A DNA stretch of 64,000 nt. Source: Bdellovibrionales bacterium (GTDB taxonomy: Bacteria > Bdellovibrionota > UBA1018 > CAIMNF01). Location: NCBI GenBank assembly GCA_947372355.1, contig CANBTI010000002.1:42580-106579 (forward strand), given 5' to 3'. The translations under genes were made by a program, and so were the position numbers. Under the pieces are notes generated by a model. That model was not told where the DNA came from, did not search any database, and was given only the letters and a program-made list of their open reading frames with translations. Each line of letters begins with the position of its first letter. The first letter of the stretch is position 1. Shown piece after piece: positions 1 to 64,000 of this stretch.

Positions 1-420
1 CTACTCATGTTTAATTATAACATGCGTAACTTATCTGATGGAAGCTTATCTCCATTCAATGATCCAGTGACCAACGCACAATTTGTAACTTTAGGATTTG
101 ATTTCAATAGTAACAAATGGACTCACGGAGTTCAGTGGTTATATGCAACTGCTTCAAAGGTTGCTGATCAAGCAGGTGGAACTTATTTCAATAAATGGGA
201 TGGACACTATAAAAATCAAACAGCAGGCACCACGCAAGATAAAGGTTTGGGCTCTGAGTTTGATTACTCTCTCAATTATCAATGGGATGAATCTCTTAAG
301 TTGGGCTTAACGATGGGCCTCTACTTCCCTGGTAAATTTTACGAGTTCAGCAATAGCGCGACAGCAAATGTGACGAAGACTGCATTTGGATCTGGGCTTA
401 ATTTGCTCGTGAAATTCTAA
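1..420 (+). CDS. C-terminal part of an outer-membrane beta-barrel/porin-like protein (5' truncated by window edge)
   Basis: Frame is open from base 1 (L L M F N Y N M R N...). Alternating aromatic/polar strands and terminal ...LNLLVKF resemble a beta-barrel C-terminus. Confidence 0.5.
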   Translation, partial: LLMFNYNMRNLSDGSLSPFNDPVTNAQFVTLGFDFNSNKWTHGVQWLYATASKVADQAGGTYFNKWDGHYKNQTAGTTQDKGLGSEFDYSLNYQWDESLKLGLTMGLYFPGKFYEFSNSATANVTKTAFGSGLNLLVKF

Positions 421-427
421 TCATTAT

Positions 428-526
428 ATTCGAGTAAAACTGTTTTTGGTTCAGCGAACATCCATGTTCTTTCCGTCTGTCACCATCCATGGTGACGGAC
501 TTCACCAAAAACAGTTTTACTCGAAT
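428..526. repeat. 99-bp nested inverted-repeat element (23-bp perfect terminal inverted repeats enclosing two smaller dyads)
   Basis: attcgagtaaaactgtttttggt (428-450) is the exact reverse complement of accaaaaacagttttactcgaat (504-526). Interior dyads are gaacat-cc-atgttc and gtcaccat-cc-atggtgac. Confidence 0.9.
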
Positions 527-624
527 GAGTTTATTAAAATTTCACAATTACATTCAGCTTGAGACGTCAAAAAACTAGGTAATCTTAGGCTAAGTAAAAG
601 TACAAATATCACCGTTGATTCATC

Positions 625-1305
625 ATGAAAAAGCCAGACTACACTCAACATGATTCTCAATATATTCAATTACGGAAAAATGGTTTTACGGGTTGGGGTG
701 GTGAAACATTTGATCGTAGAATGTTGGGCTGGGAAAAGACGCTAGAAAATTTGTTTAGTAGTGATCTCTTTCCAAATGTTGGAACTAAAGTTTTGGAGAT
801 CGGTAGTGGAGCAGGGGATACTCTCATTCCCTTTGCTGAAAAGGGCTATCTTGTTTCTGGAATTGAGATTTCACCCGCTGCGGTTCAATGGGCAAAAGAA
901 AAGTTCACTCAAAAAAAACTGAGTGCCCAAGTGGTTCAAGGGAATATTGCTGAGTCATTCCCTTTTTCTGATTTTGAGTTTTCCGCAGTGATCGATGGCG
1001 CTTGTTTGCATTGCCTAATTTCTACTGATCGAAAATTAGCGCTTTCAGAAATTTATAGAGTTTTAAGTCCAAATGGATTTTTTCTAGTTAGCCACATGAT
1101 CAATGATCCTCGTGAATTAGATTCAGAATTAACTTTTAATTCATCAACTCGTACACAAAATAAGAATGGAATTCCATATCGCTCAATGCCCACCTACGAG
1201 CAATTGATCAATGAACTTAGTGATGCTGGCTTTAGCGTGGTTCATGAATCAATTCGTGCAAACCCTTGGTGGGATCATGCTGAGATTTGGTGTTTAAAAA
1301 AGTAA
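625..1305 (+). CDS. class I SAM-dependent methyltransferase
   Basis: VLEIGSGAGDTLIPFAEKGYLVSGIEISPAAVQWAKEKF motif I/II pattern. Confidence 0.85.
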   Translation: MKKPDYTQHDSQYIQLRKNGFTGWGGETFDRRMLGWEKTLENLFSSDLFPNVGTKVLEIGSGAGDTLIPFAEKGYLVSGIEISPAAVQWAKEKFTQKKLSAQVVQGNIAESFPFSDFEFSAVIDGACLHCLISTDRKLALSEIYRVLSPNGFFLVSHMINDPRELDSELTFNSSTRTQNKNGIPYRSMPTYEQLINELSDAGFSVVHESIRANPWWDHAEIWCLKK

Positions 1306-1322
1306 ATAAATTTAAGCTTGAG

Positions 1323-2321
1323 TTACAGCCAACCATTCACCTTATACCAAGCCACCGTTTGAGGAACACCAGATTCCATCGTGTATTTTGGTTTAAATTT
1401 AAAATGATCGTATGATTTTTGTGACGAACAAATCCAGTAGTCTGGAGTGAGTTCATTGAGTTTATCGCGATTTAAGGCGAAGTTTTTATTCATGGCTTTA
1501 CCGGCGATTGAGCCGAGAGAGGCCATGGTGTTCACCAGTGCTCCTGGAATTTTTACTTTGAATGGTTTTACTTTCAGTTCCTGAGCAATCACATTCATGA
1601 TTCTTTCATAAGTGTAAATCTGCCCATCGGTTACAAAAAATCTTTCTCCGTTGATGAAATCTTCTTCTGGCGCATCGAGTGCTGCAACAAGCGCGGTAAT
1701 TAAATCATCCACATGAATCGCGCTATAGTACTTGTGCCCGGTAGGTGTTTTTGATGGAAGAATGGGCATCCATTGTTTTTGAATCGTTTTAAAAAATAAA
1801 AATACATTTTTATCGCGAGGTCCGTAAACCATAGGCGGGCGAATCGAAATGAAGTTTAATTTACCCTTCAATTCATCCAAATAAAGTTCAGCTCTTAATT
1901 TGCTTTCTCCATATAAAGATACTGGCAAATCGCTTTCTGATTCTGAACGAGGTGAGAGTCCAATGCTTGGGCCTGCAGCTGCAAGTGAAGAAACAAAAAT
2001 AAATTTTTTAATCGATCCACTTTTGATTGCGGCATGGGCAAGATTTTTTGTTGCCTCAGCATTGTATTTAAAAAACTCTTCTTTGTTCCGAGCGCTAGTT
2101 AATCCGGCAACGTGATAAATTGCATCCATGTTGAGACATGCTCGAACCATGGATTCTTGATCGCTTAAATCTCCAGCCAATCGAGTGTACTTGATTCCTT
2201 TTAGGAATTCTGAAGAGGCGCTTGGTCGCATTAACGCGCTCACCTCATGCCCAGCCTCCGCGAGGGCGGCAACTAGCCCACTTCCAATGAATCCACTTGC
2301 TCCTGTGACTAAAATTCTCAT
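1323..2321 (-). CDS. NAD(P)-dependent epimerase/dehydratase (extended SDR)
   Basis: N-terminal MRILVTGASGFIGSGLVAAL; YxxxK as YGESK. Confidence 0.85.
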   Translation of the reverse strand: MRILVTGASGFIGSGLVAALAEAGHEVSALMRPSASSEFLKGIKYTRLAGDLSDQESMVRACLNMDAIYHVAGLTSARNKEEFFKYNAEATKNLAHAAIKSGSIKKFIFVSSLAAAGPSIGLSPRSESESDLPVSLYGESKLRAELYLDELKGKLNFISIRPPMVYGPRDKNVFLFFKTIQKQWMPILPSKTPTGHKYYSAIHVDDLITALVAALDAPEEDFINGERFFVTDGQIYTYERIMNVIAQELKVKPFKVKIPGALVNTMASLGSIAGKAMNKNFALNRDKLNELTPDYWICSSQKSYDHFKFKPKYTMESGVPQTVAWYKVNGWL

Positions 2322-2336
2322 AAATTAAATGATACC

Positions 2337-3122
2337 ATGACATTCAAAAAAATGCGCATTGAGGTTTTAGGTTGTGGAACATCTACGGGGGTTCCATTCA
2401 TTCACTGTGATTGCAGGGTTTGTAAATCTCGAAACCCTAAAAATAAACGCCTCCGAGCTTCCATCTGGATTCAGGTGGATGGGCTGAGTTTGCTAGTGGA
2501 TACTTCAGCCGATTTAAGACAACAAGCGCTCCGATCTAAAATTCATCACATCGATGCGATTTTATTTACCCATCCCCATGCGGATCATGTGGGTGGACTC
2601 GATGAAATTCGATCCTATAATTTTATTCAAAAAGAAAGAATTCCTGCATACGCACACGCATGGACGATCGAGCAATTGCGCTCGCGTTTTCCTTATATAT
2701 TTAACGATATGGTGATTGAGGGTGGGGGCGTTTCACAAGTGGATCTCCATGAATTTAAATTCAATGAAGGTGCATTTAAAATTAAAAATGTTTCCGTACT
2801 TCCGATTGAGTTAAAACACGGTTCACAATCGGTTGCTGGATTCCGAATTGGCAACTTTGCTTATCTCACCGATTGTCACGAGATTTCAGATCACTCACTC
2901 TCCCAACTTCATGGCTTAGATGTTTTAATACTGGATTGTCTCAGATTGTCAAAGCATGGAACGCATATGAATTTTGATACGGCGATGGAATATTCAGCAA
3001 AAATTCAGGCAAAAAAGACGATATTCACCCATATGAGTCATGACTTTGACTATCAATCTTTTTCAAGAAAACTCCCGAAAAGACATGCTTTGGCGTATGA
3101 TGGAATGATCATTTCAATTTAA
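2337..3122 (+). CDS. MBL-fold metallo-hydrolase (PhnP-like)
   Basis: LGCGTSTGVP, HPHADHVGG metal-binding motif. The start may be the ATG at 2352. Confidence 0.85.
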   Translation: MTFKKMRIEVLGCGTSTGVPFIHCDCRVCKSRNPKNKRLRASIWIQVDGLSLLVDTSADLRQQALRSKIHHIDAILFTHPHADHVGGLDEIRSYNFIQKERIPAYAHAWTIEQLRSRFPYIFNDMVIEGGGVSQVDLHEFKFNEGAFKIKNVSVLPIELKHGSQSVAGFRIGNFAYLTDCHEISDHSLSQLHGLDVLILDCLRLSKHGTHMNFDTAMEYSAKIQAKKTIFTHMSHDFDYQSFSRKLPKRHALAYDGMIISI

Positions 3123-3156
3123 GCCACCAGGTTTAATAACTAACAGGAGCACTCGT

Positions 3157-4263
3157 ATGATCGTCGGCGTACCCAAGGAAATTAAAAATAAAGAAAATCG
3201 TGTATCAATGGTTGTTGCTGGAGTTCGAGCACTCACGAATGCTGGTCACCAAGTTTTGGTTCAATCTGGTGCAGGGATTGGTGCAGGAATCACGGATCAA
3301 GAGTACACGGGTGCAGGCGCACAGATCATTGAAGGTGCAAGAGATGTATTTGCAAAAGCAGATATGATTGTAAAAGTAAAAGAGCCACTTCCTGAAGAGT
3401 ATGAATTACTCCGCGAAGGACAAATTCTTTATACTTATCTTCATTTGGCTGCCGATGAGCGTTTAACGAAAGCTCTTTTAGAAAGAAAAATTATTGGTAT
3501 CGCTTATGAAACCATTCAGCCAGCTGATGGTTCACTTCCACTTCTTGCACCAATGAGTGCAGTTGCTGGAAGAATGGCAACTCAAATTGGAGCCACTTAT
3601 CTACAAAAAGATAACGGTGGTAAAGGAATGTTACTGGGTGGAGTGACCGGAGTTGCTCGTGCAAATGTGACTATTTTGGGTGGTGGAGTAGTGGGCGTAA
3701 ATGCTGCTAAAATGGCTGCAGGTTTAGGTGCGAAAGTTACCATTTTAGATGTGAACATGGAGCGCCTTGAGTATCTGAATGATGTTTTTGGAAATTCAAT
3801 TCACACCCTTTATTCAAATAACGAACAAATTGAACGTTCAGTTATTGAATCTGATTTAGTGATTAGTGCGATCTTGGTTCCAGGTGCTAAGGCTCCTAAA
3901 CTAGTGACTCGCCAAATGGTTTCTCGTATGGCTCCAGGAGGAGTGATCATTGATGTGGCTGTGGATCAAGGTGGAGCGGTAGAAACTTGTCGTCCTACTT
4001 CTCATGAGCATCCAACTTATGAAGTGGATAACATTATTCACTACGCAGTTCCCAATATGCCAGGAGCAGTGCCACGCACTTCTACTTATGCACTCACCAA
4101 TGTGACATTAAAGTACGCGCTGATGCTTGCAAATATGGGCTGGAAGGCAGCGATCACTAAAGATGCTGCTCTTTACAAAGGCGTTAACATTGCGAATGGT
4201 AAATTAACCTATAAAGCAGTTGCTGATGATCTAGGGTTGCCATTCGAGGCTGTTAAGCTTTAA
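3157..4263 (+). CDS. ald: alanine dehydrogenase
   Basis: [18 protein letters not shown]..., [26 protein letters not shown]; full-length 368 aa; SD aggagc upstream. Confidence 0.95.
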
Positions 4264-4275
4264 ACTAATTACAGA

Positions 4276-4767
4276 ATGAAAAAACTCGGCCTCATCTTGG
4301 GGTTGGTCAATGCGCTAGTGATTGCAGGAGTCTTGGGTCTCTTTGTTTATACAAAGATGATTTACAAGCGTCCGCCTATTACTGAAGCTCAAGAGCGCCA
4401 GCGTTTATCTAAAGCCCAGCACAAAACTGAAGTGATGCACCTCCAGAAAAAAGGGATTGTACCTTTGGATTCTATCACTGCCAATTTAGATCCTTACACT
4501 GGAGCAGATGGAAAACAAAAATTCCATTATGTATCGATATCGCTTTCTGTAGAAATTAGAGATGAAAAAGAGATTCATAAATTTGATGAGATTAAACCCA
4601 TCGTGCTCGATCAAATCCTGCAGCAGTTGGGTAAAAAAACCTTCGAAGATTTAAATCAAGTTCAAGGACGTTATCTTTTTCGCTCGCTGATCATTGATGC
4701 AACCAACGCCTATCTTAAAGAGCCAATTGTAACTGAAGTTTATTTCACTGATTTTATTCTTCAATAA
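4276..4767 (+). CDS. FliL-like membrane protein (orphan)
   Basis: Single N-terminal TM segment, C-terminal EVYFTDFILQ typical of FliL. Confidence 0.7.
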   Translation: MKKLGLILGLVNALVIAGVLGLFVYTKMIYKRPPITEAQERQRLSKAQHKTEVMHLQKKGIVPLDSITANLDPYTGADGKQKFHYVSISLSVEIRDEKEIHKFDEIKPIVLDQILQQLGKKTFEDLNQVQGRYLFRSLIIDATNAYLKEPIVTEVYFTDFILQ

Positions 4768-4768
4768 A

Positions 4769-5110
4769 TTATACTGTGAAACCGCGAGCTTCAAAGTAAG
4801 CGCCCGGATCGATTTGAATTGATGGAGCTTGAATGGTTCCGAATACCTTACCTAGGGATGTGACCCAGATTTTTTTCTGAGCGATGACTTCACCTTTTAC
4901 AAATCCTTCGATAATTACTGTATCGCCAAACACTTTTCCTTCAACGAGGGAATCTTCTTTTAAGAAAATTTCACTATCAGGAGCGCCTTTGATTTCACCC
5001 ATCACATGACCAAAAAAGTGAACTTCATCTTGAACTTCAAGTGTTCCAACTATTTTAGTTTTTTGAGAAATTACAGTGAGTGAAGATTCGGGTAAATTAT
5101 TTTTTTCCAT
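4769..5110 (-). CDS. bactofilin (polymer-forming cytoskeletal, DUF583)
   Basis: Repeating beta-helix pattern: GTLEVQDEVHFFGHVMGEIKG...LVEGKVFGDTVIIEGFVKGEV. Internal Met (MEKNN) preferred over the longer ORF start. Confidence 0.85.
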   Translation of the reverse strand: MEKNNLPESSLTVISQKTKIVGTLEVQDEVHFFGHVMGEIKGAPDSEIFLKEDSLVEGKVFGDTVIIEGFVKGEVIAQKKIWVTSLGKVFGTIQAPSIQIDPGAYFEARGFTV

Positions 5111-5900
5111 ATTGAAAGCTTTGGGTAAGGATAAGTTTATTTTCAAGATCGAATAAGAAAATCTGAATTTGAGATAATTGGGCTGGAGTTTCAAAAGGCC
5201 CCAATTTTGTTTTTAAAATACGAAAGCGGGCCACGGAAAAATATTCTCCATGATCGGCATTAAATAAAAACGAACTACTCGGTACATTCAAAACATTATC
5301 AGGATGCGCAAAAATACGATCCTTACCTCTTGCTAATACAACCAAGTGGCCTTGCTGGCTTCCTTTACCTTGTTCTCTATATGCAACAACTCCTGAAACG
5401 AGTGCAAACTTTCCCTGCCAATTAATTTTAACATCGCTGAGTTGAACCGGAGCCGTACCACCGGTAGGAGGTAAGGTGATGCGAGGAGCTAGGCCTGTCC
5501 AAATACCCTCTTGGGCATCCATTGCTTGTCCTGCTTCGGCTTCTGGTTTGGTGTCTCTTGAGTTTGGATCATCATTTTTTGCAGCTGGAGCTGGAGTTCC
5601 ATTAGCGGTCGCTGCAGGAATATTGGATGAAAGTGTTTCGTTTGTGTGTTTTAGATCTCGAACTTCTCTTTCTAATTCCATGATGGCGCCTGATTGATTT
5701 CCACCCTTCATTCGGTAGGTTTTGACTGCAAAAAAGATTGATGTCAAACTAATGACGATCAAAAGCCATGCAATGACCGAACTTCTATAGATCCATTTCA
5801 CGGGAACTTTGAAAGTGCGTGGATCTAGGTTCTGATGGTGGACTTGGACTGTCAAAACTTTGCCAGTTTTGTTATTGTTTGAAGCTTGATCGAGGCTCAT
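5097..5900 (-). CDS. hypothetical single-TM protein with coiled-coil and a C-terminal extracytoplasmic domain, upstream of and overlapping bactofilin
   Basis: TM VIAWLLIVISLTSIFFAV; start chosen at MSLDQASNNN. Confidence 0.6.
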   Translation of the reverse strand: MSLDQASNNNKTGKVLTVQVHHQNLDPRTFKVPVKWIYRSSVIAWLLIVISLTSIFFAVKTYRMKGGNQSGAIMELEREVRDLKHTNETLSSNIPAATANGTPAPAAKNDDPNSRDTKPEAEAGQAMDAQEGIWTGLAPRITLPPTGGTAPVQLSDVKINWQGKFALVSGVVAYREQGKGSQQGHLVVLARGKDRIFAHPDNVLNVPSSSFLFNADHGEYFSVARFRILKTKLGPFETPAQLSQIQIFLFDLENKLILTQSFQYGKK

Positions 5901-5957
5901 TTTGCCCAGAATACTACAAAGATTAAGATTTAGCTGCATCTTTCCGAAGAGTTAATT

Positions 5958-7349
5958 GTGAAGATACTTTTTATTGATGAAGGTTCAAGTTTACAAGAAA
6001 AATGGATCGAGCCATTACGCGGCGAAGGTTGGGGCGTGGTGCGTGCTAGAAGCACGGAAGACGCTGAAAAAATTTTAGAATTTCATGGTGATAGCTTAAG
6101 TGCAATCGTGGTTTCTGAAAACTTTGTTGATTGGGCTGAAAAATGGAATTATCCGTATATTGTTTTCATCAAAACTTGGAAAGAAGCACAAGTTTTAAAA
6201 CATCAAAACACTTCTCCTCGCGCCGCGGTTGCGTACTTGGAGTTTGATTCAAATTTAGAATTATTAAAACAATCTCTTGAGGGTGGATTAAGAGCAACTG
6301 GAACTTCCGCAACATCAGCTCCAGCTTATTCCAAATCAAAGCCTTCAATGAATGAAGTGAAGCCAAATTCAGATCATGAATCAGTAGTGATTTCTTTCGA
6401 GAAATATTCAGAGAAAAAAATTGAGATTCAAAGTACATCTTTAAGTACGGCTGAAGCGTCACCGGTTCAAGATTTAGATAGAACCATGATGCTAGAAAGT
6501 ACTTCTGTTTCAAATGCAAGAGTTTCCTTAAATGAAGAAATTCAGCCGAATATTCAGCCAGAAATTAAACTTGATTTATTTGGTGATGAAATTGGAAAAT
6601 TTGAAGAAAAAAATGATGTAGAAGAAGTAGTAGCGGATGAGGCAGAAGTATTGCTTAATTCTGATGCGGATGAGGTTTCTCAAGAAATAGAGCTTCCTGT
6701 TGTTGCAATGCCTAGTTACTCTTCTGGTCCTGTTTCTGGAAATAAAGATTTAGATACCATGAAAAACTATCTTGCTCTTCGTGAACAAGATGTAGCCCTC
6801 TTGACTGGTCAGATGAGATCCACTCAAGAGAGAGTTCAGCAGCTTGAAATGCAATTGAAAATGGAAAGAGCACGCAGTGGCGAGCTTCAGCACATGGTTC
6901 AAAAGCAAGAGCAACAGATCCAAAATTTTGAACGAGATAAACAAGTTGAATTTGAAGTGATCCATCAGCAAGTTGAAGATTTGAATCTTCAGTTACGAGA
7001 AAAAACAGATAAAGTAAGAACCATTGAGGCAAAATTAAAAATTACGACTGATGAAGTCGAAAAAGTAAAAGAGAGAGTTCGAGTTGATATTCGAAGAATT
7101 CGGGTTCGCGAAAAAGAGCTTGAAGGACAACTCGAAATATTGAAAAAAGACTCTACTGCCCTTCTGGTGGCCCGCGACGAGAAAATAGTTGAATTAAAGC
7201 GTAAGATTGATCTTCTAGAGTTCAATATGGAGCTGGTTCAAGAGCAGTATGCCAAAGAGCGTAATGCTACAGAGCAGCTACGTCATAAATTAAAAGAAGC
7301 TTCGGGAGTCATGAACGCGGCTCGTGGCTTGCTCGATTCGTCGAACTAG
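5958..7349 (+). CDS. degenerate receiver-like domain plus long C-terminal coiled coil
   Basis: N-term MKILFIDEGSSLQEKWIEPLRGEGWGVVRARSTEDAEKIL looks like a response-regulator fold; C-term LALREQDVALLTGQMRSTQERVQQLEMQLKMERARS... heptads. Confidence 0.6.
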   Translation: MKILFIDEGSSLQEKWIEPLRGEGWGVVRARSTEDAEKILEFHGDSLSAIVVSENFVDWAEKWNYPYIVFIKTWKEAQVLKHQNTSPRAAVAYLEFDSNLELLKQSLEGGLRATGTSATSAPAYSKSKPSMNEVKPNSDHESVVISFEKYSEKKIEIQSTSLSTAEASPVQDLDRTMMLESTSVSNARVSLNEEIQPNIQPEIKLDLFGDEIGKFEEKNDVEEVVADEAEVLLNSDADEVSQEIELPVVAMPSYSSGPVSGNKDLDTMKNYLALREQDVALLTGQMRSTQERVQQLEMQLKMERARSGELQHMVQKQEQQIQNFERDKQVEFEVIHQQVEDLNLQLREKTDKVRTIEAKLKITTDEVEKVKERVRVDIRRIRVREKELEGQLEILKKDSTALLVARDEKIVELKRKIDLLEFNMELVQEQYAKERNATEQLRHKLKEASGVMNAARGLLDSSN

Positions 7350-7365
7350 ACTAAACTCAGTTTAC

Positions 7366-8103
7366 ATGATGATCGTGGCCGTAATTCCTGCTCGTTATGG
7401 GTCTACTCGTTTGCCAGCTAAGCCGCTTGCAGACATCTGCGGCAAACCCATGATTCAATGGGTGTACGAAAAAACAAAACAATCTAAACTTTGTACTCGT
7501 GTGGTGGTTGCCACTGATGATGAACGCGTTGCATCTGTTGTGCGTGAATTTGGTGGAGAAGCGATCATAACTTCAGCCGATATTCAAAGCGGCACAGATC
7601 GCATGGCTGTGGTTGCCCGCATGATCGATGCAGATATTTTTGTCAATGTTCAGGGGGACGAGCCACTCATTGATGGCGCTTCGATTGATTCAGCAATTCA
7701 GCCGGTGATTGATCAAAAATTTAATCTCACTTCACTCAGAGTTCCGATTAAATCGACAGAAGATTTATTAAGTAAAAATGTAGTGAAGGTGATTGTAGAT
7801 GATTTTAATCGAGCACTCTATTTTTCACGTTATCCAATCCCATACTCCAGAGTTGAGCCAGAGCAAGCTAAGGCGCCTTTTATATGCTCACAACATGTGG
7901 GAATTTACGTTTATCGAAAAGATACCTTGTTAAAAATAAACGCGATGTCACCCAGTGATCTTGAGCGTGCTGAAAGTTTAGAGCAACTTCGGGCAATGAA
8001 AGCTGGAATTGAAATTGGAGTTATAGAAGTAAATTTTGATTCAGTGGGCGTAGACACAATAGAAGATTTAGAAAAAGTAAGGAGAATGATTAATCGTGGC
8101 TAA
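7366..8103 (+). CDS. kdsB: 3-deoxy-manno-octulosonate cytidylyltransferase
   Basis: [36 protein letters not shown] motif. Confidence 0.95.
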
Positions 8104-9754
8104 ACAAAAAAAATATATATTCGTTACGGGTGGCGTTTTATCCAGTATCGGTAAAGGAATTACTGCTGCTTCACTCGGAATGTTGCTCGAGCAACGTGGC
8201 ATTAAGGTAACGATGGTAAAAATGGATCCATATTTAAATTTGGATCCAGGCACGATGAGTCCCTTTCAGCATGGTGAAGTGTTTGTGCTGGATGATGGAA
8301 CTGAAACCGACTTGGATTTAGGTCATTATCAGCGGTTTACTCAACATGCAAAATTCACACGTAAAAATAGTTTTACTGCGGGTCGTGTTTACGAAGCAGT
8401 ATTGAAAAAAGAGCGAGCAGGGGAGTATCTAGGTAAAACTGTTCAAGTGATTCCTCATGTGACTGATCAAATTAAAGAAAATATTAGAGCAGCGGTTGAA
8501 GATGCCGATCTTGCGATTATTGAAGTGGGTGGAACCGTAGGAGATATAGAAGGACTTCCGTTTTTTGAAGCGATTCGCCAAATGAAACATCAAGAAGGCG
8601 CTGAAAATGTTTTATTCGCGCATCTTACTTTAGTTCCATATATTGCCACTGCTGGAGAATTAAAAACTAAACCCACTCAACATAGTGTGAAGGAATTGCG
8701 TGAAATTGGGATTCAACCCGACGTATTGATTTGCAGAACTGATCGAGTGATTGATAAAGAGGTAAAAGAAAAAATCGGTTTATTTTGTAATCTTTCTGCT
8801 GATTGTGTTTTTAGTGCTCGGGATGCTGATAGTATTTATGATGTCCCACTATTCTTTTCAGAAGAGGGACTCGACGATCGCATTGCTGAGAAGCTTGGAA
8901 TTTGGACTGGTCGACCTGATCTTTCAAAATGGAAAGCAATGGTAGATGTGATCCATCACCCAAAACATGAGGTGAAAATTGGAATCGTTGGAAAGTATAC
9001 GGATTGGCGTGATGCTTACAAATCAATTTCTGAATCATTAATTCATGGTGGGGCTGCAAACAGCACACGCGTAATTCCCGTTTACATTGACAGTGAAGAA
9101 CTAGAAAAAGGGAACTTATCTGCCATTCAAGATGTAAATGGAATATTAGTTCCCGGTGGATTTGGTGAACGTGGAATTGAAGGAAAAATAAAAGCAATTG
9201 AATATGCTAGAACCGAAAATATTCCCTTTTTTGGAATTTGCTTGGGCATGCAACTCGCAGTGGTAGAATTTGCGAGGAATGTGGCTGGTTTAGATCATGC
9301 AAACTCGGCTGAATTTAAACCGGGTGGAGATCAAAATGTAATTGATCTGATGGAGTCGCAAAAAGGAGTGACTGATCTCGGTGGCACGATGAGATTGGGT
9401 GCGTATTCATGTCAGGTTCTTCAGAAGTTCAATGGAAAACCGACGCATGCATTTCTTGCTTATCAGAAAGAAAAAATTTCTGAACGTCATCGCCATCGTT
9501 TTGAGGTTTCAAATCAATTTCGCTCTCGTTTAGAAGAAAGCGGATTATTGGTCAGTGGTAAAAACACCGACGCTGCTCAAGGAATTGAGTTAGTAGAAAT
9601 GATCGAACTTCCTAATCATCCTTGGTTTTTGGGTTGTCAGTTTCATCCGGAGTTGCTCAGTCGCCCATTGGATCCACATCCTTTATTTGTTCAATTCATC
9701 AAGGCTTCTCTTTCATCTGGAAAAGCTCAAACTAAACTAAAGGGAATAAAGTAA
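8096..9754 (+). CDS. pyrG: CTP synthase
   Basis: [38 protein letters not shown] glutaminase motif; 552 aa. Confidence 0.98.
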
Positions 9755-10626
9755 TGCAAGCTATAGTGAGTAAACCAATGACCCTCATCGCTGGGCCTTG
9801 TGTAATTGAAGATGAAGGTTTGGTGATGGAGATTGCTACTGAACTAAAACATCAACTTGCTGGCGTGGGAGTGCAGTTCTTTTTTAAAGCATCTTTTGAT
9901 AAGGCTAATCGATCATCCATTGATGGATTTCGAGGCCCAGGCATGGTGGAAGGATTAAAGATTCTTTCCAAAGTAAAAGATAAACTGGGATTACCCGTGG
10001 TTACCGATATTCATTTACCTGATCAAGCTGAAGAAGTAGCGAAGGTGGCGGATTTTTTACAAATTCCTGCGTTTCTATGTCGTCAAACAGATTTGATTGT
10101 TGCTGTTTCAGAAGCTGCAATCAAGTGGGGACGTAAACTCAATGTAAAAAAAGGTCAGTTTTTAGCTCCTTGGGATGCAAAAAACATTGTTGATAAAGTT
10201 CGAGCTGTAGAAGCACTTCATGCCTCAAAAAACGGCGGAAAAAAAATTGATCTTTATCTTACAGAGCGGGGAAGCAGTTTTGGCTACAATGCACTCGTGG
10301 TAGACATGACCTCTTTTCAAACCATGCAAAAATTTGGTGTGCAAACCATTTACGATGCAACTCATTCTATTCAAATTCCAGGCGGCGGAGCAGGTGGAAA
10401 ATCAACTGGTGGCAAGCGTGAATATTTAGAAGTGCTCGCTCGTTCTGCTTTTGCGGCAGGAGCGGATGCACTATTTATGGAGTGTCATCCACGCCCAGAG
10501 TTGGCAAAGAGTGATGGCCCGAATGCTTTTTATCTTGAGCATGTTGGAACATTTGTTCGTCAAATTTTAGAGTTCAGAAGATTAGCTCAGAGTTTTCCTA
10601 AATTATTACCTGAGGCAAATCGATGA
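9754..10626 (+). CDS. kdsA: 3-deoxy-8-phosphooctulonate synthase
   Basis: LIAGPCVIED, FKASFDKANRSS, TERGSSFGYNALVVDM. Confidence 0.97.
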   Translation: MQAIVSKPMTLIAGPCVIEDEGLVMEIATELKHQLAGVGVQFFFKASFDKANRSSIDGFRGPGMVEGLKILSKVKDKLGLPVVTDIHLPDQAEEVAKVADFLQIPAFLCRQTDLIVAVSEAAIKWGRKLNVKKGQFLAPWDAKNIVDKVRAVEALHASKNGGKKIDLYLTERGSSFGYNALVVDMTSFQTMQKFGVQTIYDATHSIQIPGGGAGGKSTGGKREYLEVLARSAFAAGADALFMECHPRPELAKSDGPNAFYLEHVGTFVRQILEFRRLAQSFPKLLPEANR

Positions 10627-11144
10627 GTTCAAAATTATTTACCGCCGAAGAATTTGAAACAAAGATTAAAAAAATTAAACTACTTCTACTCGATGTAGAT
10701 GGAATTTTAACCGATGCGACCACCTTTTATGTAGAGGGTAGCGGTTTTACTCGAGTTTTTAATATGTATGACGGTTATGGAATTAAGCTTCTACTGAGAG
10801 CAGGTTTCCCCGTGGGTATTATTAGTGGGGGACAGGCAAAAGATCTTCAAGAGCGAATTAAAATTTTAGGAATAGAGCACTTTGTTCTTGGAAGTGAAGA
10901 TAAGATAAGTTCGATGAAAACAATTTCAGAAAAACTATCCATTCCTTTTGAAAATATTGCTTATATGGGCGATGAGCTTTTTGATTTGCCAGCACTAAAA
11001 GCGGCTGGCATATCCATTACCGTTCCCGGTGCAGTGGAAGAAGTAAAAAACCAAGTGAACTGGATTACCAAAAAATCGGGTGGCGATGGAGCTGTTCGGG
11101 AAATTATAGATGCGATTCGCAAATCTCAGAACCTTACTCACTAG
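10623..11144 (+). CDS. kdsC: 3-deoxy-D-manno-octulosonate 8-phosphate phosphatase (HAD family)
   Basis: LLLDVDGILTDATTFY...; GIISGGQ; YMGDELFDLPAL. Confidence 0.9.
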   Translation: MSSKLFTAEEFETKIKKIKLLLLDVDGILTDATTFYVEGSGFTRVFNMYDGYGIKLLLRAGFPVGIISGGQAKDLQERIKILGIEHFVLGSEDKISSMKTISEKLSIPFENIAYMGDELFDLPALKAAGISITVPGAVEEVKNQVNWITKKSGGDGAVREIIDAIRKSQNLTH

Positions 11145-11949
11145 CATTGGATTAATATTAACTTTAGGCGCGTGTTTTGGATCTCCGCAAGGATGTGCTC
11201 CAAAATTTAAAGATCTAAAAACCCAATTTCCGCACGTGATTTACCATGGGCCAAAGCAACCTTTTGAAGTTGAAATTGTAAAAAATCAGCTTTCAAATTG
11301 GACCTCTATTAACCAAATTTCAAAACCTGCACAGATGGCAATCCTCATTTCGGAAGATTGGGCTTTTTATTCTCATCCTGGATATGATGAAAAACAGATC
11401 AGAGAAGCGATTGAAGAAAGTATTGAATCTGGAAAGTTAAAGCGTGGTGCAAGTACCATCACTCAACAGGTTGTAAAAAATGTATACCTTTCTCAAGAAA
11501 AAAGTTTAATTCGCAAAGCTCGTGAGCTTTGGCTCGCAACAAAAATAGAAAAAGTTTTAGGAAAAAAAAGAATATTAGAAATTTACTTAAATATAGCTGA
11601 ATGGGGTGAGGGTATTTTTGGAATCTCTCAGGCAGCTCAATTTTATTTTCAGAAGTCACCATCTCAACTTACAGCAAAAGAGGGTGCTTTTTTGGCCATG
11701 CTTTTGCCTTCACCTAAAAAGTACTCCATTTCCTATCGGAAAAAAGAACTAACGAAGTATGCAAAAAAAACAGTTCATTCAATTTTAAATAAATTAGTGA
11801 GTGCCAATGTGTTGACATCAGAGCAGAGAGATGAAGAATGGAAAAAACCATTTGTTTTTGAAACCGATCAAAGTGCACTAAGTGAGGTTGGCGCCACATC
11901 CTTAGAAAACGATGCATCAGATGAAGAAGAAGATTTGCCCTCTGAATAA
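11110..11949 (+). CDS. mtgA: monofunctional biosynthetic peptidoglycan transglycosylase (GT51)
   Basis: SEDWAFYSHPGYD, RGASTITQQVVKNVYLS, EIYLNIAEWGEGIFGI. Confidence 0.9.
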   Translation: MRFANLRTLLTSIGLILTLGACFGSPQGCAPKFKDLKTQFPHVIYHGPKQPFEVEIVKNQLSNWTSINQISKPAQMAILISEDWAFYSHPGYDEKQIREAIEESIESGKLKRGASTITQQVVKNVYLSQEKSLIRKARELWLATKIEKVLGKKRILEIYLNIAEWGEGIFGISQAAQFYFQKSPSQLTAKEGAFLAMLLPSPKKYSISYRKKELTKYAKKTVHSILNKLVSANVLTSEQRDEEWKKPFVFETDQSALSEVGATSLENDASDEEEDLPSE

Positions 11950-11969
11950 TACTTTGTCATAATTAATCA

Positions 11970-13223
11970 ATGAATCCGAAGCTCAAAAAAATTTCCAAAT
12001 TGGCAGTTTTCGTCTCCCTCATGCTTATGGTGTTTGTTGGTGGATGGTATTTTGGAATTCGTGGAAATTCAAAACACTCATTAGTGTACTCAAAGTTTTT
12101 AAATCCATATTTAGCTAAGGAAGCACTTCAACAAAAGTTAGCACTCTGTGATCTCAAAGAGGTATGTGCGTTCAGACAAAATGAAGTCAATATTGCAGAT
12201 TATAATGAGCCAGTTATATTAGATTTTGCTTTTGATCCAGCAATTCAAACTGCCTCTGAAGAATTATTAGAACGATACAAACCTGATCTTGGAGTGATGG
12301 TAGCAATGGATGCTTCTACTGGAAGAATTCTAGCTATGGCTTCTCAAAATAGATCATTCCCCAATATTGCCGGCAATCCTGTATTAGACATTACCTATCC
12401 ATCTGCTTCTGTTTTTAAGGTGATTACAGCCGCAGCAGCTCTGGAGAAAGATAAACAACCTAACTCTCAAATTGCTTACGCGGGCAGAAATCACACACTT
12501 TATAAATCTCAAATGAAAGAAAAAGTTTCAGGTTGGAAACGAGCTGCAACTTTGAAAGAGGCATTCGCAAAATCAATCAATACTGTATTTGGAAGAATTG
12601 GTGTTTTTTCAATTGGTAAAGAGCCTATGCAATCACTTTCTAAGCGTTTTTGGTTTAACGAAAAAATTCCTAGCGAATTTCCTGTTGTGAATTCTAAATC
12701 AGCAAATCCAAGCAATGATTTTGAATTGGCTGAAATGGCTTCAGGATACACTCAAGAAAATGCGATGACTGTTCTGCATGGAGCTATGATTGGCGCAGCC
12801 ATTGCCAATGATGGACAAATGATGGAGCCATACTTTTTGAATGCAGCATATTTGAAGTCTGGAAAAACAATCTATCGTTCAGAGCCTCAAGTATTAGCAA
12901 GAGTGATTTCTCCAGAAACCGCATTTGAATTACGTACGCTCATGCAGGAAACAGTAGCAAAGGGTACCTCTAGAAAAAGTTTTAATGGATTTTTTAAGGG
13001 TCAGTTTAAAGAGCTTCAGGTTGGTGGAAAAACAGGCTCTCTCACTGATAAGGCTTTGAAGGCTAAAGTAGATTGGTTTGTTGGGTTTGCACAATCGCAC
13101 GGAAGAAAAATCTCTGTTTCTGTACTAACTGTGAATAAGAAGTTTTGGACCGTTAAATCCTCTTATCTCGCTAGGAAAACAATTGAGACTGCTTTTTCAG
13201 TTAAAAAAGTAGCTCTAAAATAA
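11970..13223 (+). CDS. penicillin-binding protein transpeptidase domain protein
   Basis: MDASTGRILAMAS, SxxK motif SASVFKVITAAAALE, KTG motif GGKTGSLT. Confidence 0.88.
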   Translation: MNPKLKKISKLAVFVSLMLMVFVGGWYFGIRGNSKHSLVYSKFLNPYLAKEALQQKLALCDLKEVCAFRQNEVNIADYNEPVILDFAFDPAIQTASEELLERYKPDLGVMVAMDASTGRILAMASQNRSFPNIAGNPVLDITYPSASVFKVITAAAALEKDKQPNSQIAYAGRNHTLYKSQMKEKVSGWKRAATLKEAFAKSINTVFGRIGVFSIGKEPMQSLSKRFWFNEKIPSEFPVVNSKSANPSNDFELAEMASGYTQENAMTVLHGAMIGAAIANDGQMMEPYFLNAAYLKSGKTIYRSEPQVLARVISPETAFELRTLMQETVAKGTSRKSFNGFFKGQFKELQVGGKTGSLTDKALKAKVDWFVGFAQSHGRKISVSVLTVNKKFWTVKSSYLARKTIETAFSVKKVALK

Positions 13224-13332
13224 ACTAATAGTTCATAGTCATTAGCACCCTAACCTATTGTAATTTAAGTATCTTTAGGTTTAGCTTGAAATCCATACTT
13301 TTTTGTCGTATTTTAAATCCTTAGGAAATTCG

Positions 13333-14502
13333 ATGATTTACCTCGATAACCATTCTACTACGCGTGTTGATCCAATTGTTTTTGAAGCGATGAAACCATA
13401 CTTTTTGGAAAAGTATGGAAATGCCTCCCATGGTGTTCATCGATTTAATTGGGAAGCTGAATCTGCGGTTGAAAATGCACGTTCTCAATTAGCTCAACTG
13501 ATTGGAGCGCACGAGAAAGAAATCGTATTTACCAGTGGGGCTACCGAGAGCAATCATTTTGCATTATTAGGACTCATCCCATTTTTACAAACCAATCAAA
13601 GAAAAAAAATTCTTTCTACTGAAATTGAACATGCTTCCTTATTGGGTGCGCTTGAGCAAATGCAAGCGAGAGGATTTGTTGTTGAATGGATTAAAACTCA
13701 TTCCGACGGAAGATTAGATCTCTTGGATCTTCAGAGTAAACTTAATGAAAATGTAGCCTTAGTTTCCATTGCTTATGCAAATCATGAAATTGGAACGATA
13801 CAAGATATTAAAGCAATTTCAAAATTAACGCACGAATCTGGTGCAATTTTTCACACGGATGCTGTTCAAGCAATTGGAAAAGTGAAAGTGAATGTGCAAG
13901 AAGATGGCATTGATTTACTCACGATGAGTGCACATAAAATTCATGGACCAAAAGGGATTGGAGCACTTTATGTGCGTCGTAAAAATCCGCGTGTAGAATT
14001 AGATTCTCTATTTTGGGGAGGCAATCAAGAGCGCGGAATGAGAGCGGGTACCCCAAACACTCCTGCAATTGTAGGCTTTGGAAAAGCGGCTGAATTGATG
14101 GGTAAAAATTTAGAACATGAATCCTCTCTTATTGCGGAACTGCGAGATCATCTTTGGAGTGAGCTATCTAATATTAGCGGAATCATTCGTAACGGCTCAG
14201 TTGCGCATGCACTGAGTAATAATTTAAATGTAAGCATTCCCGGTGTTGATGGAGCTGCAATGTTTGGGGCATTTAAAAATATAGCCGTTTCTAACGCTTC
14301 TGCTTGCATCAGTGGAGTACAGGATTATTCGCAGGTTTTAACGATTTTGGGTGTAGAGAGTGAAATGGCCAGGGCAACTCTACGATTTGGATTGAGTCGT
14401 TTTAATACAAGAGAAGAAATAAACTCTGCTGCAAATGAAGTGATTTCAGTGGTAAAATTATTAAGAGAGATGGAGAAGTTATATGATCATGCTGACAGAT
14501 AA
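13333..14502 (+). CDS. iscS: cysteine desulfurase (IscS/NifS family)
   Basis: MIYLDNHSTTRVDP, FTSGATESNH, HTDAVQAIGK, SAHKIHGPKG. Confidence 0.92.
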   Translation: MIYLDNHSTTRVDPIVFEAMKPYFLEKYGNASHGVHRFNWEAESAVENARSQLAQLIGAHEKEIVFTSGATESNHFALLGLIPFLQTNQRKKILSTEIEHASLLGALEQMQARGFVVEWIKTHSDGRLDLLDLQSKLNENVALVSIAYANHEIGTIQDIKAISKLTHESGAIFHTDAVQAIGKVKVNVQEDGIDLLTMSAHKIHGPKGIGALYVRRKNPRVELDSLFWGGNQERGMRAGTPNTPAIVGFGKAAELMGKNLEHESSLIAELRDHLWSELSNISGIIRNGSVAHALSNNLNVSIPGVDGAAMFGAFKNIAVSNASACISGVQDYSQVLTILGVESEMARATLRFGLSRFNTREEINSAANEVISVVKLLREMEKLYDHADR

Positions 14503-14812
14503 AGCAGTTAAAGAGATCAAGCGATTACAAGAAGGTGATGTGGCAACTTTAGGTAAGCCACTTCGTGTTCAAGTGATTGGCGGTGGCTGTTCCGGAATGA
14601 GTTACAAACTTGGTTTTGATAATGAAAACGCAAGTGAACTAGATAAAACCTTCGAAAAAGACGGTGTAAGTTTGATCATTGATAACAAATCATTTTTATT
14701 TCTCACTGGAACTGAACTTGATTTTTCAGATGGTTTAAACGGTAAGGGATTTGTTTTTAATAACCCAAATGCGAAAAGAACTTGCGGATGTGGCTCAAGT
14801 TTTAGTACCTAA
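14483..14812 (+). CDS. A-type iron-sulfur cluster carrier (IscA/ErpA family)
   Basis: GGGCSGMSY ... CGCGSSF conserved cysteines. Confidence 0.92.
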   Translation: MIMLTDKAVKEIKRLQEGDVATLGKPLRVQVIGGGCSGMSYKLGFDNENASELDKTFEKDGVSLIIDNKSFLFLTGTELDFSDGLNGKGFVFNNPNAKRTCGCGSSFST

Positions 14813-14817
14813 GAAGT

Positions 14818-15111
14818 ATGGCAAAAGTAAAATTTCTACCCAGTGGTTTTGAATGTGAAGTAAAAACAGGTGAATCAATACTTGATATCGCTTTGGCTAA
14901 TGGAGTTCCGATTCAACATGCTTGCGGTGGGTTTTGTGCGTGCACCACCTGTCATTGTGAAGTTGTAGAAGGGTTATCAAATCTTGAAGCTCCAGATAGT
15001 GATGAGTTGGAACGTTTAAGTGTTCTGGAGAATCGCACTCAAAATTCACGTCTTGGATGCCAATCTAAAGTTAAAGGCGATGTCGTTATTCGGGTTGTAA
15101 ATCAAGAATAG
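14818..15111 (+). CDS. 2Fe-2S ferredoxin
   Basis: CGGFCACTTCHC...SRLGCQ cysteine pattern. Confidence 0.92.
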   Translation: MAKVKFLPSGFECEVKTGESILDIALANGVPIQHACGGFCACTTCHCEVVEGLSNLEAPDSDELERLSVLENRTQNSRLGCQSKVKGDVVIRVVNQE

Positions 15112-16176
15112 CTACTGCTGGATTAATTTTTCTGCTTCATTTACCAATACACTTACGCCCAAAGCATTCCAGTGAGTGTCGTCGGTATGATGAAGTAATG
15201 AATGGTTTTTTTCATATTCCTGTTTAAAGATTTTTAAAAGATCCACATAATTAAATTCAACTACACCTGATTTAAGAGAGTTCCTAAAGTGAGAACCAAA
15301 GTTTTTTGATTCATTTGGGTAAATTGACTCTTTGTTGGGAACAAACGTCACCATTAGTTTAGCGCCATTTTTTTCAAGTGATTCTGAAAATTTATCTAAA
15401 ATTTTTATTAATTGAATAATTTCTAGTTCAGATAGATTTTCAACACTCTCTGTATCTCCAAAATAAAGTAACTGTGGATTGGGTGATTTTTGAATTTCAT
15501 CAGGTAGTTTAAAAGAGCGTTCAATGGCGGATAAAATTCCGTGTGCAGATCGATAGTTCCAATAAAAATTTTTTCTAAAATGAATCCATTTTATATAAAG
15601 AGGATAATTTGAGTAAAAGTGAAAATCAGAATTTCCACGAGCACCAAAAGTGTTTAATTCGTTAATAGTATTAGCCATCCGCTCAGCGATCACTAAAATA
15701 ACCCAATTAGGATGAAGCTTATTGCTATAGATGAAATTTGCTTGATCACCAATTTTTCCACCAGCAAAAGACTTGGTACATTGACCTGTTTTATTGAAGA
15801 GTTGTTCTGAAAAAGTTTCTGATTGGGTGAGTGATGTTCCAATAGCCATACTATCGCCAATGATCACAATTTTAGGATCCCTACAAAGATCGCTTTTATT
15901 TCTGTAGCCATATTGATCTGTATTCCAAATCGTTTTTTTTGAAACTGCATTAGAAGTGTAGGGTGCTAAATCGCCAACTTCGGTCATAGAAAGAGTTTGA
16001 TTCGGATAAAAAGGACCCTTGAAAAAAAGGCTTGATTTAGGAGTGATTAGAGCTTCCCAAGTGCGAAATGTGTATTGATTAAATGCAAGGGAAGACTGCC
16101 AAACCCACCATAAAATTAATGGTATTGAGATTAAGAGTAATTTAGAAAAAATGATTTTATAATTTTTTTTATTCAT
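15112..16176 (-). CDS. SGNH/AlgX-AlgJ-like protein, probable partner of the MBOAT acyltransferase
   Basis: IVIIGDSMAIGTSLTQSETF (SGNH block I), DDTHWNALG (block V-like). Confidence 0.75.
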   Translation of the reverse strand: MNKKNYKIIFSKLLLISIPLILWWVWQSSLAFNQYTFRTWEALITPKSSLFFKGPFYPNQTLSMTEVGDLAPYTSNAVSKKTIWNTDQYGYRNKSDLCRDPKIVIIGDSMAIGTSLTQSETFSEQLFNKTGQCTKSFAGGKIGDQANFIYSNKLHPNWVILVIAERMANTINELNTFGARGNSDFHFYSNYPLYIKWIHFRKNFYWNYRSAHGILSAIERSFKLPDEIQKSPNPQLLYFGDTESVENLSELEIIQLIKILDKFSESLEKNGAKLMVTFVPNKESIYPNESKNFGSHFRNSLKSGVVEFNYVDLLKIFKQEYEKNHSLLHHTDDTHWNALGVSVLVNEAEKLIQQ

Positions 16177-16183
16177 TTTTCCC

Positions 16184-17590
16184 TTAAAATTGAAAGTATA
16201 TAAATTGATTACCTGTGAACTGTGCGGCGAAAAGAAAAATGATAGCTACAGTCCAATAAATAGTCCATCTTGGTATCCAAAATAACGATCTGACCCATTC
16301 GTGTATATTCTTTTTAGAGTCTAAAAACTCAAACATCACCAAGAAAAAGATTAATATTAATGCTTCAATCATTTGATATTTTTTAATCAAATCAAATCCT
16401 AGGTATGGGGATCGAAAAACTGAACTAAATATTCCTAAAGCATCATCCATGCTGTTAGCTCTAAAGAACACCCAAGTGGTTGAAACTAAGATCAGTACAT
16501 AAAATCTACTCAATACCTTTGGCCAGTGGTCAAATTTCATATTCTTCAAAATGGATAATTCTAAAATTAAAAATAAACCGTGAAGAGCGCCCCAGCTCAA
16601 AAATGTCCAATTTGCTCCATGCCAAAATCCACTCAAAATAAAAACAAGCATGAGGTTAAAGAAGGTTCTTGATCTAGATGTTCGATTCCCTCCAAGTGGA
16701 ATATAGAGATAATCTCTGAACCAAGTGGATAGAGAGATATGCCAACGTCTCCAAAAATCAGACATAGAGTTGGCAAAATAAGGTTTATTAAAATTTATCA
16801 TTAATTCAATTCCCAGAATTTTACTAATTCCCCTGGCGATATCTGAATATCCAGAAAAATCACAATAAATTTGAAAAGTAAAAGCAATGACCCCAGATAA
16901 GGTTGGGACCAAGCCAAAGCTCAATGGGTGACTAAAAATTGTATTTGCCAAAGGTGCAAGAGAATCGGCAATTACCGATTTTTTGAATAAACCTTGAGTG
17001 ACTAAATAGAGTCCTGCTACACAACGTTCATAATCAAATGGATGAAATTGGTGTAATTGAGGGAAGATATTTTGAGGGCGCTCAATGGGGCCAGCCACTA
17101 ATTGCGGGAAATATAAAACATATACGGAGTAATGTAGGATGCTTTTTTCAGCTGGAAATCTTTTTTTGTAAACTTCAAAAACATACGACATGGATTGAAA
17201 GGTATGAAAGGAAAGGCCGATGGGGAGAATGATCTTCAATGCTGATATTGATAGATTCCAATGAAAAAATCCAATGATGTGATTGATGTTTTCAACCGTA
17301 AAATTATAATATTTAAAGAAGAATAGTATTGAAACATTTGCAACTAAGCTAAATGTTAAGAAGAGCTTTCTTTTTTTCTCATTAGTAGTGGTTTCAATTT
17401 TTTTCCCAGCATAAAAATCAATACCAATCACTAAAAACAAGATGAGTAAATATTGAGGAATAAAAAACCCATAGAAAAAACAGCTGGAGACTAAAAGTAA
17501 AATTAACCTTGATTTTTGTTTTGAGAGCCAGAAATACAGTAAACAAACGACAGGGAAAAACAATAAAAAGGAAAATGAATTAAAGAGCAT
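16184..17590 (-). CDS. MBOAT family O-acyltransferase (AlgI-like)
   Basis: FPQLVAGPIERPQNIFPQL, DFWRRWHISLSTWFRDYLYIPLGG, SGFWHGANW. Confidence 0.92.
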   Translation of the reverse strand: MLFNSFSFLLFFPVVCLLYFWLSKQKSRLILLLVSSCFFYGFFIPQYLLILFLVIGIDFYAGKKIETTTNEKKRKLFLTFSLVANVSILFFFKYYNFTVENINHIIGFFHWNLSISALKIILPIGLSFHTFQSMSYVFEVYKKRFPAEKSILHYSVYVLYFPQLVAGPIERPQNIFPQLHQFHPFDYERCVAGLYLVTQGLFKKSVIADSLAPLANTIFSHPLSFGLVPTLSGVIAFTFQIYCDFSGYSDIARGISKILGIELMINFNKPYFANSMSDFWRRWHISLSTWFRDYLYIPLGGNRTSRSRTFFNLMLVFILSGFWHGANWTFLSWGALHGLFLILELSILKNMKFDHWPKVLSRFYVLILVSTTWVFFRANSMDDALGIFSSVFRSPYLGFDLIKKYQMIEALILIFFLVMFEFLDSKKNIHEWVRSLFWIPRWTIYWTVAIIFLFAAQFTGNQFIYFQF

Positions 17591-17597
17591 TGATTGA

Positions 17598-18440
17598 TCA
17601 GCTCCCGATGCTTGAACCCAGAGAGCTTTTAGGATCCAGTACATCCCGTAAGGCATCTCCTAAAAAATGAAACGCAAGCATCGTGATAAATAATGCTAAA
17701 CCTGGAAAAAGCATCAAATGCGGATAGCTTTGAATTCCTCGAAAACCTTCATTCGCGAGTGTTCCCCAACTTGAGTAGGGTGGCTGAAGACCAAGACCCA
17801 CAAAGGATAAAAAACTTTCAGTAAGAATATTATTTGGAATTTGAAATGTAAGAGAAACAATCATGGGTCCCATGAGATTTGGTAAAATGTGTTTAAAGAT
17901 GATCTTAGTGTGAGTGAGTCCGATGGCCCGGCCCGCTTCCACATAAGGTTGTTCTCTTGCTTGCATCACTAGCGCACGAACTAACCGTGCCTGAGTGACC
18001 CAAGTAGTAGCACCAATGGCCAAAAATATTCCTAAAAAACCGCGTCCAAAAAGAAGTGTAAATAAAATTGCGAGTAGCAACATCGGTAAAATATAAAATA
18101 TATCAACAATCGACATTAGGATTTTATCCCATTTTCCACCGTAGTATCCTGCAATGGCTCCCGTTACCGTTCCCATCACCAGTGCAAAAATGGCAGTACA
18201 AAATCCCACGGCTAATGATAATCGGGCACCATACAAAATCCTGCTATAGAGATCGCGACCAAGCACATCGGTTCCCATGATGAAGCCCTTAATGGGTGGA
18301 CTCAGGTTCGGTCCAACTGAAACTGCATCATAATCAAAGGGTGCAAAAAATGGAGCACCGATTGCGAAAATGCATAGAATACCCAAAATTAAGATACTGA
18401 AAATAAATCGTTTATTTTTAAGTAATTTTGAATTCAGCAT
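17598..18440 (-). CDS. oligopeptide/dipeptide ABC transporter permease (OppC/DppC family)
   Basis: MGTDVLGRDLYSRILYGARLSL, EAGRAIGLTHTKIIFKHILPNLMGPMIV. Confidence 0.92.
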   Translation of the reverse strand: MLNSKLLKNKRFIFSILILGILCIFAIGAPFFAPFDYDAVSVGPNLSPPIKGFIMGTDVLGRDLYSRILYGARLSLAVGFCTAIFALVMGTVTGAIAGYYGGKWDKILMSIVDIFYILPMLLLAILFTLLFGRGFLGIFLAIGATTWVTQARLVRALVMQAREQPYVEAGRAIGLTHTKIIFKHILPNLMGPMIVSLTFQIPNNILTESFLSFVGLGLQPPYSSWGTLANEGFRGIQSYPHLMLFPGLALFITMLAFHFLGDALRDVLDPKSSLGSSIGS

Positions 18441-18444
18441 AAAA

Positions 18445-19371
18445 TTAATTTTTTGCCTCACTCTTGATTCTAGGATCAATCCAGCTATATGCAAGATCAA
18501 CGAGTAAGTTACAAATAATGAGGATAATCCCGAACATGAGGGTCATGCCCATCACGAGAGGATAATCTCTGTTAACCACAGAAGTGATGAAGTATTGTCC
18601 AAGACCAGGAATTTGAAATACAGTTTCAACCACATAACTACCAGTGATGAGAGAGGCTGCAATTGGCCCAAGTAAGGTAATGACTGGAATTAATGCATTT
18701 TTGAGTGCGTGCTTAAATAAAACTGTAGAGTCACTGAGCCCTTTACTGTAGGCGGTTCGAATGTAATCGGAGTGAAGGATTTCAAGTAAAGTGGTTCTGG
18801 TCATGCGGGCAATGATTGCTAAAGGTCTCATGGAGAGTGTGATTACAGGTAGGACCATTGAGGCTTTATCTTCCCAAAGTGCGGGGGGAAGTAGATTCCA
18901 GTAATTTGAAAAAAGTAAAACAAGTAGAGTAGCAATTAAATAAGAGGGAAGAGTAATTCCGGCGATGGCAATGAACATGGATGAAAAATCCCAAATAGTA
19001 CCGCGTTTCCATGCAGATAAAACACCGAGTGATAATCCAAGCGAAAGAGAAATCAGTAGCGCAAGTGCTCCAAGTTGAAGTGAAGGTTTTACCGCATCTG
19101 AAATAATTTCGCTAACGGGTGTTCCGATGTAATGAAAAGATTCGCGTAGGTCTCCATGAGCAGCGTCATTGGCCCATGAAAAAAACTGTTTATACAAAGG
19201 CTTATCTAATCCATATTTTGCATTAATATTCGCTTGGATTTCTGCAGGCCATACTTTTTCTTCATCAAAGGGGCCGCCGGGAGCTAGGCGCAAAAGAAAA
19301 AAAGTAGCTGTGGCTAAAAAAGTTAAAGTTACTAGAGATTGAATGAGGCGCTTTAGTATAAATTGTATCAT
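18445..19371 (-). CDS. oligopeptide/dipeptide ABC transporter permease (OppB/DppB family)
   Basis: TAYSKGLSDSTVLFKHALKNALIPVITLLG EAA-type loop; N-term ILKRLIQSLVTLTFLATATFFLLRLAPGGPF. Confidence 0.92.
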   Translation of the reverse strand: MIQFILKRLIQSLVTLTFLATATFFLLRLAPGGPFDEEKVWPAEIQANINAKYGLDKPLYKQFFSWANDAAHGDLRESFHYIGTPVSEIISDAVKPSLQLGALALLISLSLGLSLGVLSAWKRGTIWDFSSMFIAIAGITLPSYLIATLLVLLFSNYWNLLPPALWEDKASMVLPVITLSMRPLAIIARMTRTTLLEILHSDYIRTAYSKGLSDSTVLFKHALKNALIPVITLLGPIAASLITGSYVVETVFQIPGLGQYFITSVVNRDYPLVMGMTLMFGIILIICNLLVDLAYSWIDPRIKSEAKN

Positions 19372-20249
19372 TCTTCACCTTCCTCAAATGAAGAATGTGG
19401 ATAACGGATCCAACCCGATGAAACCGGAAATCCCTTAGGTGGAGGAACGCATTCATTTTGATCAAAAAGTAATATGGTATACGCACATAAAAATGCATCA
19501 AAAGCGTTTAAATTTTGAGTGAGCTTTTTCATGTCACGATCGTAAATAAAAATATCATGTAAATCACACATTTTTTCCAAAATAACTTGGCGTGCTTCAG
19601 CCCCTTCTTCCATTTTACGATAATTTTGAAGATGCTTAACCGATGTTTTAAGCGTGGGCATGAGAAGGGCTACGGTTAATTTGGGTAACACTTCATGCAT
19701 TTCAAATTGGTGTAGATGGCGCTGTAAATATTGCATGCGCGCAGTGAGTGGCGCTTTGTTGCCGCCTAAGGTTTCATCCACTTCAAAGCGAATTTTTTCA
19801 GGAAGTTTAGAAATCACTTCATGTTTAAGCCATAGTTCAATCGGGCGTTGGGTGTAAGGAGTAAAAAAGTTTTTTAATTTAGCTACCTTTTTTGAGACCG
19901 GTTTTTTCAATAGCGGCATCGTTCGCATCCACTTTACTTCTGGAGAACTACAGCCATCAGAAGCACAGCTTTTTTTGGTACAATTAAAACAAGGGGGAAG
20001 AGTGAGTGGAACATTCACACCGATCTTTAGATCTGGATGGTTATTCGCGTGATCCAGTAATGTTTCAATGAGTACTTCATCAGAATCCTTGGTTGCATCC
20101 GCTCCAATGCCAGTGTGAACATCCAATAGAAAAACTTTTTCTTCTTTAGGATAATACTCGAGAGTCGCTAAAGTGGTTTTTGAGTTCTTTGCACCAGAAA
20201 GCTCTAATCCTAAATAACGTTTTTGATGCTTGGAACTTTTAGCACTCAC
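19368..20249 (-). CDS. DUF429-like (predicted RNase H-fold) protein with Cys cluster
   Basis: YLGLELSGAKNSKTTLATLEY N-terminal motif; C-x2-C-x4-C-x4-C insert. Confidence 0.6.
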   Translation of the reverse strand: MSAKSSKHQKRYLGLELSGAKNSKTTLATLEYYPKEEKVFLLDVHTGIGADATKDSDEVLIETLLDHANNHPDLKIGVNVPLTLPPCFNCTKKSCASDGCSSPEVKWMRTMPLLKKPVSKKVAKLKNFFTPYTQRPIELWLKHEVISKLPEKIRFEVDETLGGNKAPLTARMQYLQRHLHQFEMHEVLPKLTVALLMPTLKTSVKHLQNYRKMEEGAEARQVILEKMCDLHDIFIYDRDMKKLTQNLNAFDAFLCAYTILLFDQNECVPPPKGFPVSSGWIRYPHSSFEEGEE

Positions 20250-21322
20250 TTGATGGTTAATCCATGAGGTACAGCCTCAAAAGGAAGTGATTGAATTTCT
20301 GATGATTCTAAAACTGCTTTTTTGACTGCGTCTTTGAGTTGATCATTTTTTTCTGGCAATAAGATGAAGAAACAACCGCCACCGCCAGCACCACAAACTT
20401 TAAAGGCTACATCGCAAACATTTTTAGCTCGAAGATGGGCTTGATCCATATCTTCAGTGCTAATTCCTGGAGCGAGCGTTTTTCTGGTTTCCCATTCTTT
20501 TTGAACGGATTTCACTACAGCTTGAAAATCTTGCTTTAATAAAGCCTGTTCTAAATCGCGAGTGGCTTCACAGATGGCTTTAAATTTTTGCTCAACTTCA
20601 GGATTTTTATCAATAAGACCTTTAAATAGCTGCCAATTGTTAATTCCTGAGTTACGTGATTTTCCAGAGTAAAATAGTAAAGTTCGTGCCTCTAATTCTT
20701 TAAGAGTGGAGAGTGGGAATGAAGAGCGTTCATTTTTTGCAATTTTCCAACTGAGTAATTGTAGGCCGCCAAAGGCTGCTCCGTAATAGTCTTGTAATCC
20801 TGCTGGTCCGTAAAGTACTTGGCTTTCTACATCACGAACAAGAGAAATTAAAAATTCACCATCTTTATCCAGATCGAGTTGTTCGCGTGGATGAGTCCAC
20901 TTCCAAAGTGCTCCGATGATTGAAATCGCGAGAGCAGAAGAGCCACCTAAGCCAGCACCCGACGGGCTTTTTGCTTCCGTTTTTAAGGAAAATGTTAAGG
21001 ATTGAGGATTAGGATGTTGTTTAGCGAAGTAACGAAGCAATCGAACCAGAAGAGTGAGTTCTGGAATAGCCTCGTAAGTGTCATCTAATATTTGTGCCCA
21101 AGTAAAAGTATTTGATTTTTTTTGATCCAGGGATTCGAGTTGAACCTGTGGATTAGATGAAGGTTGGGCTTCGATGATTGTTTTTGCAAATAAACTAATT
21201 CCGAAATTAATCGTTTTAGGTTGTTTGAGTAATAAATACAGAGGCCAAATATCTACAGTTCCACCTGCAAGGTCTACGCGAACAGGTGCTATGGATTCTA
21301 TCGTTACTTTTTCTGTGCTCAT
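20246..21322 (-). CDS. GHMP-family sugar kinase (heptose/galactokinase-like)
   Basis: APVRVDLAGGTVDIWPLY; SPSGAGLGGSSALAIS; KVCGAGGGGCFFIL. Confidence 0.88.
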   Translation of the reverse strand: MSTEKVTIESIAPVRVDLAGGTVDIWPLYLLLKQPKTINFGISLFAKTIIEAQPSSNPQVQLESLDQKKSNTFTWAQILDDTYEAIPELTLLVRLLRYFAKQHPNPQSLTFSLKTEAKSPSGAGLGGSSALAISIIGALWKWTHPREQLDLDKDGEFLISLVRDVESQVLYGPAGLQDYYGAAFGGLQLLSWKIAKNERSSFPLSTLKELEARTLLFYSGKSRNSGINNWQLFKGLIDKNPEVEQKFKAICEATRDLEQALLKQDFQAVVKSVQKEWETRKTLAPGISTEDMDQAHLRAKNVCDVAFKVCGAGGGGCFFILLPEKNDQLKDAVKKAVLESSEIQSLPFEAVPHGLTIK

Positions 21323-21327
21323 GTTAA

Positions 21328-21858
21328 CTAGTCTAGCGTACCGATGTACGGAAGTCCGCGATAATGTTCAGCATAATCTAGCCCATAGCCAACTACGAAT
21401 CGATTTGGAATTTCAAACCCAACGTAATCAATCGTCAAGTTTTTGGCTTTTAAAGCTACTTTTTTAAAAAGTAATGAAGCAGTTTTAATTTTTTTAGGTT
21501 TACGTGCGTTTAGATACTCTAAAACAAAACTCAGGGTTAATCCTGTATCGACTATATCTTCAACAAGGACCACATTTTTATCATTAAGGGGTGCAGTGAG
21601 ATCAAGAGTTACTTTCACTTCACCAGAAGAGTGGGTTTGATCCCCATAACTAGAAACACCCAAAAATTCAATTCGGGTTGGCATGGTGAGTTCACGAGAT
21701 AGATCTGCAAGAAAAACAAAACTTCCCTTTAAGGTGCCAATAAGTGTGATTTCTTCATCACCAAACTCCTTAGTGATTTGAGCAGCAATCTCTTTTACTT
21801 TTGCTTTGATCTCAGCTTCTGACAAAAAAACCGGAATATTTTTATTATACGAAGGCAT
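21328..21858 (-). CDS. hpt: hypoxanthine phosphoribosyltransferase
   Basis: GTLKGSFVFLADL, VVLVEDIVDTGLTL, DYVGFEIPNRFVVGYGLDY. Confidence 0.93.
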   Translation of the reverse strand: MPSYNKNIPVFLSEAEIKAKVKEIAAQITKEFGDEEITLIGTLKGSFVFLADLSRELTMPTRIEFLGVSSYGDQTHSSGEVKVTLDLTAPLNDKNVVLVEDIVDTGLTLSFVLEYLNARKPKKIKTASLLFKKVALKAKNLTIDYVGFEIPNRFVVGYGLDYAEHYRGLPYIGTLD

Positions 21859-22654
21859 TGTTCATGATCTCCCCGAATCCACCGCCACCTGGCACGATGT
21901 AATCTTGATTGTTTAATCCGCGTTCTTCATTCCAAAAAGTTCCAGGAATGGATTTTAAAACCTTTTCGTTTGATAATCCTCGATCTAAGCGAATGGCATA
22001 GATGATGAGATCAGGATGAGTTTGGGTCACCCTCTTTAAATATTCAGGAGTCACAATGCAATGTATGGCGATGTATTTTTTTGCATTTCCATATTGCTGG
22101 TACAAATTTACGGTTTCAATCACCGTTCCACCGGTTGCACCCATGGGATCGGGGATGAGTACGATTGCATCGTTGATCTTACCACCAATTTTATGTCCAG
22201 ACACTTCGCTGCCAAGAACTTTATCGTTTGCGCCTGTTTTGCGTGCAATGCTGATGTGATCTTGGCGAACCAATGTTGGGTTCATGAAGTAATTTAAAGA
22301 CTGATAACAAATGTGAGAGGGGTAAGTTCCCGCACGCGCTAAATTCACGCAGGCGACTGGTGTTTCGGGATCAATCACAGGACTTTCAAAATAACCCTCT
22401 GGATGAGAGGTGCTCATTCTTGAGGCGGTGATCACTTTTTTTTGTGGAAACTCCTGATTCACTACAATTTGTAATAGAGAAGAATAAATGGTTTGCACTA
22501 ATTCATTGATTACCGGTTGATGAGTGTCCACCGAGCAAAGACGTGCTAAATGGGAGTGCAGTAATGGATTGGAGAGCAGGTGCACATTCTTTCCATAAGC
22601 ATGCTTTTGTTCTGATAGTTGATATTTAATTTGATCGTATTGAGAATCGATCAT
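21845..22654 (-). CDS. upp: uracil phosphoribosyltransferase-like protein
   Basis: PRPP loop VLIPDPMGATGGTVIE; 269 aa, longer than typical Upp. Confidence 0.75.
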   Translation of the reverse strand: MIDSQYDQIKYQLSEQKHAYGKNVHLLSNPLLHSHLARLCSVDTHQPVINELVQTIYSSLLQIVVNQEFPQKKVITASRMSTSHPEGYFESPVIDPETPVACVNLARAGTYPSHICYQSLNYFMNPTLVRQDHISIARKTGANDKVLGSEVSGHKIGGKINDAIVLIPDPMGATGGTVIETVNLYQQYGNAKKYIAIHCIVTPEYLKRVTQTHPDLIIYAIRLDRGLSNEKVLKSIPGTFWNEERGLNNQDYIVPGGGGFGEIMNNAFV

Positions 22655-23280
22655 TATCTTACCTTATTAAAAAGCCCTGCTTGAGCAGTGATAATCGTTT
22701 CAGGTTCATGGCAAAAACGACAGCGAGCCTCGTAATAATCATGAGCACCAACCAGGACTTGTTCTTCTGTGTTTTCTTTACTCGGCTCTTGCTGCTCAGG
22801 AACTAAACGTTGAGAGCGCGTAGCTGGTGCACCACATACCATACAAACAGCGGAAAGCTTTGTTACGCTTTCAGCAACCGCTAATAGCTTAGGCATTGGG
22901 CCGAAGGGTTGCCCTTTAAAATCCATATCTAGTCCAGCGCAGATTACGCGAGTTCCACGGTAAGCAAGTTTTTGAGCAACTTCCACAATTGCATCATCAA
23001 AAAATTGAGCTTCATCAATTCCAACAATGCGGGTATTGTCATCCACTTTTTCTAAAATCTCTTTTGCATTTTTTACGGGGATGGAAAGAATTTTATTCGC
23101 ATCATGACTTTGAACATGGTCTACACTGTAGCGTTGATCGATTACGGGTTTGAAAACTTGAATTTTTAGCCGTCCGTATTGTGCTCTTTTTAATCGACGC
23201 ATGAGTTCTTCGGTTTTTCCGCTGAACATGCTTCCACAAACGACCTCGATGCAACCTACTTGTTGTTGTTGAAATGCCAT
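22654..23280 (-). CDS. tdk: thymidine kinase
   Basis: GSMFSGKTEELMRRLKRA, IGIDEAQFFD, CMVCGAPATRSQR...CRFCH zinc site. Confidence 0.95.
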   Translation of the reverse strand: MAFQQQQVGCIEVVCGSMFSGKTEELMRRLKRAQYGRLKIQVFKPVIDQRYSVDHVQSHDANKILSIPVKNAKEILEKVDDNTRIVGIDEAQFFDDAIVEVAQKLAYRGTRVICAGLDMDFKGQPFGPMPKLLAVAESVTKLSAVCMVCGAPATRSQRLVPEQQEPSKENTEEQVLVGAHDYYEARCRFCHEPETIITAQAGLFNKVR

Positions 23281-23384
23281 GAAATAGAGTTATCTTACGG
23301 GCCTAAACTTCGTCAAGGATGGGCTGGTTTTACGCATAGAGTTATCTTAACCGTATTGCATACTGTTGAATTCAAGGGGTAAGC

Positions 23385-23750
23385 TTGAGTGATATGAAAG
23401 TACTTATTTTGAGCCTTGCATTATTCATTTCGCAAATGAACTCTTCGAATGCTTATTTGATGATTAGTCCCTCTTCGATTCCATTTGGAAGTGTGAAGAT
23501 GGGTACCCAATCTAGTCAGATGTTTTACATCAATAACTTCGGAAATGATGATGAGTTAATTTATGGATGTAATGTATTCGGAGCATTCCAATGTCAGCTT
23601 AATTGTTTGGGAGTTCTTCGTCATGGGGGCGGTTGCAGTGGTGTCGTTTATTTTATGCCCAGGGATGATCGTTACGAAAGCGATACTGCAAATATTCAAA
23701 CCAATCGAGGATCTTATTCATTATTTTTACAAGGCCAGGGAGTTAAATAA
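23385..23750 (+). CDS. secreted small protein with ASH/HYDIN-like beta-sandwich and 4 clustered cysteines
   Basis: Signal-like N-terminus; ISPSSIPFGSVKMGTQSSQMFYINNFG... is the typical choice-of-anchor/ASH pattern. Confidence 0.55.
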   Translation: MSDMKVLILSLALFISQMNSSNAYLMISPSSIPFGSVKMGTQSSQMFYINNFGNDDELIYGCNVFGAFQCQLNCLGVLRHGGGCSGVVYFMPRDDRYESDTANIQTNRGSYSLFLQGQGVK

Positions 23751-23752
23751 AA

Positions 23753-24817
23753 ATGAATAAAAATAAAATCATTGGATCGATACTCATTATTTTACTGCTG
23801 ATTACTTTTGTGTTTCGAGGAAAATTATTTCGCTCTAAGGAGTTAAAGCAAAATCCAGATCTTATTTCTGAACTTGATAAATTACATGATTCTAAACTCT
23901 CCAAAGATCCAAGCGTAGTTTCCATGGCTTTGGTTCGTTTAACCAATAAACAAGTACCTGAAGGTAAAAGTGAAGCAATCAAGCTTATTAATAGTGAAAA
24001 CCCACTGATTCGCGCGGGAGCCGGACGTGCCCTTTTGTTGTTTTCAATTCGTGATCCAGAGGTATCAAAGGCAATAGAAACTTTATTGGAAGATAAAGAA
24101 CAATCGGTAAGAGTCGCAATTTTAGAAAGTATGTTAAATCGATTCGATGAAGAACGGAGTGCGTTGATTTCTAAGTTTTTAACTCGACCCAATCTTTCAA
24201 TCGATGAACAGCTCCTTGCTCATTATGCACTCTATGCAATTAGCCGTGTGGAAGCTGAAAGAAGTAAACATTTTGATTTTATCTTTAAACAGGCTGAAAA
24301 TGAGTCCGGTTCCGGTCAAACGCGTGCTATGGGATTACTCATTCGCATGAGTGGCAATCCAAAAGCAAAAGAGTTGTTAAAAAAAGAGTTAAGATTTGCA
24401 GCGTCTATTCAAGATCCAAAAAAATTACCATTAGTTCGAGCTCGTATTTGGCCATCTATTTATCGTTTTTTAAGTCAAACGGATGCAGAATTTGTGAGAT
24501 CAAACTTTAAGACATTCGCTCATCATCCAGATTTATCTTTGCAAATTTCTGCGCTCAGTACAATTCGCCCACTTTGTCCAAAAGATCGATGGAACGTTTT
24601 GAAAGAGATGCGTTTTAATCCACAAACTCATACCGGCACCATTCAGGCGTGGTTAACTGCGGTTGATCAATTGGGTGGGAAGAATGCTGCACCAATGATT
24701 CAAGCTCACTTTAACTTAAAAGAGACTGTGCAAAATCAACAAACTAAGCGCGTGGCTGATCTTTTTAAAAAGTACTCTACAGTCAATACCGCAGACTCAT
24801 GTGAAAAGAAAAACTAA
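23753..24817 (+). CDS. HEAT-repeat-like membrane-anchored protein
   Basis: N-terminal TM; NPLIRAGAGRALLLF...DKEQSVRVAILESML HEAT pattern. Confidence 0.6.
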   Translation: MNKNKIIGSILIILLLITFVFRGKLFRSKELKQNPDLISELDKLHDSKLSKDPSVVSMALVRLTNKQVPEGKSEAIKLINSENPLIRAGAGRALLLFSIRDPEVSKAIETLLEDKEQSVRVAILESMLNRFDEERSALISKFLTRPNLSIDEQLLAHYALYAISRVEAERSKHFDFIFKQAENESGSGQTRAMGLLIRMSGNPKAKELLKKELRFAASIQDPKKLPLVRARIWPSIYRFLSQTDAEFVRSNFKTFAHHPDLSLQISALSTIRPLCPKDRWNVLKEMRFNPQTHTGTIQAWLTAVDQLGGKNAAPMIQAHFNLKETVQNQQTKRVADLFKKYSTVNTADSCEKKN

Positions 24818-26292
24818 GCTTTTTCTATACGTGGAAATAATACGGGTGGATCGCTGAGTGTATAGTTTTTTGCACTAGAATCAAAAACACCAATGTTTTT
24901 TCCAATTGAACCCAAAGCTTTTGCAACGGTATCAGGAATGAAAGGCGCTAAAAGTTGGGTAACTACATCAATGCCGTATAGTCCATTATACATCACTTCT
25001 AAAAACTTCTGGCGTGATTCTGGCTGATCATCTTTGAGTGACCATGGCGCCTGATCATTGATGTATCCATTCACTGCATTCACTTCAATCCAAATGCGAT
25101 CGAGTGCGCGGTGATGTTCACGTTTTTCCATGGATTCTTTTACATCTGCAATGAAAGAATCAAAATTGAAAGCAAGTTTGTAATTATTATTTTTATAGTC
25201 GTCACCCACTCTTTTGCGCGCAAGTTTTACTACACGCATGAGTAGATTTCCATAATCATTACCTAATTCTGATTGATGACGTTTTAAAAGATCTTCCATC
25301 ACAAACGCACCATTTCCATTAGATGGAATGGCGCGAAGAATGTAATAACGAAATGAATCCACAGGAACTACGGCAACGGCATCAAATGGATCTACTCCGT
25401 TGTTGAGTGATTTAGACATCTTCTTTCCATCGGCTGCGAGCACCATTCCGTGAACGTAAACTTGTTGCGGAAGTGGAATGCCTGCAGAGTGAAGCATCAT
25501 TGGCCAAATTACTGAGTGGAACCATAAAATATCGCGTCCAATCACATGCATGTTGTTGGGCCAAAATCCACGAGGCTCACTCACCGTGTAGTAGTTGATA
25601 AGAGCATCAAACCAGGTGTAAATGACATAATCAGGTTTTCCAGGAACAGGAATTCCCCAGCCCTTATTAGGGCGGGTGATTGATAAATCGCGCATGGGTT
25701 CACTCTCTAAACGGGCAAGAATTTCTTTTTTAGAAAGATCAGGAGCAACAAAATTTGCATTACTTTTAATGTGATCAATAATCCAAGATTGATACTGACT
25801 AGTTTTGAAAAAGTATCCTTCCTCTTTTACTAAATCCAGAGGCGTGTGATGTTCAGGGCATTTGCCATCGGGAGACTGTAAATCTGTGTAATAAGCTTCG
25901 CAGTTTAAGCAATACTTACCCTCATAGCTGCTGAAATAGATATCACCCTTGGCTTCTAGTTTTTTCCAAAATTCTTGCACCGCTGAAACATGGCGAGGTT
26001 CAGTGGTTCTAATGAAATCATCGAAAGAAATATTAAACTTTGAACAAAGTTCTTTAAAGCGAACTACATTCTCATCTACAAAAGCTTTAGTGTCTTTGCC
26101 TAATGATTCAGCAGTTTTCACTAGTTTTTGTCCATTCTCATCTGTGCCGGTAAGAAAAAAAACATCAAATCCCATTAATCGATACCATCTAGCGTAAGTA
26201 TCGGTGATTACTTTTTCGTATGCATGGCCCAGATGAGGTGAACCATTGGGATAATCGATTGCTGTAGTAATGCTAAATTTAGGTTTCGACAT
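24814..26292 (-). CDS. metG: methionyl-tRNA synthetase
   Basis: SITTAIDYPNGSPHLGHAYEKVITD; KMSKS motif as KKMSKSLNNG; DENGQKL. Confidence 0.96.
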   Translation of the reverse strand: MSKPKFSITTAIDYPNGSPHLGHAYEKVITDTYARWYRLMGFDVFFLTGTDENGQKLVKTAESLGKDTKAFVDENVVRFKELCSKFNISFDDFIRTTEPRHVSAVQEFWKKLEAKGDIYFSSYEGKYCLNCEAYYTDLQSPDGKCPEHHTPLDLVKEEGYFFKTSQYQSWIIDHIKSNANFVAPDLSKKEILARLESEPMRDLSITRPNKGWGIPVPGKPDYVIYTWFDALINYYTVSEPRGFWPNNMHVIGRDILWFHSVIWPMMLHSAGIPLPQQVYVHGMVLAADGKKMSKSLNNGVDPFDAVAVVPVDSFRYYILRAIPSNGNGAFVMEDLLKRHQSELGNDYGNLLMRVVKLARKRVGDDYKNNNYKLAFNFDSFIADVKESMEKREHHRALDRIWIEVNAVNGYINDQAPWSLKDDQPESRQKFLEVMYNGLYGIDVVTQLLAPFIPDTVAKALGSIGKNIGVFDSSAKNYTLSDPPVLFPRIEKA

Positions 26293-26310
26293 AAAGTTCC
26301 TATACTAAGA

Positions 26311-27063
26311 TTAATGAAAAAGGGTGGTAACTAATCCTGCAAAAATGGCCACAATCACTCCAATAAAACATGAAGCAACCATGATGGTTACAAACGTTGG
26401 TAAGAAAACTACAGCTAAACCTCGAAGACGAGAGATTTGAAAACGCTCTGAAAAACCAAGAGTTAAAATAGTAGTGTAGTAAATAAGCCCTAAAAATTTT
26501 CCGAATCCAAATGGTAAAAAACCAAGGATGGAGGAAATGATGCTCGCAGAAGATGCGATCGCGGTAATCTTAATCACATTAGTGATGGTGACCGCTCCTT
26601 TAGTGGGATTGCTTTTTGAAACAAGCAGAGTTGCACCCAACCAAAAAATAATACCATAAACAAAAAATGTGAATAATGAATGAAATGGATTGATGAGCAT
26701 GCGAAGCCCTTCTAATCCCCAAGTTGGCATTAATGCATTCACGTTATCGCCTTGAGCCCAGATATCGGCAGGTAAATCTTTCCAAATAGGTAGGGAGTGA
26801 AGTTGGTTTTTAATTTTTAAAAAACCATCCATCAGTGATTCATGTTTTACGGCGCGTGTAATCCAGTCTAAAAATGCAGCAAACCATGAAACCACAAGAC
26901 CAAACACTAAAGAATAATTAAAACTCATTTGATCAAAACGAGTTTTATAAAAAGAAACAGGCTCTGTGAGAACTTTCAAGGTATCTTGATAGAGTAATTT
27001 GAAAATTCCAAGGTTTGAATCAGGAGTAATTTTTATTTCGGAGCTGGGGTTTTGATTTTCCAT
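26311..27063 (-). CDS. YIP1-family integral membrane protein
   Basis: Multiple TM segments; F..P..FY...... N-terminal pattern and adjacency to ABC genes. Confidence 0.6.
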   Translation of the reverse strand: MENQNPSSEIKITPDSNLGIFKLLYQDTLKVLTEPVSFYKTRFDQMSFNYSLVFGLVVSWFAAFLDWITRAVKHESLMDGFLKIKNQLHSLPIWKDLPADIWAQGDNVNALMPTWGLEGLRMLINPFHSLFTFFVYGIIFWLGATLLVSKSNPTKGAVTITNVIKITAIASSASIISSILGFLPFGFGKFLGLIYYTTILTLGFSERFQISRLRGLAVVFLPTFVTIMVASCFIGVIVAIFAGLVTTLFH

Positions 27064-28532
27064 TCGTTTTCCGTTTTGGGTAGAGCTTGCTTCATGGAAT
27101 CTTCCATAAGGTATGCTTCATTGTTTTTTTCATTTAAATTACGAGAGTAAAGATTTCCTTTTGAGTCAGAGATTGAATAATAGAATTTTGTTGGATTCTT
27201 TTCATCTCCAATAGCAACTTTAAATAACTCTTTCCCTGCTGGAGGAGGGCTTACAAAATCCTTAATTCTGGTAACCGCAAATAGATCTATTAGTTTAGAG
27301 GCAATGGAAGGTTCCCAGTTTTTAGTTCCATCTTTAGCAATCCATTTCCCTTTTATGTAACTAAAATCAGGAGAAGCAGAATAGGAAGCGCCCTCAATTT
27401 TAATGAGGCTTGCTGTTACTTTTTCAGCCTCGGTTAATAAAATGGTATTCCTCAATTCAACTAAGTTCTTGTCGATATTACTTCTTAATATAGACTCCAC
27501 TTCCACCAGTTCTTTTTGATCTGAGGATTGAGCATAGTAGTGTTTTTCAGCTGGAAGTTTTTCAGTTCCAATTTTTTTCGTAGGAGTGACTTTTTCAAAA
27601 ATCACGAGGGAGTGTGTTTTATCACCAGCTTTGAGATCGTAAGTGATGATTGGCTTTAAGCCCTTGATCATCGATTGTTCTACAAATTCAATAGCTTTTG
27701 CATTAGCAATTCCTGAAAGAACGGTTTCAATGTGATCAAAATTAGCAGGAAAGCCATTAATCATCCAAAGTCCGGCGGTCTTGTTTCCGATCAGTTTTCC
27801 ACCGTTTTTCTTCTCGGCAGTTACTTTTGCAGTAAAGCTCGTGATGACTTTACGGTCAAAGTTAAATAATGTTTTATCGCGAAAGCTGGTGAGGGATTTG
27901 CTGAAGTTAGAAGTTTTTGTTTGGTTTGAGATTAAAAAAATTAACTTGTCGTTAATTGTTCCATCTACAGCGGATGCAACAAATGTTTTATCCCCAATGG
28001 GATGATCTGCTCCGAACCAAGCGGTAAGGCGTTTACCTGGTTTGCCCTGTTCATCAGATGTGATCATCTCCACAAATTGTGTGTCTTTGTTTGTACGCTG
28101 ATCGTCGCTTAATCCATACTCGCTCAGAAGTGATTTTCTTTTTTCTGGAGTCTCATCATTTAAATCTATCACTTCAGTAGCGATTGCGTTCGCAGCAGTA
28201 CTTAAATAGTCTTTAACACTGCTAGGATCAGCTGAATAAAGCTCACCATTTGGACCTTGAGGATGAGAAATAACCCATTTACCAAGGCTGCCCTGAGAGC
28301 ATTTTTTCTCGGCTAAACTTTCGCACTTCAATTCAATCAAGCCCTGGGTGCTTTTTATTTTGATGAGTGTAACTTGAGCTTCTTCACTAGGAAGTGCGAT
28401 TGGTTTTTTGGAGAGAATATCAATCTTATCTTTTTTAGGCTTATGTGAATATTGAAGCCAATAAGAAAAAGTTCCCACCGTCAGTAAAGTAGCCGAAAGA
28501 ATGAGTGGTGTTTTCCAATTAGGTTGTTTCAT
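27033..28532 (-). CDS. DUF4340-like protein of a Gld-type ABC exporter locus
   Basis: N-terminal TM, repeated WxI/F..P.nfDhIetvLsgI segments; position downstream of the GldG-like gene. Confidence 0.65.
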   Translation of the reverse strand: MKQPNWKTPLILSATLLTVGTFSYWLQYSHKPKKDKIDILSKKPIALPSEEAQVTLIKIKSTQGLIELKCESLAEKKCSQGSLGKWVISHPQGPNGELYSADPSSVKDYLSTAANAIATEVIDLNDETPEKRKSLLSEYGLSDDQRTNKDTQFVEMITSDEQGKPGKRLTAWFGADHPIGDKTFVASAVDGTINDKLIFLISNQTKTSNFSKSLTSFRDKTLFNFDRKVITSFTAKVTAEKKNGGKLIGNKTAGLWMINGFPANFDHIETVLSGIANAKAIEFVEQSMIKGLKPIITYDLKAGDKTHSLVIFEKVTPTKKIGTEKLPAEKHYYAQSSDQKELVEVESILRSNIDKNLVELRNTILLTEAEKVTASLIKIEGASYSASPDFSYIKGKWIAKDGTKNWEPSIASKLIDLFAVTRIKDFVSPPPAGKELFKVAIGDEKNPTKFYYSISDSKGNLYSRNLNEKNNEAYLMEDSMKQALPKTENEWKIKTPAPK

Positions 28533-28544
28533 TTGTTCTCCCAG

Positions 28545-29948
28545 TTAGAGTTTTTTTCTTCTTACCCAAATCACAATCCCCAATGCTGCAATTAATAGAG
28601 GAACGATCACTACACTGATCCAAAAAATAATGATTCCTTCATTTTGAGAAAGTTCAATTTTTCCTGCTTCATCTTCTTTGCTGCGAATGGAGATGAGGTT
28701 TTCATCTTCTAGTGCCCAACTCACCGAGTTTAGATAAAAATCTAAATTTCCACCAAAACGTGAGTATTGATTGTTGATGAACTGGCTAGATCCAAAAACT
28801 ACAATGCGAGTATCTCTCATTGCTTTTGAGTCTTTAGATTTTCCTGTTGAAGTTACAGCAGTGATAATTGGTCCTGCTGTATCCACTCCCGCATTGTATT
28901 GAACTGAACCTTTTGCGATCGAGTTCATATCCATTTCACCCCATGCTTTAGGAGTGGATTTAGCAAGCCAAGCTGTTTTTAAACCCGCAGGTGGCGGTGA
29001 GGTGAGATCCAGTGGACGAGCGAATGGAAAATAACATTGCTGCTTGAAATCTTTAGTAATCACTTGCTCAGGATTGAATTGTGCAATAATCGGAACCGAT
29101 GCATCTACACCAAGTTGACGAGATACGGGATCAATAATGAGACCAGTTTTAACTTCTATTCCCCAAGCTTTCAGTAAATCACGAAGCTCTTTTGTTTGAT
29201 CAGCTTGAGTGATGGTAGCTTCCATTGCAATGACCGCACGACCACCGTTATCCAAATAGTTAGATAACATTTTAATTTCATTTGGGAAGAGCGCTTTAGA
29301 AACTCCAGCCATGGAGATCACGCTACAATCAGAAGGAATGGTAGTTTCTTGAGAAAGAGTGAGTTCTTTCACTTCGTATGCTTGATCTTCAAATCCCTTT
29401 TTTACCCCTTGAATCCCATCTTGAGATGTATTCAGAATACTGTTTTCACCATGACCAATAATCATGCACACCATGGTGTTGCCCTCTTTGGTGAGCTTCA
29501 TAATCGCATTGGTAATTTTTTCCTCAGAGATCTCTTCTACCTTCATGGTTTTACCCTTGTAGGTGAGAATAAGTGTTTCAGCTTTTTTAATTCCAGCTTG
29601 TTTAACACGCATTGGTTCTTTGTTTGGATCAATCAATTCAAATTTGAACTTGGTAGACAGTTTTTTATAGTTTTCAAAAACAGGTCTATAGCGTTCTTTT
29701 GAGCCAATATCAGCAAAAAAATCAGCTTTTAAATCATCTTTCAAACCCGCAAGGGTTTTCTTTGATTGATCTGAAAAAGTATGAATTTTGTTTTTAGTCA
29801 GATCTAGCTTTTGAGGGTATTGAGAAGAGAGAAAATTAAATACTCCCACTAATCCAATAATCAAAACGATGATGAAAATTGAATTGGCTCCAAATGCAAA
29901 TGAGCGTTTGTTGAGTTCTTTATTTGGTGACGATTGATGATTAGACAT
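28545..29948 (-). CDS. GldG-like ABC-type transport auxiliary protein
   Basis: LGLVGVFNFLSSQYPQKLDLTKNKIHTFSDQSKKTLAGL; C-terminal TM followed by RRKK. Confidence 0.85.
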   Translation of the reverse strand: MSNHQSSPNKELNKRSFAFGANSIFIIVLIIGLVGVFNFLSSQYPQKLDLTKNKIHTFSDQSKKTLAGLKDDLKADFFADIGSKERYRPVFENYKKLSTKFKFELIDPNKEPMRVKQAGIKKAETLILTYKGKTMKVEEISEEKITNAIMKLTKEGNTMVCMIIGHGENSILNTSQDGIQGVKKGFEDQAYEVKELTLSQETTIPSDCSVISMAGVSKALFPNEIKMLSNYLDNGGRAVIAMEATITQADQTKELRDLLKAWGIEVKTGLIIDPVSRQLGVDASVPIIAQFNPEQVITKDFKQQCYFPFARPLDLTSPPPAGLKTAWLAKSTPKAWGEMDMNSIAKGSVQYNAGVDTAGPIITAVTSTGKSKDSKAMRDTRIVVFGSSQFINNQYSRFGGNLDFYLNSVSWALEDENLISIRSKEDEAGKIELSQNEGIIIFWISVVIVPLLIAALGIVIWVRRKKL

Positions 29949-29951
29949 TTT

Positions 29952-30728
29952 TTATGATCTCCAACGATATGAATCAAGTACACGATTTGTGAAAAAAAGA
30001 CCGAGCCCGATAAATGAAAGATAAAATATCACATCAGTAGTATCGAGGATGCCTTGACTAAAGTTATTGTAATGTTGAATAAGCGATAAATAATCAAGTA
30101 TATCACTGAATACTGGCCCAGTGGATTGAGAGGCCCAGTTAATCAGCCAGAAAAACAAACCTGCTGCGAAAGTAAGAGCGCCAGCAACGATTTGATTTTC
30201 AGTCATCGACGAAAAGAAAACTCCCGTGGATACATAACAACAAGAAAGTAAAAATGTTCCGAGATAACTGGTTAAGATTGGCCCAAAATCCGGATTGCCA
30301 TAAATAAAGAGAATGGCTGGATAAAATAAAGTGAGTAAAAGCATCGTTCCAACCAGCATTGCTGCTGAAAGGAATTTTCCAACCACCATTTCACCCAGAG
30401 TGATCGGTGAGGTCATGAGAAGTTGAATGGTCTGCATTTTTCTTTCTTCAGCAAAAAGTCTCATGGTGATGAAAGGCACTAGAAATAGAAAGATCACATT
30501 CATATTTCCGTACAGCGGGCGAATGATTCCATCACTAATGCTGGTTCCCTTGCCGCCAAATTGTTTGAACTGCATAGACTGTAGATTGAAATGGCTGAGA
30601 TTGAAAAAAAACATCCAGCCCATGATCAATAAAAATCCTGCTATCACAATGTAGGCGATGGGTGAGGTGAAATAAGTTTTGAAATCCTTTGTGGCGATGG
30701 TCCACATTTTTTTGAAACTAAACTTCAT
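29952..30728 (-). CDS. ABC transporter permease (GldF-like)
   Basis: IATKDFKTYFTSPIAYIVIAGFLLIMG; LFAEERKMQTIQLLMTSPI. Confidence 0.88.
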   Translation of the reverse strand: MKFSFKKMWTIATKDFKTYFTSPIAYIVIAGFLLIMGWMFFFNLSHFNLQSMQFKQFGGKGTSISDGIIRPLYGNMNVIFLFLVPFITMRLFAEERKMQTIQLLMTSPITLGEMVVGKFLSAAMLVGTMLLLTLFYPAILFIYGNPDFGPILTSYLGTFLLSCCYVSTGVFFSSMTENQIVAGALTFAAGLFFWLINWASQSTGPVFSDILDYLSLIQHYNNFSQGILDTTDVIFYLSFIGLGLFFTNRVLDSYRWRS

Positions 30729-31666
30729 GATTGACCTCCAACATTTGTTTCTTGAGTGGTGAGTGAGAGAAACACTTCCTCTAAGCTCAATTTTTCAGAT
30801 GAGAATTCTAGAACTCCCATTTTTTCATGTACCGCTACATCCACAATACGATCTCTGAGCTCTTCTTGATTGGGATTAATCTCAATGGATATTTTTCCAT
30901 TTTCATTGGTAACCGATTTTACCCCTGAAATAGATTGAATCGCTTGAATGCCACTTGAGTTCGAATTTTTAACTTGAAGTTGATAAACAAGACCATGTTT
31001 CATTCTTGAAGTGAGGCGTTCAATATTATCTTGAGCCACAATCTTACCTTTGTTGATCACGATGATGCGTTGACAAGTGGCAGTGACTTCTGGGAGAATG
31101 TGAGAACTTAAAATAACGGTGTGTGCTCCACCTAATGATTTGATCAATTCACGAATTTCAATAATTTGAACCGGATCTAAACCAACGGTTGGTTCATCTA
31201 AAATGAGAACTTTTGGATCATGCACTAGTGCTTGAGCTAAACCAACTCGTTGGCGATACCCTTTTGAAAGGTTGCCTATGATTCTTTTGCGAACATGGGT
31301 GAGGCCTGTTTTTTCCAACGATAGATCAATAGCGGCCTTTAAGTTTGCTTTAGTAACATCATGGAGTTGCGCCGCAAACTTTAAGTAATCTTCCACCACC
31401 ATATCGAAATATACGGGAGGATTTTCAGGAAGATATCCTACATTTCTTTTCACATCGATTGCTTGATCAAATACATCAAAGCCTGCAATTTTTGCGGTTC
31501 CGAAACTTGCCGGCATAAATCCGGTGAGAATTTTCATTGTGGTACTTTTCCCAGCACCGTTTGGCCCAAGAAATCCTACAATTTCCCCTTTATTAACCGT
31601 AAAAGTAAGATCTTCAATTGCCGTTCTTTGGCCATAGATTTTGGTGAGTCCTGATACTTCAATCAT
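30725..31666 (-). CDS. ABC transporter ATP-binding protein (GldA-like)
   Basis: Walker A GPNGAGKST, signature LSKGYRQRVGLAQAL, Walker B VLILDEPTVGLDP. Confidence 0.95.
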   Translation of the reverse strand: MIEVSGLTKIYGQRTAIEDLTFTVNKGEIVGFLGPNGAGKSTTMKILTGFMPASFGTAKIAGFDVFDQAIDVKRNVGYLPENPPVYFDMVVEDYLKFAAQLHDVTKANLKAAIDLSLEKTGLTHVRKRIIGNLSKGYRQRVGLAQALVHDPKVLILDEPTVGLDPVQIIEIRELIKSLGGAHTVILSSHILPEVTATCQRIIVINKGKIVAQDNIERLTSRMKHGLVYQLQVKNSNSSGIQAIQSISGVKSVTNENGKISIEINPNQEELRDRIVDVAVHEKMGVLEFSSEKLSLEEVFLSLTTQETNVGGQS

Positions 31667-31823
31667 CGAGGTTGCTCCTTTCTAAAAATCATTTAAAAAT
31701 TGGATGTTGATGAGTTCCTATTATTGCCTCAAAGAGTTAAAAGTCAAGGGTTCTCGGCACTTATGCGGTGCAAGAGTCTTGCGTGAGCGTTGGGATTGTG
31801 TCAGCCTAAATTACGGAGAAATT

Positions 31824-33512
31824 ATGAAATCTATACTTTTGTTTTTATTTGCAACCACGAGTGTTTTTGCTGCGTCCCCTTATTCTAAAAATGCAGGTGA
31901 TGTGTATGCCAAATTACCTGCTGCGAAAAAAGGCGGCACTGTTTTTACTCGATTATTGGGTAATCCGAAGGCGTTAAATCCCTTGCTCAGTGAAGATGTA
32001 GATTCAACCAATGTAGATCGTTATATTTTTGCCCGCCTTCTCGATCAAGATCGTGAAACTGGAGATTATTTTCCCATGATTGCTGAGAAGCTTGATGTTT
32101 CTAAAGATCATAAGGAAATGACTTTTACTCTACGTAAAACTGCTACATGGCAAGATGGATCGCCCATTACAGTGGATGATATTGAATTTACTTATCAAAA
32201 AATGTGGGATCAAAAAGTAGAGGCCGCTCCATTAAGGGCTTTCATGGGAGAATTTAAATTTGAAAAAATTGACCAGTACATCTTTAAACTTTCAGTGGCG
32301 ACACCAAATGTAAACACACTTCCAAATTTAATTGATAATTTCATTCCAATTCAGAAAAAACAATACGTTGGTGTTGTTGATTTTAATAAGGCGAAAGCAA
32401 TCATCGATCCTATTGGAAGTGGACCCTATAAATTAAAATCTTATTCTAGAGATCAAAAAGTAGAATTAGAAAGAGTAAAAGGTTGGTGGGGAGAATCACT
32501 TCCTCAGTACAAAAATTTGAATAATTTTGATGCTATTGTGTATCGAATTATCCCGGACACAGCTCTGGCTTACGAGAAATTCATGAAAGGCGAAATTGAT
32601 AATATCGAAATGAATGCAGAGATGTTTGGCACTCGCGTAAAGGGTTCAGATAAAGATAAATTTGGAAATGATTCTGAATCTGGAAAAGAAATCTGGGCTA
32701 AACACTTTCGCACTCAAGCCCCAGCGCAATGGACCTACATCGGCTGGAATTCAAAACGCCCGGTTTTTACGAGTAAAAAAACTCGTCAAGCACTTGCTCA
32801 ATTAATTGATTACGATCAAATTTCTGAAAAAGTTTATCATAATGAAGGTATTCGATGCATTTCTCCATTTGGTAGCGGAACGCCAAATACAGCTCCTGAT
32901 CAAAAATCAAAAGCTTTCAATCTAAATCCTAAAAAAGCTTTGGAACTATTAAAAGCGGATGGTTGGGCAGATTCCGATGGTGATAGTGTTTTAGATAAAA
33001 TGGTAGACGGTAAAAAAGTAAAATTCGAATTCACACTTCGCTATAATTCCGAAAATCCAATGCGTTCCAAAGTTGCTCAAATGGTGAAAGAGCAATTCAA
33101 AAAAGCAGGTATCATCGTCAATGTTCAAGCGATGGAATGGAATGCGTATGTGGCAGAAATTGATAACCGTAATTTTGATGCGATTGTGATGGGTTGGGGT
33201 AAAGGAAGTTTATACCCGGATGCAAATCAAATCTGGAGCTCAAAATCATATGAAAACAAAGGTTCAAATAGCACTGCTTACAACAATCCAAAAGTAGATG
33301 CCTTGATTGCTGATTCATTAAAAGAATTAGATGTTAAAAAACGATTTAAGATTATGCAGCAAATGGGCTCCCTCATTTATGATGATCAGCCTTATGCATT
33401 CATCGTTGAAATTCCAGGTTTCATTATGGGTTCTCATGCAAAGATTAAGGCAAAAAAATGGGCATTAAAATATGATGATGCCCCAGCTTTATGGCAGTAT
33501 TCTGCCGAATAA
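31824..33512 (+). CDS. peptide ABC transporter substrate-binding protein (OppA/DppA family)
   Basis: Signal peptide MKSILLFLFATTSVFAA; WQDGSPITVDDIEFTYQKM; SD ggaga just upstream of 31824. Confidence 0.9.
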   Translation: MKSILLFLFATTSVFAASPYSKNAGDVYAKLPAAKKGGTVFTRLLGNPKALNPLLSEDVDSTNVDRYIFARLLDQDRETGDYFPMIAEKLDVSKDHKEMTFTLRKTATWQDGSPITVDDIEFTYQKMWDQKVEAAPLRAFMGEFKFEKIDQYIFKLSVATPNVNTLPNLIDNFIPIQKKQYVGVVDFNKAKAIIDPIGSGPYKLKSYSRDQKVELERVKGWWGESLPQYKNLNNFDAIVYRIIPDTALAYEKFMKGEIDNIEMNAEMFGTRVKGSDKDKFGNDSESGKEIWAKHFRTQAPAQWTYIGWNSKRPVFTSKKTRQALAQLIDYDQISEKVYHNEGIRCISPFGSGTPNTAPDQKSKAFNLNPKKALELLKADGWADSDGDSVLDKMVDGKKVKFEFTLRYNSENPMRSKVAQMVKEQFKKAGIIVNVQAMEWNAYVAEIDNRNFDAIVMGWGKGSLYPDANQIWSSKSYENKGSNSTAYNNPKVDALIADSLKELDVKKRFKIMQQMGSLIYDDQPYAFIVEIPGFIMGSHAKIKAKKWALKYDDAPALWQYSAE

Positions 33513-33584
33513 ATCATTTTTTTGACGATTCATTGTACAACGACCCATATAGACTTCTCATCGTAATCGGGTAAACTGAAGGTT

Positions 33585-34610
33585 ATGCTGAGCTATCTCG
33601 TACGCCGTCTTTTAACGATGATTCCGATGTTCTTTTTGATGACGGCTGTTTACTTTGCAGTTCAAAATTATTTACCCGGCGGGCCAGTACAAGAAGTGTT
33701 GAGTAAAATTCAATACGGAGGTGGAGAAGGTTCGGGCCGTTCGATGAACGTGGAAGACATTGCAAAATTAAAAGCCGAACTTGAAAAACAATATGGATTA
33801 GATAAACCTGTTCCGGTTCGTTATTGGATTTGGCTTAAAAAAATCTCAGTTTTAGATTTTGGTGATTCAACTACCACGCGTGAACCTGCAATTAAAACTA
33901 TTGCTGAGCGAGTTCCTATTTCTATTGGCTTCGGAGTGCCTGGATTTTTTCTCACTTATTTTGTTTGTATTATTTTAGGAATGTTGAAGGCATTAAAAGA
34001 TGGAAATAAGCTCGATATCTTTAGCTCGGTAATTCTTTTTATTGCTTACAGTATTCCCCCATTGGTGGTTTCGGTAGTGTTTTTGCTCGTTTTTTGTACA
34101 GATCGGGTACTGCCAGGTGGGGCAGTTTTTCCGCTCGGTGGAGCGAGATCGGATAATTGGGATACTCTTACTTTTGCTCAGCAAGTAGTGGATTATTCTA
34201 AACATATGTTTTTGCCAGTAGCAGCTTCGCTCTTAGGTGGATTTACTTTTCTCACGATGCTCATGAAAAATTCTCTGCTCGATGTTTTAAGTAGTGATTT
34301 TATCAGAACTGCAAGAGCAAAAGGTTTGAGTGAATCCAGAGTGATTTTCAAGCATGCACTTCGAAATGCAATCCTTCCTTTGATGGTTGGCTTGGGTGGA
34401 TTTTTATCGGCATTCGTAGCGGGATCCATCGTGATTGAATCAGTATTTGGATTACCGGGAATGGGTCGCTTGATGATTGAGAGCCTGAACTCTCGAGATT
34501 ACAATGTTCTTATGGGAGTGGCAGTGATTCAATCAGGTGTAGTGATGTTTGGTCAGTTGATCAGTGATATTGCCTATGTAGTGGTTGATCCGAGGATTGA
34601 TTTCAAATGA
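33585..34610 (+). CDS. oligopeptide ABC transporter permease (OppB/YejB-like)
   Basis: MLSYLVRRLLTMIPMFFLMTAVYFAVQNYLPGGPV; TARAKGLSESRVIFKHALRNAILPLMVGL. Confidence 0.92.
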   Translation: MLSYLVRRLLTMIPMFFLMTAVYFAVQNYLPGGPVQEVLSKIQYGGGEGSGRSMNVEDIAKLKAELEKQYGLDKPVPVRYWIWLKKISVLDFGDSTTTREPAIKTIAERVPISIGFGVPGFFLTYFVCIILGMLKALKDGNKLDIFSSVILFIAYSIPPLVVSVVFLLVFCTDRVLPGGAVFPLGGARSDNWDTLTFAQQVVDYSKHMFLPVAASLLGGFTFLTMLMKNSLLDVLSSDFIRTARAKGLSESRVIFKHALRNAILPLMVGLGGFLSAFVAGSIVIESVFGLPGMGRLMIESLNSRDYNVLMGVAVIQSGVVMFGQLISDIAYVVVDPRIDFK

Positions 34611-35644
34611 ATATTTTCTCAAAATTTACATCAAGGATGAGTCCCATTACTAAGCGTCGTTGGAATGGTTTTTTTAGACAAAAACGTGCTTGGATTGGAT
34701 TGTTAGGTTTCATCAGCATCTTGTTTTTTTCGATGACCGCAGAAATTTGGTCTAATAGTAAACCTTTAATTTTAAAACGTGAAGGCCACTGGTATTTTCC
34801 AGCGCTCATTTCTTACCCCGCAACTGATTTTGGGATTACCGATTCTTTCGTTGTGGATTATCGTGAAATGGCGAAAAAAGAAAAAGAAGAAGGTAAGTCT
34901 ACCTGGGCACTTTTTCCCGTGAATCAATGGGATCCACTGGAGCAATCGCCAGATGTGATGTCTCCACCTTCAAAAACTCATTGGATCGGAACTGATTCTT
35001 TGGGAAGGGATGTAACCGCGCGTTTGCTCTATGGTCTGAGAGTTTCTCTATCTTATGGACTCATGTTTTGGGCGATGTGTTTTTTAATTGGTGTCACGAT
35101 TGGCTCAATTCAGGGATATTTTGCAGGAAACGTAGATTTTTTCACTGAACGTGTGAAAGAGTTGATCGAAATTTTACCATTTTTATCGGTCGTAATTTTA
35201 GTGAACGGCCTCATGAAATCAGATTCATTTTGGATCACACTAGGAGTGGTCGTAGCATTTTCTTGGTCGGGCGTGGCTTCTCAATTGCGTGCGCAATTTT
35301 TAAGTCTCAGAAAATTAGAGTTTTGCGATGCTGCTCGAGCTGCAGGTGCGGGACACGCGCGAATTATTTTTAAACACATTTTACCCAATAGTCTTACCCC
35401 GATTTTAACACTCACTCCGTTTACAGTTTCGGGCGGAATTGCAACACTCGCTGTTTTAGATTATTTGGGATTTGGTTTATCTCCTCCCACACCATCATTG
35501 GGAGAATTGTTACAACAAGGACGCACTTATATTCAAAATGCAGTTTGGTTGTTGATCACGCCAACGGTTGCACTTTCCTGGATGCTCATTTCTATTAATT
35601 TAATTGGTGAATCTTTGAGAGAAGCGTTTGATCCTCGGAAATAA
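34607..35644 (+). CDS. oligopeptide ABC transporter permease (OppC/YejE-like)
   Basis: WIGTDSLGRDVTARLLYGLRVSL; DAARAAGAGHARIIFKHILPNSLTPIL. Confidence 0.92.
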   Translation: MNIFSKFTSRMSPITKRRWNGFFRQKRAWIGLLGFISILFFSMTAEIWSNSKPLILKREGHWYFPALISYPATDFGITDSFVVDYREMAKKEKEEGKSTWALFPVNQWDPLEQSPDVMSPPSKTHWIGTDSLGRDVTARLLYGLRVSLSYGLMFWAMCFLIGVTIGSIQGYFAGNVDFFTERVKELIEILPFLSVVILVNGLMKSDSFWITLGVVVAFSWSGVASQLRAQFLSLRKLEFCDAARAAGAGHARIIFKHILPNSLTPILTLTPFTVSGGIATLAVLDYLGFGLSPPTPSLGELLQQGRTYIQNAVWLLITPTVALSWMLISINLIGESLREAFDPRK

Positions 35645-35651
35645 CTAAAAG

Positions 35652-36545
35652 TTAATTTTTAAAAATTGGATCAGTGGGAGTGGGTACATCGCGAGTATCA
35701 AATTCTATACCGGCACTATTATTTGAAAAAACAGCCTTTGATGCCCATGGGTAGCTTTTGGAAGGACCATTCATCAGGATATTGTAATTGAGATCTTGGA
35801 TCCAATAATGAGTTTTTTCTGGATCCCAAAAGAGTGCTTTTAATCCGGCGGTTTCATCCGTAGACCAAGGTTTTCCAACCGCGAAAAGAATTTTAAAAAT
35901 GCTCACATGATTTCCAGTGAGAGGACCACCTATATATTTCCATGGAATAATATAGCTACTCATCCATTGATCTTCAAACTCGGGGATTTGTAATCCAGAT
36001 AATTCAAGAAAACTTGCTGCAAAGGCAGTGCATCCGGCACCCTCGCGGTATAAAGGACGAGCATTTAATCCCGCGTAGATTTGATCGTAATGATTTTGCT
36101 TAAACTCTTCGATGTACTGAGTGAGGCGAGCACAAGTGGATTCGGAAATTTGAAAACGAATGAAACTGCTTCTTCCAGTTGCTTGCATTTCTTCGATGTC
36201 TGCTTTGGTTTCTTCAGGATCATCGAGTTTTCCATTGAATGTTTTAAAGAGAACTCCTAAGCCGTAACCTTCTTTTAAAATATTTTTGCGTTCTTCTTCA
36301 TTACCAACAGAAGTCATTCCGGTGAATAAAGTGTTACTTCCACAAGTGAGCTCTTCGTAAACGTGGCCGATTTCATGGCGATCGCCGCCAGGAACTCTGG
36401 CAATTTGGTTGATCACTACAGAAAGCGCAAGATGACGTGGATTTTTCCAGTTCACACCTTTAGGCGATGGAATGTAGTGGAGGGTTAGTGAATCAGCGTG
36501 AGCGTGCTGAATCAAAAATCCAAATATGAGTACAAAAAGGTTCAT
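35652..36545 (-). CDS. hypothetical secreted protein
   Basis: Signal-like N-terminus ending HAHA; HEIGHVYEEL; no confident family. Confidence 0.55.
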   Translation of the reverse strand: MNLFVLIFGFLIQHAHADSLTLHYIPSPKGVNWKNPRHLALSVVINQIARVPGGDRHEIGHVYEELTCGSNTLFTGMTSVGNEEERKNILKEGYGLGVLFKTFNGKLDDPEETKADIEEMQATGRSSFIRFQISESTCARLTQYIEEFKQNHYDQIYAGLNARPLYREGAGCTAFAASFLELSGLQIPEFEDQWMSSYIIPWKYIGGPLTGNHVSIFKILFAVGKPWSTDETAGLKALFWDPEKTHYWIQDLNYNILMNGPSKSYPWASKAVFSNNSAGIEFDTRDVPTPTDPIFKN

Positions 36546-36608
36546 AGTGCGGTTACCAAAATTAATAAAATAAACTTACCCCATAAATTCTGAATCAGTT
36601 TAATTATT

Positions 36609-38657
36609 TTAACGGGTATCTAGGAGAAGCTTCTTACCCAGTTGTTCCGTTGGTGGTTCAACGATGCTACGTGTGCGGTTTTTCTGTTGTGAAGAAGTGT
36701 TAAATTTAATTTTGTTTCCAGCAGGAGCGCGCGTGTCGCCGCTTCCGTAATTCTTTTTCACACCACCCACAATATTTGCACGACGTTTTTCTCGTTCATA
36801 TTCTCTTAAGATTTCACGATGTTCTGGTTTGTGTGGTTGCAGTAGTGCTTGCTGAATTTTACGATCTTTCCAATCTTTAGCCACATAAAGAGGCTTCATT
36901 CCCATTGGATTTAATCCCGTCCAGTACATTGCAGTCGCTAATGTCATCGGAGTGGGGATGAAAGCTTGCACTTGTTGGAGGTTCCAACCCTGAGCGCTCA
37001 TGTAGTCATAAACCTGTTCCATTTTTTCATGCGTAGTGCCAGGAAAGCCTGAAATGAAATAAGGAACCACATATTGTTCTTTACCCGCATCTTCAGAAAT
37101 TTCTTTGAAGTAATTCACGAACTCATCGAAATTTTTTAATCCTGGTTTTTTCATGAGGTGTAGAACTTCATCGTCCATGTGTTCTGGAGCCACTTTTAAG
37201 TGTCCACCTACATGATGCGTGATGAGCTCGCGTAAATACTCATGACCAGATTGTTTATCTGAAAGTGCAAGATCATAACGAAGGCCTGAGGCAATGTGAA
37301 TTTTTCTGATGCCAGGAATTTTTTTCGCGCGTTTTAATAAATCAACCTGAGGCGCATGATTGTGTTGTAATTGCGGACAAACTTTTGGATGTACGCAAGA
37401 AAGCTTACGACACTTACTTTGAATCTCTGGGCTCTTGCAACTTGTTTGATACATGTTGGCTGTTGGTCCACCGATATCGGAAACAATACCTTTGAAGCCA
37501 GGAACTTTATTGAGTGCTTCAACTTCTTTTAAAACGCTATCAGTAGAGCGGGATTGAACCACACGGCCTTGATGAAGAGTGATCGCACAAAATGAACAAC
37601 CACCGTAACAACCACGAAGTGAGTTTACTGAAAAACGAATCATGTCGGCAGCAGGAATTCTGTTTTTGTAAGATGGATGTTGTTCTTTGGTGAATGGCAT
37701 TTCATACACGGCATCGAGTTGCTCGGTAGAAAGTGGAAGTGCAGGAGGATTCACCACTACTGCTTTATTACCGGTGTATTGAACCATTCGCTTACCGTTA
37801 AATGGAGAAGCCTCATACTCAATGAAGTAGCTCATCTTCGCGAATTTTTTCTTATCGTCACGCACTTCTTCAAAACTTGGGATGGTTAAGCGCGGCTGAA
37901 TTTCACGTGCGTGATCTTTGCCTGCAAGGTAGGCAATCCCGCGTTGAGTTTTAATATAATCGAGAGCTTTTTGAGTGGCAGGGTGACCAAGGGTTACGGG
38001 TCCGCCGATTTCTTGTTCTGCTAATTTAAATTGTTCCACCATCATATCGGTAGTGCGTTCGCCCATTCCGAATACAATAAATTCCGCATTCAACTCAGAT
38101 AAAATGGAAGGACGAATTCTGTTCTGCCAATAATCGTAATGCGCTAAACGACGAAGAGAAACTTCCACACCTCCCACTACAATGGGAGTATCAGGAAAAG
38201 CTTTGCGAGCGAGATCGGAATAAACGATAGAAGCGTAATCGGGGCGATGTCCGCCCATTCCGCCTTCAGCATACATATCATCCGAACGTTTCTTTTTGTT
38301 TGCAGTGTAGTTGTTAATCATCGAATCAACGGTACCGCTTGAAACTCCCACAAATAAACGCGGACGACCCATGCGCATGAAATCTTGGTGATCGCCATCT
38401 TTCCATTTTGGTTGAGAAATGATTCCCACGCGCATTCCTAATTTTTCTAAAAATCTTCCCAAACATGGAATTCCGAAAGTGGGATGATCCACATATGCAT
38501 CACCCGAGATTAATAAAACATCGAGTTCATCCCAACCGAGCCACTCCATTTCTTTCCTAGTCGTAGGAAGAAACTTTTTGCAGGTTTCGCGATACACGAT
38601 TTCATTGGTGATCGGAGTGCTATGCGCTGGTTTTGGTTGCGGTTTTTGTGGTTTCAT
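36609..38657 (-). CDS. YgiQ-family radical SAM protein (UPF0313)
   Basis: CYGGCSFCAITLHQGR CxxxCxxC; GDAYVDHPTFG; start reset to MKPQKPQ. Confidence 0.93.
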   Translation of the reverse strand: MKPQKPQPKPAHSTPITNEIVYRETCKKFLPTTRKEMEWLGWDELDVLLISGDAYVDHPTFGIPCLGRFLEKLGMRVGIISQPKWKDGDHQDFMRMGRPRLFVGVSSGTVDSMINNYTANKKKRSDDMYAEGGMGGHRPDYASIVYSDLARKAFPDTPIVVGGVEVSLRRLAHYDYWQNRIRPSILSELNAEFIVFGMGERTTDMMVEQFKLAEQEIGGPVTLGHPATQKALDYIKTQRGIAYLAGKDHAREIQPRLTIPSFEEVRDDKKKFAKMSYFIEYEASPFNGKRMVQYTGNKAVVVNPPALPLSTEQLDAVYEMPFTKEQHPSYKNRIPAADMIRFSVNSLRGCYGGCSFCAITLHQGRVVQSRSTDSVLKEVEALNKVPGFKGIVSDIGGPTANMYQTSCKSPEIQSKCRKLSCVHPKVCPQLQHNHAPQVDLLKRAKKIPGIRKIHIASGLRYDLALSDKQSGHEYLRELITHHVGGHLKVAPEHMDDEVLHLMKKPGLKNFDEFVNYFKEISEDAGKEQYVVPYFISGFPGTTHEKMEQVYDYMSAQGWNLQQVQAFIPTPMTLATAMYWTGLNPMGMKPLYVAKDWKDRKIQQALLQPHKPEHREILREYEREKRRANIVGGVKKNYGSGDTRAPAGNKIKFNTSSQQKNRTRSIVEPPTEQLGKKLLLDTR

Positions 38658-38721
38658 TGTTCGTGGTTTATAACAGAAATGCGGCAATGCAGCAAATTTA
38701 ATATTGTGATAAGAATAAAGA

Positions 38722-39873
38722 ATGAGTAAAAAAGTGAATACACCCAAAATAAGACAACTTATTGAAATTATTGAGTTAAGAATGCCAACAGCCTGCGCTG
38801 AATCTTGGGATTCAGTAGGGTTGATCTGTGGCAGTGCCGATCAAAACTTAAAAGGGGTCATGATTGGTGTCGATTTAACGGAGTCCCTTTTCGATGCGGC
38901 CTTAAAAAAGAAGGCAAATCTGATTGTGATTCATCATCCGCCACTTTTTCCAAAAGGTCGTGGAATCACTAAACTGGTAAAGGGCCGAGATTCAGATTTG
39001 AACACGATCCTTCTCAAGGCTTATGAAAAAAATATCTGCGTGTATGTAGCTCACACTAATTTTGATCGATGCGCACTGGATGGAATGATTGCTCTGGCAG
39101 ATGATTTGGGTGCGGTAGCGAAAGCACGAGTTTGGGAAACTCCAACAGATGGCGAAACTTTACTTAAAAAATTGGTAACCTTCATTCCTGCTACTCATTA
39201 CGAAGTGGTTCGCGATGCGCTTTATGAAGTAGGTTGTGGTCATATTGGAAATTATGATTCTTGTGGATTTGCAGCATCTGGATTTGGAAACTTCCGCGCA
39301 CTTCAAGGATCAGCGCCGTTTATTGGAAAAGTTGGAACACTAGAACAAGTAGAAGAAGTGAGATTTGAAACCATTTTTGTCAGTGGAATGGAATCAGTCG
39401 TGATTGATACATTAAGACATGTTCATCCTTATGAAGAAGTCGCTTATGATATTTATGCCGTAGAGCAATTGCCATTGATCAAGGGGATGATCTGGGGACT
39501 AGGTTACGGATTTGTTGCCGAATTAAAAAAACCAATGAAATACGCTGAATTTGTTAAAAAAGTGAAAAATGTTTTTAAGGTAAAATCTTTTCTCACCCAT
39601 CAACAAGAACCAAAGATGGTTAGAAAAATTGCTTTCACCCCAGGCAAGGGTTCTTCATTTATCAAATCAGTGAGTCAGCATCAAGTGGATGTGTATATCA
39701 CTGGTGAGGTTGGCTATCATGGTTCATTGGAAGCCGCTCGTAATGGAGTAAATGTGATGGAGCTTGGTCACCGTGAAAGTGAACACTACTTTTTAAAGAC
39801 AATCGCTCATTGGTGTAAAGAATGGGATCTCCCTCACTTTGCACTGGATGAACGAACTCAAAAAATTATTTAG
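38722..39873 (+). CDS. NIF3-like dinuclear metal center protein
   Basis: ESWDSVGLICG; VIHHPPLFPKG; AHTNFD; ELGHRESEHY. Confidence 0.92.
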   Translation: MSKKVNTPKIRQLIEIIELRMPTACAESWDSVGLICGSADQNLKGVMIGVDLTESLFDAALKKKANLIVIHHPPLFPKGRGITKLVKGRDSDLNTILLKAYEKNICVYVAHTNFDRCALDGMIALADDLGAVAKARVWETPTDGETLLKKLVTFIPATHYEVVRDALYEVGCGHIGNYDSCGFAASGFGNFRALQGSAPFIGKVGTLEQVEEVRFETIFVSGMESVVIDTLRHVHPYEEVAYDIYAVEQLPLIKGMIWGLGYGFVAELKKPMKYAEFVKKVKNVFKVKSFLTHQQEPKMVRKIAFTPGKGSSFIKSVSQHQVDVYITGEVGYHGSLEAARNGVNVMELGHRESEHYFLKTIAHWCKEWDLPHFALDERTQKII

Positions 39874-39878
39874 TTTCA

Positions 39879-40367
39879 TCAAAGATTGAGATGCCCCTCA
39901 CTTTGTGGAATGGCATTAATGATTAATTTTTTAATCTCAGCATCTGAACCTTGTAGAAATTCTCGTTTGATTTCATGGGTGATGAAACCAATCGTATTTG
40001 GCTTAAGGGCGCTTCTGAGTAAGCCTAAAAAGCGTGGACCTGCAACAAGTACTAATTGCTCATACTTCTTTTCTGTTGCTGCACGCTCTAAGTAGTCTGC
40101 AATTCTTTTTGCAAAAAGTTTTGCTAGATGTTCATGTTTAGATTCTTTGGGTTCAAGTCCATGCCTGATGGTGTTACCTGCGGAGCTACCGATGCGCCCC
40201 TCTCTATCTGAAACCAACTCACTTTCCATTTTTTTACCTTCTTTATTTTCCAATCGTTCAATAAAGAAAAAAGGCTTATTTTTTTTATCAGCATAAATTA
40301 CCGATTCAACTCGATTCGCAAGTACAAACCATGTGACAGGGCGATAAGAGGAAATTTTATTATTCAT
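39879..40367 (-). CDS. host attachment protein (baeRF-like, 'protein required for attachment to host cells')
   Basis: WFVLANRVESVIYADKK; RHEHLAKLFAKRIADYLERAATEKKYEQLVLVAGPRFLGLLRSAL. Confidence 0.8.
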   Translation of the reverse strand: MNNKISSYRPVTWFVLANRVESVIYADKKNKPFFFIERLENKEGKKMESELVSDREGRIGSSAGNTIRHGLEPKESKHEHLAKLFAKRIADYLERAATEKKYEQLVLVAGPRFLGLLRSALKPNTIGFITHEIKREFLQGSDAEIKKLIINAIPQSEGHLNL

Positions 40368-40392
40368 ATAGTTCTCATTTCAATTGATAGAT

Positions 40393-41277
40393 AAGCAAAA
40401 GAAATGCCAACGATCAAAATTTGATCGATGAGAAAATATGTCATTAAAAACCCTAAAAATTCCCATCAAAGTTAAAATACAAATTTAAATGGAATGGATC
40501 AACATCCAGGGTTGGCATTGCTTATGCAATTATAGGTTTTAGTTGCTTGAATGTAGCGAAGCTAGATCAAGCTCTTGTGGGTGTAAATCTCACCAGCAAA
40601 ATCATCCGGTTGTTGCTGTAGCGATGGTCGAATTTTTAGTGGCGACATTAAAAATAGATGCCGACTGTATAAGTTGCCTGACTTGTTCAGGTGAGCGAGT
40701 GACTTAATAGGTTGTAGCCGTAAGGCGAGTTCCGTTTTTAATTGGGTTGTGATGTTGAGCTTGCTCAAGCAAAGCGAAGACGATCACCATGAACGAAGCA
40801 CCGGATATGTGCAGTTGATGGATCATTAATCTGATAGGAAGCGACATGTTGAGAAGGAGCAAGGTTGAAAGCTCGGAACTGCTAAAGCATTACTCGAAAA
40901 GCTTTTTAATTTCGAGTAAAGGTTTTTTGAATAAACCAATTAACTACTGGTGAAATCAAGAGATGCGTTTTAGTAGGGCGGTTGAGATCGGTTAAACCTT
41001 TAATCGGAAACGATCATTGGTGAGGATCTCTCTAGTGAAAACGGGTTGAAAGATTCGTTTGAATGGTAGTTTTTTAGATTTGTAAGAACCTGAAAGACGA
41101 AGAATGGAAAGCAAATTCAGAGTTTAGACTAGGTATGTTGTAAGCAGCTTAACTTGCCTAAACACTGAAGAAGGCTCCATTTGATGTGCCAGCTGATCAG
41201 CCGTACTGGGGAAAACCTAATGTGCGGAATGAGTAAATAAGGGGAGGTGGATTGTAAAATCCACCTCCCATTTTTTT
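40393..41277 (+). ncRNA. candidate large structured non-coding RNA (or very long structured 5' leader) ending in an intrinsic terminator
   Basis: About 0.9 kb with no convincing ORF. Helices on the + strand include aatgccaac/gttggcatt (40403-40411/40511-40519), gcttga/tcaagc (40545/40567), a 10-bp helix capped by GCGA (40632-40655), cctga/tcagg (40677-40691), ttgag-cttg-ctcaa (40755-40768), ttactcgaaa/tttcgagtaa (40890-40919), gagatc/gatctc enclosing cggtta/taatcg (40984-41030), gtttag/ctaaac (41122-41163), ccgtac/gtgcgg (41201-41227), and a 12-bp terminator. The 5' end is uncertain. Confidence 0.7.
41242..41277 (+). terminator. strong Rho-independent terminator
   Basis: gggaggtggatt-gtaa-aatccacctccc (12 bp perfect) followed by attttttt. 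Confidence 0.92.
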
Positions 41278-41289
41278 AGGAGAATTGAT

Positions 41290-43164
41290 ATCGAAAAACA
41301 AAAACCTCAACCAGAAGCACAAAAGTTTAAGTTTGATTTTAGGTTTTTGCTGGTTAGCTTAATGGTCGTTTTTTTTATTAATTATTATTTCCTTCAAAGA
41401 GATACTGAAGAATTACCCTATAATAAATTTTTAAAATTTGTAGATGAAGGCAAAGTTTCATCTGTCGTGATTGAAGACAGTCGAATCATGGGCGAATTAA
41501 AACCTATTGAGAATAATAAACTAACTCGCTTCGTAACCGTTGCCGTAAAAGATGATACGTTAACTCAAAAATTATATGAAAAAGGGGTGAGTTTTAAAGG
41601 CCAATTAAAAAATCCATTGGTCAGTTTTTTTGCCTCTTGGGTATTCCCACTCATCTTTTTTTATTTTTTATGGTCATTCATCATTGGCCGAGCGGGTGGA
41701 GCGGTAGGTTCTGGTGTTCTCTCCATGTCAAAATCTAAAGCTAAAATATACGTAGAAAAAGAAGTGAAAACTACTTTTAAGGATGTGGCAGGCATTGATG
41801 AAGCCAGCGATGAACTTCAGGAAATTGTAAGATATTTGCAAGATCCTAAACGATATGCACGTCTTGGTGGTCATGCACCTAAAGGTGTTTTATTGGTGGG
41901 GCCGCCTGGAACTGGAAAAACATTGCTAGCAAGAGCAGTTGCTGGTGAAGCAAAAGTTCCTTTTTTTTCAATTAATGGCTCAGAGTTTGTAGAAATGTTT
42001 GTAGGGCTTGGTGCTGCTCGAGTTCGAGATATGTTTCAACAAGCAAAAGAACAAGTTCCATGCATCGTTTTTATTGACGAGATTGATGCACTGGGGAGAT
42101 CTCGTGCGATGAATGCAATTGCGGGCACTAACGATGAAAAGGAACAAACTTTAAATCAATTGCTGGCTGAGATGGATGGTTTTGATTCGAGCGAAGGGGT
42201 AATTATTTTTGCGGCTACCAATCGTCCTGAAATATTAGATCCTGCATTACTACGGGCTGGTAGATTTGACCGCCAAATTGCTTTAAATAATCCTGATCAT
42301 GAGGGGCGATTGCAAATTTTAAAAGTTCACGTAAAAAAAATAAAGTTAGATCCCACCGTTGATCTTAATCGAATTTCTTCAATGACATCTGGATTTTCTG
42401 GAGCGGATTTGGCTAATTTATCCAATGAAGCTGCCTTGGTGGCTACTCGTCGAGATGCACTGAGTGTGATAGAAAATGATTTCTTGGTAGCAATTGAAAG
42501 AATGGTTGCGGGTTTAGAGCAAAAGAAGAAAGTAATGAATCCGTTGGAAAAAAGAAAAACTGCTTTCCATGAACTTGGTCACGCAACTGTGGCATTGGCA
42601 CTAGAGGTTCCAGATAAGGTGCATAAAGTAACGATCATACCTCGAGGAATGGGTGCACTAGGTTATACGATGCAACGACCAGAAGAAGATCGTTATCTAT
42701 TAGAAGAAAGTGAATTAATTGCAAAAATTGCAGTTTTGTTAGGCGGAAGAGCAGCCGAAAAAATATTTTTTAATTCAACGAGTACTGGAGCATCAAATGA
42801 TTTAGCAAAAGCCACCGATATTGCAAGAGCAATGGTGATGCAGTTTGGAATGGGAACTTCATTAGGAATGGCCAGTTATGATCAAAAGAGATCCCGATAT
42901 TTAAGTACTCCCTTTGATGGCTATTCCTCTGAAATGAGTGAAGAAACGTCTAGGGAGGTGGAACTTGAAATTAAAAAAATATTAAACTCTGGGTTTGAAA
43001 CAGCTATTAAATCAATTCGAGAAAATAAAAAATTTATTGATCTTGCTGTGATCGAGCTTTTAAAAAAAGAAACTCTCGATGAAAAAGAGATTCAGTCCTT
43101 CTGGGGAATTCGAACTCAATCAAATGGATCAGGCCTCACTGTGGGAACTATTGTCGCCCATTAA
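41290..43164 (+). CDS. ftsH: FtsH-family membrane AAA+ zinc metalloprotease (accessory copy); start uncertain (track gives TTG 41347; ATC 41290 fits the SD)
   Basis: [30 protein letters not shown], zinc motif [13 protein letters not shown]. Strong SD aggag at 41278-41282 is 7 nt from ATC 41290 in the same open frame. Confidence 0.88.
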
Positions 43165-43176
43165 TTTTAAGGAGAT

Positions 43177-43641
43177 ATGAAGATGCTACACTTTACCAAT
43201 CACATCAAAGAGCACATGACCAAGCATCCCGTTCTTACTTCCAGGACAATCTCGGTGGAAGATGCTCTGGTATTGATGAAAAAAAAAGGATTTCGACATC
43301 TTCCAATTGTTGAAAATTCTAAAGTAGTCGGCATTGTGAGCGATCGAAGCTTGAAAGAGGCGGGATATTATTCCGATACCATGCGGCTAACGGTGGGAGA
43401 TGTCATGGTCTCTGATCCCTATTGCGTTGATATTAGAACTCCATTTTCAGAGGTAATACAAAATATGACCGATCGAAAAATTGGAAGTGCAGTTGTTTTG
43501 AATTTGGATCATGAAGTGGTTGGCATTTTTACGTCATATGATGCAATGAAAATATTGGCTAGCGTGGTTGAACACAAATTTGAAGATAAAAACTTTGAAC
43601 CCAATATGGAGCAATTTATCTCGGGTAATCTTTTTATTTAA
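43177..43641 (+). CDS. CBS-domain-pair protein
   Basis: KEHMTKHPVLTSRTISVEDALVLMKKKGFRHLPIVENSKVVGIVSDRSL ... second CBS VGDVMVSDPYCVDIRTPFSEV. Confidence 0.92.
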   Translation: MKMLHFTNHIKEHMTKHPVLTSRTISVEDALVLMKKKGFRHLPIVENSKVVGIVSDRSLKEAGYYSDTMRLTVGDVMVSDPYCVDIRTPFSEVIQNMTDRKIGSAVVLNLDHEVVGIFTSYDAMKILASVVEHKFEDKNFEPNMEQFISGNLFI

Positions 43642-43681
43642 ATGGCCGAAGTCTTGCACATTTATTAAATGAGGTGAGCCA

Positions 43682-44851
43682 ATGTACTTTAAAAATCGTG
43701 AGCAGGCGGGTGTTTTTTTAGCAAATACGCTATTTGAAAAATTCAAAAAAAGAAAACCAATTATTGTTGCAATTCCGAGGGGAGGGGTTCCGGTTGCTCA
43801 ACCCATCGCTTATCTTTTAGATTCCCCACTGACGATCATTTCAGCACGAAGAGTTGGATCACCTTCCAATCAGGAGTATGGAATAGGAGCAGTGAGTGAG
43901 GATGGTCAAGTATGGATGGATTATCAAGAATTAGGTGTTCTAAAAATTGAACAATCCAAAATTGATCAATCCGTTGATCGAACCATGCTTGCCGCTATTA
44001 GATCTCTTAAGGCAAAAGGAGTTAAGGAAATCACCATTGCAGTACCAGTAGCCTCAGAATGTGGAATAGATTTGGTTAGGGCTGAAGTCGATGATGTTGT
44101 TTCAGCTTATACACCTACATATTTTACTGCGGTTGCTAAATGGTATGAGGATTTTTCTCAAGTAGAAGATAAAGAAGTTTTAAGGCTACTTGAGATGGCT
44201 AACAATCCTCCAGTTAAAGATTATTTTGCCCAGGAAGTGGAGATTGAAGTCGAAGGTGTAAAATTAATGGGAACATTGACATTACCTAAAAATAATAAAG
44301 CTTGGATCATTTTTGCACATGGAAGTGGAACAAGCAGAAACAGTAAGAAAAATATAGAATTGGCGACAAAATTTAATGAGGCTGGTTTTGGAACTCTTCT
44401 TTTTGATTTATTAACAGAAGATGAGGGAAGATTTAGGGCTACTGTTTTCGATGTAGATTTTTTGGCGCATCGATTATCCATGGCTACTCGATGGCTCAAA
44501 AGACAGGATGTTTGGAGACAAAAACCGATTGGATATTTTGGTGCAAGTACTGGTGCTGCTGCGGCGTTGGAATCATGTGCCTTATTTGAACCAGATATTT
44601 TTGCAGTCGTTTCAAAAAGTGGAAGACCCGATTTAGCGAAGAGTTTAAAGCGAGTGAATGCTCCAACACTATTGATTGTGAGTGAAAAAGATAAACAAGA
44701 AATAGAGTTAAATGAATATGCACGTAAATTAATTCCTCAAGCTAAACTTCATATTATTCCCGATGATTTGGAGCAGGTACTTGGTGAATCGAAGGATTGG
44801 TTTCAGAGTGTTTTGAATCGGTTCAGAAAGGATCACCATGTCGACGCGTGA
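43682..44851 (+). CDS. fusion of (degenerate) phosphoribosyltransferase domain and dienelactone hydrolase-like alpha/beta hydrolase
   Basis: FKNREQAGVFLANTL...AIPRGGVPVAQPIAYLLDSPL; VAKWYEDFSQVEDKEVLRLL; hydrolase FAHGSGTSRNS, nucleophile elbow GASTGAA. Confidence 0.88.
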   Translation: MYFKNREQAGVFLANTLFEKFKKRKPIIVAIPRGGVPVAQPIAYLLDSPLTIISARRVGSPSNQEYGIGAVSEDGQVWMDYQELGVLKIEQSKIDQSVDRTMLAAIRSLKAKGVKEITIAVPVASECGIDLVRAEVDDVVSAYTPTYFTAVAKWYEDFSQVEDKEVLRLLEMANNPPVKDYFAQEVEIEVEGVKLMGTLTLPKNNKAWIIFAHGSGTSRNSKKNIELATKFNEAGFGTLLFDLLTEDEGRFRATVFDVDFLAHRLSMATRWLKRQDVWRQKPIGYFGASTGAAAALESCALFEPDIFAVVSKSGRPDLAKSLKRVNAPTLLIVSEKDKQEIELNEYARKLIPQAKLHIIPDDLEQVLGESKDWFQSVLNRFRKDHHVDA

Positions 44852-46127
44852 AGAAATTATTGAAACGATGGTCAAGGGTGCAAATCGAATCTCTCACCCA
44901 TTGGATTTAAGTTCATTAGCAAAAAAAATTGGTGATTCAAAAGTGGTGATGTTGGGTGAGTCTACTCATGGAACTTCTGAGTTTTATTCTTATCGGTCGA
45001 TACTTTCAGAAATATTAATAAGAGAGTATGGATTTAATTTTGTTGCTGTTGAAGGGGATTGGCCTGATGCAACTCGACTTAGAAACTACATACATAAAGG
45101 TGTAGGTAAGAGTGCTCGTTCAGTTTTAAAGCAAAATAATCGTTGGCCACTTTGGATGTGGGCAAATGAAGAAGTGATATCGTTTGCTGAAGTATTGCGT
45201 TTTCATCAATGTTCATTTTATGGATTAGACGTTTATTCTCTCTACGAATCTATTGATGAAGTTCTTCATTATTTGAAAAAATCTAATCCACAATTGGCGC
45301 AGAAAATGAGTGCCCGATATGATTGCCTTGGTAAATTTGAAGGAAATGAGATTGCTTACACTAAATCACTTATCTCTGGTTCGAAAGGTTGTGAAAAAGA
45401 AGTAGCTGCAAACCTAGAAGATTTATTAAGATTGAGAATGGAAAATGAACATGATGGTGGCGAAGCACTTTTTAATGCTCAACAAAATGCCAGAGTGGTG
45501 AAGAATGCCGAAAATTATTATAGAACCATGCTTCAAGGTGGAGCTGATTCCTGGAATGGCAGAGATCATCACATGATGGATACTTTAGAAAAACTTCTTG
45601 AACACCATGGTCCTGAAAGTAAGGCGATTGTTTGGGCACATAATACTCATATTGGCGATTACCGAGCTACCGATATGTGGGGTGAGGGTTATGTAAATTT
45701 GGGTGGTTTGGCTCGTCAAAAATTAGGGTCCGAAAATGTTTCATTGGTGGGATTTGGGAGTTACCAAGGATCTGTGGTAGCTTCACACGCTTGGGGCGGC
45801 AATGAAGAGGTGATGAAACTTCCACCAGCTCAAGCCGGCAGTTTTGAGGATTTATGCCATCGAGCGGCTTTAAAAATGGACACAAAAAATTACTACTTTT
45901 ATTTTGGTGATGAAATGAAAGATAGTCCACTGACTTCTATTTTTGGACATCGTGCTGTAGGAGTGGTTTATAATCCCGAACATGAAAATCGAAGTCAATA
46001 TGTGCCTTCCGTAATGACTGAAAGATATGATGCTTTCGTTTACATTGATCGAACACAGAGCATACAACCCATGAGTGGCAAAATTCAAAAGGGCGTAATT
46101 CCAGAAACCTGGCCTCAAGGACAATAG
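44838..46127 (+). CDS. erythromycin esterase family protein
   Basis: VVMLGESTHGTSEFYSYRSIL; FVAVEGDWPDA; VWAHNTHIGD. Confidence 0.92.
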   Translation: MSTREEIIETMVKGANRISHPLDLSSLAKKIGDSKVVMLGESTHGTSEFYSYRSILSEILIREYGFNFVAVEGDWPDATRLRNYIHKGVGKSARSVLKQNNRWPLWMWANEEVISFAEVLRFHQCSFYGLDVYSLYESIDEVLHYLKKSNPQLAQKMSARYDCLGKFEGNEIAYTKSLISGSKGCEKEVAANLEDLLRLRMENEHDGGEALFNAQQNARVVKNAENYYRTMLQGGADSWNGRDHHMMDTLEKLLEHHGPESKAIVWAHNTHIGDYRATDMWGEGYVNLGGLARQKLGSENVSLVGFGSYQGSVVASHAWGGNEEVMKLPPAQAGSFEDLCHRAALKMDTKNYYFYFGDEMKDSPLTSIFGHRAVGVVYNPEHENRSQYVPSVMTERYDAFVYIDRTQSIQPMSGKIQKGVIPETWPQGQ

Positions 46128-46135
46128 TATATTTT

Positions 46136-46636
46136 ATGGCTAAAATACTGTGGAAAATAGATCCTTCGAAATCAAAAATGAAATTTAGCGTTAAACATAT
46201 GCTGGTTTCAAAAGTAAACGGAAGCTTCGAAAGGTTTTCAGGAACTTGGCTTATTGATTCCGATGATGTCTCTACTTCTGTGATAGAGGCATCGATTGAT
46301 GCAAGAAGTTTTTCAACCCAAGATGAGAAAAGAGATCAATATATTAAAGGAAAAGATTTTTTTAATATCGAGGAATTCCCTAATATCTTATTTAAATCAA
46401 ATCAAATTATACCCATGATTAAAGATGAGTTGAAGATTGTTGGATATTTATCGATTCATGGTACTGCCAATGAAATTGTGCTGATCGCAAAAGGAAATGT
46501 GAGGGATGGGATTATTGCAAATACAAAAATTAATAGAAAAGATTTTAAACTAAATTGGAACAAATTGATCGAAGCTGGAGGATTCATGGTGGGTGAAGAG
46601 GTTACTGTTTTATTAGAGATTCAATTCATAAAGTGA
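46136..46636 (+). CDS. YceI family protein
   Basis: WKIDPSKSKMKFSVKHMLVSKVNGSFERFSGTW; DFFNIEEFPNILFKS. No obvious signal peptide. Confidence 0.92.
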   Translation: MAKILWKIDPSKSKMKFSVKHMLVSKVNGSFERFSGTWLIDSDDVSTSVIEASIDARSFSTQDEKRDQYIKGKDFFNIEEFPNILFKSNQIIPMIKDELKIVGYLSIHGTANEIVLIAKGNVRDGIIANTKINRKDFKLNWNKLIEAGGFMVGEEVTVLLEIQFIK

Positions 46637-47722
46637 TGGTCCTACTTTATGAATCACTCCACCACCCAGGCAGGTTTCGCCTTGATAAAGGACTAAATAT
46701 TGACCTGGGGTAGGTGCTCTTTGTGGTTCTGTGAAGTTAGCGTGAATACTTCCATCTTCTAAAATCTTAATTTCACAAGCCTGATCGACTTGGCGATATC
46801 TAGTTTTAGCGGTGCAATGAAAAGATCTTGCTGGTGGCTCACCTGCAAACCAATTGATTTCTTGTGCAAACAATTCCTTTGAGTAAAGCGCAGGATGTTC
46901 AGAACCACGAGTAACAATGAGTTCGTTTTTATCTTTGTTCTTACCTACAACAAAATAGGGTTCACCTTCGCCACCAAGTCCCAATCCTTTGCGTTGCCCT
47001 AAGGTGTGAAACGCGATTCCATCATGAGTGCCAACTTGATTACCCGTGAGATCAACAATTTTCCCTGGTTTAGTCGCTACATATTGATTCAAAAATGATT
47101 TGAATTTTCTCTCACCGATAAAACAAATTCCTGTGCTGTCTTTTTTTGTGGCTGTTGAGAGCCCCATTTTTTTTGCTATTTCTCGAACTTCGGGTTTTGG
47201 AAGATGACCAATTGGAAATAGAACTTTGTTAAAAACTTGGCCCTGAACTGCAGTGAGAAAATAAGTTTGATCTTTATTGGGATCATTGCCGCGAAGTAGA
47301 TCCACTGTTGCTCCGTTCGCTGCGGCCTTAGAGCGTTCACGGACTTGAGCATAATGACCAGTTGCTAAATAATCACACCCAAATTCAACAGCTTTTTTTA
47401 AAAATAGATCAAATTTGATTTCACGATTACAAAGCACATCAGGATTTGGGGTGAAACCTGCTTCATACTGTTTTAGGAATTCAGCAAAAACATGATCACG
47501 ATATTCTTTGATGAATTCAATCGAGTAGCAAGGGATGTCAAGTTGAGCACAAACTTTTTGAACATCTTCATAATCTTTGGAAGCGGGGCAGTCCCCATTT
47601 TCATCGGTTTCATCCCAGTTTTTCATGAAGAGCCCTAGTACATCATAGCCCTGCTCTTTTAAGAGATAGGCAGCAACGGAAGAATCGACTCCGCCAGACA
47701 TTCCTAGGATCACTTTTTTCAT
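46613..47722 (-). CDS. mnmA: tRNA-specific 2-thiouridylase
   Basis: VILGMSGGVDSSVAAYLLKEQGYDVLGLFMKNWD; CNREIKFD; ATGHYAQ; STGICFIGERKF. Confidence 0.97.
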   Translation of the reverse strand: MKKVILGMSGGVDSSVAAYLLKEQGYDVLGLFMKNWDETDENGDCPASKDYEDVQKVCAQLDIPCYSIEFIKEYRDHVFAEFLKQYEAGFTPNPDVLCNREIKFDLFLKKAVEFGCDYLATGHYAQVRERSKAAANGATVDLLRGNDPNKDQTYFLTAVQGQVFNKVLFPIGHLPKPEVREIAKKMGLSTATKKDSTGICFIGERKFKSFLNQYVATKPGKIVDLTGNQVGTHDGIAFHTLGQRKGLGLGGEGEPYFVVGKNKDKNELIVTRGSEHPALYSKELFAQEINWFAGEPPARSFHCTAKTRYRQVDQACEIKILEDGSIHANFTEPQRAPTPGQYLVLYQGETCLGGGVIHKVGPSLYELNL

Positions 47723-47755
47723 GCGCTCATGAGTAGCATAAATCTATAAAATTAG

Positions 47756-48892
47756 CTAGCTAGCACGGGTATTAGGGTTATTTTGTGGGGGGTGCCCAGC
47801 AGGATCGCTTTGGTATTCGATTCCATTGTTTTCAATGGCATCACAAAGCTTCAAGCAATGCTCCAATGTTACGCTAATTTGGGTTCGATCCCCTGTTTTC
47901 AGCTCATTGGTTTGTTCTAATTGTTGATGAAGTTCACGCATCAAATTAGACATTCTAAATTCAAGATTTGCTTCATTTTTGATGCGAGGATCTGAAGAAA
48001 GAGACGATGCGAATTGATTTAATTTTTCTGAATGTTTATAAACCTCCTCAATCCTACGCTCGTGAGTGAGTTGAGTGATTTTTAGTTTTGCTAAAAGTTC
48101 CTCAAACTCTCTCAACCATCGAGCGTAGTTGAGTCGGTGTGTGTGTGTTGCGGCAGGAGCCGTACTATCGGAAAATTGGGGAGATGATTTTGATGAAATC
48201 ATTTTTTCAAAGAAATCGGGATTCATTTTAATTGCGGTGATTCCAAAAGCAAATCCAATCAGTGCAATCATGGCAGCCCAGATAAACTGGTTTCCATTAA
48301 CAAATGGGTTCTTTTTCATATCAGCAGCAACTTTGGTTTCTTTTACCGCTTGGAAATAATTTTCGATTTTTTTAACGGATTCTTCATTAGAAGTTGTGTT
48401 GCTATTTGAATTGGCTCCTTGAACTTTCTTCATCAATTTTGAAAATTGTTCATCTAAGGTTCCTCGTTTAGCAAAGGAACGAGCTTGAGGGAATTGACGA
48501 GAGATACGAAATGCAATGATTTTTCTAACTGTTGAAATGTATTGTTCATACTCGCTTTGCGCGTGCATGGTTTTTGGAAGTGTACTTTGTTTGATCGTTT
48601 CCAATTGTTGAGAAAGATCAGTGGTGAGTTCTTCAGAATAAAGTTCTTTTGGTACCTGTTTAATTGGCACCACTGTTACAGGACCTGGATCAAGTGCCAT
48701 CGATTTCCAAATGCTATTTTGAAATTTTTCAAGTTCTGGCCAAGCAGAGTTGGTGAAGCCGGCAGAGTTTTTTAATGCATGAAGAGCTTCGGTTACTTCA
48801 TGATCATCAGTGACAGGAGTTGCAGATAGTGCTGTTGCACTAAAAGCTCCCACTGATAACAATCCTGTAATAATCAATCCCTTAAATTTCAT
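47756..48892 (-). CDS. hypothetical exported/membrane protein
   Basis: Signal-like N-terminus; central TM FIWAAMIALIGFAFGITAI. Confidence 0.5.
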   Translation of the reverse strand: MKFKGLIITGLLSVGAFSATALSATPVTDDHEVTEALHALKNSAGFTNSAWPELEKFQNSIWKSMALDPGPVTVVPIKQVPKELYSEELTTDLSQQLETIKQSTLPKTMHAQSEYEQYISTVRKIIAFRISRQFPQARSFAKRGTLDEQFSKLMKKVQGANSNSNTTSNEESVKKIENYFQAVKETKVAADMKKNPFVNGNQFIWAAMIALIGFAFGITAIKMNPDFFEKMISSKSSPQFSDSTAPAATHTHRLNYARWLREFEELLAKLKITQLTHERRIEEVYKHSEKLNQFASSLSSDPRIKNEANLEFRMSNLMRELHQQLEQTNELKTGDRTQISVTLEHCLKLCDAIENNGIEYQSDPAGHPPQNNPNTRAS

Positions 48893-48922
48893 CGGAATTC
48901 CCTTTCCAATTAGTCGTCACAA

Positions 48923-50251
48923 TCACTCATCGGAATCTTTAGTGTTCTCTTCAATCTTATTATCGGCAGTGGGCAATATTTGCCCACTAGACTCACTGAT
49001 CACTGAGGCCACTTCTCGATTGCCGGTTAAATTACGTTTAGGTTCAAATTGTAAAGCTGCAATTGCACCCAGTACGATGACAAAAGATGCATAGGAAGCA
49101 GTGAATTTCCAAGCAGGAATAATTTTTGAATCAAAGGGCATCACTCCCGATCGTATTGCTTGAATTCTTTCTTCTAATTGCGGATGCGCGCTGCCAAAAA
49201 CAAAACGTGTAAAACCAGATTCTTTATTAGCTGATCCGCCATTCTTAATAGTGATTTTTTCCAGTGCTGAAGAAAGAGCAGCGCTCGTTGTGCCAATATT
49301 GATTGCTTCTAAATCAGCTTCAAACTCTTGTTTGCGTATCACCCGAAAGATAAAGGCAAATTGAATGACAACGGTTGCAATGGTGGAAAGCATCAGCAAT
49401 CCAAATTGATCATCGTTTTTAAGATGGAAAATGATACCAAAAAAAGAAATAGGTAGAAAAACACAAAACAAGGAAACTAAAACGGCTAAAATACTCATGC
49501 AACCGCGTTTTAATACATGATGGAGTTTAAAGTGAGCTGCTTCATGACAGATCACTGCACGAATTTCTTCTGGCTCAAGTACTTCAAATAAGTTTTTTGT
49601 AACAAACACACTACGTCTAAACGGGCCGAATCCGAATTTTGGCCCACAAACGAGCGCATTATAGGATTTAAATCGATCTGTATCGATGAGGTAAACCTCA
49701 GAGACTGGATTATTTGCTGATGCAAAAACTTGTAAAATTTCTTCTTTTATTGAAGAAGGGTGCATTTTTTGTGAAGGCATCCAAACTCGAATAAATAGTG
49801 GAGATGAGTAGGTGATAAAAATCATTGCCACAGCCGCTGATGGAAAGGCTCCAATGTGAGGAATGAGAAAATGAATAGTAGAGAAGTAGATTCCATACAA
49901 CAAAGACATGGAGAGTAGCGTGCGAAAGCTTTTTTCAAAACGCTCTTTAGGATTAGCAGGAATTTCTCTGATTTGATGAATAAGTTTACCGCGAAAAGAA
50001 AAAAGTAAAAAAATGGAAAGTACGCAGGCACCATATCCTACATTAAAAAAGGCATGACTTTTGGTTTTGAAGGATAAGAAGCTCATGAGGTAGATTGCCA
50101 CCACGATGAATGCCACAAGCTTTGCTGAAAGTGCATTGATCACTGGAATAGATTCAATATCTTTTGCAGTATTTTGCATCCGATGCTGGAATAAAAATGG
50201 AACACCAACAACTGCAAACATCAAAATATAATATAAGTAAGTATTGAGCAT
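48923..50251 (-). CDS. M48-family (HtpX/Ste24-like) membrane metallopeptidase
   Basis: AVICHEAAHFKLHHV HExxH; multiple TM; EFEADLEA. Confidence 0.85.
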   Translation of the reverse strand: MLNTYLYYILMFAVVGVPFLFQHRMQNTAKDIESIPVINALSAKLVAFIVVAIYLMSFLSFKTKSHAFFNVGYGACVLSIFLLFSFRGKLIHQIREIPANPKERFEKSFRTLLSMSLLYGIYFSTIHFLIPHIGAFPSAAVAMIFITYSSPLFIRVWMPSQKMHPSSIKEEILQVFASANNPVSEVYLIDTDRFKSYNALVCGPKFGFGPFRRSVFVTKNLFEVLEPEEIRAVICHEAAHFKLHHVLKRGCMSILAVLVSLFCVFLPISFFGIIFHLKNDDQFGLLMLSTIATVVIQFAFIFRVIRKQEFEADLEAINIGTTSAALSSALEKITIKNGGSANKESGFTRFVFGSAHPQLEERIQAIRSGVMPFDSKIIPAWKFTASYASFVIVLGAIAALQFEPKRNLTGNREVASVISESSGQILPTADNKIEENTKDSDE

Positions 50252-50332
50252 CCATGCCCTCCGAAATCTTTATCGGAATCAGGAGCGCATCCCTCAATGA
50301 GAGGTTTTTGCCTAGTTTAAAAGACCTTAAAA

Positions 50333-51412
50333 CTAAGGTTTTTTTGACATGAGCGGCTTATGGGGTGGAGCGGTGATAAGTTGGTCTAGTCTTGAGGTGA
50401 CCGTTTCTACTACTTGTTCAAAAGGAACGGGTAGTGCGAGCCCTGCGGCATATTCATGTCCGCCTCCGCCTAACTCCATAGCAATCTTATTGATCACTAC
50501 GGTGCCTTTTGATTTGATTGAAACACGGGTCATTTCTCCATCATCTTCTTCTCGAAAAATACAAACCACTTCTGCATCCTTTAATACGAGTAAAATATTC
50601 AAAAAAGACATCGTATCGTCTGCCGTCGCTTTATATTTTTTACGAAGATCTAGCCGCATTTCCATCCATGCTAATTTTCCACTTTTCGAGAGTTTGGTGT
50701 TCTGAAGGAGTGTTCCCAATAATTGAATGTGAGACAGTTCCTTTGTTGAATACACGGCCTGATAAACTTCTTCAGGATTTACTCCCAATCTAATCATCTC
50801 CGATGCAATCTCATGGGATTCAGGAGTGGTTCTTGCGTAACGAAAACTATTCGTATCGGTCATTACGGATACATATAAACCGAGAGCCATATCTGCATTG
50901 AGTTTGCTGAACTCAAGTTCATTAAAAAGTTGGTAGAGCAATTCTCCAATGGAGCTAGAGTGGTGATCTGAAACAATCATTGCATTTGGCGGGTAATGAA
51001 GCTGTTCTTGAGGAATGACGATATCGGGATGATGATCAAGAAATACAATTTTCTTTGCTCTCAGTGGCAGTTCATTCCAAAGTTTACCCAAGCGGCGAGG
51101 ATCATTGGTATCTACAATGATCCAAAGATCACATTGATCCCAAAGTTCAACTTCTCCTGGTCCGAGTAAAATTTCTCCCTTGGGATCTAAAAATTTATAA
51201 CGTTTTGGTAGATGATCTGGATTGTAAATCCTGACTGATTTTCTCGCCCGCTTTAAATAATGATAAAGAGCAACCTCAGCGCCTAGTCCATCACCATCGG
51301 GTTGAACGTGAGTAGAGATTAAAATGCGTTTGGCATCTGTAATTAATTGTTTAAATTGCACAAACTCTTTGCTGTCAGAAAGGGATTTTGTGTTTGTTTT
51401 TTTCTTACTCAT
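50333..51412 (-). CDS. DHH-family phosphoesterase (NrnA-like)
   Basis: ISTHVQPDGDGLGAEVALYHYL; VFLDHHPD; DHHSSS; GGGGHEYAAG. Confidence 0.92.
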   Translation of the reverse strand: MSKKKTNTKSLSDSKEFVQFKQLITDAKRILISTHVQPDGDGLGAEVALYHYLKRARKSVRIYNPDHLPKRYKFLDPKGEILLGPGEVELWDQCDLWIIVDTNDPRRLGKLWNELPLRAKKIVFLDHHPDIVIPQEQLHYPPNAMIVSDHHSSSIGELLYQLFNELEFSKLNADMALGLYVSVMTDTNSFRYARTTPESHEIASEMIRLGVNPEEVYQAVYSTKELSHIQLLGTLLQNTKLSKSGKLAWMEMRLDLRKKYKATADDTMSFLNILLVLKDAEVVCIFREEDDGEMTRVSIKSKGTVVINKIAMELGGGGHEYAAGLALPVPFEQVVETVTSRLDQLITAPPHKPLMSKKP

Positions 51413-51468
51413 CGATTCCCTCAAATTACACCTCAAGATTCAGACTGTATATTCCGAAACTTCATTAT

Positions 51469-51816
51469 ATGACTGCTTTGGCAAAAAAAGATCTTTTATA
51501 TACAATATTCGAACAACATCTCTTCAATTTTCAAGATCCGAATTCTGACAGGCAAACTTTTATCCTCACAATCGTCAAAGATTACCTCACCCAGCTGCGT
51601 AAACTTGGTTTATCGGTACCAAAAGAGTTGGAAGAGATGATTTTTGAAGAATTGTTCTTTCAAGTAAATACAATGCTGGTTAAAAAGATATACGGATGCA
51701 TGACGATCAACGAATATATCGCCAAAACACCAACGGTGGAAAAGAAGGCTCGCAAAAAGAAGGCCAAGGCAGCCTATCGCGAAATGACCACTCAAGTGGC
51801 GAAGAAAGCCGCTTAA
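51469..51816 (+). CDS. small hypothetical protein with Lys/Ala-rich C-terminus
   Basis: MTALAKKDLLYTIFEQHLFNFQDPNSDRQTFIL... KKARKKKAKAAYREMTTQVAKKAA; start preferred over track start. Confidence 0.55.
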   Translation: MTALAKKDLLYTIFEQHLFNFQDPNSDRQTFILTIVKDYLTQLRKLGLSVPKELEEMIFEELFFQVNTMLVKKIYGCMTINEYIAKTPTVEKKARKKKAKAAYREMTTQVAKKAA

Positions 51817-52949
51817 CACTTTCTCAATTAAAAATCGCGCTTGTTCATGATTGGTTGAACGGAATGCGTGGCGGAGAAATTGTATTTGAGGCATTGCTTG
51901 ATTTATTTCCTAATGCAGAAGTTTTTACTCTGATCTATGATCCAAAAAAATTATCAACCTCATTGAGAGAAAAGTTGAACCAAAGAAAAATTCACACTTC
52001 TTGGATGAATCGATTTTCATTCACGAGAAACAAGTATCGACAACTCCTGCCCATACTTCCTTTTGCGATTCGATCCTTAGATTTATTTCCGTACGATTTA
52101 ATCGTCTCTTCATCCCATTGTGTGGCTAAAGGAGTGAAAAAACACCCAAAGGCATTTCATTTGAGCTACATTCACGCGCCGATGAGATATATGTGGGATC
52201 GATTTGAGGATTATTTTGGACGAGGAAGAATTTCTCCCGTTTTTAGATTCATCGCCTACTTGCTCCGTCCATTTTTACAATGGTGGGATAAAAGAACTGC
52301 TCAAAAAGATCGAATAGATCAACTCGTTGCCAACAGTAAATTTATCGCGGAACAAATTAACCGATGTTACGGACGAGAGGCGAGTGTGATTTACCCTTTC
52401 GCAAAGTTGGAGCGTTTTCAAAACACAAGGAAACCTGGAAGTTTTTATTTGATGGTGGGAGCCTTTGCTCCTTATAAGCGTACGGATTTAGCGATTGAGG
52501 CATTTGCACGACTCGGTCTTCCATTAAAAATTGTGGGTGGAGGACAAGATGAAGAGCGGCTGAAGGCGCTCAAGATTAAGTTCAGCGCTGGAAATATTGA
52601 ATTCATTTCTAGAGAAGAAGCCACCAACGAAAGAATCGAAAAACTCTATTCTGAATGCAAAGCGTTTGTTTTTCCTGGAAAAGAAGATTTTGGGATTACC
52701 CCTTTAGAAGCAATGGCATCTGGAGCCCCTGTGATTGCATTTAATGCGGGGGGAGCCTCAGAGACAGTGACCGATGAAACTGGTGTGTTATTTGAAAAAC
52801 AAACGGTGGATGCGCTCGTGAACGCTGTGATGGATATTGAAAGTGGTAAAAAAACGTTCAACGAAAAGGCCTGCCGCGCACGCGCAAATTTTTTCACTCA
52901 AGAACGTTTCAAAAAAGAAATCTTGCAAACACTCCCCTTTCGTCCGTAA
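51696..52949 (+). CDS. GT4-family glycosyltransferase (true start uncertain)
   Basis: KIALVHDWLNGMRGGEIVFEALLDLFP; PGKEDFGITPLEAMASGAPVIAFNAGGASETV. Homologous part begins near 51820. Confidence 0.88.
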   Translation: MHDDQRIYRQNTNGGKEGSQKEGQGSLSRNDHSSGEESRLTLSQLKIALVHDWLNGMRGGEIVFEALLDLFPNAEVFTLIYDPKKLSTSLREKLNQRKIHTSWMNRFSFTRNKYRQLLPILPFAIRSLDLFPYDLIVSSSHCVAKGVKKHPKAFHLSYIHAPMRYMWDRFEDYFGRGRISPVFRFIAYLLRPFLQWWDKRTAQKDRIDQLVANSKFIAEQINRCYGREASVIYPFAKLERFQNTRKPGSFYLMVGAFAPYKRTDLAIEAFARLGLPLKIVGGGQDEERLKALKIKFSAGNIEFISREEATNERIEKLYSECKAFVFPGKEDFGITPLEAMASGAPVIAFNAGGASETVTDETGVLFEKQTVDALVNAVMDIESGKKTFNEKACRARANFFTQERFKKEILQTLPFRP

Positions 52950-52991
52950 AATCAGCCATCAGGATCAATTTTTCTGAGGGGGGAAATTAGG

Positions 52992-54149
52992 ATGAAAAAA
53001 ATAACAATCGTTATGTCTGCGTTCGCAGTTTTACTATCAACAACAACATTTGCGCACAATCAAGATGAGGTTCAGGGTTTTTTTAGTCAAAAAGAACTAG
53101 CTGAAAAACATTTAATTGATAGAGGCGATGGCAAAGCAAAGTGGATGCCACTTTCTGAAGCTCTTCACTTGGGTGCGCTTGCGCATGAGAGTGGTCGTTG
53201 TGGTGGCTTTTTTGATCTCACAGGCATGAAAAAAGTAAGTTCTGTTCCTTTGATGCCGGTAGAAACTTTTCGCTTATCTTTGGGTGATCGCCCGATGACC
53301 CAACAAGTGTATTTGCAAGAATCATTGTCTATTTTAGACACTCAACGTTTGTTTAAAACCGTGAGTGATCTTGCGGCTTATCGCAATCGTTTTTATAAGT
53401 CAGAAACAGGCGTTAGTTCAGCAAATTTCATCGCTGATCAATTTCGTGCAATTGCAAAAAATAGATCAGATGTAACAGTAGATTTGTTTGCACATAAAAA
53501 ATGGGCACAACCTTCTGTAGTGGTAACAATGAAGGGTACAGGCCCTCAGGCAAATGAAATCGTGGTCATTGGTGGGCATGAAGATTCCATCAATCAATCT
53601 GCCTTTGGTTCTAAAAATATGGATGCTCCAGGAGCAGATGATAATGCAACAGGAGTAGCAACGATTTTGGAAGTTTTCCGTGTATTAGTGGACACTAACT
53701 TTAAACCAAATCGCACTCTCATGTTCATGACCTACGCAGCTGAAGAAGTAGGACTACTGGGTAGCCAAGAAATCGCAAATCAATTCAAGCTAGAAAAAAA
53801 ATCGGTAGTGGGTGTGGTTCAGTTTGATATGACTGGTTTCATGGGTGCTGGTGATCAAGTGGTTTTCATGACTGATTTTACTAGTCCTGAACTCACTCAA
53901 TTCTCTCAAAAGTTACTGGATACTTATGTGAAAGCAAAATGGAGTACTGATAAATGCGGATACGCGTGTTCAGATCATGCTTCTTGGAATAAAGCTGGCT
54001 ACATGGCCGTAATGCCATTTGAGGCAACGATGGGTGGAGATAATAAAGATATTCACTCTTCTCGTGATTTGATCAGCAAGTTAGATTTTAACCACAGCTT
54101 GCACTTTGCTAAGCTCGGTTTAGCGTTTATGGCTGAATTATCCCAATAA
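52992..54149 (+). CDS. secreted M28-family zinc aminopeptidase
   Basis: Signal peptide; GGHEDSINQSAFG; PGADDNATGVATILEVFRVL; TYAAEEVGLLGSQ. Confidence 0.92.
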   Translation: MKKITIVMSAFAVLLSTTTFAHNQDEVQGFFSQKELAEKHLIDRGDGKAKWMPLSEALHLGALAHESGRCGGFFDLTGMKKVSSVPLMPVETFRLSLGDRPMTQQVYLQESLSILDTQRLFKTVSDLAAYRNRFYKSETGVSSANFIADQFRAIAKNRSDVTVDLFAHKKWAQPSVVVTMKGTGPQANEIVVIGGHEDSINQSAFGSKNMDAPGADDNATGVATILEVFRVLVDTNFKPNRTLMFMTYAAEEVGLLGSQEIANQFKLEKKSVVGVVQFDMTGFMGAGDQVVFMTDFTSPELTQFSQKLLDTYVKAKWSTDKCGYACSDHASWNKAGYMAVMPFEATMGGDNKDIHSSRDLISKLDFNHSLHFAKLGLAFMAELSQ

Positions 54150-54194
54150 AAACATAAAAAAATAACTGAGCGAAGTAGAATGCTCTAGTGATGA

Positions 54195-54225
54195 CCCCAC
54201 AATTTAACAATTGTGGGTTTTTTTT
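54195..54225 (+). terminator. Rho-independent terminator after the M28 peptidase gene
   Basis: cccacaatt-taac-aattgtggg followed by a run of T. Confidence 0.88.
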
Positions 54226-54391
54226 ATTCGCCTAGTAAACGCGTTGTGTAACTTGACGGTTCGTTTAGTGTAGAAAGTGTATTTTGTGTAAAAATGCCTT
54301 ATTTTCAGCACTTTTTTGAGTAAAAAATAAATTTAAAAAAATGTGAAAACTTACCGGATCATACGCTTGCGAGTTAAGCGGGCTGCGAAAA

Positions 54392-54421
54392 TTGACATTC
54401 AATAACTCTACCGTAAGCTAA
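54392..54421 (+). promoter_or_regulatory. possible sigma70-type promoter upstream of the outer-membrane protein gene
   Basis: TTGACA at 54392-54397; the -10 match is poor (taagct region). Confidence 0.3.
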
Positions 54422-54495
54422 AAGTATTAGAACAATAGAAAGCGGTGATCTCAATAGTGAGTTACTGCAACCACAACAATGTAAGGAGTGTTCTC

Positions 54496-55680
54496 ATGAA
54501 GAACCTTTTATTAGTATTAAGTTTAGTGATCACAGCATCACCAGCATTTGCATCTCGCGCTCGCCTTGAATCACTCGGCGAAGGAAAAAACGGATCTTAT
54601 TATATCAATGATTCAAGAAACATTTTCTTGAACCCAGCTGCTATCAACGGCTACAAAAAGAAATTGTTTATCGAATTAGGTAATTCAACTGACAAAACCG
54701 ACTCTTCAGATCCAACAGTAGTTAATGGTGGTCCAAAAGTTCAAGGTGGTTTCACTAACACTTTCGGTGATTTCGTTTACGGATTATACCTAGGTCGTGA
54801 ATCTGATCGTTCAATCACTGGAACTGCAGCAGCTGGCCAATTGGCTGTTGATCATGCATTTGATTTCTTTTTCGGTGGAGAAGCTTCTGGAACTAAATAC
54901 GGCGTGGATGTATTCTATGCTGGTGCTTTGAACCGCACTTCAACTGTTGCTGGTTTCAACGAGCAAACAGCTGGTTACTTCGGAGTTAAACTTGGTGCAG
55001 ACATCAATAACTTCGCAGTATTCACTACTATCGGAATCAACAGCAAAGCTGTAACTGATACTCACGTAGCTGCAAATTACGCTGAATTAAAAGGTAAACT
55101 TTCACTTGATGTAGGTGCAACTTACACTATGGACGAAATGACTTACCTTGCAAAATTCACTTCTTATGGATCTGATTTTACTCAAGGAACTACTTCTCCT
55201 ACAGTAACTACTGGTAAAACTATGGCTTACGCTTTAGGCGCTGGTTGGAAAAAAGAAGCTTCTAAATCTGTAACTATCTACAGCAGAGTTCAAGCTGAAT
55301 ACCAAAAAGATACAGTTGATACTGTTGTAGGTACAGCTGCATCTGTAAACACTTCAACTGCTACTTGGTACAACCTTCCACTCGTTCTTGCTGCTGAAGC
55401 GCAAGCAACTAGTTGGTTGACAATCCGTGGATCTATTTCTCACAGCCTTTACGGCCAACATGCTGTTGGTAACAACAAAGACAGTTTTAATAACCAAACA
55501 ACTGCAGCTATGGGTCTTGGATTTAATTTCGGTGATTTGACTATCGATGCACTTGCTGGTCAATCTGCAGCGATTGCAAATGCTGCTTCTGAATCAAGCC
55601 AAGGTACTTCACAAGCTGGATCTAAATTCGGTTTCGGTGATAACATGGTTAGCCGTCTTTCTATGACTTACAATTTCTAA
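54496..55680 (+). CDS. major outer-membrane beta-barrel protein
   Basis: Signal MKNLLLVLSLVITASPAFA; beta-barrel alternation; terminal F (SMTYNF); SD aaggag upstream; strongly C-ended codons (ttc/aac) suggest high expression. Confidence 0.75.
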   Translation: MKNLLLVLSLVITASPAFASRARLESLGEGKNGSYYINDSRNIFLNPAAINGYKKKLFIELGNSTDKTDSSDPTVVNGGPKVQGGFTNTFGDFVYGLYLGRESDRSITGTAAAGQLAVDHAFDFFFGGEASGTKYGVDVFYAGALNRTSTVAGFNEQTAGYFGVKLGADINNFAVFTTIGINSKAVTDTHVAANYAELKGKLSLDVGATYTMDEMTYLAKFTSYGSDFTQGTTSPTVTTGKTMAYALGAGWKKEASKSVTIYSRVQAEYQKDTVDTVVGTAASVNTSTATWYNLPLVLAAEAQATSWLTIRGSISHSLYGQHAVGNNKDSFNNQTTAAMGLGFNFGDLTIDALAGQSAAIANAASESSQGTSQAGSKFGFGDNMVSRLSMTYNF

Positions 55681-55702
55681 TCTGATCTTAAGATAAGAAA
55701 CG

Positions 55703-55736
55703 AAAGCCCCCGAGAGTAATCTCGGGGGCTTTTTTA
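55703..55736 (+). terminator. Rho-independent terminator after the OMP gene
   Basis: agcccccgaga-gtaa-tctcgggggct followed by T-run. Confidence 0.95.
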
Positions 55737-55782
55737 ATTGGTACTGTAATTGCTTTATCGTCTCCAAACAAAAGGAGACCAC

Positions 55783-56565
55783 ATGAAATCGAAAATCGTA
55801 ATATTAGGAATTTGTACATTAATGAGCGCTTGCGGGGCTGGGAGTAAGCGGGGAGGGATGCAGTCGACTCAAGAAAATGTATCTGGTTCTTTGTATTTAA
55901 AAAACTTAAGCCCTCAAACTTACGGCAAAGTTCAGCAATTGAAATCTGGAAATCAATACCGCTTTTTAGGAACATTTGAATTATCGAGTTTACCCGAATC
56001 GATGAGAGGGCTTTCTGGCGAGTCTGAAATCGGTACACTCAGTGTGGAATTCGAAGATGAAAAATATCTTGATAAATATTCTTCTGAAGTGATTCCTGTA
56101 TTCAGAAAACGACAACAGGAAGTAAAAACTACTGTATTTTTACTTCGAAGTGACTCGCTTTCAAATCAATTTTCATTAGCAATTAAGAATGATGGAAATG
56201 AAAATGTGCTAAATGTTCAAGAAGAAAGTGTTGCGGTTAAATCTTCTCCCAAAAAATATTGTAAACAGACACATTTTTTCACTAAAATATTAGCTGATGG
56301 AATGACTGTTAACGATCAAACAAAGACTTGTAATCCCTTAGGATTTTGTACGGTTGAAATTTATAATGGATATTTCAAAAAATTTGATTCAGTTGAATAT
56401 AACTTAAATACTCATGCTGGATTGTTTCCAAATAAGTGTGATGGGTATGAAGATGATTATTCGGTAACTGAAAATAAGTTAAATCGCTCAACACCCATGA
56501 TGGCAACAATTAGAATCAATGGTGAATTGGTAAAACTATCCACAAAATTGATTTTTGATCTTTAA
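55783..56565 (+). CDS. putative lipoprotein of unknown function
   Basis: MKSKIVILGICTLMSACGAGSKRGG lipobox-like signal. Confidence 0.6.
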   Translation: MKSKIVILGICTLMSACGAGSKRGGMQSTQENVSGSLYLKNLSPQTYGKVQQLKSGNQYRFLGTFELSSLPESMRGLSGESEIGTLSVEFEDEKYLDKYSSEVIPVFRKRQQEVKTTVFLLRSDSLSNQFSLAIKNDGNENVLNVQEESVAVKSSPKKYCKQTHFFTKILADGMTVNDQTKTCNPLGFCTVEIYNGYFKKFDSVEYNLNTHAGLFPNKCDGYEDDYSVTENKLNRSTPMMATIRINGELVKLSTKLIFDL

Positions 56566-56586
56566 AAAACCAATAATACCAAGATG

Positions 56587-56619
56587 CTGCACAACTTGCT
56601 AAAATAACAAGTTGTGCAG
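56587..56619. repeat. 12-bp perfect dyad without T-tract, upstream of mraY
   Basis: ctgcacaacttg-ctaaaataa-caagttgtgcag. Confidence 0.85.
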
Positions 56620-56646
56620 TAATATCAAACACTTAACTTAAGTCTC

Positions 56647-56676
56647 TTGACTTCATGCCCATAAAATCGCTACATT
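56647..56676 (+). promoter_or_regulatory. predicted sigma70 promoter of mraY (possible leaderless transcript)
   Basis: TTGACT - 18 bp - TACATT; the expected start falls at the ATG (56683); no SD upstream of it. Confidence 0.45.
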
Positions 56677-56682
56677 CATCAA

Positions 56683-57759
56683 ATGCTCTATTATCTACTC
56701 TATCCACTCCACGAAACGATCGGAGTGTTTAACGTTTTTAAGTACATCACTTTCCGAACTTTTGGAGCCACCACCACCGCAATTTTATTTTGCCTGTTAT
56801 TAGGTGGTAGATACATTCGCTGGTTAAAAGATAAACAAATCGGACAAAGCGTTCGTAACGACGGACCACAATCCCATCTTTCTAAAAAAGGTACGCCCAC
56901 TATGGGTGGAGGTTTGATTCTTTCTGCAATCGCGATCTCCACATTTTTATGGGCTGATCTCACCAATCATTTTGTTTGGGTTGCCGTGTTTGCAACACTT
57001 GGTTTTGGTGCAATTGGCTGGATGGATGATTATTTAAAAGTAATCAAAAAAAATTCAAAAGGACTCACCGCTCGCCAAAAAATTATTTCTCAAACATTAG
57101 TGGCTCTGATTGCCTCCATTGTGTTGTATGTGTTGCGTGATTCACCTCCACTCCTTAAATTTCCATTCTTTAAGGACTTTTCAATTGATCTTGGTCTTTT
57201 ATTTATTCCATTTTCTACTTTTGTCATCGTTGGAGCGTCTAATGCTGTGAACCTTACCGATGGATTAGATGGATTAGCGGTTGGTCCAACCATCACGACT
57301 TCACTGACTTATGCGATTTTAGCTTATTGCGCAGGTAACTTTGTCATCGCTGAATATCTTCAAATTCCATTTGTTTCTGGAGCGGGTGAAGTGGCTATCT
57401 TTTTAGCAAGCACTGGTGCTGCTTGCCTTGGCTTTCTTTGGTTTAATACTTATCCAGCGGAAGTATTCATGGGTGATGTGGGAGCGCTAGCTCTCGGTGC
57501 AGCTCTTGGGGTTTCTGCAGTGATCACGAAGAATGAATTTTTACTTGTTCTTTGCGGTGGAATTTTTGTGGTGGAAGCAGTGAGTGTGATGATGCAGGTG
57601 ATCTCGTTTAAAATGACGGGTAAGCGTATTTTTAAAATGGCGCCGATCCATCATCATTTTGAACTCAAAGGATGGCCTGAACCAAAGGTTATTGTAAGAT
57701 TTTGGATTATATCAATTTTGTTGGCGCTAGCTTCACTAGCAACGTTAAAACTTCGTTAA
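56683..57759 (+). CDS. mraY: phospho-N-acetylmuramoyl-pentapeptide-transferase
   Basis: [46 protein letters not shown]. Confidence 0.97.
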
Positions 57760-57798
57760 TGAATAAAGATCATCCCTGATGGGATGTAGGAGAGCAGT

Positions 57799-59184
57799 AT
57801 GAGTAAGTTTAAGGGTAAAAAAATATTAGTAGTAGGATGTGGAACATCTGGTGTTTCTGTTTCCAAATATTTAGTAAAACAAGGTGCTCGCGTGATGATC
57901 ACCGATACTCGTCAGCGTACAGAACTTTCTGAACCATTAAAGATTCTTGGTGATTTAAAAGTTGAATTTGAATTAGGCGGACACACTGAGCGTTCATTTC
58001 AAGGAGCTGAGTTGATTGTAGTTAGTCCTGGTGTGAATATGCAAAATCACCAATTGCTTCAAATGGCTAAATCCAAAGGAACTCCGATCACCAGTGAAAT
58101 TGAACTCGCTGTTTCTGAGCTCGAGCAGCCGTTGATTGCGATCACTGGAACTAACGGTAAATCCACTCTCACCACCATGATTGGTGAAATGTATAAAAAC
58201 GACGGTAAAAAAGCATTTATTGGTGGAAATCTTGGAACTCCACTCATTGAATACATCAATGAAGGACAGCCTGGCCAAGTTGCAGTTGCCGAACTTTCTA
58301 GTTACCAACTTGAGCTTACCGATAAAATGGTTCCAGCAGTAGCGATCTTCACCAATATTGATCAAGATCACCTTGATCGTTACGGCACCATGGAAAACTA
58401 CATTGCCGCAAAAAAACGTTTACTCAAAGTTTGTGATCGTAACTCATGGGTTATTTTGAATTACGATGATCCAGTACTTCAAGGATTTGCTCAAGAAAAT
58501 GTGGGCAAACTCATTTGGTTCACCATGAAAAATCCAATGAAGATGGGTGGAGATTTTGCTGAGAAATTTTTTGGAGCTTATTACGATGCTGAACAAAATG
58601 CAGTGATTGCAAAAGTAACGGGTCGTGAAGAAGTTTACCCATTGAAGGAATTGAAAATTTTTGGTGATCACAATAAACAAAACATCATGGCAGCAATTTG
58701 TGCAGCTCGCGTGATGGGAGTAAATCAAGCAGCAATCCAAGCTACGATTACTAGCTTTAAGGGGTTACCTCACCGTTTAGAGTTTGTTCGTAAAAAAGAC
58801 GGCGTTTACTTTTTTAATGATTCTAAGGCTACCAACATTCAAAGTGTTCAAGCATCTTTGGGTGCTTTTAAGCGTTCAGCGATCATCATGATTGCGGGCG
58901 GAAAAGATAAAAACATGGATTTCGCACCACTGGTTCCATTTGTACAAGGAAGAGTGAAGTTGCTCATCTTGGTGGGTGAGGCAAAAGAGAAAATCAATCG
59001 TGCTTTGGGAGATTTCACCGAAACCTATCTCGTGGGAACCTTTGAAGAAGCTGTATTGATGAGCTTTCAAAAATCAAGAAATAGTGATGTAATCTTATTA
59101 TCACCGGGATGTTCCAGCCAGGATATGTTCCGTGATTTTGAAGAGCGAGGCGATTATTTCAAAAAATTGGTTAACCAACTCTAA
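57799..59184 (+). CDS. murD: UDP-N-acetylmuramoylalanine-D-glutamate ligase
   Basis: AITGTNGKSTLTTMIGEM; NIDQDHLDRYGTMENY; LLSPGCSSQDMFRDFEERGDYF. Confidence 0.97.
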   Translation: MSKFKGKKILVVGCGTSGVSVSKYLVKQGARVMITDTRQRTELSEPLKILGDLKVEFELGGHTERSFQGAELIVVSPGVNMQNHQLLQMAKSKGTPITSEIELAVSELEQPLIAITGTNGKSTLTTMIGEMYKNDGKKAFIGGNLGTPLIEYINEGQPGQVAVAELSSYQLELTDKMVPAVAIFTNIDQDHLDRYGTMENYIAAKKRLLKVCDRNSWVILNYDDPVLQGFAQENVGKLIWFTMKNPMKMGGDFAEKFFGAYYDAEQNAVIAKVTGREEVYPLKELKIFGDHNKQNIMAAICAARVMGVNQAAIQATITSFKGLPHRLEFVRKKDGVYFFNDSKATNIQSVQASLGAFKRSAIIMIAGGKDKNMDFAPLVPFVQGRVKLLILVGEAKEKINRALGDFTETYLVGTFEEAVLMSFQKSRNSDVILLSPGCSSQDMFRDFEERGDYFKKLVNQL

Positions 59185-60340
59185 GAAGTACTTTTCAGAT
59201 CTTTTCACAGCCAATCGGGCGAGTGGTGATCGATTTTTACTTTTTACTGTGTTGGCCTTAGTGCTTTTTGGACTCCTCATGGTCTATAGTGCGTCCTTCA
59301 TTTTTTCTGAAGAGCGTACTGGTGATGGCTTTGCCTTTATTCGTAAACAATTCATTTATGCTTGCATGGGGTTTTTCGCCATGTGGGTATCTTCGCGTGT
59401 TCCACATCAAAAATGGTATCAGTGGGCTCCAGTGGCTATTCTTTCTGTTATTGGTATGCTCCTTTTGGTTTTGATACCAGGTGTGGGTTCACGAGTGGGA
59501 GGAGCTCAGCGATGGATCAATTTTGGATTTTTTAGATTTCAACCTGCAGAGCTAGCAAAAATCATTGGAGTAATGTTTGTTGCTCGTCAGCTGGTAAGGC
59601 ATCAAAAGGATCTTCAAGATTTTAAACGTGGAGTGGTAGCACCCATTACTTTTTTAATTCCTGTGATGGTGTTGTTATTGCTTCAACCTGATTTTGGATC
59701 TACGGCACTTCTTGCTGGAACAACATTTATTTTAATGTTTATTGCTGGAGTGAGACCTTTATTTTTATTTGGAGGTTTGTTTGGTGGTGGGGGCGCAGCC
59801 GCTCTTTTAATTATCACTTCACCTTATCGAATGGCACGGGTGATGACCTTCATTGATCCTTGGCGAGATCCTGCGGGAAAAGGATTTCAAGTGATTCAGT
59901 CCATGCTGGGATTGCATAATGGAAGTTTACTCGGGCAAGGACTTGGAAATGGAAAGGAAAAATTATTTTTTCTTCCAGAAGCACACAACGATTTTATTTT
60001 TGCTGTGATCGGTGAAGAGCTTGGGTTTGTAGGCGTTGCTGCAGTAATTTTTGCTTATATTTTCTTTATCTATCGTGGTCTTAAAATTTCCTGGAATTCA
60101 CTTCATCAAAGACAAGATCGTTTTGGATTTTACTTAGGATGTGGGATAACGCTCATTTTGGGCTTGCAGGCTTTTATTAATATGGCAGTGGTGATGGGAT
60201 TATTGCCAACTAAAGGACTCACTCTTCCTTTCATTAGCTACGGTGGCTCAGCGCTCACTTTGAATCTTTTTGCGGTTGGAATTCTTTATAGTATTTCTAA
60301 ATCGAATCATGCATCCAATTACGGAGATCATTATGGCTAA
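59132..60340 (+). CDS. ftsW: lipid II flippase/SEDS polymerase FtsW
   Basis: PAELAKIIGVMF; LLQPDFGSTALL; EAHNDFIFAVIGEELGFVG; LPFISYGGSAL. Overlaps murD 3' end. Confidence 0.95.
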   Translation: MILKSEAIISKNWLTNSKKYFSDLFTANRASGDRFLLFTVLALVLFGLLMVYSASFIFSEERTGDGFAFIRKQFIYACMGFFAMWVSSRVPHQKWYQWAPVAILSVIGMLLLVLIPGVGSRVGGAQRWINFGFFRFQPAELAKIIGVMFVARQLVRHQKDLQDFKRGVVAPITFLIPVMVLLLLQPDFGSTALLAGTTFILMFIAGVRPLFLFGGLFGGGGAAALLIITSPYRMARVMTFIDPWRDPAGKGFQVIQSMLGLHNGSLLGQGLGNGKEKLFFLPEAHNDFIFAVIGEELGFVGVAAVIFAYIFFIYRGLKISWNSLHQRQDRFGFYLGCGITLILGLQAFINMAVVMGLLPTKGLTLPFISYGGSALTLNLFAVGILYSISKSNHASNYGDHYG

Positions 60341-61421
60341 CAACAAGACTAAAAAATTGATTGTTGCAGGTGGGGGCACTGGCGGACATGTTCTGGCAGG
60401 AATTGCGATTGCAGATGAGTGGAGTAGGGAATTCTCAAATTCAGAAATTTTATTTGTAGGATCTGAGCAAGGTCTTGAATCCCGATTAGTCCCTAAGTAT
60501 GGTTATCGATTAAAAACTTTAAAAATTGGCGCTTTAAATCGGGTTTCACTGAAGACCAGATTGATGACTGCATTCAAGCTTCCGTTTAGTTTTATCAAAA
60601 CATTTTGGATCTTGATGTGCTATCGCCCAGATGCAGTGATTGGAGTGGGTGGATACTCTTCAGGCCCAGTGGTAATGATGGCAAGATTATTTTCTCCTTT
60701 CTTTGGGACACGCACCGCAATTTTAGAACAAAATTCAATTGCTGGATTCACTAATCGAATGCTCGCTCGCTGGGTACATCGAGTTTATTGCGCTTTTGAG
60801 GCGAGTGCTGCTATTTTTACTGCCGAAAAAGTTTTAATCACGGGTAATCCGATTCGTTCGTCATTAAAAAAGCTACCCTCTTCTAAAAATGATCCATTTG
60901 TTATTTTTATTTTTGGAGGCAGCCAAGGTGCCCAAGGAATCAATACGATGGTGATTGATGCACTTCCATTTTTAAAAAATGAAAAAATTGAATTTATCCA
61001 TCAATCTGGGGTGAATGATTTTGAAAGAGTGAAATCTGCTTATCTTCGCGAAGGAATTTCGAATGTAAGAGTGGAAAAATTCATCGATGATATGGGTGCT
61101 TGTTATGAAAAATCAAGTTTAGTGATTTGTAGAGCCGGCGCCTCCACGCTTTCAGAACTTGCTTCTGTGGGTAGAGCTGCGATTTTCATTCCACTTCCCA
61201 CTGCCGCAGATAATCATCAAGAAAAAAACGCACGCATTTTTGAAATGTCTGGAGCCGCTATGGTCATTACCCAAGGTGGAGTGACTGGTGCTCAGTTTGC
61301 AGAAAAAATTATTTCGTTAAAAAATGATCATGCCAAAATCCACTCTTTTGAAGAAAAGGTTCGTCCTTTTTATAGAAGTGATACAGCGGAATTAATCGTA
61401 AAGGATTTATCACGTGCGTAA
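60333..61421 (+). CDS. murG: UDP-N-acetylglucosamine transferase
   Basis: LIVAGGGTGGHVLAGIAIADEW; GGSQGAQGINTM; CRAGASTLSELASVGRAAIFIPLPTAADNHQ. Confidence 0.97.
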   Translation: MANNKTKKLIVAGGGTGGHVLAGIAIADEWSREFSNSEILFVGSEQGLESRLVPKYGYRLKTLKIGALNRVSLKTRLMTAFKLPFSFIKTFWILMCYRPDAVIGVGGYSSGPVVMMARLFSPFFGTRTAILEQNSIAGFTNRMLARWVHRVYCAFEASAAIFTAEKVLITGNPIRSSLKKLPSSKNDPFVIFIFGGSQGAQGINTMVIDALPFLKNEKIEFIHQSGVNDFERVKSAYLREGISNVRVEKFIDDMGACYEKSSLVICRAGASTLSELASVGRAAIFIPLPTAADNHQEKNARIFEMSGAAMVITQGGVTGAQFAEKIISLKNDHAKIHSFEEKVRPFYRSDTAELIVKDLSRA

Positions 61422-62793
61422 GTTTAAACTACATTTTGTGGGCTTGGGTGGAATTGGAATGAGTGGAATTGCTGAAATATTTTTAGCACAAGGTCATGAG
61501 GTTTCTGGTTCAGATTTAAATGCAAATGAAATTACTGAGCGATTAGTTCAGATGGGTGCAAAATTTTCCCAAAGTCACAGTAAAGATAATGTACGCGATG
61601 CAGATGTGGTAGTGGTGAGTTCTGCTGTAAAGAACAATAATCCAGAAGTGGTGGAAGCTCGCATTCGTGGCATTCCGGTGATCCCTAGAGCTGAAATGTT
61701 AGCAGAAATCATGCGCGGTAAAGTTGGAATTGCGATTGCAGGAACTCACGGTAAAACCACCACAACTTCAATGTGTGCTCAAATTTTAATCAAAGCCGGA
61801 ATGGATCCTACCGTTGTAGTGGGTGGTAAAGTGGAAAGCATTGGTAGTAATGCAAAAGTTGGATCGGGTGATTATGTAGTAGTTGAGGCAGATGAAAGTG
61901 ATGGATCTTTTCACTTACTTCCAGCTACTTATGGAATCATTACCAATATTGATCTAGATCACATGGAGCATTATGGTACGCGTGAAAATTTAAATGAAGC
62001 TTTCGTAACATTTGCTAAAAAAATTCCGTTTTATGGATGCACCTGGGTTTGTGGAGATGATGAGGGAGTGAGAGAAGTGCTTTCTAGTTTCACGAAGCCA
62101 CATTTTACTTACGGTTTTTTTCCATTCAATGATTTGATCGCCAAAAACGTAGTAGTGATTTCAGGTGGAATGCAGAAATATGAAGTTTGGAAGCGTCCGT
62201 CTCGGGATTTAGAGCATGTATTTTTAGGTTCAATTACACTTAATGTTTTGGGCACGCACAATGTTTTGAATTCACTAGCAGCCATTGGCATGTCACTAAG
62301 TTTGGGTGCTCATTTTGAAGCAGCAAAAGAAGCGCTCGCTTCCTTTCATCATGTTCGTCGTAGATTTGATGAGCGTTATCATGATGCAGTTAAAAACATT
62401 CGTGTGATTGATGATTACGGGCACCACCCAACCGAAGTGCGTGCTGTTCTTTCAACGGCAAGACAAACCGGACATTCAAGAATTATCACCATCTTTCAGC
62501 CTCATCGTTACACTCGAACTCAACTTTGTTGGGATGAATTTTTAACGTGCTTTCATGATACCGATCTTTTGTTGATGCTTCCCATTTACTCAGCGGGAGA
62601 AGATGCAATTCAAGATGTGACCACTGAGCGCTTGATCACTGCGATCCGTGAAAAAAGTAATTTAAATGCTATTGAAGTGCATTCATTGGAAGATGCTGCA
62701 TCTTGGGTGAAAAAAAATAGCACCCAAGGAGATTTAATTCTCACTTTGGGTGCTGGTTCGATCACTAAACTGGCCGAACAATTAGTTTTCTAA
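61414..62793 (+). CDS. murC: UDP-N-acetylmuramate-L-alanine ligase
   Basis: HFVGLGGIGMSGIAEIFLAQGHEVSGSD; AGTHGKTTTTSM; VVVEADESDGSF; DDYGHHPTEVRAVL. Confidence 0.97.
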   Translation: MRKFKLHFVGLGGIGMSGIAEIFLAQGHEVSGSDLNANEITERLVQMGAKFSQSHSKDNVRDADVVVVSSAVKNNNPEVVEARIRGIPVIPRAEMLAEIMRGKVGIAIAGTHGKTTTTSMCAQILIKAGMDPTVVVGGKVESIGSNAKVGSGDYVVVEADESDGSFHLLPATYGIITNIDLDHMEHYGTRENLNEAFVTFAKKIPFYGCTWVCGDDEGVREVLSSFTKPHFTYGFFPFNDLIAKNVVVISGGMQKYEVWKRPSRDLEHVFLGSITLNVLGTHNVLNSLAAIGMSLSLGAHFEAAKEALASFHHVRRRFDERYHDAVKNIRVIDDYGHHPTEVRAVLSTARQTGHSRIITIFQPHRYTRTQLCWDEFLTCFHDTDLLLMLPIYSAGEDAIQDVTTERLITAIREKSNLNAIEVHSLEDAASWVKKNSTQGDLILTLGAGSITKLAEQLVF

Positions 62794-63489
62794 TCCTACT
62801 CGACTCATGTATTTTGTTTTTTCACTGTTTGTAAGTGCTTTTATTCCGTATTTCACTTGTTTTAGATCCCAATCTAATTGTGAACGGGTTCCACGTTCAC
62901 GAGCATCCGCATCACCAGGAAACATATCGTACATCGGTGAACGAACAATGTAACAGTGAGCATTTTTATTATAAGAAGCACCCGTTCCTGTCACATCACC
63001 TTCAAAAGATGCGAAAGGTACATTTTCAATGCATTTTTCTTTAGATAAAATGAAAATGTCGGTCCAATCCTTCATGGTTTGAGGGGAGTCGGAGAATACT
63101 TTATCTAAAACTCTTTCTTCAGTATTCCCTGAAGCATTTTTAACTAAAACATAAGGTGCCACATGAAACCACCAGATGAATTTTTTACCTTTTAACTGAC
63201 GATAGTATTCGTGGTAAGCAACCGTGTAGAATACAAAAACTTTTTGAGCTTTGATGTTTTGAACTTTATCTAAGCCATAGGTCCAAGTTTCAGCTCTTTG
63301 TGTGCATTCAGAACCGAATTGAAATTTCCAGGGTCTGATCATTTTAAAATCACTTTCCATACCCTTAAATACTTCACTTACTTTTTGATCATTTTCTAAA
63401 ACTGTAGAAGCATAGTTTTCCGGAATCATTGCAAGAGCGGAGGAAGAGCTTAGGGAAAAGGCGATTAGGGCTTTAGTTAAAATTTTCAT
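62782..63489 (-). CDS. hypothetical secreted protein
   Basis: N-terminal signal MKILTKALIAFSLSSSSALAM; no family recognised. Confidence 0.55.
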   Translation of the reverse strand: MKILTKALIAFSLSSSSALAMIPENYASTVLENDQKVSEVFKGMESDFKMIRPWKFQFGSECTQRAETWTYGLDKVQNIKAQKVFVFYTVAYHEYYRQLKGKKFIWWFHVAPYVLVKNASGNTEERVLDKVFSDSPQTMKDWTDIFILSKEKCIENVPFASFEGDVTGTGASYNKNAHCYIVRSPMYDMFPGDADARERGTRSQLDWDLKQVKYGIKALTNSEKTKYMSRVGLEN

Positions 63490-63667
63490 CAGTGACTCAC
63501 TTTCTATTCATTCGTTTCTTTTGTTTCTGAACTAGGGAATAGCTTTATTGACGCGAAAAGAAAAATTCCTAATTTAGATGAGGTTATGAATGGCGGCTAA
63601 TACCTTATTAATTACAAATAGTTACTGATTGATTGTGGTGTCCCATTAATCGTACTAAAATATCATC

Positions 63668-64000
63668 ATGAGCTCGAAGGTGCATACCATCGTGATGAGT
63701 GATTTCCATTTAACAGATGCTGAGCTTGGGCAGCCTGGGAAATCCTTGTGGAAACGCTATAAAAGACCAAAGTTTTTTATGGATCAAAGTTTCAAACGGT
63801 TCATCCATTTTTTACAAGAAAAAATCACCTTAAGCGATTCAGATTCGAAAATCGAATTGGTTTTAAATGGTGATATTTTTGATTTTGATTCGGTGATGAA
63901 ACTCCCACTTCACACTAGGTTTCATATCTCGTGGTTAGAAAAAAAACGTGGTTTATTTCCTGAAGAAGAAAAATCACGTTTTAAAATACACACGATTTTA
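63668..64000 (+). CDS. calcineurin-like metallophosphoesterase, 3' truncated by window edge
   Basis: Absent from the ORF track because it runs off the edge. Reads MSSKVHTIVMSDFHLTDAELG...IELVLNGDIFDFDSVMK, with SDxHL and NGDxFDF metallophosphoesterase motifs. Confidence 0.85.
   Translation, partial: MSSKVHTIVMSDFHLTDAELGQPGKSLWKRYKRPKFFMDQSFKRFIHFLQEKITLSDSDSKIELVLNGDIFDFDSVMKLPLHTRFHISWLEKKRGLFPEEEKSRFKIHTIL

What the first reader, a model, noticed from the sequence alone, without database searches (positions are those of the whole stretch)
40393..41277. Candidate large (~0.9 kb) structured non-coding RNA heading a stress-type operon
Seen: a gap of almost 1 kb in an otherwise densely coding window; the only ORFs are short and unconvincing. 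The + strand folds by eye into at least ten separate helices. These include a 9-bp long-range perfect helix (40403-40411 with 40511-40519), a 10-bp helix with a GCGA (GNRA) tetraloop (40632-40655), a hairpin with a CTTG tetraloop (40755-40768), a perfect 10-bp stem (40890-40919) and nested helices at 40984-41030. It ends in a 12-bp intrinsic terminator. It does not read as tmRNA, RNase P RNA, rRNA or a common riboswitch to me. Knowledge: large ornate bacterial RNAs (OLE, GOLLD, ROOL classes) look like this and often sit beside membrane or stress genes. Inference: this may be a new or divergent member of a large-RNA class, or a giant cis-regulatory leader.
Basis: partly seen in the sequence, partly recalled or inferred. 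Interest (0 to 1): 0.9.

Follow-up and report, generated by a model that had tools for sequence, protein, structure and literature searches.

The report
Free-standing RNA built from an intron
The gap holds a roughly 740-letter structured RNA gene that appears to descend from a self-splicing group II intron but carries its own sigma-54 promoter beside stress genes across the bacterial phylum Bdellovibrionota, which would be a bacterial case of a selfish intron RNA adopted as a host gene.

Summary
In detail: 40393-41277 contains a large structured RNA, but it runs from about 40540 to 41277. Rfam finds group-II-D1D4-4 at 40575-40722 (50.9 bits, cutoff 49). I found about 48 relatives, nearly all Bdellovibrionota. 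A 28-sequence alignment gives 119 pairs, 93 with compensatory changes; 93.1% of cells pair (shuffled 73.0%, slid 38-45%). Helices follow in group II order, D1 to D5, then a terminator hairpin in place of D6. The D5 AY bulge is kept in 49 of 49 matches and the AGC triad in most. It does not look like a splicing intron: a sigma-54 promoter sits at fixed distance upstream (26 of 41 exact, 0.007 expected), there are no recognisable exons, most carriers lack an intron-encoded protein, RF00029 is not met although it finds true introns of the same phylum, and in this clade D5's triad pairing is broken. Copies sit next to Hsp20, CBS, HPF, FtsH and PRTase/erythromycin-esterase genes. Best reading: a domesticated group II intron RNA, now a sigma-54-regulated stress ncRNA, sometimes doubling as a terminated leader. 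No transcript data exist; function is inferred.

The parts
39879..40367 (-). Divergent gene, Host_attach / baeRF family (162 aa)
   Evidence: Pfam PF10116, 107.6 bits
40394..40409 (-). Sigma-54 promoter of the divergent gene (TGGCATTTCTTTTGCT)
   Evidence: strict pattern, one of three matches in the 64 kb window
40513..40528 (+). Sigma-54 promoter of the RNA (TGGCATTGCTTATGCA)
   Evidence: exact consensus, fixed distance to the RNA core in relatives
40540..41277 (+). The ncRNA, about 738 nt (5' end inferred from the promoter, 3' end from the terminator)
   Evidence: homologues, covariation, fold z -4.8
40557..40875 (+). Domain-1-like region, closed by CGAGCT/AGCTCG
   Evidence: helices 1-11 of the consensus
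40575..40722 (+). Match to Rfam RF02003 group-II-D1D4-4, full model 1-138
   Evidence: 50.9 bits, gathering 49
40876..40979 (+). Domain-2-like hairpin
   Evidence: helix 12, 9 of 11 pairs with changes on both sides
40984..41030 (+). Domain-3-like hairpin
   Evidence: helices 13-14
41033..41196 (+). Domain-4-like region, no open reading frame; weakest part of the model in this copy
   Evidence: helices 15-17
41198..41230 (+). Domain-5-like hairpin: AGC triad 41199-41201, AY bulge 41220-41221, triad partner strand GG-AAT instead of GG-UUC
   Evidence: helix 18, 97.9% of cells paired
41242..41277 (+). Terminator hairpin in the place of domain 6 (perfect 12-bp stem, no bulged A, then T-run)
41347..43164 (+). 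FtsH protease, first gene of the downstream stress operon; frame open upstream to at least 41284
   Evidence: NCBIfam TIGR01241, 741 bits
43177..46127 (+). Rest of the stress operon: CBS-domain protein, phosphoribosyltransferase/hydrolase, erythromycin-esterase-like protein
   Evidence: Pfam

Best explanation
A group II intron RNA was captured early in Bdellovibrionota and became a host non-coding RNA gene. Its 5' exon was replaced by a sigma-54 promoter that starts transcription at about the old intron 5' end, and its branch-point domain 6 by a terminator hairpin, so the cell makes the intron body alone, without exons and without an intron-encoded protein. The folded domain 1-5 scaffold is kept by selection. 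It most likely acts in trans as a stable RNA or ribonucleoprotein scaffold made when a sigma-54 activator fires under stress, and where it lies directly in front of stress genes (here ftsH) the terminator lets a fraction of transcripts run on into the operon. Shown by sequence: family, structure, group II relationship, promoter motif, terminator, gene neighbourhood. Inferred: expression, the stress signal, trans action, read-through.
For: RF02003 above cutoff in the window, the second own-genome copy and members of other families; RF02003 also hits introns with an RT gene in this phylum, so it is a model of real introns. Helices in D1-D5 order with strong covariation. AY bulge in 49 of 49 D5 matches, AGC triad in most. 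Sigma-54 promoter: 26 of 41 exact and 32 of 41 within one mismatch, expected 0.007 and 0.16; RpoN present. Only 4 of 31 carrier genomes have a group II RT over the cutoff and 12 have no match at all. Type B and C copies form lineage-wise clades. Stress neighbours: Hsp20 4 times (about 0.1 expected) and CBS about 7 times (about 0.4 expected) as nearest gene.
Against: No transcript evidence. The window's RF02003 score is only just above cutoff. RF00029 (D5-D6) was reached by no member tested. Full-length sequence homology to an IEP-bearing intron was not detected by nhmmer; only an actinobacterial element matched, in two stretches. Family f10 members lack the sigma-54 promoter; one relative (L015) seems to lack D5. 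Almost all genomes are MAGs.
Confidence: 0.78

Rival explanations
1. An ORF-less but still splicing or mobile group II intron, served by an intron-encoded protein in trans.
For: D1-D5 order, AGC and AY bulge retained, several copies per genome; members of families f12 and f19 keep the canonical triad pairing.
Against: The promoter, which reverse splicing cannot copy, is conserved with the element; no 5' GUGYG and no bulged A in the D6 position of the window; no IEP over cutoff in the own genome or in 27 of 31 carriers; stand-alone intergenic position; no match in phages or plasmids.
Confidence: 0.07
2. Only a giant cis-acting leader: a sensor whose terminator controls ftsH, hsp20 and similar genes.
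For: Terminator 7-130 nt before a co-directional stress gene at many loci, with no sigma-70-type promoter found between at this one.
Against: Type B copies in G001, G004, G006 and G010 end 15-16 nt from a convergent gene, yet carry the same promoter and structure.
Confidence: 0.09
3. Decaying intron relics without function.
For: Triad pairing broken in 17 matches of the window's kind.
Against: Structure kept by compensatory changes across families; promoter kept.
Confidence: 0.01
4. A new ornate RNA class of OLE/GOLLD/ROOL type with only convergent similarity to group II introns.
For: Size, stress neighbours; RF00029 not met.
Against: Full-length RF02003 matches in independent clades plus a D5-like hairpin with triad and AY bulge in the right place.
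Confidence: 0.05

Closest known systems
Bacterial group II introns of the RF02003 (group-II-D1D4-4) class
   Same: Domain 1 matches the Rfam model; order of helices D1-D5; D5 with AGC triad and AY bulge
   Different: No recognisable exons, no IEP, own sigma-54 promoter, terminator instead of branch-point D6, no GUGYG; triad pairing broken in the window's clade
C.te.I1 and other ORF-less bacterial group II introns (review PMC4424553)
   Same: No ORF in the intron
   Different: Those splice and lie in genes or in genomes with related introns; the review states such derivatives are rare and seem not to persist long in bacteria, whereas this one is spread over a phylum
raiA motif / ModT RNA (RF03072, PMC11706538)
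   Same: Stand-alone structured RNA linked to growth-phase transition in its hosts; one relative here lies before an HPF gene
   Different: 215-260 nt, sigma-A promoter, Bacillota/Actinomycetota; no Rfam match here
OLE, GOLLD, ROOL RNAs (PMC12286853)
   Same: Large ornate bacterial RNAs
   Different: No Rfam match; group II domains instead
Spliceosomal snRNAs U2/U6
   Same: Thought to be related to group II intron RNA; AGC motif and AU bulge (PMC4424553)
   Different: Fragments working in splicing; here an entire intron body in a bacterium without known splicing role

Membership tests
Group II intron | Six-domain secondary structure | tested here: inconclusive
   Consensus helices in D1-D5 order with covariation; the sixth hairpin is present but is a terminator, and D4 pairs poorly in the window copy
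Group II intron | Rfam D1-D4 model | tested here: met
   RF02003 50.9 bits, gathering 49
Group II intron | Rfam D5-D6 model RF00029 | tested here: not met
   No hit at E<=10 in the window; among 12 loci tested at E<=0.1 it appears only in IEP introns L105-L108 and in L021
Group II intron | D5 catalytic AGC triad and AY bulge | tested here: met
   window AGC 41199-41201, AT 41220-41221; AY in 49 of 49 full matches
Group II intron | Triad paired with UU(C) strand | tested here: not met
   GG-AAT in the window; canonical in f12/f19 and part of f23
Group II intron | D6 with bulged branch-point A | tested here: not met
   Perfect 12-bp stem
Group II intron | 5' GUGYG | tested here: not met
   GUUGCUUG at the equivalent place (by reading)
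Group II intron | Intron-encoded RT/maturase in cis or trans | tested here: not met
   Only a 395-aa RT far below the maturase cutoff in the own genome, which is 93% complete
Group II intron | Splicing and exon ligation | not testable with these tools
   needs RNA
OLE/GOLLD/ROOL and all other Rfam RNA families | Match to the family model | tested here: not met
   Only RF02003 passes
Sigma-54-dependent gene | -24/-12 promoter and RpoN in the genome | tested here: met
Sigma-54-dependent gene | Transcription start at this promoter | not testable with these tools
   needs 5'-end mapping

The most novel reading that the evidence does not exclude
The RNA is a host-owned, trans-acting ribozyme: an entire group II intron body domesticated in a bacterial phylum under sigma-54 stress control, which in clades with an intact D5 still cuts or joins other RNAs, a bacterial parallel to the birth of spliceosomal snRNAs.
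Probability: 0.12. Interest if true: 0.98.

Novelty: new variant of a known kind. Interest (0 to 1): 0.85.

Why it matters
Domestication of group II intron proteins is well documented; I found no report of a whole group II intron RNA turned into a host non-coding gene in bacteria (searches, limited to open-access papers). [quoted passage not shown] It is directly testable by Northern blot, an rpoN mutant and a deletion.

Tried and rejected
Rfam-wide search for another family: only RF02003 (remaining hits below cutoff are taken as chance). Phage and plasmid records: no match; viral contigs, D5 pattern: none. A coding gene: ORFs of 40-68 aa only, while relatives show paired changes in stems. The own-genome RT as an IEP: 395 aa, 70.7 bits against a cutoff of 300, with matches to defence RTs as well. 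Bdellovibrio HD100 ncRNAs merRNA and APsRNA6: no group II link in the paper. The raiA/ModT paper mentions group II introns only in its references. A first scan for sigma-54 motifs used a wrong offset and was redone.

Full report
What was checked. The interval 40393-41277 lacks a convincing gene. An Rfam scan of the whole window gives one hit above cutoff, RF02003 group-II-D1D4-4, at 40575-40722 on the + strand, 50.9 bits against 49, over the full model. The D5-D6 model RF00029 is not found even at E 10.

Copies. The genome has a second copy on contig C119 (81% identity, aligned from 40511 to 41289) and a same-genus genome a third at 71%. Homology starts at GTTGGCATTGC and ends in the terminator. 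A pattern from the D5-like hairpin, scanned over one genome per species of GTDB, gave 16 stretches; except for one from a Solirubrobacteraceae MAG they come from records named as Bdellovibrionota lineages or from records whose element is a close relative of those. A covariance model of this hairpin found it in 53 of 375 genomes of the phylum, including 10 of the genus of the window; the weakest of these hits may be true introns.

Structure. Twenty-eight full-length members were aligned and folded: 125 pairs, 93 with compensatory changes. Without six pairs that touch the promoter region, 119 pairs in 18 helices have 93.1% standard cells against 73.0% in shuffles (0 of 500) and 38-45% when slid; the covariation score is 0.651 against 0.262 and 0.12-0.18. 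The structure was derived from this alignment, so the slide control flatters it, but the gap is very wide. In the window the helices lie in the order of group II domains: D1 40557-40875, D2 40876-40979, D3 40984-41030, D4 41033-41196, D5 41201-41227, then the hairpin 41242-41269. The domain names are my assignment by order and by the RF02003 and D5 anchors. D4 is the least certain part in this copy: helices 15 and 17 pair only 2 of 5 and 4 of 8.

D5. The bulge is AC or AT in 49 of 49 full matches and the triad is AGC in most; exceptions are CGC, TGC and AAC forms. The strand that pairs with the triad is canonical (GG-UUC, GGUUG) in f12, f19 and part of f23, GG-UAA in f10 and part of type C, and GG-AAT in the window's type A, type B, Pseudobacteriovorax and the rest of f23. 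Pairing of the triad has thus eroded in some clades while the letters of triad and bulge, which bind metal ions in introns (PMC4424553), mostly stayed.

Link to introns. RF02003 hits members of the main clades (31-73 bits) and, in the same phylum, elements with an RT gene (L120, L124, L127). RF00029 finds four IEP-bearing introns of the phylum (39-58 bits, one just below cutoff) and, below cutoff, the Solirubrobacteraceae element, but none of the members of this RNA family that were tested. A profile of the family matches that actinobacterial element in two collinear stretches, D1 and D5 (E about 3e-6 each), but no IEP-bearing intron.

Promoter. The start of homology is a sigma-54 promoter. 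Of 41 members with a recognisable core, 26 have TGGCAY-N6-TGCW exactly and 32 with at most one mismatch in the 55 nt searched before it; shuffles give 0.007 and 0.16. Spacing to the core is 38-40 nt in types A, f12, f19, f23 and 55-59 nt in types B and C. The expected start falls at the first letters of the intron-like body; type B begins with an extra hairpin that by eye keeps its pairing while its sequence changes. RpoN is encoded. The f10 members lack the motif.

No mobility machinery. Of 31 carrier genomes only 4 have a group II RT over the cutoff and 12 have no match at all, including nearly complete genomes. The tree shows lineage-wise clades with types A, B and C as paralogues. A promoter outside the transcript cannot be carried by reverse splicing, so the copies spread as DNA (inference).

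Neighbours. Here the RNA ends 7 nt before the open frame of FtsH, followed by CBS, phosphoribosyltransferase/hydrolase and erythromycin-esterase genes. Elsewhere it precedes Hsp20 (L013, L090, L092, L095), HPF (L015), CBS (L078, L083, L085, L095b, L096) or an NtrC-type sigma-54 activator (L094), or follows PRTase/erythromycin-esterase genes (L072, L075-L077), with a Usp gene upstream in L095 and a BON protein in L093. Hsp20 genes number 37 in 15 such genomes and CBS domains about 20 per genome, so about 0.1 and 0.4 nearest-gene matches would be expected among 98; 4 and about 7 were seen. This is a rough estimate made by hand: neighbours in related genomes are not independent. Type B copies in G001, G004, G006 and G010 end 15-16 nt from a convergent gene (an MFS transporter by reading), so there the RNA itself must be the product.

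Verdict. The element is built like a group II intron and is set up in the genome like a large regulatory or structural ncRNA, but fails tests that define an intron (IEP, GUGYG, bulged A, RF00029; exons not recognisable). I therefore call it group II-derived, not a group II intron. What it does in the cell is not shown.

Noticed in passing
window 41278-41347: The FtsH frame is open from at least 41284 and FtsH similarity begins around residue 24 of that reading, yet no ATG/GTG/TTG lies in frame near the AGGAG at 41278-41282; start may be ATC/ATT or the MAG has an error.
   Followed up: partly
window 40411-40427: Palindrome-like CGATCAAAATTTGATCG between the two divergent sigma-54 promoters, a candidate activator-binding site.
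   Followed up: no
L014:1535-2719 (own genome, contig C29): Only reverse transcriptase found in the genome: 395 aa, weak matches to group II maturase, Drt3a and retron RTs; neighbouring repeat-like secreted proteins.
   Followed up: partly
L021 (JADGPN010000582.1) 1700-2370: Group II element without IEP on its contig in a Solirubrobacteraceae MAG next to an IS3-like transposase, with canonical D5 and bulged-A D6; nearest intron-like relative of the family.
   Followed up: partly
L097-L100, L102: Relatives outside the window's class with an AAC triad (CAACCGUA...UACGGAUCC) and no sigma-54 promoter: possibly a separate derivative.
   Followed up: no
L095: Two copies of the RNA flank an Hsp20 gene, the second followed by a CBS gene, in one genome (G191).
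   Followed up: partly
L019, L032 (Pseudobacteriovorax MAG): Both contigs begin 44 nt before D5 with identical sequence, so this genome probably holds several near-identical copies.
   Followed up: no
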